IMG/VR virus record: IMGVR_UViG_3300025769_000798
Location: 1 to 24,747 of that record
Reading direction: 5' to 3' (one strand)
Source of the DNA: a virus
DNA length: 24,747 bases
Shown: in pieces, positions 1 through 24,747 of the stretch
How the letters are laid out: each line of letters opens with the position of its first letter
Numbering within the stretch: the stretch's first letter is position 1
The notes under the pieces: model-generated
What the model saw: the letters and a program-made list of their open reading frames with translations, nothing else
Database searches by the model: none
Told to the model about the DNA's origin: nothing
Made by a program: the position numbers and the translations under genes

Positions 1-212
1 AATGCACCTTTACAAAGACAGACTGCATAGTCTCTCAATCCTTCGGGCTCTTCGTAGGTTGTGACACGATAGACAGTATCTCTTGAGGACAGCACATCGG
101 CAATAGATACACGATATGCAATGCCGGCGATGGTCTGCTGCTCGTGCTTGATGTTGATGATGCCGACATCGAGAGACTTCTTCTTGATGTCGTCTGAGAT
201 AATCGGAATCAT
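1..212 (-). CDS. Hypothetical protein, 3' end beyond window
   Basis: This reading frame starts at ATG (212-210) and stays open for 70 codons to the window edge, so only its N-terminus is visible. It begins MIPIISDDIKKKSLDVGII and continues with IAYRVSIADVLSSRDTVYRV. The start is supported by GGAGG seven bases upstream and by a 4-nt ATGA overlap with the stop of the cytosine methyltransferase gene, which indicates translational coupling. The visible part is soluble-looking with no signal peptide or membrane segment. I do not recognise the family. It is the last visible member of the leftward operon with the HTH regulators and methyltransferase. Confidence 0.75.
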   Translation of the reverse strand, partial: MIPIISDDIKKKSLDVGIINIKHEQQTIAGIAYRVSIADVLSSRDTVYRVTTYEEPEGLRDYAVCLCKGA

Positions 213-1045
213 ATCATATCCTCCAATAATCCAGACTTGACAATCTGCTGTCCTACCCATTCCGAGCATTGAGGAACGATTGCATTCCCTAACGCTCTAA
301 GTCTGTCCAGCCGATCGGGAATCCCATCATCCACTCTACAAAGAGGGGAGACAGGACTTGTCTTTCCCCAGTATTGGGTTTTTTGAAGTGCGTTATTAAC
401 TTTGGAGTTTTTCTTGTATATTCTGCCGGATAGCCTCCCTCTTTCGCAAGATGCGCTGTCGGAGTCGGCAGATTTCTGTGATCTCCTGCGCTGTATCTGA
501 CTCCTTTCTCCACGAGTCGAATCAAGCTCCCGGTGCCGTGTTTGTCTGGATCGGACGCTGTCGGGGTAGGCAACTGCAAACCATCTTCGTCGGAGATGCG
601 GAGCTCCAAAGTCTCGAGCGGATATAACTGTCCATTCTGTGCAATACCCGATTTCGGCAAGCGATCCAACGACTTGGCATCCTCCGCGAATAAGCACAGC
701 TGCGACATTCTCCATGACGACGATTCTCGGTCGTAACTCGCTAATGATTCGTAACATTTCCCACCAAAGACCCGATTTTTTTCCATGTAGTCCCATTCCT
801 TTTCCTGCTAATGATATGTCTTGACAAGGGAATCCACCGCATAAAATGTCGATCGGCTCTACATTGTCTCTTGTTATGTTCCTTACGTCGTTATATATTT
901 TTGCATCTGGCCAGTGCTTGGCAAGCACCTTCTGACAGAAGGCATTCTGCTCGACTTGCCAGATTGTTTCTGCTCCCGGGATTGCTCTCTCTAGTCCGAG
1001 CTCAAAGCCTCCAATCCCTGCAAAGAGGCTACCGATCTTTATCAT
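209..1045 (-). CDS. dcm: DNA (cytosine-5)-methyltransferase, phage Dcm type
   Basis: The product (278 aa) transfers a methyl group from S-adenosylmethionine to C5 of cytosine in DNA, and in phages usually guards against host restriction. Conserved blocks are in the normal order: motif I SLFAGIGGFELG (residues 6-17), motif IV GGFPCQDIS with the catalytic Cys74, motif VI MENV (111-114), motif VIII RRRW (152-155) and motif X ALGNAIVP (251-258). The ATG at 1045 is preferred over an in-frame ATG at 1057. It has GGAG six bases upstream, overlaps the upstream stop as ATGA, and gives the usual MIKIGSLFAGIGG start. Residues about 163-232, where the target-recognition region should lie, are short, polar and rich in Arg, Ser, Lys and Gln. 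That stretch is also read in another frame by the nested gene at 289-786. The target sequence cannot be predicted. Confidence 0.93.
   Translation of the reverse strand: MIKIGSLFAGIGGFELGLERAIPGAETIWQVEQNAFCQKVLAKHWPDAKIYNDVRNITRDNVEPIDILCGGFPCQDISLAGKGMGLHGKKSGLWWEMLRIISELRPRIVVMENVAAVLIRGGCQVVGSLAEIGYCTEWTVISARDFGAPHLRRRWFAVAYPDSVRSRQTRHRELDSTRGERSQIQRRRSQKSADSDSASCERGRLSGRIYKKNSKVNNALQKTQYWGKTSPVSPLCRVDDGIPDRLDRLRALGNAIVPQCSEWVGQQIVKSGLLEDMI
289..786 (-). CDS. Nested out-of-frame gene inside dcm, LPTPTASD/FVEWMMGFP family
   Basis: This 165-codon frame lies wholly inside the methyltransferase gene, on the same strand but in a different frame. It does not look like a chance shadow. It has SSSWRMSQLCLF (residues 22-33), RLPKSG (42-47), LPTPTASD (72-79), a second LPTPT (106-110) and a C-terminus LSPLFVEWMMGFPIGWTDLE (145-164). 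From memory, this set of motifs recurs in phage and metagenomic proteins annotated as methyltransferase-associated or hypothetical. An AGGA lies about ten bases before the ATG. In the same frame a TAG closes the ORF ten codons upstream of the ATG, so a longer start is excluded. The function is unknown. A role with the methyltransferase (partner, target-recognition subunit, or frameshift product) is inference from location only. Confidence 0.65.
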   Translation of the reverse strand: MEKNRVFGGKCYESLASYDRESSSWRMSQLCLFAEDAKSLDRLPKSGIAQNGQLYPLETLELRISDEDGLQLPTPTASDPDKHGTGSLIRLVEKGVRYSAGDHRNLPTPTAHLAKEGGYPAEYTRKTPKLITHFKKPNTGERQVLSPLFVEWMMGFPIGWTDLER

Positions 1046-1383
1046 TGATCGCTCCATGCTTTGACGCGTGCTTCTTCGACTTGTCTGCGCAGCTCGGGAA
1101 GACGGATGCCGACAAGAGGAGCAAAATAACGAGCAATGCTCTCTCCTGAGAGTGCTCCGTATGGTCTGCCATAGAACCAGAGCTTGATGCTTCCCTTCTT
1201 GACTGAGCAGGCCTGCGCGAAGTCGTGATCAGAGTATCGATCTCCAGCTGCTTTCTTGAGTCCAAGAAGAAACTTTTGAAGATCGGAGCATCTGCGGTTA
1301 TTCGGTGTGCGCTTCGGGAGCTTCGTATATTTCGGAGGAGCCTTTGTCGGGAGTATGCTCTGCTTAAATTGTCTGCGGCTCAT
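1042..1383 (-). CDS. Small HTH (XRE-like) protein
   Basis: The product (113 aa) has a basic N-terminal tail (MSRRQFKQ, KAPPKYTKLPKRTPNNRR) followed by a region like the helix-turn-helix of XRE regulators: DHDFAQACSVKKGSIKLWFYGR then LSGESIARYFAPLVGI. The pattern of an A-x-x-C/A turn, a polar recognition helix (KGSIKLW) and a G-R after it matches the protein encoded just upstream, so the two may be diverged paralogues. The start at 1383 is chosen over the in-frame ATG at 1395 because GGAG lies six bases upstream and the ATGA overlaps the upstream stop. It ends inside the start region of dcm (4-nt overlap). A role in controlling this operon is inferred, and the DNA-binding assignment is moderate. 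Confidence 0.65.
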   Translation of the reverse strand: MSRRQFKQSILPTKAPPKYTKLPKRTPNNRRCSDLQKFLLGLKKAAGDRYSDHDFAQACSVKKGSIKLWFYGRPYGALSGESIARYFAPLVGIRLPELRRQVEEARVKAWSDQ

Positions 1384-1652
1384 TCTGCTCTCCATTCGCT
1401 GACGTGCACTCTCCAGAGGATCTCTCGTATCATCGGGTTAAATGAGTCGATGCCGAGACTTGATAGATGCTGTGCGAGCTTGACGCGAAGAGCACAGCTC
1501 GGCAATCTCTTCCCGGATAGCCAAAGAGAGATCGTGCTGCGGTTGACTTCGATTGCTCTTGAGAGCTGCGATGCGTTCAAGTTGTTATTTGTCATAGTCT
1601 GCGAGAGCCAATCTGCAAAACTGAGCTCTTCTGTGTTTACATAGTCAATCAT
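1380..1652 (-). CDS. XRE-family HTH transcriptional regulator
   Basis: The product (90 aa) starts MIDYVNTEELSFADWLSQ and contains a clear XRE-type helix-turn-helix: NLNASQLSRAIEVNRSTISL followed by WLSGKRLPS, with the S-T-I-S-x-W-x-x-G signature of the recognition helix and turn. XRE regulators bind operator DNA as dimers and often control phage decision or early genes. The start at 1652 follows AGGAGACAAAGAACA, the same extended ribosome binding site used by other genes here. A longer in-frame ORF reaching 1832 overlaps the neighbouring gene and lacks such a site, so it was not chosen. The gene overlaps the next HTH gene by 4 nt. No classical operator palindrome was identified. Confidence 0.82.
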   Translation of the reverse strand: MIDYVNTEELSFADWLSQTMTNNNLNASQLSRAIEVNRSTISLWLSGKRLPSCALRVKLAQHLSSLGIDSFNPMIREILWRVHVSEWRAE

Positions 1653-1665
1653 TGTTCTTTGTCTC

Positions 1666-1920
1666 CTATTGTGGCCAAGGTATTTCTGTATTGTTGTTTG
1701 GATTTGTCCAGACTCTGATCTTTCCGTACTGCATCGGAAGCAATCGATCTTCAAACAGCACACGAATCCATTTGAGCAGTTCTCTTTGCTTTTGTCCGTT
1801 CCATACATGATACTCTCCAGTTGGATAGACATTATCTTCGTGGTCTAGAGATTCGATTGTCATATATTGCTCGCCTGTCGTAACGATGCACCAAGGCGAA
1901 TAATCATAAACTTTAGTCAT
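1666..1920 (-). CDS. Small hypothetical protein
   Basis: The product (84 aa) starts MTKVYDYSPWCIVTTGEQY and is rich in aromatic residues (WNGQKQRELLKWIRVLF, KIRVWTNPNN, PWPQ). No signal peptide or membrane helix is visible and I do not recognise a family. The start at 1920 is chosen because AGGAGACAAAGAAAA precedes it and because it overlaps the upstream stop by 8 nt. The longer possible start at 1941 has no such site. It belongs to the short leftward operon that begins at 2104. Confidence 0.7.
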   Translation of the reverse strand: MTKVYDYSPWCIVTTGEQYMTIESLDHEDNVYPTGEYHVWNGQKQRELLKWIRVLFEDRLLPMQYGKIRVWTNPNNNTEIPWPQ

Positions 1921-2104
1921 TTTTCTTTGTCTCCTGTTCATGTTGTTCTTCTCTGATCTTCTTGATCTTCTGCTCCAGTATCCAGCCGAGTTGATACGGA
2001 TGTGCTGACTCTTTTACGAGATCATGCACTGCTTGGATCTCTTCGCTCGTCTTGGCATTCTGTACCATGAGAGCGATCATCTTCGGGCTGATGTGTATTT
2101 TCAT
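1913..2104 (-). CDS. Small hypothetical protein, first gene of leftward operon
   Basis: The product (63 aa, starting MKIHISPKMIALMVQNAKTS) appears mostly helical. Its C-terminus is highly charged (KIKKIREEQHEQETKKND). The start at 2104 is set by AAGGAGACAACG immediately upstream. The longest ORF would begin at 2173 but would run through the probable promoter region and lacks a good site. It is the first gene after the divergent intergenic region shared with the exonuclease gene, so it probably marks the 5' end of the HTH/methyltransferase operon. Function unknown. Confidence 0.7.
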   Translation of the reverse strand: MKIHISPKMIALMVQNAKTSEEIQAVHDLVKESAHPYQLGWILEQKIKKIREEQHEQETKKND

Positions 2105-2117
2105 CGTTGTCTCCTTT

Positions 2118-2146
2118 TTGTGTCCTTTCAAAATGGACTCTATTAT
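2118..2146 (+). promoter_or_regulatory. Candidate promoter of the exonuclease gene in a divergent intergenic region
   Basis: TTGTGT (2118-2123) and TATTAT (2141-2146) are 17 bp apart, about 45 bp before the exonuclease start. The whole gap 2105-2190 separates divergent genes, so it must also serve leftward transcription. On the minus strand, TTGCAG and TAACAT are 17 bp apart within it, a weaker match. Both are consensus matches only; no operator was identified. Confidence 0.35.
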
Positions 2147-2190
2147 GTTATCTTGTGTGATGACAACCTGCAAACAAAAAAGAGGAAATC

Positions 2191-2754
2191 ATGAAAAAGC
2201 CATTAGCATTCATCGACGTAGAAACAACAGGACTCAATTCGCAGCTGCACGAAATCATCGAAGTCTCAATCATCAGAGTCTGCCCGAAGAAAGGCATGAC
2301 AAACTACACAAGCAAGATCAAACCTGTTCATATCGAATATGCAGAGCCGAGAGCTCTCGCGATCAATGGATACAATGAAAAAGACTGGTTTCATGCTCCA
2401 GATGCTGAGCAGGTTATGTCTCGTGTCGCTGATCTGACATCGGGCTGCATTCTTGTCGGGCATAATGTGCGATTTGACGAAGAGTTCTTGTCTGAGACGT
2501 GTTTCCGTAATGGCATCAAGACACGCTATGACAGAAGAATGATCGACACTGTGACTCTGGCTCTGGAGCATCTGCACAATCTGGAGTCTGTCAGCATGGA
2601 CTCAATCCGGGAGTACTTCGGATGGAAAGAAGGACACAGAGCGAGGATTGACGTTCTACAGACGTATCTATTATACAAGAAGCTGAACAGAGCAACAGTG
2701 TTTGATCGGTTGTTCTGGAGAGTGCGCTATTTGTTACGCTCTCTCCTTGCCTAG
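2191..2754 (+). CDS. DnaQ-like (DEDDh) 3'-5' exonuclease
   Basis: The product (187 aa) is a member of the RNase T/DnaQ exonuclease superfamily, which removes nucleotides from 3' ends with two metal ions. ExoI is FIDVETTG with Asp9 and Glu11; ExoII is GHNVRFDEEF with Asp96; ExoIII is EGHRARIDV with His149 and Asp154, the DEDDh spacing. The ATG follows AGAGGAAATC. It is the only confidently assigned plus-strand gene and sits between the leftward regulator operon and the converging lysis genes, overlapping the holin-like gene by 21 nt tail to tail. No polymerase domain is fused, so it acts as a stand-alone nuclease or in trans. The C-terminus is basic (RATVFDRLFWRVRYLLRSL). A role in replication, repair or host DNA degradation cannot be separated here. 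Confidence 0.9.
   Translation: MKKPLAFIDVETTGLNSQLHEIIEVSIIRVCPKKGMTNYTSKIKPVHIEYAEPRALAINGYNEKDWFHAPDAEQVMSRVADLTSGCILVGHNVRFDEEFLSETCFRNGIKTRYDRRMIDTVTLALEHLHNLESVSMDSIREYFGWKEGHRARIDVLQTYLLYKKLNRATVFDRLFWRVRYLLRSLLA
2717..2746. terminator. Hairpin at the convergent gene junction, possible bidirectional terminator
   Basis: GGAGAGTGCG (2717-2726) and CGCTCTCTCC (2737-2746) form a 10-bp inverted repeat with one mismatch and a 10-nt loop. It straddles the tail-to-tail junction of the exonuclease and holin-like genes. Neither side has a strong U-run, so it is a weak or non-canonical terminator at best. Confidence 0.35.
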
Positions 2755-3108
2755 TTGCTTCTTGAGATCTTCTTTGATCTTGATCTCTTGCATCTGCTCT
2801 TTGATTGGCTCCAGGAGAGCAAAGAGTTTTTTCTGTCCTCTCTCGAGAGAATCAATGCGCCCGGAGAAACCATCGACAAGAATCTTTCGATCTTGTTGCA
2901 AGTCTGCGATCACAGCTTCAAACCTATCTCGGATTCTTGCTTCTTCTTCTCTTGCTTCTGTGCGCAGCTCGCGGAGCTCCGTCTTCGAGTCTTCGCGTGT
3001 TTGCTTCAGGTCCTTCTGCGTCTGGAGATATGTATAGATCATCCAACCAAGGAAAGGACTATTCGTAGCCAAGTTTATCCAGATGTCAGTGTATGTATTA
3101 GCGTCCAT
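2734..3108 (-). CDS. Holin-like membrane protein with coiled coil
   Basis: The product (124 aa) has one N-terminal hydrophobic segment (WINLATNSPFLGWMIYTYL, residues about 10-28). A long charged coiled coil follows (residues about 30-115, for example REDSKTELRELRTEAREEE). A short membrane helix near the N-terminus followed by charged helix resembles BhlA/UviB-type holin-like proteins, which help release the lysis enzyme. The start overlaps the stop of the upstream cell-wall enzyme gene as TAATG, with GGAG eight bases upstream, so the two are coupled as expected for a lysis cassette. A spanin-like or tail-associated role cannot be excluded. The assignment rests on topology and position, not on a diagnostic motif. 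Confidence 0.55.
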   Translation of the reverse strand: MDANTYTDIWINLATNSPFLGWMIYTYLQTQKDLKQTREDSKTELRELRTEAREEEARIRDRFEAVIADLQQDRKILVDGFSGRIDSLERGQKKLFALLEPIKEQMQEIKIKEDLKKQLGKERA

Positions 3109-3716
3109 TAATCAAGCTCCTCGTCTGTAGCCTCGATCAGTGTGTAAGTAAAAGATTCATATCCGATTCCAACCTGAAGACGAGCAAGTCCCATCAAGCG
3201 CATGAAGTCAGCTGGATTCTGTATCACTTGGCAGCCGTGACTGTATGCTCGAGTAGACTGCACAATCTTGTGCGAGTGCGCTCTGTGCAGATTGATTCCG
3301 AAGTATCCAGACTCTTCGTTGATATAGTCTGTGCGCTCGTCTTTGTTGTTGTCTCTGTAGACTGTGACTTCTGCTCCTCGTTGGCATAGTGCAAAGTACT
3401 TGCCTGCATGTTTGTCGATCTTGTAGACTCCTCTGTATTGTCCGGGCTTTAAGATTGCGACTCCTTTGGGATTGTCTGGGCTTCGGTGCTGTTCGATGCT
3501 TGGATCTGTAGTCGCCTTGTATCGCTCTTCGATCCAATCAAAGCCTTCTTTGTAGCAGACTCTGATCTCATCATCAAAGAGCCCGGGCCTTCTATCTTGG
3601 CTACGAATCCCGATGATATTCAAGTCGTATTCTTTCTGCGTAAAAATCTTGTATCCGAGAGATTCGACTCTGTTCAGGATTGGAGGCTGATTCAATCCCC
3701 AATTAATATATTTCAC
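3108..3716 (-). CDS. YkuD-like (L,D-transpeptidase fold) cell-wall enzyme, candidate endolysin
   Basis: The product (202 aa) has a C-terminal motif INLHRAHSHK (141-150) then AYSHGCQVI (157-165). His144 lies 15 residues before the SHGC whose Cys162 would be the nucleophile. This resembles the YkuD signature (H-G-x(14-17)-S/T-H-G-C), although Arg replaces the Gly after His144 and Gln follows the Cys. YkuD enzymes act on peptidoglycan peptides as transpeptidases or carboxypeptidases. The gene precedes a holin-like gene and no other muralytic gene is visible, so an endolysin role is inferred. The start is GTG (3716) overlapping the tail hub stop as GTGA, preceded by AAGGG. No signal peptide is visible. 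The motif match is partial. Confidence 0.55.
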   Translation of the reverse strand: MKYINWGLNQPPILNRVESLGYKIFTQKEYDLNIIGIRSQDRRPGLFDDEIRVCYKEGFDWIEERYKATTDPSIEQHRSPDNPKGVAILKPGQYRGVYKIDKHAGKYFALCQRGAEVTVYRDNNKDERTDYINEESGYFGINLHRAHSHKIVQSTRAYSHGCQVIQNPADFMRLMGLARLQVGIGYESFTYTLIEATDEELD

Positions 3717-5491
3717 TGCGACACCCTTTGATTATCGATTGGATTCTCTTGAAACATTATATCATATAACCAGCTCGCGCCGTCATAAGTCTTGCCGACA
3801 ATCTGGACTTTTGCCTGTGACAATCCGATGTCTGTGTCTGTGAGCTCAATCACGTCTCCGATTGCCAAGAATCCGAAAGAGAATGCAGCTCTATATGTGC
3901 AAACCTTCTCGGGAAGAGATTTGCGTCTGATGATGTCCAGTCCGATCTTGATTGCTGTGTCTCTATCATGGACATAGTCGAGCGCGATTGTCTGACTCTG
4001 CACTCCGTATATCTGCTGTGATAGGATGCAATAAGGAGAAACCATCTCGTACGGAGCCTCCAGAGATTCAAGTCTATCTGCTTTGATGTACAGAATCCCT
4101 TTGTATTCGTTGCCTCCGACTTTGTGCGAGAGACTGCCTCCTCCGACATTTAAATCAAAAGACACAGTCTGCTCGAATCCGCTTGCATATTGTACGACGA
4201 GCTCATTGACAATCTCGCTTTGTCTCGGAGTTACGGGAGAGATTCGCTCGAATACTGGACTCGTTGTAATCGATTGTCTCGGAGCTGCAAAGCGTTCTGT
4301 GTTTCGATGATCGATAACAGGATAGACACCTTTCGCGCCTGTGCTGAGCGTGACCGGGAGAAAGGGAATAATGTATTTTTGTAGAAACTCGTATGTCTTG
4401 ATCGATGAGTCATTGATGTATCCTGAAAATGAATACTCGTTCAGTACGGGCCGGACTGCTTCAAAAGCCTCTCTATCATAGTCAATCTTGAGCGACTCAA
4501 GACACCAGACAATCAAGTCTCCTCCTCCTGTGAGCTCGTCTCCTGTGTACGGACTGACTGCTCCTCCTCCGTCTACCCATCGCACGAAATACTGGAGGCC
4601 TTCGTCATTGACATCGAAGTCAAGATCAGAATCTAAGAAGAAGGCATATGCGAAGATCTGTCCATTCTGCCCGACTCCGTTATACACGTCTCTGCTCGTC
4701 GATATGTTGCCTCTGTTGTCTTGCAACGTGACGCTCTCTGCTTTTACTGCATGACCAGCAATGCAGACAAAGACATCAAGAGGAGGAGCTGTCACATCGA
4801 CTCCGATGATATAGGCAGGAGTCGCGGGATAGTTGATCGATGTTCCGTCTCGTCTGATCGTCTGCCCAGGAGATCCAATGACAGCAGGAATCGTTTTGCC
4901 GAGATGATAGTTTTGAGCAGGAAGTATCCCTCCTGTGATAATGTTCTCTAGTTCTCCGGCTCCTGCAAAGGCTTCTCTCGAGAAAGGGAAGTTATCGAAG
5001 AGAGTCAAGTCTCCGTTGAGTGCTTTGAGAATACTTGTATCATTCACATAGATCTCATTCTCTACAGAAAACTCTACATATCCCGAGTCTGCATTCGGAT
5101 GTCCGTATACTGGCTCTCTGATCACTCCTCGGAAGAAATCGATTATATCTTCGTATGTCTGCTGCACGACTCCTTTCTTGATTGTGATATACGAGAGCGT
5201 CATGACTGCATTGTCGATTCCATTCCCGAGCATCTGCCGCTCTGCGATGTTGAACGGAAAGACCAGCGACATTGATATGCTATTTGTCGACAGCTTGACT
5301 TGTCCGATCTCTTGCAGCTCCTGAGAAAAGTTTGGATCTCCGAGGAGTCCAGAAAAGAAGACAACGCCTCCAGAATCAAGCTCAATCTCTACCGGGAAAG
5401 AAGAGAACCTGTATATGGTGCCTTTGAGATCGACTTCAGCAAGGAAGCAGATCTCCGTCTCAAGAAAGTCTGTCATTGGATACAAGCGCAT
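3713..5491 (-). CDS. Tail hub / tail-tip structural protein
   Basis: The product (592 aa) has the length, composition and position of a siphovirus tail hub or baseplate protein: after the tape measure and a large minor tail protein, before lysis. The C-terminal part (DYVHDRDTAIKIGLDIIRRK, then FLAIGDVIELTDTDIGLSQ) is typical of hub proteins that end in an OB-like domain describing where the flow of tail-tip strands ends. The ATG at 5491 overlaps the upstream stop as TAATG, with GGAG eight bases before it. A longer in-frame start at 5524 would overlap the upstream gene more and was not chosen. The exact homologue (gpJ-like, Dit or Tal) is not resolved. Confidence 0.65.
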   Translation of the reverse strand: MRLYPMTDFLETEICFLAEVDLKGTIYRFSSFPVEIELDSGGVVFFSGLLGDPNFSQELQEIGQVKLSTNSISMSLVFPFNIAERQMLGNGIDNAVMTLSYITIKKGVVQQTYEDIIDFFRGVIREPVYGHPNADSGYVEFSVENEIYVNDTSILKALNGDLTLFDNFPFSREAFAGAGELENIITGGILPAQNYHLGKTIPAVIGSPGQTIRRDGTSINYPATPAYIIGVDVTAPPLDVFVCIAGHAVKAESVTLQDNRGNISTSRDVYNGVGQNGQIFAYAFFLDSDLDFDVNDEGLQYFVRWVDGGGAVSPYTGDELTGGGDLIVWCLESLKIDYDREAFEAVRPVLNEYSFSGYINDSSIKTYEFLQKYIIPFLPVTLSTGAKGVYPVIDHRNTERFAAPRQSITTSPVFERISPVTPRQSEIVNELVVQYASGFEQTVSFDLNVGGGSLSHKVGGNEYKGILYIKADRLESLEAPYEMVSPYCILSQQIYGVQSQTIALDYVHDRDTAIKIGLDIIRRKSLPEKVCTYRAAFSFGFLAIGDVIELTDTDIGLSQAKVQIVGKTYDGASWLYDIMFQENPIDNQRVSQ

Positions 5492-8400
5492 TAGATGATC
5501 TCCTGGAGGGTAATCGTTGCGCATCGCATCAATTCACCTCCGTCTGTGACAAGCTCATCTCCGAGCACGTTCTCGACTTGCACATCTCCGACAAGCATGA
5601 CGAGAGCCTGCTCATTTTCGCGAAGCAGCTCTCTCGGATCTGTATCTTTGGAGATCATCGGCAAATAGACGATCGGAGTCTTCTCTCCTTGCAGATAATC
5701 AAGCAATCCTTGCAGAAGATCAGGAACGTCGTTTGCAATGGCTATCGGTTGTCCAGAGACTGCGTCTGCGATCCAATAATCAGGATCAGGATTATCACCT
5801 TGTATCTCTGAGATGTCGATCCCTTCCGTCCATGCAATGCGGAATAATCGACGAGAAGGACGATAGTTGCGAGCATAGATCACTCCTGACTGTGTCTCTG
5901 TCGTCTCAGTGCCCGACGAGATTGAGATTGTGCGCCCTCTTTGGTATTGCTTGCCCGGAATGACTACAGCTCCGATATGCATGAGTCCTATTCTGAAATC
6001 ATTTTCAAGCGTAGTCTGCGCAGGAATGCGAAGCCCGAGAGCTTCGACCTTTTGACCATTGAGATTAATCAAGAGCGTCATGCTATTGGGTACGAGATCA
6101 ATGTTTGCATTTGCTCCGGGAATACTGACGGCAGAATCAAGAAGGAGGACTGCTTGCTTTGTTCCTGTTGCTGTGCCTCCGAATTTGCCTTCTGAGTTGC
6201 TGACGACTGTTCGCCATGTATAGTCCTCGGCTCCGACTTGGATGCGCACGCGCCATCCTGCGCACTCGTTGTATCTGAAATATGGCTGATTGCTTGCTGA
6301 GTTGTCTCCGCGAATGGTCCTACCGTCTGCGACACATTTCGATGTGATTGCTGTGTCAAAGGTATCAAGCACAGTCCATGTCGATGAGCTGTAGTATTCG
6401 ATCTTTGCTTGTCGGAAGTTGTAGCCCGAGAGATGCACACCAAGTATATCGTTTGGGAGTGCTTCGTCTACGTGCACACTCGTATCGGGATCAAGTTTGA
6501 GCGCTATGAAGTTTTCAGGCACGTCTCCCGAGCTGACTGCTTCGCTCTTCCATGTCACGCGCGGAGTCGGAGAGCTTGCATAGAATACATTGTTGATTGA
6601 AAAGTCAGAGTCTGGTGTGATGTTGTATTCGTCACCCAGGAATGTTTGTCCGTTGGCTGTCGTGATGGATACGTTATCAGCTACCCAGGCAAAGCGCTCG
6701 ATTGTTGGGTATGCTCTGTGCATCAAGTCGTCTGGATTTGTAAAGTCGTGTATCAAGTCCGAGATTTGGAAGCCTTGCGCGAGAGATACGCTTGACCATG
6801 TTGTTTCAAGTGTTCCTGCTGCGTACGCAAGATGCCCCCATCTGACGCGCTGCAAGATTGATCCTCCTCCTCCTCCGTCTGTGAGTGTGCTGTATGTTCC
6901 TGCGTCGATCCATGTCCGGCGATTGTTCTCTGTGTCAATGTCACGATAAAATAATGTGACTGTACGAGAGGACAAAGCAATTAGAAGATCGACTGTATCC
7001 AAAGACAAGGAGCTGATCGTGATGACGTTCGAGCTTGCATTGTTGTCTCGCACGATAATCTGCGTCGGGGAGACTCGCACTTCGATCTCATAGTCTTCGG
7101 TTGTGTCGTCAATCTTGAGCAAGACTCCTCTCGTATTTGTGGAGTTGTTGCCTCCGCTCATTTCTTGTATACGAGCTCGGACGAGCAAACCTTTGTCGAT
7201 GATGTCGGCAACAGGCATCCCGGACATACTCGGGTTCGTGGTCCAGTATTCATCTCCAGAGTTGAACACGCCACCAGAGACAAGAGACTCTCCTCCTCCG
7301 ATTGCTGTGCGACTGACTCCTGTGAAGCTGGAGAAGATGTCGACAGCTGGGTAGTTGTATCCATATGATAGCCGATTCCATTCTGCGCGTGCTGCGTTGT
7401 CTCGCGCTGCCGCTGGCAATGTCACCGAGGAGTATCCACCAAGAGACAACATGCAGACGCTATAGTTCGGAGAAGTGCTGTCTGCCTCTGCGACAATGAC
7501 AGACTTTCCAATCCAAGAGAGAGCCTTGATCCTTTCAATCTGGCTGTTTGCGTCTCCAGTCCTGAGCGCTCGTCCTGCTCCGTTGATGTCCTCTCCCATT
7601 GCTCGCCATTCTATGGCATCCTGACTCCAATAGATGCGAAAGTCTCCTGCGCTTGTACTGGATGCGCGCGCGATGATGTGATGACTTGCTCCTTCGTCTG
7701 TCCATGTCGAGAGCTCTCCGTCTGTCATGTAATCGTTTGTCCCGTTGCTACTGATCGATGAGTCTACAACAATAAAAGCTCCAGCTGCGCGCATGGAGTG
7801 TACGCTGGTAAAAGCAGAAGGTAATGTCATGTAGCTCGGATTCTTGTCTCCATAGAATGCAAAGCGAAACAGGCCTTTGTCTGCATAAAGATCGATGCTG
7901 TGAAAAGAGTGACTTTCGATCTCGTCGTCTGTGGAGATCTTGCGAAAAGTCGCACCGAGATCTGTGCTTGCATATTGAAGGACTCGGTTTCTCTTTGTTG
8001 CGCTGGCATTGTTCCAAACGGTTTCGATCAAGAGCAAGATAACTCCGTTTGCTTGTTCGATGCGTATTCTCTTTGGATCGTGTGTGTTGCCTGACGTGAC
8101 TCCGATGTCAATCTCGTCTTGCAATGCCTTCTCTGATCGCTGTGACCATGATGAGCCGTCCTCTGATACGTGCGTCTTTACGTTCACAAAGTCCGAAGAG
8201 CCTGCGATGTGAGCGAGAAGATAACTGCCATCGGGAAGAATGCACATATCGGACATGAGTCTGTATCCGGTTATTGTTGCGCTCTCGCTGTATACTGTTG
8301 CGCTTGATACACTATCGTCTGGGCTCCAGGTATCTACGAGAATCTGATGTGATGCTGTCGTATCTTTGAAGTACGATACAAGCAGATCTCCTTCTCCCGT

Positions 8401-8760
8401 ATCAAGAGCAGAAGGATCTTTGTATTGTGTTGTAGAGATTCTTGAAAATTGCAGATTCTGAAATCTGGATAGACTGTTTTGCGGATCTCGCCCGAAGGTT
8501 GTGCTTGTCTGGTTGTCCTCAAAGATGAAACCCGCACCATATCCCGCGAAGCCTGGAGACTTTGTTTCAATCGTCAGATCAGAGTCTCCGCTTTGTCTCC
8601 CTTTTGCTATCAGCTGCATTGCGCTATTTTGTTGCGGTTCAGGATCTCCGGCTCTCTCGTCTGCTGTTGTGAAAGAGCTCTGCGCATCCCATACATTTTC
8701 AAAGCCAAGAGCAAGAGGAACGAGAAACCCTCTCAAGTATGTCGGTGTAACGTTTGCCAT
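5491..8760 (-). CDS. Large minor tail protein with sialidase-like Asp-boxes
   Basis: At 1089 aa this is the largest protein in the window. Its N-terminal third contains Asp-box-like turns: SEDGSSW (199-205), STDLGATF (265-272, a full S-x-D-x-G-x-T-F match) and SQDAIEW (379-385). Such turns mark beta-propellers of the sialidase/BNR type, which in phages can bind or cut surface glycans. Catalytic sialidase residues cannot be confirmed by eye. The rest is beta-rich and resembles tail-tip proteins, ending with PDLLQGLLDYLQGEKTPIV and a conserved-looking domain just before the hub gene. The ATG overlaps the tape measure stop (TAATG). Likely role: tail tip or receptor-binding component. Binding versus enzymatic activity is open. 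Confidence 0.65.
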   Translation of the reverse strand: MANVTPTYLRGFLVPLALGFENVWDAQSSFTTADERAGDPEPQQNSAMQLIAKGRQSGDSDLTIETKSPGFAGYGAGFIFEDNQTSTTFGRDPQNSLSRFQNLQFSRISTTQYKDPSALDTGEGDLLVSYFKDTTASHQILVDTWSPDDSVSSATVYSESATITGYRLMSDMCILPDGSYLLAHIAGSSDFVNVKTHVSEDGSSWSQRSEKALQDEIDIGVTSGNTHDPKRIRIEQANGVILLLIETVWNNASATKRNRVLQYASTDLGATFRKISTDDEIESHSFHSIDLYADKGLFRFAFYGDKNPSYMTLPSAFTSVHSMRAAGAFIVVDSSISSNGTNDYMTDGELSTWTDEGASHHIIARASSTSAGDFRIYWSQDAIEWRAMGEDINGAGRALRTGDANSQIERIKALSWIGKSVIVAEADSTSPNYSVCMLSLGGYSSVTLPAAARDNAARAEWNRLSYGYNYPAVDIFSSFTGVSRTAIGGGESLVSGGVFNSGDEYWTTNPSMSGMPVADIIDKGLLVRARIQEMSGGNNSTNTRGVLLKIDDTTEDYEIEVRVSPTQIIVRDNNASSNVITISSLSLDTVDLLIALSSRTVTLFYRDIDTENNRRTWIDAGTYSTLTDGGGGGSILQRVRWGHLAYAAGTLETTWSSVSLAQGFQISDLIHDFTNPDDLMHRAYPTIERFAWVADNVSITTANGQTFLGDEYNITPDSDFSINNVFYASSPTPRVTWKSEAVSSGDVPENFIALKLDPDTSVHVDEALPNDILGVHLSGYNFRQAKIEYYSSSTWTVLDTFDTAITSKCVADGRTIRGDNSASNQPYFRYNECAGWRVRIQVGAEDYTWRTVVSNSEGKFGGTATGTKQAVLLLDSAVSIPGANANIDLVPNSMTLLINLNGQKVEALGLRIPAQTTLENDFRIGLMHIGAVVIPGKQYQRGRTISISSGTETTETQSGVIYARNYRPSRRLFRIAWTEGIDISEIQGDNPDPDYWIADAVSGQPIAIANDVPDLLQGLLDYLQGEKTPIVYLPMISKDTDPRELLRENEQALVMLVGDVQVENVLGDELVTDGGELMRCATITLQEII

Positions 8761-10838
8761 TAGTATCCCCTGCGTGCAGAACGAGACGAGAGTCCAGCTC
8801 TTTGTCTGTCTGTCATATATCGATCAAAGTGTTTGTATGGATTCATCACTATAACCTCGGGCTGTCCAGTCTGTCCATTTTGTAGACGATTGACTCCGGG
8901 CTCTCCTCCGAGTCTATCGACGGTTGCCCGATCGAGCACAGCTTCTCCTGCTTTGACGACTGCGATGCTTTCGTCTGGAGTCATACCACCCATGTGAAAC
9001 TCTGGAGCTCTTTGACTGAGTACTGTTGCTCCTTGCGCTGCTCCTGCTGCGACTGCGGAGGCTATCATGATACCATTGAAAGGAGGAGGATATGCTTGCG
9101 CTGCTGTGATCGCTTTTGCTGTATTAAACGCAATCTCACCAAGAGAGGCAACTTTGTTCATCTCAAAGAGAGCCTTAATTGTATTTGCATTCTCTTGTCC
9201 TGTCGCCTTCATGATTGCACCAATGGCATTTGTCGTATTTCTGAATGTTCCGACGACTGCTTCTTGTTGCATGTTGAGCTCTTGCATCTGTCTTTGCATC
9301 GCTTCTTTTCTGAGCTCGTCCTCTGACTTGATTCTCTCTTTGTTCTTGTCGCTGTTTTGCTGTCGGAGCTCGTCAAGTCTGAGCTCTCCTTCTTCTTCAA
9401 TCACTTGTCTCTCTTCGATGAGAGCTGCGATTGTGCGCTCTCCTTCGATTCTTACTTCAGCTGCTGCTGCTCTGTCTTTGTCTGTTTGCGCTAGACCTTG
9501 CGCTGCTTCTATCTCTTGATTGATCTTCTCGATTGCTTGATCTATTTGACTGACTCTCTCTTTTGTCTGTTCGATAATCTGCTGCTGTGGCTCAAGTGTA
9601 GAGATAAAGATTTGTCTTGCTCTTTGCTCTGCTGCGACTCGTTTATCTGCGAGAGATTGTCCGACTGCTTGGATCTGTTGCATTCTGGCAAGAGCCTCTA
9701 GTCTGCGTTCCTCGGCTTTCGCGAGTCTCTCTTGCCTCTTTTCTTCTTCTTCGGATTCTTTGTTGTACTCGTCTTTTGCTTTGATGAGTCTCTCTTCTGC
9801 TTGCAAAGCCTGCTCTCTTCGATTGACGATTGCATTTGCGAAGTCGCGCTCTTTCTGGAGTCTGCCCAGGAGCTCTCCTCGGAATGATATAAGAGCCTGC
9901 GCAGCTGTGACTCCTTCCATGTCGATGCCTTTTTGCACGAGCTTGTTTTTACTCAGTGCCATCGATGAATTGAGAAGCTCTCTCTCTTGTGCAGATAGCT
10001 TTGATGTGCTTTGTTGTGCTTTGTCTAGTATTGTGACGAGTCTCTCTTGCTCTTTGATTCTCTTCTCTTGGATCTCCAGCTCTTGCCGAGTCTTTTCTGT
10101 CGATCGATCCCGAGCTGATCCGAGATCAAACTCCAGCTGTGTGATCTGTCCTGTTAATAGTTGATACTCTCTATTCGCATCTTTAAAGTCTCCCGTGATG
10201 CTTTGCACGATTGCGAATTGCTCATCAAGTTTCTCGTTCGCTTCTTTCTGTGCTTCTGCGAGTCTCTTCTGCTGTGCTGCTGCAAGTTGTGTTGATCGCG
10301 TATAGAGATTGTATGCTGCTGTCCCTGCGACGACTGCGGCAGTGAGTGCCATTGTAGCCGGACCGCCTTTGATGGCCTGCTCTGCTGCGGTTGCGACTCC
10401 GTCAGCCATCTCAAGAGCTTTCTTTGCTCCTTCGTCTAGTCCGGGAATGAGCTTCTCTGTCGCAAGAGTTGCGGCTCCCATCGATGTTCCGAGAGTCTCT
10501 GCTCCTTCTGCAAGCTGATTCGATTCTGTCGCTGCATCTTCAAAGCTGACTTTGATCTCGTGCGCTGATGCTTTCGCGTCTTGAGCGACTTTGTCGAAGG
10601 ATGCCCCGACCTTCTTCCCGCTCTGCTCATAGGCTGCGCTCGTCGCCTTTGCTGCCTTCTTGCTTTCCTCTGCTGCCTTCTTCGCGGCTTTCTGTGCTTT
10701 GTTGAATTCAGAAGCAAGAGAGCGAGTCATCGCCTGCGCTTCTTTCTTCGTCATGTTGGGGATGTTCTTGAGTCCTTCTTCGAGCTGTTTGAGATTGGCT
10801 CTCAGCGTTATCTCTACGCTCTTGTTCACGTCTGCCAT
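8760..10838 (-). CDS. Tape measure protein
   Basis: The product (692 aa) sets tail length and is threaded into the tail tube. It begins with coiled coil (VEITLRANLKQLEEGLKNI), carries Ala-rich hydrophobic segments (GGPATMALTAAVVAGTAAY; IMIASAVAAGAAQG), long charged helices between residues about 200 and 530, and a C-terminus FHMGGMTPDESIAVVKAGEA then VLDRATVDRLGG. That tail is typical of tape measure proteins. Its modest length suggests a fairly short tail (about 0.1 micrometre by the usual 1.5 Angstrom per residue rule; inference). The gene follows the chaperones and a gp10-like gene, as expected. AAGG precedes the ATG. No peptidase or lysozyme domain was recognised. Confidence 0.9.
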   Translation of the reverse strand: MADVNKSVEITLRANLKQLEEGLKNIPNMTKKEAQAMTRSLASEFNKAQKAAKKAAEESKKAAKATSAAYEQSGKKVGASFDKVAQDAKASAHEIKVSFEDAATESNQLAEGAETLGTSMGAATLATEKLIPGLDEGAKKALEMADGVATAAEQAIKGGPATMALTAAVVAGTAAYNLYTRSTQLAAAQQKRLAEAQKEANEKLDEQFAIVQSITGDFKDANREYQLLTGQITQLEFDLGSARDRSTEKTRQELEIQEKRIKEQERLVTILDKAQQSTSKLSAQERELLNSSMALSKNKLVQKGIDMEGVTAAQALISFRGELLGRLQKERDFANAIVNRREQALQAEERLIKAKDEYNKESEEEEKRQERLAKAEERRLEALARMQQIQAVGQSLADKRVAAEQRARQIFISTLEPQQQIIEQTKERVSQIDQAIEKINQEIEAAQGLAQTDKDRAAAAEVRIEGERTIAALIEERQVIEEEGELRLDELRQQNSDKNKERIKSEDELRKEAMQRQMQELNMQQEAVVGTFRNTTNAIGAIMKATGQENANTIKALFEMNKVASLGEIAFNTAKAITAAQAYPPPFNGIMIASAVAAGAAQGATVLSQRAPEFHMGGMTPDESIAVVKAGEAVLDRATVDRLGGEPGVNRLQNGQTGQPEVIVMNPYKHFDRYMTDRQRAGLSSRSARRGY

Positions 10839-10840
10839 GT

Positions 10841-11410
10841 CTATGCCTTCTTTGCTTGATTGATTAAATCGTCTGCGAGCACATCGACAAGCTCATCTCC
10901 GGCTTTCCTCATCGGAGTCCAGAGAAGTTCATTGCTTGTCCTTGTACCATATGCAAGATCGTTCAGTGTATACTGTCCTGTCTTGATTGCCCAAGCATAT
11001 GGAGCTGTATTGCGCACGAAGGCAACAAGATCAGGACCGTCGATCATGACTCCTCTCTCTAGCTTGTTTTTTGAGTCTTGACTCTTGTCCGAGATCTTTG
11101 CTTGCGAAGCATCGCCAGGAACAAACCTGCCGCGCTCCTCCATGTCTTTGGCTATTGCGTACGCCTGAGATCCTGTCTTCCCTTCTCTGCGTAGTCTGGC
11201 AACCTCTGACATCATGAGCGATCTCTCGCTCTTTGGAGGATCGACTCTGACAGGCCATTCTCTATACGCTTCTTGATATATCTCTTCGACTGCGTCCTGC
11301 ATTGTACGCTTGATGATTGGATTCGCATCAAGAAGCTGGTTCACAAGTCTCTCCAGCTCGTCAGAGACTCCGACCGCTGCGTTCCCGTGTTTGTAAAATA
11401 CTCGGCTCAT
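10841..11410 (-). CDS. HK97 gp10-like tail completion protein candidate
   Basis: The product (189 aa) contains VAFVRNTAPYAWAIKTGQ (near residues 128-145), which resembles the conserved 'NxxPYaxxvexG' core of HK97 gp10-like proteins. These proteins finish the tail or join it to the head. The N-terminal half is helical (ELERLVNQLLDANPIIKRTM), and a basic hinge follows. The start overlaps the chaperone frame as ATGA. Its place between the chaperones and the tape measure is unusual, because gp10-like genes normally come before the tail tube gene. Family placement is therefore tentative. Confidence 0.5.
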   Translation of the reverse strand: MSRVFYKHGNAAVGVSDELERLVNQLLDANPIIKRTMQDAVEEIYQEAYREWPVRVDPPKSERSLMMSEVARLRREGKTGSQAYAIAKDMEERGRFVPGDASQAKISDKSQDSKNKLERGVMIDGPDLVAFVRNTAPYAWAIKTGQYTLNDLAYGTRTSNELLWTPMRKAGDELVDVLADDLINQAKKA

Positions 11411-11688
11411 GTCATGCGCTCCTTGATTCGTCTTGCTTGCTGTATATTATACTTCTTTTTTCGCTCATCTCTGTCTTTTTGTGACTCATGCTCAAGAATA
11501 TAATCAGCAATCAAATCTGTTTGTGTCTGCGCTGGCAAGTTGCGAAACCATCCCGGAGGCTGCCCCCAAAAACGACACAATCGAAGAGCTAGTCTGTCGA
11601 GATGTCCTGCTCTGCTGTAGAGGAAAAATTTGCTCTTTCGTCGACCTCTGCCTCTGTCGGGATCTTTGCTGACATGAAGGAGAGACAT
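11407..11688 (-). CDS. Tail assembly chaperone, frameshift extension (gpGT-like)
   Basis: This frame is in -1 register to the preceding chaperone gene and overlaps its end by 100 nt. The part after the slippery site reads FFLYSRAGHLDRLALRLCRF, then WGQPPGWFRNLP, then a helical charged tail (LIADYILEHESQKDRDERKK). This is like the C-terminal extension of siphovirus chaperones, which recruits tail tube protein to the tape measure. Slippage at 11631-11625 would make a 186-residue fusion: 114 residues from the first frame plus 72 from this one. The ATG at 11688 has only a weak AAGG upstream, so independent expression is less likely. It overlaps the next gene by 4 nt. Confidence 0.75.
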   Translation of the reverse strand: MSLLHVSKDPDRGRGRRKSKFFLYSRAGHLDRLALRLCRFWGQPPGWFRNLPAQTQTDLIADYILEHESQKDRDERKKKYNIQQARRIKERMT

Positions 11689-11966
11689 TTGATGCCTTCT
11701 TCATAGATCACCGATGCCGTCACTCCTTGTCCAAGAAGACGATCAAGGCACATATGACCATAGTCAGAAGCACGATGCTTAATCGGGCGATATTTGGGTA
11801 GTCGAGAAGTGTGATCAATGCATACTCCGATCGAGCCTGCACAAAGACGAGCGAGCATTGCATTGTCTGTCTCAGCAGACCATAAGCTCACAAATTCGAA
11901 ACAGGTTGCAAGACTCGGAGAAGAGAGCTCAATCTCTCCCCCGAGCTTCTTGATGTTGATTTTCAT
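11589..11966 (-). CDS. Tail assembly chaperone (gpG-like)
   Basis: The product (125 aa, MKINIKKLGGEIELSSPS...) lies directly between the tail tube gene and the tape measure module, the fixed place of tail chaperones. Its C-terminal stretch MSAKIPTEAEVDERANFSS resembles the linker where gpG proteins frameshift. The start at 11966 is fixed by AGGAGACTACA directly before ATG. A longer ORF reaching 12200 would run back into the tail tube gene and was rejected. Expression of this short form, plus a minority of the gpGT-like fusion through the AAATTTT site, is the expected pattern. Sequence similarity to gpG itself is not obvious, so the call rests on position, overlap and the slippery site. Confidence 0.75.
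   Translation of the reverse strand: MKINIKKLGGEIELSSPSLATCFEFVSLWSAETDNAMLARLCAGSIGVCIDHTSRLPKYRPIKHRASDYGHMCLDRLLGQGVTASVIYEEGIKCLSFMSAKIPTEAEVDERANFSSTAEQDISTD
11625..11631 (-). promoter_or_regulatory. Programmed -1 frameshift slippery heptamer AAATTTT
   Basis: On the minus strand the first chaperone frame reads GCA AAT TTT TCC. A_AAT_TTT is an exact X_XXY_YYZ heptamer, placed 36 nt before that gene's stop and within its overlap with the second frame. After a -1 slip the codons become TTC CTC TAC, entering the gpT-like frame. A short hairpin (CTCT-ACAGC-AGAG) starts two bases downstream and is only four pairs long, so a stronger stimulator is not obvious. Confidence 0.75.
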
Positions 11967-11985
11967 TGTAGTCTCCTGATTATGT

Positions 11986-12489
11986 CTATGTATATGCAAT
12001 CGCGCCGTACGAAGTAAAGTTAATCGTAAAGCTTGACGGATCGCCTTCTGTGAAAGAAGCAGTACATACACATTTTGATAAGGTTGCTGTCGTTGCTGCG
12101 TCGTCTCCGAGAGCTGTCGCATCGATTGTATATTCCAAGTCAACACAATAAAACTCGATAAAAGGAGTTCCGCTTGATCCTGTGGATATATTGGTTGCAT
12201 AATGTCCTGTCTTGTTGATAAAATCTAGCAATGATCCTGCTTCTGATCCGTCTGTGAACTGTCGGAAGAATGCAGAGAATGATCCACTTGCTACAGGTTC
12301 GTCGTCTCCCTTTCTGACTGTGCTGATTGTTCCTCTATCGCGGATTACAGTCTGAGCAGCTTTGGGAGTGTCAAAAGTAAGATTCCCTTCTTCAAAGGCG
12401 ATAGTTAGCTCTATCGGGGTTGGTCCGGTTCCGTCTTTTAATTTAATGACACCGTCTCGACGTGTCTTAGGTAAGGATGAGTAAGCCAT
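11986..12489 (-). CDS. Major tail tube protein
   Basis: The product (167 aa) is beta-rich, as tail tube proteins are: it starts MAYSSLPKTRRDGVIKLKDG and continues PIELTIAFEEGNLTF, with later ATLSKCVCTASFTEGDPSS and ITFTSYGAI-like strands. It is followed by the chaperone pair and preceded by tail-terminator and connector candidates. The start has AGGAGCATACAA before it. It would polymerise into the tube through which DNA passes. A single tail tube-like gene without an accompanying sheath gene agrees with a non-contractile tail. Confidence 0.75.
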   Translation of the reverse strand: MAYSSLPKTRRDGVIKLKDGTGPTPIELTIAFEEGNLTFDTPKAAQTVIRDRGTISTVRKGDDEPVASGSFSAFFRQFTDGSEAGSLLDFINKTGHYATNISTGSSGTPFIEFYCVDLEYTIDATALGDDAATTATLSKCVCTASFTEGDPSSFTINFTSYGAIAYT

Positions 12490-12502
12490 TTGTATGCTCC
12501 TG

Positions 12503-12934
12503 TTATGTTAGTTCGATTGTGTGCAGAGCTGAGAGCTCTATTTCTGAGATTAGGTATTCTTGCGAGTCTGGAGTGCGACGAGTAGCCCGAAGGAATCTGA
12601 CTTCGATTCCCTTTGCGAAGTTACGTTGCATGACTGCTTGTATTACTTCTTGTTCTTTGTCTAGTGCATTCCCATAGTCTAGAACGAGATCATGGGGACG
12701 CAGACGATAAGCGAGCTTGACTCTGACTGTCGTATCGACATAGAGCCCGACTGCGATGCGCTGTCTCTCGTTGGCTTGCTGGCTCCCGGATACTTCGACA
12801 GCAAAGCCGAGATGTGCAAGAGTATTCTGTGTGCGCCCGAAGAGCTCCGGCAGCTGTCGGACTTCTCGAAAGCCTGACAAGTCTCCGATTTTGATTGCGA
12901 GCGCTCGTTGTACTTCTTTGACTGATACAGACAT
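12503..12934 (-). CDS. Tail terminator / minor tail protein candidate
   Basis: The product (143 aa) starts MSVSVKEVQRALAIKIGDLS and has alternating helices and strands (FAVEVSGSQQANERQRIAVG; TTVRVKLAYRLRPHDLVLDY; then a helix EQEVIQAVMQRNF), the layout of gpU-like tail terminators, which cap the tube at the head end. It lies between the connector-like gene and the tail tube gene, as expected. The start overlaps the upstream stop. No diagnostic motif is known to me, so the call is by position and fold impression. Confidence 0.55.
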   Translation of the reverse strand: MSVSVKEVQRALAIKIGDLSGFREVRQLPELFGRTQNTLAHLGFAVEVSGSQQANERQRIAVGLYVDTTVRVKLAYRLRPHDLVLDYGNALDKEQEVIQAVMQRNFAKGIEVRFLRATRRTPDSQEYLISEIELSALHTIELT

Positions 12935-13701
12935 TAGTATCTCCGTCTCCGATAGTATTGTCCAGGACGATTGAGAAAGATTGTCGGCTGTCCTCGTGTG
13001 CGCTTGTTTGGATCGTCTGCTTCTCCGTCGTGGTCCTCGTCATAGATGAAGTTGATCGAATCAAATTCGTCTCTGTATAGCCTGTAATGCTCATTTGCCA
13101 GATCGAGATAGCGCCCGTTAGATTGACCGAGAGAAGAATGAAAGTCTCGGAATATGAGATACAAAGAGAGATGACGATGAGCTTCAAAGAAAGACTCTGC
13201 ACTCATCATCAGATACTCGTATCCCATCCCGCGGTTTCTTATTCTTCGCAGAATCTGATACCAGGCATCATCGATATATTGCTGATAACTAGTGAGCGAA
13301 GAAGGACGGACATTGGCGAGATCGGAATATGTCGCAGTCAGATCGATGTCTGAGACGACAGGATATAATCTTCGTCTGACGAGTGCGCACATTCTTCGGA
13401 ACAGATACTCGTCTCCGTCTATCGTGACCGTCCATTCTTGGACATATCCCTCTCCCAGATTCTCGGAGTCTGCAAGCTGCTCGGCTGTATGTGCATAAGA
13501 CACAGTGCCAGAAGGAGCAATCGATGCAGTCTCTCCTGTGAGAAGATCTGCTCCGGTCGGCTTGATAAGAGTATATGTCGCGGCAGTTGGTACCAGCTGC
13601 GCACCATCCCGATAGAGTTTGAGCTCAGAAGTTTGAGCCTTCCCTCTTTCAAGAAGTTCGATCGCTCGTATTTGTGCTGCGTATGGAGTAGACGAAGACA
13701 T
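12934..13701 (-). CDS. Head-tail connector/adaptor candidate
   Basis: The product (255 aa) starts MSSSTPYAAQIRAIELLERG. The first half is beta-rich (YTLIKPTGADLLTG; YVQEWTVTIDGDEYLFRRM). The second half is helical and rich in Tyr and Arg (YQQYIDDAWYQILRRIRNRG; FEAHRHLSLYLIFRDFHSSL), and the end is very basic (GQYYRRRRY). Lying between the capsid region and the tail genes, it is probably part of the head-tail joint. AAAAGGATAATAATCG precedes the ATG. I do not recognise a named family. Confidence 0.5.
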   Translation of the reverse strand: MSSSTPYAAQIRAIELLERGKAQTSELKLYRDGAQLVPTAATYTLIKPTGADLLTGETASIAPSGTVSYAHTAEQLADSENLGEGYVQEWTVTIDGDEYLFRRMCALVRRRLYPVVSDIDLTATYSDLANVRPSSLTSYQQYIDDAWYQILRRIRNRGMGYEYLMMSAESFFEAHRHLSLYLIFRDFHSSLGQSNGRYLDLANEHYRLYRDEFDSINFIYDEDHDGEADDPNKRTRGQPTIFLNRPGQYYRRRRY

Positions 13702-13707
13702 CGATTA

Positions 13708-14034
13708 TTATCCTTTTATGACATCCCACCAAGCGGAGACATTAGACACACAGAGTACTGCTTCGCCTGCTGAGAGAGTCGCGATTGTGTTTGCGTCTCC
13801 GTCTTTAACTACGATGTTACTAGTCGAAGAAGCTCTATTCTTGATCCAAAAAGAAGCTCCGTCTTTGTAGTCTGGGAGGATACAGTCTAGAGTCCCTGTA
13901 TTGTTTCTAAGCAGTTGATACTGAGAATCCTTATATGTCAAAGTCTTGTTGACTGTGATTGTCTCAGGATTGACTCCGCCTTTTTGGACGATGTGACGAG
14001 GGATCTTAAATTCTGCTGCGTCTGTGAATGCCAT
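13708..14034 (-). CDS. Small head/decoration-like structural protein
   Basis: The product (108 aa) starts MAFTDAAEFKIPRHIVQKGG. Its latter half (QYQLLRNNTGTLDCILPDYK, then FWIKNRASSTSNIVVKDGDA, then LSAGEAVLCVSNVSAWWDVI) looks like a jelly-roll-type beta domain common in phage decoration and fibre-tip proteins. AAGGAGTCAATA precedes the ATG, and the ATG overlaps the stop of the preceding 46-codon gene as TAATG. Decoration of the capsid is inferred from its position after the capsid gene. Confidence 0.5.
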   Translation of the reverse strand: MAFTDAAEFKIPRHIVQKGGVNPETITVNKTLTYKDSQYQLLRNNTGTLDCILPDYKDGASFWIKNRASSTSNIVVKDGDANTIATLSAGEAVLCVSNVSAWWDVIKG

Positions 14035-14174
14035 TATTGACTCCTTTTCTTGTTGTCTGCTCGCGTCAAGTGTTTGACCACCATCTGACGAGCTTGAGTG
14101 TGTGAGATGTTAGATTGCTGTGCTACCTTCTGAGCCATGCGATCGATCGCTGCTCTCTTGTTACTATCGGACAT
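14034..14174 (-). CDS. 46-residue basic helical protein
   Basis: This very short gene starts at ATG (14174), with GGAG six bases upstream, inside the last codons of the preceding gene. It ends TAA at 14036-14034, sharing one base with the next ATG. The product reads MSDSNKRAAIDRMAQKVAQQ, then SNISHTQARQMVVKHLTRAD, ending NKKRSQ. The two short helices with A-x-x-V-A and T-x-x-Q-A spacing recall the N-terminus of HU/IHF proteins, but there is no beta arm, so this is only a likeness. The gene fills an otherwise unexplained gap exactly, with both junctions coupled. Confidence 0.65.
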   Translation of the reverse strand: MSDSNKRAAIDRMAQKVAQQSNISHTQARQMVVKHLTRADNKKRSQ

Positions 14175-14823
14175 TATATGCTCCAGCTCCGAGATCTTCG
14201 ACTCGCTTGATTGCCTTCTTTGTCAAGTCAAGCTCTGCCTTCTTTGACTTGAGTCTGTTTGCGACTTCGGGGATATGTTGATCTCTTTCTAGACGAGACA
14301 TTGCTCTGTTCATGCTGATCAGTCGCAGAGCTGCGATTTGTGGATGTGGAGGATTGAGTGCTCCTTCTCGCATGAGAGAAAGTCTCCACTGATCAAAAGC
14401 GTCCTGATCAAAGTGCTCGATGACTCGTCTCCCGACCTTCTCTAGACGTATCCACTTCGATGTGTGGTAGTTGCCTTTGTGCGCAGGATATACTCGCATA
14501 TAGTCATGCTTGACGGGATCAAGCAGAGTCCATCCTTGATCCTGCATGTGTGTTCTCATGATTGAGCTGTCGATACGTCCTCCGACTGCTCTTGTACCAT
14601 TGACTCCGGGAGTCTCAGATACACTAGACAGCACAGGAAGGAGAAGCGGGATCTGCTGCTTCTTCTTCTTTCCGTCTGTCGTTGTTGTGTATGTGTCGAA
14701 CACTTTGAGCTCCCAGTTCTCGGGATTGTGTGCAAACAAGAATCGGCTGTTTGCTTTCTTTGGGATACGCGTTTGTGTTTGCGTCTTCTCTTCCCAAGGT
14801 TGTGAATAGTTTGTGTAGTCCAT
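14164..14823 (-). CDS. Conserved-looking phage protein of unknown function
   Basis: The product (219 aa) starts MDYTNYSQPWEEKTQTQTRI and holds a globular part (SRFLFAHNPENWELKVFDTY; MRTHMQDQGWTLLDPVKHDY) followed by a helical, charged C-terminus (NRLKSKKAELDLTKKAIKRV). The ATG at 14823 is preceded by TTGGAGACTACA; an in-frame TTG at 14835 lies in that site and was not used. This is the first gene after the major capsid gene, and its ribosome binding site is exactly complementary to a 12-nt element 29 bases upstream, so its translation may be controlled by RNA structure. I do not recognise the family. A head maturation or completion role is inferred only from position. Confidence 0.6.
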   Translation of the reverse strand: MDYTNYSQPWEEKTQTQTRIPKKANSRFLFAHNPENWELKVFDTYTTTTDGKKKKQQIPLLLPVLSSVSETPGVNGTRAVGGRIDSSIMRTHMQDQGWTLLDPVKHDYMRVYPAHKGNYHTSKWIRLEKVGRRVIEHFDQDAFDQWRLSLMREGALNPPHPQIAALRLISMNRAMSRLERDQHIPEVANRLKSKKAELDLTKKAIKRVEDLGAGAYNVR

Positions 14824-14875
14824 TGTAGTCTCCAATAAAAAAGAGTTGGGAGACTCGCAGAATTTGGAGACTACA
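14824..14875 (-). promoter_or_regulatory. 12-nt element complementary to the downstream ribosome binding site
   Basis: On the minus strand TGTAGTCTCCAA (14875-14864) is the exact complement of TTGGAGACTACA (14835-14824), which holds the Shine-Dalgarno sequence directly before the ATG at 14823. Pairing would hide the start of the next gene. The first element also pairs imperfectly with the 5' arm of the terminator stem, giving mutually exclusive structures. Confidence 0.55.
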
Positions 14876-14901
14876 GAAATTAAATCCTGAAGTCTCCCAA
14901 C
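14837..14901 (-). terminator. Terminator-like hairpin after the major capsid gene
   Basis: On the minus strand GTTGGGAGACT (14901-14891) pairs perfectly with AGTCTCCCAAC (14855-14845), an 11-bp stem with a 35-nt loop. The stem is followed after two bases by six T (14842-14837). It begins after the capsid stop codon. The large loop is unusual for an intrinsic terminator and contains another complementary element, so termination may be conditional. Confidence 0.6.
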
Positions 14902-14915
14902 AAAACGAGTCTAGT

Positions 14916-15866
14916 CTAGCGTGCAGAGAGCAGCTTGACTCCGCGAGCGTCTTCGATGATGCCGAGTCCAAGATATGCGTGACCTACAATAAAGGTACTT
15001 GCACTCATTGGACGACGATCAAACTCGACTACAACCTTACCCATAGACATGAGATCAGCTGAGCCTTGAACGCCTGCGGGAATACCATCGACATATCCGA
15101 GAGCCATCGGAGAGATCATGTAATTATCGAAACCAGAAGAGCCATTTTCTTTAACATACTTGCTACGATATACATCTACACCGAACAAGTTACCAGCGAA
15201 GTTCTCGCCTTTTGCTTGTAGCATGTCCATAGAGGATTGCATGCGGCTAATGGCGTTTCCTGTCTCGTTGCGGAGAGAGTCTTGAAGCTCGGTCAATGCC
15301 TTTGGATCAAGTACACAAGCGTAAGGACCAGGAGCACCAGAGCCGGAGTCTGCTTGCTCAAGAGCAAAGATCGCGTCAAAGAAATCGTCTACACTGAGAG
15401 TAGTTGTGTTGCTTCCTGCTGTAGTTGTGAAAGAAGCAGCAGCCTCTCCTGTGAGCTCAGCAAAACGAGCCTCATAACTTCCTGCAATGCTTTGTGCGAT
15501 ACGGAAAGGATCAATGTCTGCTCCTCCGAATCCAGTCATAGAGGCAAGATCTGACATCTCGTAGATGATGTACTGACGAGCAGCAACGAGATCGGCAGAG
15601 TTGATAGTCAATGCTGTTGTGTTTGCAGCTTCGTCTGAGATTTCAGAACCAGCAGCAGCCATTGAATCATAACCATCAAGACCAGCAAGACGGACACGTA
15701 CTGTATCTGTGCCGAGGCCATTGATTGAGCCTTGGTAGCTGAGGAGAGGAGTGTTTCTTAGGTTTGCGTTATCTTTTAAGAGGAGATTTATTTCCTGAGA
15801 GATCATTGCAGATAATCTTAGGATGTTTTCCATATTGGAAAAACGAATCGGATCGACTGTAGCCAT
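14916..15866 (-). CDS. Major capsid protein (HK97-type fold likely)
   Basis: The product (316 aa) starts MATVDPIRFSNMENILRLSA. It has capsid-like features: a helical N-arm, an Ala/Gly-rich core (DSMAAAGSEISDEAANTTAL), a P-domain-like helix region (DPKALTELQDSLRNETGNAI), NLFGVDVYRSKYV and a closing GHAYLGLGIIEDARGVKLLS. The ATG at 15866 has GGAGG five bases before it; an in-frame ATG at 15878 is less favoured. It has its own promoter candidate upstream and a terminator-like hairpin downstream, suggesting it can be transcribed as a separate high-dose unit. A scaffold-like protein is encoded upstream. The fold assignment is from overall likeness; no crosslinking residues were looked for. Confidence 0.82.
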   Translation of the reverse strand: MATVDPIRFSNMENILRLSAMISQEINLLLKDNANLRNTPLLSYQGSINGLGTDTVRVRLAGLDGYDSMAAAGSEISDEAANTTALTINSADLVAARQYIIYEMSDLASMTGFGGADIDPFRIAQSIAGSYEARFAELTGEAAASFTTTAGSNTTTLSVDDFFDAIFALEQADSGSGAPGPYACVLDPKALTELQDSLRNETGNAISRMQSSMDMLQAKGENFAGNLFGVDVYRSKYVKENGSSGFDNYMISPMALGYVDGIPAGVQGSADLMSMGKVVVEFDRRPMSASTFIVGHAYLGLGIIEDARGVKLLSAR

Positions 15867-15960
15867 TGCGGCCTCCATTCATTAGGGGTTATAGTTTTAG
15901 AGTGCTTTGGGCTCTTCTGCTGTTACCGGCGCGACCGTACCCTGCTGTATTATCATTCCT

Positions 15961-15987
15961 AGTATAGCATAAAAAAGGAGTGTGCAA
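15961..15987 (-). promoter_or_regulatory. Candidate extended -10 promoter of the capsid gene
   Basis: On the minus strand TTGCAC (15987-15982) is followed after 15 bp by TATACT (15966-15961), with TG one base before the -10 box (TGCTATACT), an extended -10. The start would lie about 85-90 bp before the capsid ATG. The rest of the gap 15867-15989 shows only the ribosome binding sites of the flanking genes. Confidence 0.5.
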
Positions 15988-15989
15988 CA

Positions 15990-16304
15990 ATGATTGATAT
16001 TTTTGCTCGATATATTGACGGAGACTTCGTCTTTGAACCAATGAAAAGACGAGGAATGTCCAAAGGAGAATATCTGCGAGCTGTTGCTGCATGTCGTCGC
16101 CTTAACGAAGACGGAATCCAGAGCTCTTCTTCTCTAGCTGCTTTTTTGCCCGATCATATAACTCCCGATCAGGCCCCTTTGTCACAGCTCCCCCTTTTTG
16201 CAGAAATGAATACACCCGAGCCCGAGCCCATTGAGATTGAGTCGCGCCCGGACGATGACCGACAGCCCAAGCAGCAAGACCTCTCTTGTAAACCTGAGAA
16301 ATGA
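15990..16304 (+). CDS. Possible plus-strand small protein, antisense to the DUF5824-like gene
   Basis: This 104-codon frame has AAGGAG ten bases before its ATG and a natural-looking N-terminal half (MIDIFARYIDGDFVFEPMKR, GMSKGEYLRAVAACRRLNED). A Pro/Glu/Asp-rich C-terminal half follows (NTPEPEPIEIESRPDDD). Its first 37 codons lie in otherwise gene-free DNA; the rest (16102-16304) is antisense to the conserved end of the DUF5824-like gene. Its ribosome binding site overlaps the capsid promoter candidate. If expressed, it would oppose head-gene transcription. The assignment is uncertain and no function is proposed. Confidence 0.45.
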   Translation: MIDIFARYIDGDFVFEPMKRRGMSKGEYLRAVAACRRLNEDGIQSSSSLAAFLPDHITPDQAPLSQLPLFAEMNTPEPEPIEIESRPDDDRQPKQQDLSCKPEK

Positions 16305-16590
16305 TTCCTTTGGAGATGCCTGTCACCTTTGCGACTCCCTTCAAGAATCTCTCTTGCTGATCTCCGCTTTTCATCTTTGATGTAGCGTCTCGGACTTCTT
16401 CTCGGAGCTTCTTTGCGCTGAGTGTGTACTTGCTCGGCTTTGTCTTCTTCGTGTCTCCGGCTACAGGTTTGAATCTTGCAGAGCCGCTTCTCTTCCCTTC
16501 GATGCGCTTGCGAAACTCGGCTTTGCGTCTCGCAGCTGTGCTCTCTCCGAGTCCTCTTGTGTACTTCTTTTGTATCTTTGCTTTTGCCAT
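16102..16590 (-). CDS. DUF5824-like basic phage protein
   Basis: The product (162 aa) starts MAKAKIQKKYTRGLGESTAA. It contains GLAAWAVGHRPGATQSQWAR then ARVYSFLQKGG, which matches my memory of the DUF5824 family of phage proteins (core G-x-A-x-W-x-x-G-x-R-P-G-A-x-x-x-x-W-A-x-A-R). The function of the family is not known to me. The protein is strongly basic at both ends, and SKGIISQVYKRG precedes the core. The start at 16590 has AGGAGCAGACT before it; a longer ORF to 16656 runs into the upstream terminator. It lies after that terminator and before the capsid gene, so it needs read-through or its own weak promoter. Its end is antisense to the plus-strand ORF at 15990-16304. Confidence 0.75.
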   Translation of the reverse strand: MAKAKIQKKYTRGLGESTAARRKAEFRKRIEGKRSGSARFKPVAGDTKKTKPSKYTLSAKKLREEVRDATSKMKSGDQQERFLKGVAKVTGISKGIISQVYKRGLAAWAVGHRPGATQSQWARARVYSFLQKGGAVTKGPDRELYDRAKKQLEKKSSGFRLR

Positions 16591-16623
16591 AGTCTGCTCC
16601 TGTGGATAACTTGTGTATATCAT

Positions 16624-16652
16624 AAAAAAAGCCCGGTCACATCGGACCGGGC
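16624..16652 (-). terminator. Strong rho-independent terminator after the fibre gene
   Basis: On the minus strand GCCCGGTC (16652-16645) pairs with GACCGGGC (16638-16631), a perfect 8-bp GC-rich stem with a 6-nt loop, followed by seven T (16630-16624). It sits 22 bp after the stop of the decapeptide-repeat gene and closes the terminase-portal-scaffold-fibre unit. Confidence 0.9.
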
Positions 16653-16674
16653 CCACAGTACGAAACTTTAATCT

Positions 16675-18405
16675 CTAGTGATAATACCAGATGATGAGTC
16701 CGTCACCATTTGACAATGCAGCGCCGAAAGTCAAACGAGCAACGCCACCAGAGCCACCGTTCGCAGATACAGAGAATTCATCTTCGTCTGCTGCGGTATC
16801 ACCGAGAGCTGTCATGTTGCGAAGAGACAGACCATTCTTGAACACGAGAACAGAGTTCAATGCACCAGATGGCAGAGTCTGAGCGAGATCGATTGTAGTA
16901 GTAGAACCGCCGGAGATCTGCGCTCCTTCTTGTTTGAAGGTGATACCGAGCTTTGCAGCAGTCACAGAAGAGTCTGCGAGCTTGGCACTGGTCACACCAG
17001 AGTCAGCAAGAGCAGTCGTTCCAACAGCACCGGACGCGATCTTTGCAGATGTCACAGCAGCAGCTGCAATCTTAGCGGAGGATACAGAAGAGTCTGCGAG
17101 CTTGGCAGATGATACTGCTCCGTCTACGATCTCAGCAGTGTCGACTGCGTTGTCAGCCATCTTTGCATTTGTCACAGCGTCATCAGCGAGCTTCCCTGTG
17201 TCGATTGCAGTTGACGCGATCTTCGCTGTGGTCACAGCTCCGTCAGCAATCTTTGCAGTCGCTACAGCATTGTCAGCGAGCTTTGCTTCGAGTACAGAAG
17301 AAGAAGCAAGAGCAGCAGATCCTACAGATCCGTCGATGAGCTCATTTGCTCCTACAGAGTCGTCAGCCATCTTTGCATTTGAGATTGCATTGTCTGCGAT
17401 CTTTGCGCTTGTTACGTTTGCGTCGACAATCTTTGCAGAAGTAACAGCTCCGTCAGCAAGTTTTGCAGTCGATACTCCTCCGTCTGAGATGGATATGTCG
17501 TCGCCCTGCTTCTCCAAACCGCCTGATACGGTTACGGAGCCTAATCCGGTGAATCTTTGGAACTGGATTGCAGTTGTGCCGAGATTCGGTGCTGAATCAT
17601 TGATACAAACAAAACCCTGATTATCATAGGTATTACCTTCGAGAGCGAACAGGAACGCGCCCGGGAAATCATCCCCCTCGTCCATATCTGTAGAACGAGA
17701 CATAGCATTCCCAGAGCCTGCATAGACATAAACTCCGTTGTCCTCTTCGTCGTCCTGATCGATACAGAGGATTCTGTCCGAATTAGAAAGATTCACTCCG
17801 TCGATGCTTGCAGGAGCTTGTGAAAGATCAATGTTTGATCCAGCTACAACGCGAACGTTTTCCTTTACAGACAATCCAGCAGCAACAGAGTCGACATAGC
17901 TCTTATTGGCTGCGTCGTTTGAGTTGCTTGGCGTGCCAACTTGAAGAGTCCCGCTTGTATAATCATATGTGTCGGTCAAGTCGATCTTGCTTGCGTCTAC
18001 AGCATCGGCAGCGATCTTCGCAGATGTTACTGCGGAGTCGTTGATCTTTGCGGTTTCTACAGCAGAGCTTGCGAGCTTGGCAGCAGATACAGCAGAGTCT
18101 GCGAGCTTGGCAGTCTGTACAGATGCTGCTCCGAGTTTTGCAGCTTCGACTGCTCCGTCTGCGAGTTTTGCAGTCAATACTGCGCCGTCTGCGAGCTTGG
18201 CAGATTCTACAGATGCTGATCCGAGCTTGGCAGCTGTGACTGCTCCGTCATTGAGTGCAGCTGTCAAGACTGCGGAAGAACCGAGCTTTCCTGATGTGAT
18301 TGCTCCGTCTGAGATTTTTGCTGATGTGACAGCATTGCTTGCGAGTTTGGCGGCAATAATAGCCGAGTCGACTATCTGACCGCCTTTAATTTGAACTGAT
18401 CCCAT
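16675..18405 (-). CDS. Decapeptide-repeat fibre protein, probable head fibre
   Basis: The product (576 aa) has a symmetric plan. About 12 ten-residue repeats of the type AKLADGAVTS occupy residues 19-138. A central domain spans 139-313 (SYVDSVAAGLSVKENVRVVA; SDRILCIDQDDEEDNGVYVY; LGTTAIQFQRF), of a kind common in phage tail fibres. About 17 more repeats follow (314-490), then a C-terminal domain ending SNGDGLIIWYYH. Ten-residue A-K-[IL]-x-[DS]-x-A-V repeats are known from phage fibres, where trimers wind into rod-like helices. The position in the head module (between portal/scaffold and capsid, not in the tail-tip region) favours a head fibre; this is inference. TAGGAGTATCTCAC precedes the ATG, and a strong terminator follows the gene. 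Confidence 0.8.
   Translation of the reverse strand: MGSVQIKGGQIVDSAIIAAKLASNAVTSAKISDGAITSGKLGSSAVLTAALNDGAVTAAKLGSASVESAKLADGAVLTAKLADGAVEAAKLGAASVQTAKLADSAVSAAKLASSAVETAKINDSAVTSAKIAADAVDASKIDLTDTYDYTSGTLQVGTPSNSNDAANKSYVDSVAAGLSVKENVRVVAGSNIDLSQAPASIDGVNLSNSDRILCIDQDDEEDNGVYVYAGSGNAMSRSTDMDEGDDFPGAFLFALEGNTYDNQGFVCINDSAPNLGTTAIQFQRFTGLGSVTVSGGLEKQGDDISISDGGVSTAKLADGAVTSAKIVDANVTSAKIADNAISNAKMADDSVGANELIDGSVGSAALASSSVLEAKLADNAVATAKIADGAVTTAKIASTAIDTGKLADDAVTNAKMADNAVDTAEIVDGAVSSAKLADSSVSSAKIAAAAVTSAKIASGAVGTTALADSGVTSAKLADSSVTAAKLGITFKQEGAQISGGSTTTIDLAQTLPSGALNSVLVFKNGLSLRNMTALGDTAADEDEFSVSANGGSGGVARLTFGAALSNGDGLIIWYYH
16935..17466 (-). repeat. Second block of 30-bp coding repeats in the fibre gene
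   Basis: About 17 degenerate 30-bp units encode the AKLADGAVTS-type decapeptide. Units vary in synonymous and some coding positions, so the protein pattern is better kept than the DNA. Confidence 0.85.
17991..18351 (-). repeat. First block of 30-bp coding repeats in the fibre gene
   Basis: About 12 degenerate 30-bp units encode the same decapeptide type as the later block. Together the two blocks flank a unique central domain, and similarity between them could allow recombination that changes fibre length. Confidence 0.85.
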
Positions 18406-18443
18406 GTGAGATACTCCTATATAGGTTTATTGTTGATTACGCG

Positions 18444-18458
18444 TTTCTGTAGTCTCCA
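18444..18458 (-). repeat. Dispersed TGGAGACTACAGAAA element without a following start codon
   Basis: On the minus strand TGGAGACTACAGAAA occurs in the gap between two head genes (gap 18406-18463). The same 15 bases occur in the opposite orientation at 14865-14879. The shorter GGAGACTACA precedes the ATG of three genes (starts 19723, 14823 and 11966). Here no ATG follows, and the real ribosome binding site of the fibre gene is a separate TAGGAG nearer its start. Confidence 0.6.
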
Positions 18459-18463
18459 GAAAA

Positions 18464-18688
18464 CTAAGTCGATGATTCTGCGATGTAGTCGACAGTGAGA
18501 AAGTCTCCTGTCTCGGGAGTGAAGTCTGTCGTCGTGAATGTAGTTGAGTTGTGCTCACTAAACGTTTCTCCTTCTACTTGTCGGACACCATTATAGTATA
18601 CACGAAGAGATCCCGCCTGATATTCTTCGGGTATTGTGAAAGACGTATTTGAGCCGTTACACTGGGAGGATAAATCAGCTTGTTTCAT
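18464..18688 (-). CDS. Small beta-rich virion protein candidate
   Basis: The product (74 aa) starts MKQADLSSQCNGSNTSFTIP and reads SLRVYYNGVRQVEGETFSEH, then GDFLTVDYIAESST. The 'V-Y-Y-N-G-x-R' strand followed by 'G-D-x-L-x-V-x-Y' resembles the C-terminal domain of the neighbouring fibre protein (SVLVFKNGLSL ... DGLIIWYYH), so the two may share a small beta fold or form one assembly. GGAGGAGAC lies just before the ATG at 18688. The frame is open upstream to 18829, but that part overlaps the preceding gene. Role in the virion is inferred. Confidence 0.55.
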   Translation of the reverse strand: MKQADLSSQCNGSNTSFTIPEEYQAGSLRVYYNGVRQVEGETFSEHNSTTFTTTDFTPETGDFLTVDYIAESST

Positions 18689-18740
18689 GTCTCCTCCGTC
18701 TCCGCCTGACTCGTTGATAAAGAATGCAAAACGAAACACA

Positions 18741-19052
18741 TCAAAGCTCCTCAAGCACGATCGAAATCTCTGCATTGCCCGACTTTGATGCAACGAAGAT
18801 TGACTCGGGCCTGTTCTTTCCTCGTCCAAGTCTCAGCACAATATAATTACTCTGTGGTACTGTCATTTTATGAGTCGGTACAGCTCCTCCGTCTGTGGCT
18901 CCATTACGACAGACATATATTTCTTTCCCCTGCGCTCCGAGACTGATCTGTGTAGCCGGAGAAGGGAGAAGGATCTCTGTTGTTGTTGTATCTCCTGCCG
19001 TAAAGTTATAGAATGCAGGATATACGTTTAGACTTCGCAGATCTTCGCTCAT
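18741..19052 (-). CDS. Small structural protein candidate
   Basis: The product (103 aa) starts MSEDLRSLNVYPAFYNFTAG and is beta-rich (TEILLPSPATQISLGAQGKE; NYIVLRLGRGKNRPESIFVA; AEISIVLEEL) with no membrane segment. It follows the scaffold-like gene with a 4-nt overlap and uses the site GGAGACAGTC. Position suggests a capsid decoration protein or fibre base. I do not recognise the family. Confidence 0.55.
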   Translation of the reverse strand: MSEDLRSLNVYPAFYNFTAGDTTTTEILLPSPATQISLGAQGKEIYVCRNGATDGGAVPTHKMTVPQSNYIVLRLGRGKNRPESIFVASKSGNAEISIVLEEL

Positions 19053-19723
19053 GACTGTCTCCGGTTGCGATTCTTCCAGGCTTGCATGACTTTGTCTCGA
19101 TTGGCAGCATAGAACTCGGGATCTTTCAAAGCGCGATCAAGAAAGCCAGGAGAGTCAGGAGCAGGGATTGCTCCGACGTTTGTGCGCGGAGCTGCTGCCT
19201 GTTGTGGTTCAAGTGATTCTCCGAGCTCCTGGAGCTGTGCAGCTGTCGATGCTTCAGGAAGATCTCCTGCTGTGTCTGCATTGTCTTCTCCGATCATCTT
19301 CAGAGCCTGGAGATGTGGACGGATCGTGATCGGTGCTGATTCTGGGTTCTCTACTTGCTGATCAAGCCAATCTGATAGAGTCTGTCGCTCTTTGTCGCTC
19401 TTGCCTTTTTGCGCGCGTTCAAAGGACCATTCTATCGCTTCGACGAGATCGGGATCTGTCAATCCGTGCTTGCTGATTGATTGGTATCGCTCGAATCTTT
19501 GCTCTGAGCTCTGGAGTCTCGTCTGCATTTCTGTCAGCTGCTGATTGAGAATGTCGACTGATGACATTGCCTTCTCTGCTTTCGCAAGTCTGCTCTGTGC
19601 TTCTTCAAGTGCTTTCTCGGCTGTGGTTGCTCTCGTTGCAACCTTGCCGATTCTCTCTTTGATGATGTTCTCCATCTCGGATTTAAGGACATAAGTGCGT
19701 CCTTCGTTTTCTATCTCTGTCAT
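19049..19723 (-). CDS. Scaffold-like capsid assembly protein
   Basis: The product (224 aa) is acidic and mostly coiled coil in its first half (KALEEAQSRLAKAEKAMSSV; LNQQLTEMQTRLQSSEQRFE). It then has a disordered Pro/Ala/Gln region (PQQAAAPRTNVGAIPAPDSP) and a short basic C-terminal helix (NRDKVMQAWKNRNRR). That layout, with a basic tail that could touch the capsid protein, is typical of phage scaffolds. It lies directly after the portal gene. Start: ATG after AGGAGACTACA. No protease domain is visible and none was found next to it, so how the scaffold leaves the head is not shown by this window. Confidence 0.7.
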   Translation of the reverse strand: MTEIENEGRTYVLKSEMENIIKERIGKVATRATTAEKALEEAQSRLAKAEKAMSSVDILNQQLTEMQTRLQSSEQRFERYQSISKHGLTDPDLVEAIEWSFERAQKGKSDKERQTLSDWLDQQVENPESAPITIRPHLQALKMIGEDNADTAGDLPEASTAAQLQELGESLEPQQAAAPRTNVGAIPAPDSPGFLDRALKDPEFYAANRDKVMQAWKNRNRRQS

Positions 19724-19740
19724 TGTAGTCTCCTATGAGG

Positions 19741-21201
19741 TTAGATTGAGTATTGAGCTCGTTCTGCTCGGATTCTCTCGAGCTCCTGCTTTGCTTCGAT
19801 TGGATCAAGATCGGGATTCATGATCTGCATTGCATCGACTGGAGAGATAAGTCCTGCGCTTAATTTCTGTATGATGTCTTCTCTTTGTGCTCTCATCTCT
19901 TCCGGGGAAAGTCCGAGAGGAGTGTATACGACTCTGTATCCTGTCTCAGGAAGTGATGCACCTAGAAATCTATTGCACAGCATCGCACACTTTGACAGCA
20001 TCTCTTCGTCTGCTCTACGGAATACTGGAGCGTATCTTCTCTGTGCTTCTCTTTGTCCGTCTCTGGAGATTGAGAGCGCATATCCTGATCTTGGATCTCC
20101 GCTTTGTCTCAGAACTTCGGACGAGATACCTGCGGCTGTCGCTACACGATACTCGTATTTGCTGATCGACTCCAGGAGCTTCTCGGGATCGGAATACGTG
20201 AAAGAACCGATCAGAGGCTGTCCTTGCATGTCTGGATCTGTTTGAAACATCAAGATGGAGCTCGGATCGGTGGAGATTGCAGAGCGTCGTCCTGTCAAGT
20301 CTCCCTCCAGCTGGGAGAGGCCTGCGAGATGTAAACCTGCGACATACTTCTGAGGCCATGAATTATCGCGTACACAATGAACGTAAAAACTGAACAAAAC
20401 TGCCGCTGTGAGTGAGCCATAAGCTAATTGTGCAGCGTCGAAAGCATTAAAGAGCTGTCCTGTCTTCTCGGCATGATACAAGACGACCGGAAGAAACGGG
20501 ACTCCGTCTTTGCTTCGATATGGATATGCGTCTCCTCGCATTGCTTCATGTCCCATGTATATCTCGGACATATCCTTCCCGACTCCTCCGGCTGGAGTAG
20601 CCTCAAACATTCCAAAGAGAGGAGCATTCGGATCTCTGATATCTAGGATGTCCCATACCCATATCGCTTCGCCATTCTCTGGATTCATTCTCAGTCTGAG
20701 CTCTTGATAATATAGAGGAATGTCGGGAGCATCTTCAGACGCTGCGCAGATCACAAAGTCAGGAGAGACGCAACGGAACGAAAGACCGGGAACGCGTGCA
20801 ACGTCTCCGGGAATATGAGGAGCAACGTCGACGCGCACAAACATCTCGCGAATACCGAGAGTCATTTGCTGTACTTTTTGCATGAGCTGAAAGTATCCTG
20901 CCTTTGATACATATCCATCACGTCCGACGAGATCAGAGATGTCTCCTTCTCCGGTTATGTTTGGCTCTGAATGATAGAGCATCGCGAGCTGTCTTGTGAC
21001 TTGCTCGATTGCGCAAGAGGAGAGATCAGAAGGCCCGAGAGCTTCTCTTCTGTCTGTCGGCAGATGTCGGAGGAGCTCATCTTCTAAGTCTTGCTCCCAT
21101 AGTCCGGTTAATAATCTTCGTCTGAGTGCTGAGTGCTCCCATCTTCTCTGATCTGAGTCTGTCGGTGCCTGTGGTTTTGGCGGTACGTTGTTGATATGCA
21201 T
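19741..21201 (-). CDS. Portal protein
   Basis: The product (486 aa) forms the ring at the capsid vertex through which DNA enters and leaves. Evidence is its position between large terminase and scaffold, its length, and portal-like features: N-terminal residues with DRRWEHSALRRRLLTGLWEQ-type helices, a mid-protein region with HCVRDNSWPQKYVAGL, the helix ESISKYEYRVATAAGISSEV with RQSGDPRSGYALSISRDGQR, and a C-terminus LSPEEMRAQREDIIQKLSAG then ISPVDAMQIMNPDLDPIEAK. The last is typical of portals (a start in codon phase 'G-L-I-S/T-x-x-E-A/D-A'). ATG overlaps the terminase stop as TAATG, with AAGG upstream. Confidence 0.85.
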   Translation of the reverse strand: MHINNVPPKPQAPTDSDQRRWEHSALRRRLLTGLWEQDLEDELLRHLPTDRREALGPSDLSSCAIEQVTRQLAMLYHSEPNITGEGDISDLVGRDGYVSKAGYFQLMQKVQQMTLGIREMFVRVDVAPHIPGDVARVPGLSFRCVSPDFVICAASEDAPDIPLYYQELRLRMNPENGEAIWVWDILDIRDPNAPLFGMFEATPAGGVGKDMSEIYMGHEAMRGDAYPYRSKDGVPFLPVVLYHAEKTGQLFNAFDAAQLAYGSLTAAVLFSFYVHCVRDNSWPQKYVAGLHLAGLSQLEGDLTGRRSAISTDPSSILMFQTDPDMQGQPLIGSFTYSDPEKLLESISKYEYRVATAAGISSEVLRQSGDPRSGYALSISRDGQREAQRRYAPVFRRADEEMLSKCAMLCNRFLGASLPETGYRVVYTPLGLSPEEMRAQREDIIQKLSAGLISPVDAMQIMNPDLDPIEAKQELERIRAERAQYSI

Positions 21202-22622
21202 TAGTACACCTTAATTTTTTGTGGAATCGTTGGCTTGTAGTCCAGTATCGGAAGAAGTCCATATCTGAGACCGTCGATTGCGTGCCCGTACGGATCTCGT
21301 GATCTTGCTGATTGTGTTCTCTTCATCGTCCAGCTCTGGATTGATTTTATCGTCTGCGCACACTCTGGACGAATCCAAAAATGTTTTCTCGACATGATTG
21401 CATGCAATATACTAGCACCAAAATAGACCGAGTGCCGACCTTTTCGCGCTCTGCGTACAGTGAAAGGTAGACCTCGCGGAGGATAACCGAGGATGCTCTC
21501 AAAGGCTCTCATGAGCATAATGTTATTCATTCGATATTGATCGCGGCCTCTGTGCTCTCCGTCTCCTGTCCATGTTGCTAGATTCGGATCGACTCCGTAC
21601 TTTTTCAGCATCTCAAGAATAGCCTGTGCATGATGCTCTGGAGGAGCTTGACCAGACGTATACTCTCCAAGCACAAAGATTCTCGGATTCTGTGGATCTC
21701 GCATATCGACACAAGAAAGAATAGCGACTTGTGAACCAGGGTTAGAACCATGATCGATGCCGACACAAAAGCGATAGTCTCCGCCTCTTGGCACTGGTTG
21801 CGAGCTGATCATGTCTTCGGAGAAGTTCTCAAAGACGACTCCAATCGGTGCAACGTCAAAAGAGCCATTAATACGAGCTTCTCTGTCGTAAGGGAGATAG
21901 GCCTCTGTGATCTTGTCGATCTGCTCCTGGCTGAGCAAGAATCCTTTAGGCAGTCCGATCGGAGTCGTTGCATCGACAGTCAAAGGAGCACGATGTGCAG
22001 ATATGAGTCCTCTCTCTATCATCTCCTTGATATATGTAACGTCTACACCTCCGACAGGAGTGAGTGAGATCGCGACTGTGCCTCTCTTGCCTCCTGCGCC
22101 TCCTCGCGAAGTACGAGCGACGAGCTCGTTGAATGTGGATTGGTCCACCGGCTCATCGATGCACACGAGATTTGCAGTCGCAGATGCAAGTCCAAGGCCT
22201 TGATTCGCTGTCTTGATACGGATGATTGAACCGTTTGTAAACTTCACAAGAGGAGCAAGTCCTCGGAATCCTTTGCCTCTGACAAACTCGCAGCTCGGGT
22301 CCAGTTCTTCTTTCGGGATCATGTCATATAGCTTTTGCTGTATCGTCCGAGATTGTTCGTGACTGTGCGTGATGAGCCATGCTTCGATCGGAGGAGGATC
22401 TGTCTTGTAGTACGGATGTCTGCCGAGACAGTGATACAGAAGCAGCGCGCATGTCGCTAAAGTCTTGCCGACTTGGTTCCCTCCGATCAGTGCTTTGATT
22501 GGAGCTTTGTCTGCGAGATAATCACGCTGAGGAGGAGTCGGAGAGAAGTATCTCAAAGGATCATTCTCTGCTCTATTTCGCAACCATGCGAGACGCTGCG
22601 CCATTCCTCCGAGACTGTTCAT
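21201..22622 (-). CDS. terL: Terminase large subunit
   Basis: The product (473 aa) is the ATP-driven motor and nuclease that packages DNA. The ATPase has Walker A GGNQVGKT (47-54) and Walker B LVCIDEP (152-158, Asp156 and Glu157). The C-terminal RNase H-like nuclease starts with VGIDHGS (Asp290) and has further acidic positions in WTGDGEHRG and DPYGHAIDGLRYG. The ATG overlaps the upstream stop as ATGA, and GGAGACGAAA precedes it. It is followed by portal and scaffold in normal order. The packaging strategy (cos or pac) cannot be read from the window. Confidence 0.95.
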   Translation of the reverse strand: MNSLGGMAQRLAWLRNRAENDPLRYFSPTPPQRDYLADKAPIKALIGGNQVGKTLATCALLLYHCLGRHPYYKTDPPPIEAWLITHSHEQSRTIQQKLYDMIPKEELDPSCEFVRGKGFRGLAPLVKFTNGSIIRIKTANQGLGLASATANLVCIDEPVDQSTFNELVARTSRGGAGGKRGTVAISLTPVGGVDVTYIKEMIERGLISAHRAPLTVDATTPIGLPKGFLLSQEQIDKITEAYLPYDREARINGSFDVAPIGVVFENFSEDMISSQPVPRGGDYRFCVGIDHGSNPGSQVAILSCVDMRDPQNPRIFVLGEYTSGQAPPEHHAQAILEMLKKYGVDPNLATWTGDGEHRGRDQYRMNNIMLMRAFESILGYPPRGLPFTVRRARKGRHSVYFGASILHAIMSRKHFWIRPECAQTIKSIQSWTMKRTQSARSRDPYGHAIDGLRYGLLPILDYKPTIPQKIKVY

Positions 22623-22987
22623 TTTCGTCTCCAGAATAGATCAGTGCAGAGTGTTCCGTCTCCTTGTTCGTTGCAATACTCAATCATTGACATTGTGTTC
22701 TGAATGTTGCTGATCTCTTCGCATTGCTTCCCGGATGTCTGGGAGTCGATGCCTCTTGAGTAGACGAGACAAGTCATCTCACGACAAAGCAGGAGTCCTT
22801 CTTGTGTCTTCGTCTGCTCAGGATTGCAGATCTCTTTGATCACGTCTAAGTCTGTGAGTTGCTTGATGACTTCTTGCTGTTTGGTTGCTGTCGTGTCTTC
22901 GATTGTTGGCTGCTTCTTCTCGAGTGCTTTTGCTCCTCCGACTCCCAGGAGGACACCGATCAAACCTGCAAGGATAATCTCTACCAT
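22619..22987 (-). CDS. Small membrane-anchored cysteine-rich protein
   Basis: The product (122 aa) starts MVEIILAGLIGVLLGVGGAK, an uncleaved-looking N-terminal membrane segment. A polar region with six cysteines follows (Cys54, 68, 73, 89, 105 and 114), for example LLLCREMTC and GDGTLCTDLF. An even number of cysteines after a membrane anchor suggests disulphide bonds outside the cytoplasm. The start at 22987 overlaps the previous stop by 7 nt; a longer in-frame start at 23032 would overlap more. Placement just before terL is unusual for a membrane protein. No lipobox was seen. Superinfection exclusion or a spanin-like role are possibilities only. Confidence 0.6.
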   Translation of the reverse strand: MVEIILAGLIGVLLGVGGAKALEKKQPTIEDTTATKQQEVIKQLTDLDVIKEICNPEQTKTQEGLLLCREMTCLVYSRGIDSQTSGKQCEEISNIQNTMSMIEYCNEQGDGTLCTDLFWRRK

Positions 22988-23292
22988 TTGCTTTTGTTCC
23001 TCTCGTTGATTCTTTGGATGCACTGTATCCATTTTTCACCGTCCATATCAAAGACGAGCTTGATGTCATCTTCTTGTAGTAACATGTCTTTGATGATTGC
23101 TGCAATTAGATCGTCGACTTGTGGAGATGTCACACACTGCTTGTATATATGGAGATAGTTGCGGAGCGTTATCTTGTCTTTGTCCAGCTCCATTGTCAAA
23201 GCTGTGACTGCTGCGTTTTTGGTTGCTACCTTGTCGAGCATATAAAGGATTTGTCCTTCGAGTGTTGTTACATCAAGATCGACAATTCTCAT
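22981..23292 (-). CDS. Small hypothetical protein
   Basis: The product (103 aa) starts MRIVDLDVTTLEGQILYMLD and is largely helical (TLRNYLHIYKQCVTSPQVDD; LIAAIIKDMLLQEDDIKLVF), with no signal peptide. The ATG at 23292 has GGAG six bases upstream and lies just beyond the stop of the methyltransferase. A longer ORF from 23385 overlaps the methyltransferase by 92 nt and was not chosen. I do not recognise the family. It is encoded between a DNA methyltransferase and the terminase, so a DNA-linked role is possible but unsupported. Confidence 0.6.
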   Translation of the reverse strand: MRIVDLDVTTLEGQILYMLDKVATKNAAVTALTMELDKDKITLRNYLHIYKQCVTSPQVDDLIAAIIKDMLLQEDDIKLVFDMDGEKWIQCIQRINERNKSKW

Positions 23293-23293
23293 A

Positions 23294-24373
23294 TCATGCT
23301 CCAAAAAGAGAGAGTTGTCGATCATTGTGATCATTGAAGTATATATTCTCTCTGTGTTTGTGTATTCTGACTTTTGAATGCTCAAAATAGTCTGTATTCT
23401 TCTCTATGCCTATGAAATTACGTTTTAGATTTTTGCACGCTATCCCGGTAGAGCCCGAACCCATAAAAATATCAAGAACAGTATCATTTTCTTTCGATGA
23501 ATGAAGAAGTATATTTTCTAATAAAGGGATAGGCTTCGGAGTTAAATGTTTTTCTTTTGGTGCAAAGTCATAGCACCAGACGTTATTATTCCATTTCTGA
23601 TCATGAAAGTTTTTCGTGTCTACTAATTGAGGCTCAAAAGTATATCTCTGAGCTTCGTATTCTTTCCGAAGAGCTTCGTATTCTTTCCGAAGAGCTTCGT
23701 ATTCTTTCCGGAGATCTTCGTATTCTTTCCGAATAAATTCGCTTTTCAAAGGTATTGTATCGAGTTCTTTGTATGTTTCTTTTGTGGGTAGTTCCCACTG
23801 TGATGAATTCCATCTAAAACAGTGATCGGCTCTCTGATGTCCTAATGTTTCATGTATTTGTTTTTTGTTCAATCCGAGAGCTGTTTGATACTCTTTGAAG
23901 TAAGTTCTCAAAGATTGAAAATTCGTTATATCATGCTTGACTTTCTTAAGGCCTGATTCATCTTGAAATGTATAAAACAGTATATATTCAGTGAAACCAT
24001 TATAGTAATTTCTTGACTGTGAGGTGCTAAGCCTCCTCTTTGCGAATCCTAAACTTTTCATATTTTCAAAATACTTATTCCATGTAATGAATTGCTTAAA
24101 TACAAATTTTGTATTCTTTTCTATCCAATCCATTATTTTGATAATTTGCATCATATCATTATGGAACCAATAAAAAGAGCCATTATCTTTTAGCACTCTT
24201 TCGACTTGCTTAATCCATTGACCGCACCAAGAAACATATTCTTCTTGAGTGCTCCATTTATCCCAAGTATCCTTTTTTATATTATATGGAGGATCTGTCA
24301 GAACTAGATCAATACTGTTTGATTCGATCTCTCGCATAGCCTCAAGACAGTCTTGATTATAGAGTTGTATCAT
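23294..24373 (-). CDS. DNA amino-methyltransferase (N6-adenine or N4-cytosine), beta class
   Basis: The product (359 aa) transfers methyl groups from S-adenosylmethionine to an exocyclic amino group in DNA. The catalytic motif IV DPPY (27-30) comes before the cofactor motif FMGSGSTG (303-310), the beta-class order. Between them lies a target-recognition region with a four-fold seven-residue repeat RKEYEAL (about 214-241) that likely forms a helical coiled coil. The gene looks clearly more AT-rich than its neighbours, a sign of separate acquisition. ATG at 24373 follows AAGG, two bases after the previous stop. With the cytosine methyltransferase it gives the phage two modification activities. 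DPPY does not by itself separate N6-adenine from N4-cytosine. Confidence 0.92.
   Translation of the reverse strand: MIQLYNQDCLEAMREIESNSIDLVLTDPPYNIKKDTWDKWSTQEEYVSWCGQWIKQVERVLKDNGSFYWFHNDMMQIIKIMDWIEKNTKFVFKQFITWNKYFENMKSLGFAKRRLSTSQSRNYYNGFTEYILFYTFQDESGLKKVKHDITNFQSLRTYFKEYQTALGLNKKQIHETLGHQRADHCFRWNSSQWELPTKETYKELDTIPLKSEFIRKEYEDLRKEYEALRKEYEALRKEYEAQRYTFEPQLVDTKNFHDQKWNNNVWCYDFAPKEKHLTPKPIPLLENILLHSSKENDTVLDIFMGSGSTGIACKNLKRNFIGIEKNTDYFEHSKVRIHKHRENIYFNDHNDRQLSLFGA
23651..23734 (-). repeat. Four 21-bp tandem repeats in the amino-methyltransferase gene
   Basis: Four consecutive 21-bp units on the plus strand begin AGCTTCGTATTCTTTCCG (23651, 23672, 23693 and, with one change, 23714). The first two are identical over 21 bp. 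Read on the minus strand they encode the heptad RKEYEAL or RKEYEDL. Copy-number change would keep the reading frame. Confidence 0.93.
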
Positions 24374-24374
24374 G

Positions 24375-24747
24375 TCAGGCCTTCTTCAGTGCAACGACAT
24401 TCGAGCCGACAAGACTATGCAGATCAGCCTGAACTCTTTGTCTCAGGATTGGAGGCAATGCAATAATGGTATTGACGATCTCGGACATGAGCTGCTCGTC
24501 TGTCATTCTCTCATGCGCATCGACTGCTCCCTCTTCTGCATCGTATGCCTTCAGTGCTTGCATCATTGTCACCAGTTGTCTTTGTAGTGCTGCATATGCT
24601 TGCCAAGAGCCGGAGTCCTTCGCCTTTGTCATGGACTGCTTGAGCTCTGATATTTGTATGGTCAGCATCGTCCGATAATCAAGAGAGTCTGCTCTGTTCT
24701 GTGTCTCTTCTTCTGCTTCCGGGATTGCATGTTGTGCATCGTTCTTG
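24375..24747 (-). CDS. Hypothetical protein, 5' end beyond window; terminase small subunit is possible
   Basis: The frame has an internal ATG at 24668 but remains open upstream to the window edge (KNDAQHAIPEAEEETQNRAD then SLDYRTMLTIQIS), so the true start is probably outside. The visible 123 codons are helical and polar (SGSWQAYAALQRQLVTMMQA; LMSEIVNTIIALPPILRQRV) and end GSNVVALKKA. Lying first in the head module, three genes before terL, it could be a small terminase or DNA-binding partner. No HTH is visible in the part seen, so that is a weak inference. It ends two bases before the methyltransferase ATG. Confidence 0.65.
   Translation of the reverse strand, partial: KNDAQHAIPEAEEETQNRADSLDYRTMLTIQISELKQSMTKAKDSGSWQAYAALQRQLVTMMQALKAYDAEEGAVDAHERMTDEQLMSEIVNTIIALPPILRQRVQADLHSLVGSNVVALKKA

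Follow-up and report, generated by a model that had tools for sequence, protein, structure and literature searches.

Two overlapping reading frames of a viral DNA stretch probably encode one two-subunit DNA (cytosine-5) methyltransferase

The DNA stretch analysed, called the window in the following, is a 24.7 kb IMG/VR virus record. Two overlapping open reading frames, alpha and beta, are both located on its minus strand (Table 1). We consider it very probable that both subunits of a DNA (cytosine-5) methyltransferase of the M.EcoHK31I kind are encoded by this single piece of DNA. Alpha would be translated from position 1057 and provide the catalytic domain with motifs I-VIII as well as motif X. 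Beta would be started at an internal ATG (786) in the +1 frame, with its own ribosome-binding site, and would supply motif IX, two 'LPTP' cassettes that can be exchanged and would recognise the target, and a conserved piece at the N-terminus. Alpha would cross the beta region out of frame as a disordered linker and so reach motif X. Both chains, we infer, assemble to the active enzyme.

Table 1 Features of the alpha and beta reading frames in the window
Feature	Position	Strand	Remarks
Alpha subunit, C5-cytosine methyltransferase catalytic chain, 282 aa	209..1057	-	motifs I-VIII and X
Alpha motif IV (GFPCQ, catalytic Cys)	821..835	-	invariant in 59 aligned alphas
Alpha motif VIII (HLRRRWF)	578..598	-	H154, R156 and R158 invariant (59 aligned alphas)
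Alpha read-through linker, residues 194-255, out-of-frame reading of the beta region	293..478	-	pLDDT < 50; position-specific rates: beta frame selected here
Alpha motif X (GNAIVPQ), begins at the beta stop codon	269..289	-	pLDDT about 95; G257 and N258 invariant
AAGGA, likely ribosome-binding site of beta	797..801	-	from sequence; 10 nt before the beta ATG
Beta subunit, nested ORF, 165 aa, +1 frame of alpha	289..786	-	phrog_1008, E 1.9e-23; open and selected in nearly all relatives
Beta conserved N-terminal part, overlaps alpha's later motifs up to VIII	577..750	-	beats all alpha-synonymous shuffles in 138/154 held-out loci
Beta cassette 1 (LPTPTASDPDKHGTG...), putative target-recognition module	472..573	-	cassette family in 13 loci
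Beta cassette 2 (LPTPTAHLAKEGGYPAEYTRKTP...), putative target-recognition module	355..471	-	cassette family in 49 loci, positions 1 to 4
Beta motif IX (LSPLFVEWMMGFPIGWTDL)	298..354	-	profile on canonical motif IX, E 6e-4, prob 29%

The locus and its two chains

A preliminary description of this DNA had pointed out a nested frame of 165 codons inside the methyltransferase gene, and this frame was found as given. Beta comprises 165 aa counted from the ATG and 172 codons from stop to stop. Translation of both frames gave the two readings of one DNA described before, SPLCRVDDGIPDRLDRLRAL and LSPLFVEWMMGFPIGWTDLE. The repeated LPTPT of the nested frame occurs in two copies, at beta residues 72 and 106, which are the starts of the beta cassettes. 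Alpha motif X begins with a codon that overlaps the beta stop codon (289-291). The order in the DNA, motifs I-VIII, target recognition, IX and X, is that of ordinary single-chain enzymes, and only in the middle does the reading frame differ. Upstream, a 117-aa ORF without family match (1042-1395, minus strand) overlaps the alpha start by 16 nt, suggesting a translational coupling of alpha to this ORF.

Alpha contains the C5-cytosine methyltransferase motifs I, IV (PCQ), VI (ENV), VIII and X. It matched PF00145 with E 1.3e-45, covering only profile positions 2-216 of 324. Likeness to M.HhaI (sequence E 6e-23) extended up to motif VIII, with a fold match of E 5e-17, and the model fold also matched M.HaeIII. 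In the AlphaFold2 model the catalytic domain (about residues 1-180) and the C-terminus with motif X (257-282) were confident. Most of residues 194-255 was unstructured; these residues correspond to the stretch where alpha crosses beta out of frame. Here alpha is rich in Arg, Ser and Lys, as had been noticed before for the region where the nested frame is patterned, and it is predicted to be disordered (pLDDT < 50). The target-recognition region and motif IX are absent from the alpha chain, as judged by the end of the PF00145 match at 216 of 324 and the disordered middle. Therefore, alpha alone is an incomplete single-chain member of PF00145.

Beta had no match in the Pfam, NCBIfam and PADLOC families. 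Its main match in PHROGs was phrog_1008, named 'DNA methyltransferase'.

Selection on the nested frame

For 168 loci the alpha protein was kept and its codons were redrawn by alpha's own codon usage. By this recoding 706 stops were expected in the beta frame; none was observed, and the interruption of most nested frames by stop codons, considered in the preliminary description, did not occur. In the window the +1 frame stayed open in 0.1% of 2000 trials with the alpha protein kept (6.6 stops expected), and the alpha frame in 0 of 2000 trials when only the beta protein was kept. As the 168 loci had been gathered as unbroken ORFs, a sample of 80 viral loci drawn with alpha alone gives the cleaner figure. 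It was collected in this way because the other samples had been found with beta; the beta-found and alpha-found viral samples share some contigs. In 77 of these 80 loci the +1 frame was stop-free and matched the beta profile, while the +2 frame held 1-27 stops. Methyltransferases of the same genomes without beta match showed 4-42 stops in the +1 frame. The three exceptions were L245 with ordinary single-chain motifs, L255 as a close truncated relative, and L251, which is described below.

Furthermore, the differences per alpha codon position were determined for 96 disjoint pairs of loci. For positions 1/2/3 they amounted to.139/.072/.402 upstream of the overlap,.208/.107/.293 where the beta N-terminus lies over alpha's later motifs up to VIII,.324/.144/.129 in the beta cassettes and motif IX, and.128/.070/.379 beyond the end of beta. 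In the cassette part position 1, the wobble position of beta, exceeded position 3, the wobble position of alpha, in 79 pairs, with the reverse in 4; before this part the relation was 1 pair to 59 and after it 2 to 81. The fastest codon position changes from alpha wobble to beta wobble exactly across the target-recognition and motif IX part, and then changes back. Over the cassettes the alpha reading is carried along, in essence, as a passenger.

The likeness to the beta profile was compared with that of shuffled sequences coding for the same alpha protein. Such shuffles alone scored about 40 bits on the beta N-terminal profile, thus a part of beta's N-terminal likeness is a shadow of alpha. 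All 100 shuffles were exceeded by the N-terminal part in 138 of 154 held-out loci and by the C-terminal part in 153 of 154, compared with 9 of 155 for a control region before the overlap. The median excess was 39.4 bits in the overlap and 4.7 bits in the control. For the window, the beta N-terminal part scored 90 bits and the best shuffle 67. From the held-out scores and the control region it follows that beta is a real, selected protein in both its N- and C-terminal parts. Measuring the constraint in each frame had been proposed in the preliminary description, with a nested frame free of synonymous constraint as one outcome; instead, strong constraint was found, and both the wobble switch and the held-out scores show selection on the beta frame. 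Both frames are under selection and the architecture is conserved. The idea of a remnant is unsupported.

These results bear on the explanation that beta is not made, and that its open frame and its likeness are by-products of a conserved methyltransferase read one base off. The 40 bits reached by the shuffles and the lack of a Pfam or NCBIfam family for beta fit such a shadow ORF, but the missing stops, the shift of substitutions to the beta wobble position and the shuffles beaten in the held-out loci do not, nor does the absence of target recognition and motif IX from alpha. We regard its probability as practically negligible. The shadow-ORF reading was rejected by the stop count, the codon-position switch and the held-out scores with their control.

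Cassettes, motif IX and translation of beta

Between the N-terminus and motif IX, betas contain 1-5 cassettes per locus of about 39 residues, each opening with an [LW]PTP-like motif. Two cassettes are present in the window, three in the close relative L018 and four in L053. Cassettes with 60-92% identity were shared across alphas with less than 50% identity in 68 pairs of loci, and of the 95 pairs whose alphas reached 85% identity or more, 38 carried differing cassettes. This modular exchange of cassettes in beta was directly observed. In this the cassettes behave like the target-recognition domains of multispecific phage enzymes, and the comparison suggests that they recognise the DNA target. 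The published TL consensus of target-recognition domains was strictly present in 2 of 209 betas and mostly missing. With moderate confidence we lean towards the view that the hidden nested subunit holds the site selection. Each of the 1-5 exchangeable cassettes of ~39 residues would set one target sequence, and phages would retarget by cassette swap; both frames would stay open while the out-of-frame linker of alpha absorbs the changes, in a large family of cytosine methyltransferases from phages and prokaryotes. With exchangeable cassettes, a code of target recognition can be put directly to the test.

The C-terminal end of beta reads LNPxFVEWMMGFPxGWTDL. Its profile aligned column for column with canonical motif IX, and the same comparison with alpha motif X appended in DNA order raised the probability from 29% to 90%; the comparison set consisted of canonical C-termini read by hand. 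A motif IX carried by beta is moderately supported by this alignment. No match was obtained when the beta profile was compared with PDB sequences, with Pfam and with single-chain enzymes, where the motif IX piece alone aligns, and betas containing motif X had no match in Pfam. Modelled alone, beta gave a poor structure (pTM 0.34) without significant fold match.

Some loci deviate in the distribution of the motifs. In L251 the motif WVEWLMGYP is found in the alpha frame with motif X directly after it. For this locus (L251:2001-3053) motif IX (LNPDWVEWLMGYP) is read in the alpha frame before motif X, and the LPTP cassettes stay in the +1 frame. This arrangement is either an in-frame join of IX and X or an indel in the contig. 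In the actinobacteriophage loci L006, L011, L012 and L017 alpha terminates behind motif VIII, and motif X is supplied by the overlapping beta gene; the annotation names both genes DNA methylase. Likewise, alpha ends after motif VIII in L111 and L147, with motif X in the beta frame. These variants with X in beta may be intermediates between the single chain and the full nested form. A stop in beta was found in L030, and a frame change in alpha in L070 and L136.

It is highly improbable that beta is an unrelated second protein, e.g. a regulator or an anti-restriction factor, overprinted on a self-sufficient methyltransferase. The lack of a Pfam or NCBIfam family and of a significant fold match would agree with this. 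However, beta supplies exactly what alpha is missing, its C-terminal motif aligns on motif IX, which is in frame with X in L251, and it runs on into motif X in the six loci where alpha ends after VIII. M.EcoHK31I, moreover, is a biochemical precedent for a second subunit (PMC3404938). The preliminary description does not mention this precedent. The earlier suggestion of a second protein or a frame-shifted target-recognition domain was essentially right, and beta is best read as the subunit for target recognition and motif IX.

With regard to translation, a start codon (ATG or other) 17-18 codons before a YDxxSxSW motif was the best candidate in 44 loci, several of them with an SD-like sequence at this start. 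Internal initiation of beta is likely, since the ATG (786) is preceded by AAGGA and the start candidate lies at the same place in the 44 loci. In a branch with loci of Salmonella, Acinetobacter and Microcystis phages (L007:1691-2446, L002 and L016) no stop interrupts the beta frame over the entire length of the alpha gene. There, an ATG located 4 nt behind the alpha start (MSWLFSQAL...) is a candidate beta start, with an alternative further in.

Programmed frameshifting, by which ribosomes would leave the alpha frame behind motif VIII and continue in the beta frame, was considered as well. One chain would then comprise I-VIII, target recognition and IX, with or without a separate beta. The beta frame does continue this canonical order, and in some clades (L002, L007, L016) it is open from the alpha start with no obvious beta start. 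Nevertheless, frameshifting is very unlikely: the fused chain would lack motif X, which almost all loci read in the alpha frame, and the 70 N-terminal residues of beta, skipped by a shift after VIII, show selection that exceeds the alpha shadow. In the clade of the window, an ATG with an SD-like sequence holds a constant position, and M.EcoHK31I consists of two separate polypeptides (PMC3404938).

Distribution, role and comparison with known systems

By tblastn with beta, 89 phage records were matched. Among 16 of these records and 80 IMG/VR loci, all except two had the beta-like frame at +1 to alpha, and in almost every case beta and alpha overlapped over hundreds of bases. Prokaryote genomes scanned with the beta alignment yielded 80 loci, 76 of them with alpha motifs I-VIII and X in one ORF and beta nested at +1. 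They derive from Pseudomonadota, Actinomycetota, Bacillota, Bacteroidota, Synergistota, Spirochaetota, Patescibacteria, archaea and others. When 200 genomes were drawn evenly from one phylum, a beta match was present in 14 (7%), a count that contains the starting genome and a broken copy; all eight loci read from this draw carried beta at +1. The viral and prokaryote loci bear out the assumption of a dual-coding region that is widespread and ancient. As proposed, homologues of both frames were collected, and the pairs come from one overlapping locus with beta at +1. Homologues of the nested frame were found only inside methyltransferase loci, as expected for a nested subunit. The preliminary description held that both motifs recur in separate phage proteins. 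The recurrence was confirmed, but these proteins are two readings of one kind of locus in which either frame is annotated.

For 12 fully nested annotated phage loci, nine list only alpha, three only beta and none both. Current annotation is blind to half of the enzyme, and cloning or prediction of alpha alone would give an incomplete enzyme. The long same-strand gene overlap is well supported, and its many diverged copies make selection on two frames measurable.

No restriction endonuclease adjoining the locus was detected among the neighbours tested. The window also contains phage structural and packaging genes and a second DNA methyltransferase of the N6/N4 type (23294-24373, minus strand; PF01555, E 2e-47). 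For these reasons an orphan modification enzyme protecting the phage DNA from host restriction is the likeliest role. The PF01555 methyltransferase has an insert of near-identical EYE(D/A)LRKEYEALRKEYEA repeats, which is probably a coiled coil. A tail-fibre-like protein (16675-18405, minus strand) with PHROG tail fiber matches consists mostly of ADGAVT(T/S)AKI-type repeats, and the strand opposite its gene is open for 228 codons (16934-17620, plus strand).

A family-wide description of the nested subunit was not found in the literature searched, with most subscription papers and REBASE outside its reach, and the accessible part of the GeneTack frame-transition survey does not mention it. What is new, as far as can be told, is how widespread the arrangement is, the quantitative support for dual coding, that the variable cassettes lie in beta and are exchanged, and that beta is absent from Pfam and NCBIfam. 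The arrangement of two halves in two frames is rare and known from one bacterial enzyme; here it is ancient, widespread and mostly missed by annotation.

This kind of enzyme has reportedly been known since 1995, when Lee, Kam and Shaw are said to have described M.EcoHK31I (YGGCCR) as a two-subunit enzyme. Its small subunit is reportedly encoded in another frame inside the gene of the large subunit, with both needed for activity. M.EaeI is a further enzyme of this kind. The larger polypeptide of M.EcoHK31I contains motifs I-VIII and X and the smaller one motif IX; its predicted target-recognition domain was placed in the large subunit (PMC3404938). The large chain of the window corresponds to this division, with I-VIII and X and without IX. 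The small chain likewise carries motif IX, with moderate strength (probability 29% alone, 90% with X), and it is nested in another frame, as in the reported gene layout, and selected as a protein. In contrast to M.EcoHK31I, the locus of the window is phage-borne and widespread, with variable cassettes in beta instead of the large subunit. Because of the tested features in common, it is a member of the M.EcoHK31I kind.

In M.AquI (CYCGRG), a C5 methyltransferase that is split by nature, the larger chain bears motifs I-VIII (PMC3404938). This enzyme is resembled by the actinobacteriophage loci and by L111 and L147 with motif X in the beta frame, here with overlapping genes. The window and most relatives differ from it by motif X on the large chain and by nested genes. 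M.HhaI and M.HaeIII (PF00145) are like alpha in the catalytic domain, but their single chain also includes target recognition and motif IX, all in one frame. The C5 methyltransferases of the Bacillus phages SPR, SPbeta, phi3T and H2 possess tandem target-recognition modules (PMC8936443), exchangeable in domain swaps (PMC2413257). The tandem, exchangeable cassettes of beta may correspond to such modules; unlike the modules of the Bacillus phage enzymes, which are single chains in one frame, the cassettes of the window are located in a nested second subunit.

Follow-up and report, generated by a model that had tools for sequence, protein, structure and literature searches.

What does the RNA between the capsid gene of this virus and the gene that follows it do, and does it act on that gene only? 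In the window (the whole 24,747-nt stretch of viral DNA analysed here) this 92-nt intergenic region had been read, in an earlier note, as an attenuator-like switch made of four complementary elements on the minus strand. All four were found with the coordinates, sequences and order given for them; a fifth element, E0, lies next to them, and further partners of E2 lie at other assembly genes, well away from the region which that note described. On the comparisons presented below, we consider it probable that the capsid 3′ UTR provides an antisense RNA that represses assembly genes and that, in the window's own lineage, works as a switch, a reading drawn from sequence comparison. The locus is laid out as follows.

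15878..14916, minus strand: major capsid gene, an ORF of 320 aa, with its stop codon at 14916–14918.
14905–14912, minus strand: E0, AGACTCGT, 3 nt past the capsid stop codon; its partner is the 5′ part of E3.
14882–14901, minus strand: E1, with core GTTGGGAGACT at 14891–14901; its partner is E3 or E2.
14864–14879, minus strand: E2, the anti-RBS word TTTCTGTAGTCTCCAA with core GTAGTCTCC, located in the E1:E3 hairpin loop; its segment TGTAGTCTCCAA at 14864–14875 pairs perfectly with E4.
14845–14865, minus strand: E3, with core AGTCTCCCAAC at 14845–14855; its partner is E1 (20 bp) or E0.
14837–14844, minus strand: U-run TCTTTTTT (TC plus T6) after the E1:E3 stem, intrinsic-terminator-like.
14824–14835, minus strand: E4, TTGGAGACTACA, the RBS and spacer of the post-capsid gene and the complement of E2.
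14164–14823, minus strand: post-capsid gene, 219 aa, ATG at 14821–14823; by position a putative head-completion or connector gene.

The perfect pairing of E1 with E3 (11 bp) and of E2 with E4 (12 bp) is as previously described, and the E1:E3 helix extends from its 11-bp perfect core to 20 bp with one bulge. The intergenic region thereby holds three perfect inverted 11-mers (one from E1:E3 and two from E2:E4), while any such 11-mer appeared in only 1 of 2000 dinucleotide shuffles of the 92 nt; the fold of 131 nt has z = −3.8, and an equally good one was seen in none of 200 shuffles. The claim that E1:E3 and E2:E4 exclude each other fails on topology: with the elements in the order 1-2-3-4, the two helices can form together as an H-type pseudoknot. 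The pairings that do exclude each other are E1:E2 against E1:E3, E2:E4 against E1:E2, and either E3:E4 or E0:E3 against E1:E3.

Searches of IMG/VR with the capsid yielded 67 related loci, and 61 capsid 3′ ends were examined, namely that of the window and those of 60 of the loci (L004, L059, L064 and L068 are truncated, and L065–L067 are treated apart). Absence of the complementary pairs from related phages, which the earlier note had named as evidence against a switch, was looked for; the whole element is present in 59 of the 61 ends, the other two being cut by the contig end, and these represent 37 unique sequences. E1:E3, E1:E2, E2:E4 and E0:E3 can all form in each of the 37. The 9-nt core of E2:E4 is complementary in 36, and in L054 its first 6 nt only. 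A scan for the exact words found 57 viral contigs with one site each, all of them also recovered through the capsid or post-capsid gene searches; it also matched two bacterial or archaeal contigs, which we judged to be chance or local repeats and rejected as instances outside the window family.

Compensatory changes are found in both helices formed by E1. On an alignment of the unique sequences other than L038 and L052 (35 of 37), 97.2% of E1:E3 cells are paired, against at most 63% when the arms are slid, and cells with a double change number 26, against 6.9 in shuffles; for E1:E2, counted with one position omitted that is unpaired in the window, 97.7% of cells are paired and the double-change cells number 12 against 2.2. 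The number of pairs showing any double change is unexceptional, being reached by 32 of 500 shuffles for E1:E3 and by 273 of 500 for E1:E2. E2 and E3 present different letters to a shared E1 base in 70 cells; the base can pair with both letters in 40 of these and with just one of them in 30, and there is no cell in which it pairs with neither. Double pairing relies on a U in E1 that accepts G and A, or on a G that accepts U and C. Selection acting on two alternative helices would produce this pattern. Covariation in E1:E3 as well as in E1:E2 supports a bistable RNA. Counted from the first base of the capsid stop codon, E0 starts 1–6 nt further on; 6–8 of its 8 register positions are paired with E3 in 37/37, with up to five pair types per position. 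Because the E0 register was set for maximal pairing in each sequence, and because mean pairing (of 8) is 7.68 with the own E3 against 6.22 with the E3 types of other members and 5.82 with a shuffled 5′ end, E0:E3 is supported, but less strictly than the other helices.

Predicted energies are consistent with a switch that a ribosome could throw. For isolated RNA without E4, folded from the stop codon to the U-run, the state combining E0:E3 with E1:E2 is more stable than the E1:E3 hairpin in 34/37 sequences, with a mean advantage of 2.9 kcal/mol over all 37. With the first 13 nt masked, in imitation of a ribosome at the stop codon (fewer where E1 starts sooner), E1:E3 is favoured in 37/37 by a mean of 6.9 kcal/mol; the terminator fold is thus obtained in all sequences with E0 masked, against 3/37 unmasked, for a mask of the length assumed for a ribosome footprint. 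The shape of an intrinsic terminator, a GC-rich hairpin followed by a U-run, is seen in the window and in 33/37 family sequences (T-run of at least 5 after the stem; the longest run is 3–4 in L044, L053, L055 and L057). The window family has what marks an attenuator, namely two mutually exclusive, covarying helices of which one has the shape of a terminator. To this extent the switch that had been proposed stands for the window's own lineage, albeit with states other than those named.

It does not stand as the general design. Profile searches with the capsid alignment reached distant phages with capsids 33–41% identical to that of the window where measured, and a second alignment brought in more. 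Their capsid 3′ UTRs are unrelated in sequence and share one plan, in which a long stem encloses an antisense word directed at the RBS of the next gene. Of 80 loci, 69 were used for the cis word (duplicates and truncated ends were left out); L282 has no next start, L308 and L325 have short UTRs, and merging identical UTRs left 56 unique ones, among which 39 have a cis anti-RBS word better than shuffles at p≤0.05 and 24 at p≤0.01. Ten of the 56 hold no word of at least 8 nt, and the other 46 loci were carried into further tests. The words targeted in distant phages include GGAGAGCACC, AGAGAGAGAGC, GGAGGACAC, CCCAAGGAAGGA, CCAGGGAGCA, GGAGAACAGC and GCACGATG. In the 46 loci E1:E3 is significant (z<−2) in 44, E1:E2 in 25 and E0:E3 in 6, and a T-run of at least 5 lies between E2 and the RBS in 6 (a count based on stem ends also gave 6/46, although it misplaces some of them). 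With T-runs of 3–4 in four close relatives and no run of 5 in 40/46 distant loci, termination is not the conserved core; a terminator as the general core, and E0 as a general feature, are both ruled out. The U-run and E0 appear to be mostly features of the window's lineage, and the conserved feature is E2 as an anti-RBS word. By words, L065–L067 had seemed to lack the element, but by architecture L066 and L067 carry it; the record of L065 (again L224 and L313) has a word of 6 nt only. In the cultured relatives HTVC112P and DSL-LC06 we found no word comparable to E2, and no cultured phage with the element was found.

E2 is complementary not only to E4 but to the RBSs of two further genes of the window, one upstream of the capsid gene, in the position of a scaffold gene, and one behind the presumed major tail protein (the post-tail gene).

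19725–19733, minus strand: GGAGACTAC, RBS of the scaffold-position gene (19049–19723), complementary to E2.
11968–11976, minus strand: GGAGACTAC, RBS of the post-tail gene (11589–11966), complementary to E2.

Within the window family, counting only orthologues below 97% identity and with starts placed automatically, this 9-mer lies ahead of the post-capsid gene in 24/25 unique upstreams and of the scaffold-position gene in only 10/18, and it is found in none of 260 upstreams of 17 other genes. Among 22 unique upstreams of post-tail orthologues 21 also have it, as do 4/4 upstreams of a left-end gene that reads like a small terminase subunit. The phage of L054 (also L100), with its differing E2, lacks GGAGACTAC at all three RBSs checked. 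Over whole contigs (summed over 26), the own E2 matches 52 non-cis starts by at least 9 nt, compared with 3.2 for foreign E2s; shuffles give p≤0.05 in 18/26, and 5/26 have no trans start match of 9 nt.

The same holds where the words are different. Across the 46 distant loci, non-cis starts matched by at least 9 nt number 47 with the own E2, spread over 31 loci, as against 3.45 with foreign and 3.48 with shuffled E2s, and at 8 nt the figures are 74, 10.4 and 14.0. Of those 74 starts, 38 fall in bins about 1.5–2.2 kb upstream (the gene before the capsid gene), 30 about 2.3–4.5 kb downstream and 6 elsewhere. The best non-cis start, with ties included, belongs to the scaffold or post-tail class alone in 45/46 loci (in L296 it ties with another gene), these two classes making up 118 of 426 starts; the best trans match is of only 6–7 nt in 4/46. 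Counted by start, with ties broken by position, matches to the own E2 of at least 8 nt occur at 36/43 scaffold-class, 29/75 post-tail-class, 0/37 capsid and 6/271 other starts, the post-tail class being a broad one that takes in neighbouring genes; by locus they occur in 36/42 and 27/35 for the first two classes. The arms serve as a control, E1 arms matching 3/426 starts and E3 arms 0/426. Choosing E2 as the longest match to the cis RBS favours anti-SD words, a bias that the foreign-E2 control addresses, and since the loci are related these counts are not independent. The mark of an antisense RNA acting on RBSs was found, in that the target RBSs change along with E2 and stay complementary to it; comparison shows that E2 and its predicted target RBSs have co-evolved. 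The best trans match exceeds the cis word in length in 22/46 loci (16 against 12 nt in L288; 14 against 10 in L303, at an ORF cut by the contig end), which would fit a need for trans targets to make up for distance.

We suggest the following mechanism. The long E1:E3 hairpin would present E2 as an antisense word (its matches span 8–16 nt), which could pair in cis, as a pseudoknot, with the RBS of the next gene, and also with the RBSs of the scaffold-position gene upstream and of the post-tail gene, these last being reached on other transcripts or far off on the same one. Such pairing would lower translation of assembly proteins relative to capsid. In the window's lineage the ‘on’ state would combine E0:E3 with E1:E2, with E2 hidden, no terminator and the RBSs free; in the ‘off’ state E1:E3 with its U-run may allow transcription to end and would expose E2, and a ribosome at the end of capsid translation would sit over E0 and so favour ‘off’. 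Comparison establishes the helices and the E2–RBS co-evolution; we infer the repression, the choice between trans and long-range cis pairing, the termination and the sensing of a terminating ribosome.

The same observations can be accounted for in other ways. An ordinary capsid-gene terminator with chance complementarity would explain the stem and U-run, but it is contradicted by the shuffle tests and by covariation and is scarcely tenable. A purely local cis attenuator, in which, as the earlier note had it, termination or RBS occlusion separates capsid from downstream genes, and in which the other matches are by-products of a shared RBS word, draws strength from the joint presence of E0, E1:E2, E1:E3 and the U-run in most of the window's lineage. 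We nevertheless think it unlikely: few distant loci have the T-run or a significant E0:E3 (6/46 each), the matches elsewhere gather in two gene classes and are nearly absent from capsid and other starts, and the trans match exceeds the cis word in almost half of the loci and may, as in L288, include flank letters that the cis RBS does not have. A phage RNA-binding protein that reads the shared RBS word, E2 being only the local complement of that word, would account for the same 9–10-nt word at several RBSs; given that the word is wholly different between lineages while complementarity to E2 is kept, and that trans sites may match E2 flanks absent from the cis RBS, we regard this as more improbable still.

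A more serious alternative, to which we nonetheless assign well under even odds, is that the same pairings represent long-range folding of one polycistronic late mRNA, possibly circularizing it, with no separate trans-acting RNA. The scaffold-position, post-capsid and post-tail RBSs, together with a further E2 complement, site S (below), all lie on the capsid strand in the window, with about 3.6 kb from S to E2. In the phage of L223, however, some matching RBSs lie opposite the capsid strand, and if these are targets, trans action is needed.

Returning to a capsid-borne antisense RNA, its likeness to known systems is partial. Ribosome-mediated attenuation of the trp type involves alternative hairpins, a terminator and, next to a stop codon, an element that a ribosome can cover, and the window resembles it in its alternative hairpins, its terminator-like stem and the placing of E0; here the sensor would be the capsid gene, with no leader peptide, and the arrangement is not general in relatives. 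Bacterial mRNA 3′ ends give rise to regulatory sRNAs, and the putative RNA described here would likewise come from an mRNA 3′ end, although it is phage-encoded, aimed at the phage's own assembly genes and known from sequence alone. In the icaR mRNA of Staphylococcus aureus the 3′-UTR motif UCCCCUG pairs with the Shine–Dalgarno region and hinders translation initiation (PMC3868564), so that in both cases a 3′-UTR word pairs with an RBS. There icaR targets its own RBS (PMC3868564), whereas none of 37 capsid-class starts has a complement of at least 8 nt to its own E2 and three other genes are matched instead; the E2 word also co-evolves over many lineages and is part of a bistable RNA in the window's lineage. 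The c4 antisense RNA of phages P1 and P7 has complementary words, probably in loops, that act around the RBS of the ant mRNA (PMC12197685), and is likewise a phage RNA with loop words acting around an RBS; c4, listed as RF01695 (PMC2864571), controls antirepressor synthesis (PMC12197685), whereas here the RNA is a capsid 3′ UTR and its predicted targets are morphogenesis genes. These two are the nearest precedents found, and neither is described, in the portions of the sources drawn on, as a capsid-borne regulator of three targets (PMC3868564, PMC12197685). The Rfam 15 families, c4 included, gave no match at the gathering threshold in the window or in 12 distant loci, and searches of open-licence PMC papers showed no report of such a capsid 3′-UTR antisense element.

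From genes that lie side by side, phages make capsid subunits by the hundred but scaffold, connector and tail-assembly proteins in much smaller numbers, a difference usually credited to promoters, RBS strength and frameshifting. We tentatively propose, as an extension less likely than the reading above, that across a broad lineage of tailed phages a multi-target antisense RNA in the capsid 3′ UTR may sense capsid translation (in the window's branch, through a ribosome at the stop codon that frees the loop) and then shut down translation of scaffold, head-completion and tail-assembly proteins together, so setting the stoichiometry of virion parts. If true, this would be an RNA-level stoichiometry controller, one capsid-borne antisense RNA keeping the output of assembly genes in step with capsid, and others could be sought as capsid 3′-UTR words antisense to other RBSs of the same phage.

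The names used for the genes rest mainly on gene order. The capsid gene can be linked to annotated major capsid proteins only by way of the similarity of its distant relatives L065 and L066 to these, and INPHARED gave no direct match. The post-capsid, scaffold-position and post-tail proteins tested gave no family above the Pfam cut-off and none in PHROGs, except for one unnamed hit, to the scaffold-position protein of L288. In BFVD, the AF2 model of the post-capsid protein (pLDDT 87) matches a single entry at E≤0.001, which is an unnamed protein of a marine virus. The scaffold label comes from position, a Phage_scaffold match below the Pfam cut-off and the annotated gene order of DSL-LC06, and mainly from gene order, as does the identity of the post-tail gene. 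Post-tail proteins align across the family with 14–40% identity to that of the window, and the gene follows an ORF of 163–167 aa in 4 of 5 loci examined. A model of the post-tail protein (pLDDT 86) matched nothing in the PDB at E≤0.001, and two rows stood at Z 2; the BFVD hits with E>0.4 include two tail-assembly-chaperone entries; ‘chaperone’ is therefore a position label only, there being no significant fold match. In the window (11407–11966) the post-tail gene overlaps the next ORF, of 93 aa, by 100 nt in another frame, and overlap in another frame is the pattern of G/GT tail-chaperone frameshift pairs.

The longest complement of E2 in the window, and often across its family, is not an RBS.

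18444–18458, minus strand: site S, 15 nt perfectly complementary to E2, within the leader of the gene for a 576-aa repeat protein (16675–18405).

Over 27 unique pairs, S matches its own E2 by a mean of 12.1 nt and the E2s of other members by 9.8, with 5.1 for shuffled S; the own E2 ranks first, ties included, in 18/27, L252, L167, L173 and L257 being clear exceptions. In many relatives S is followed by a short palindrome (ACACGTGT, AAACATGTTT, AAAATGCATTTT). S may act as a decoy for E2, or it may be one more target. Two distant phages, L217 and L219, carry an S-like, non-RBS match, AACAGGGAAAAC, about 0.77 kb past E2 (L234 minus strand 9191; L219 4699). The phage of L223 has, opposite the capsid strand, several small ORFs whose RBSs match E2 by 10–11 nt (L226 minus strand ~119–990; L227 minus strand 3041). 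Elsewhere in the window, a strong terminator-like hairpin with a T-run lies between the repeat-protein gene and a DUF5824 gene (16629–16654, minus strand), and the structural genes are flanked by two ORFs (209–1057 and 23294–24373) whose translations read as DNA methyltransferase-like, from motifs that we take to be those of methyltransferases.
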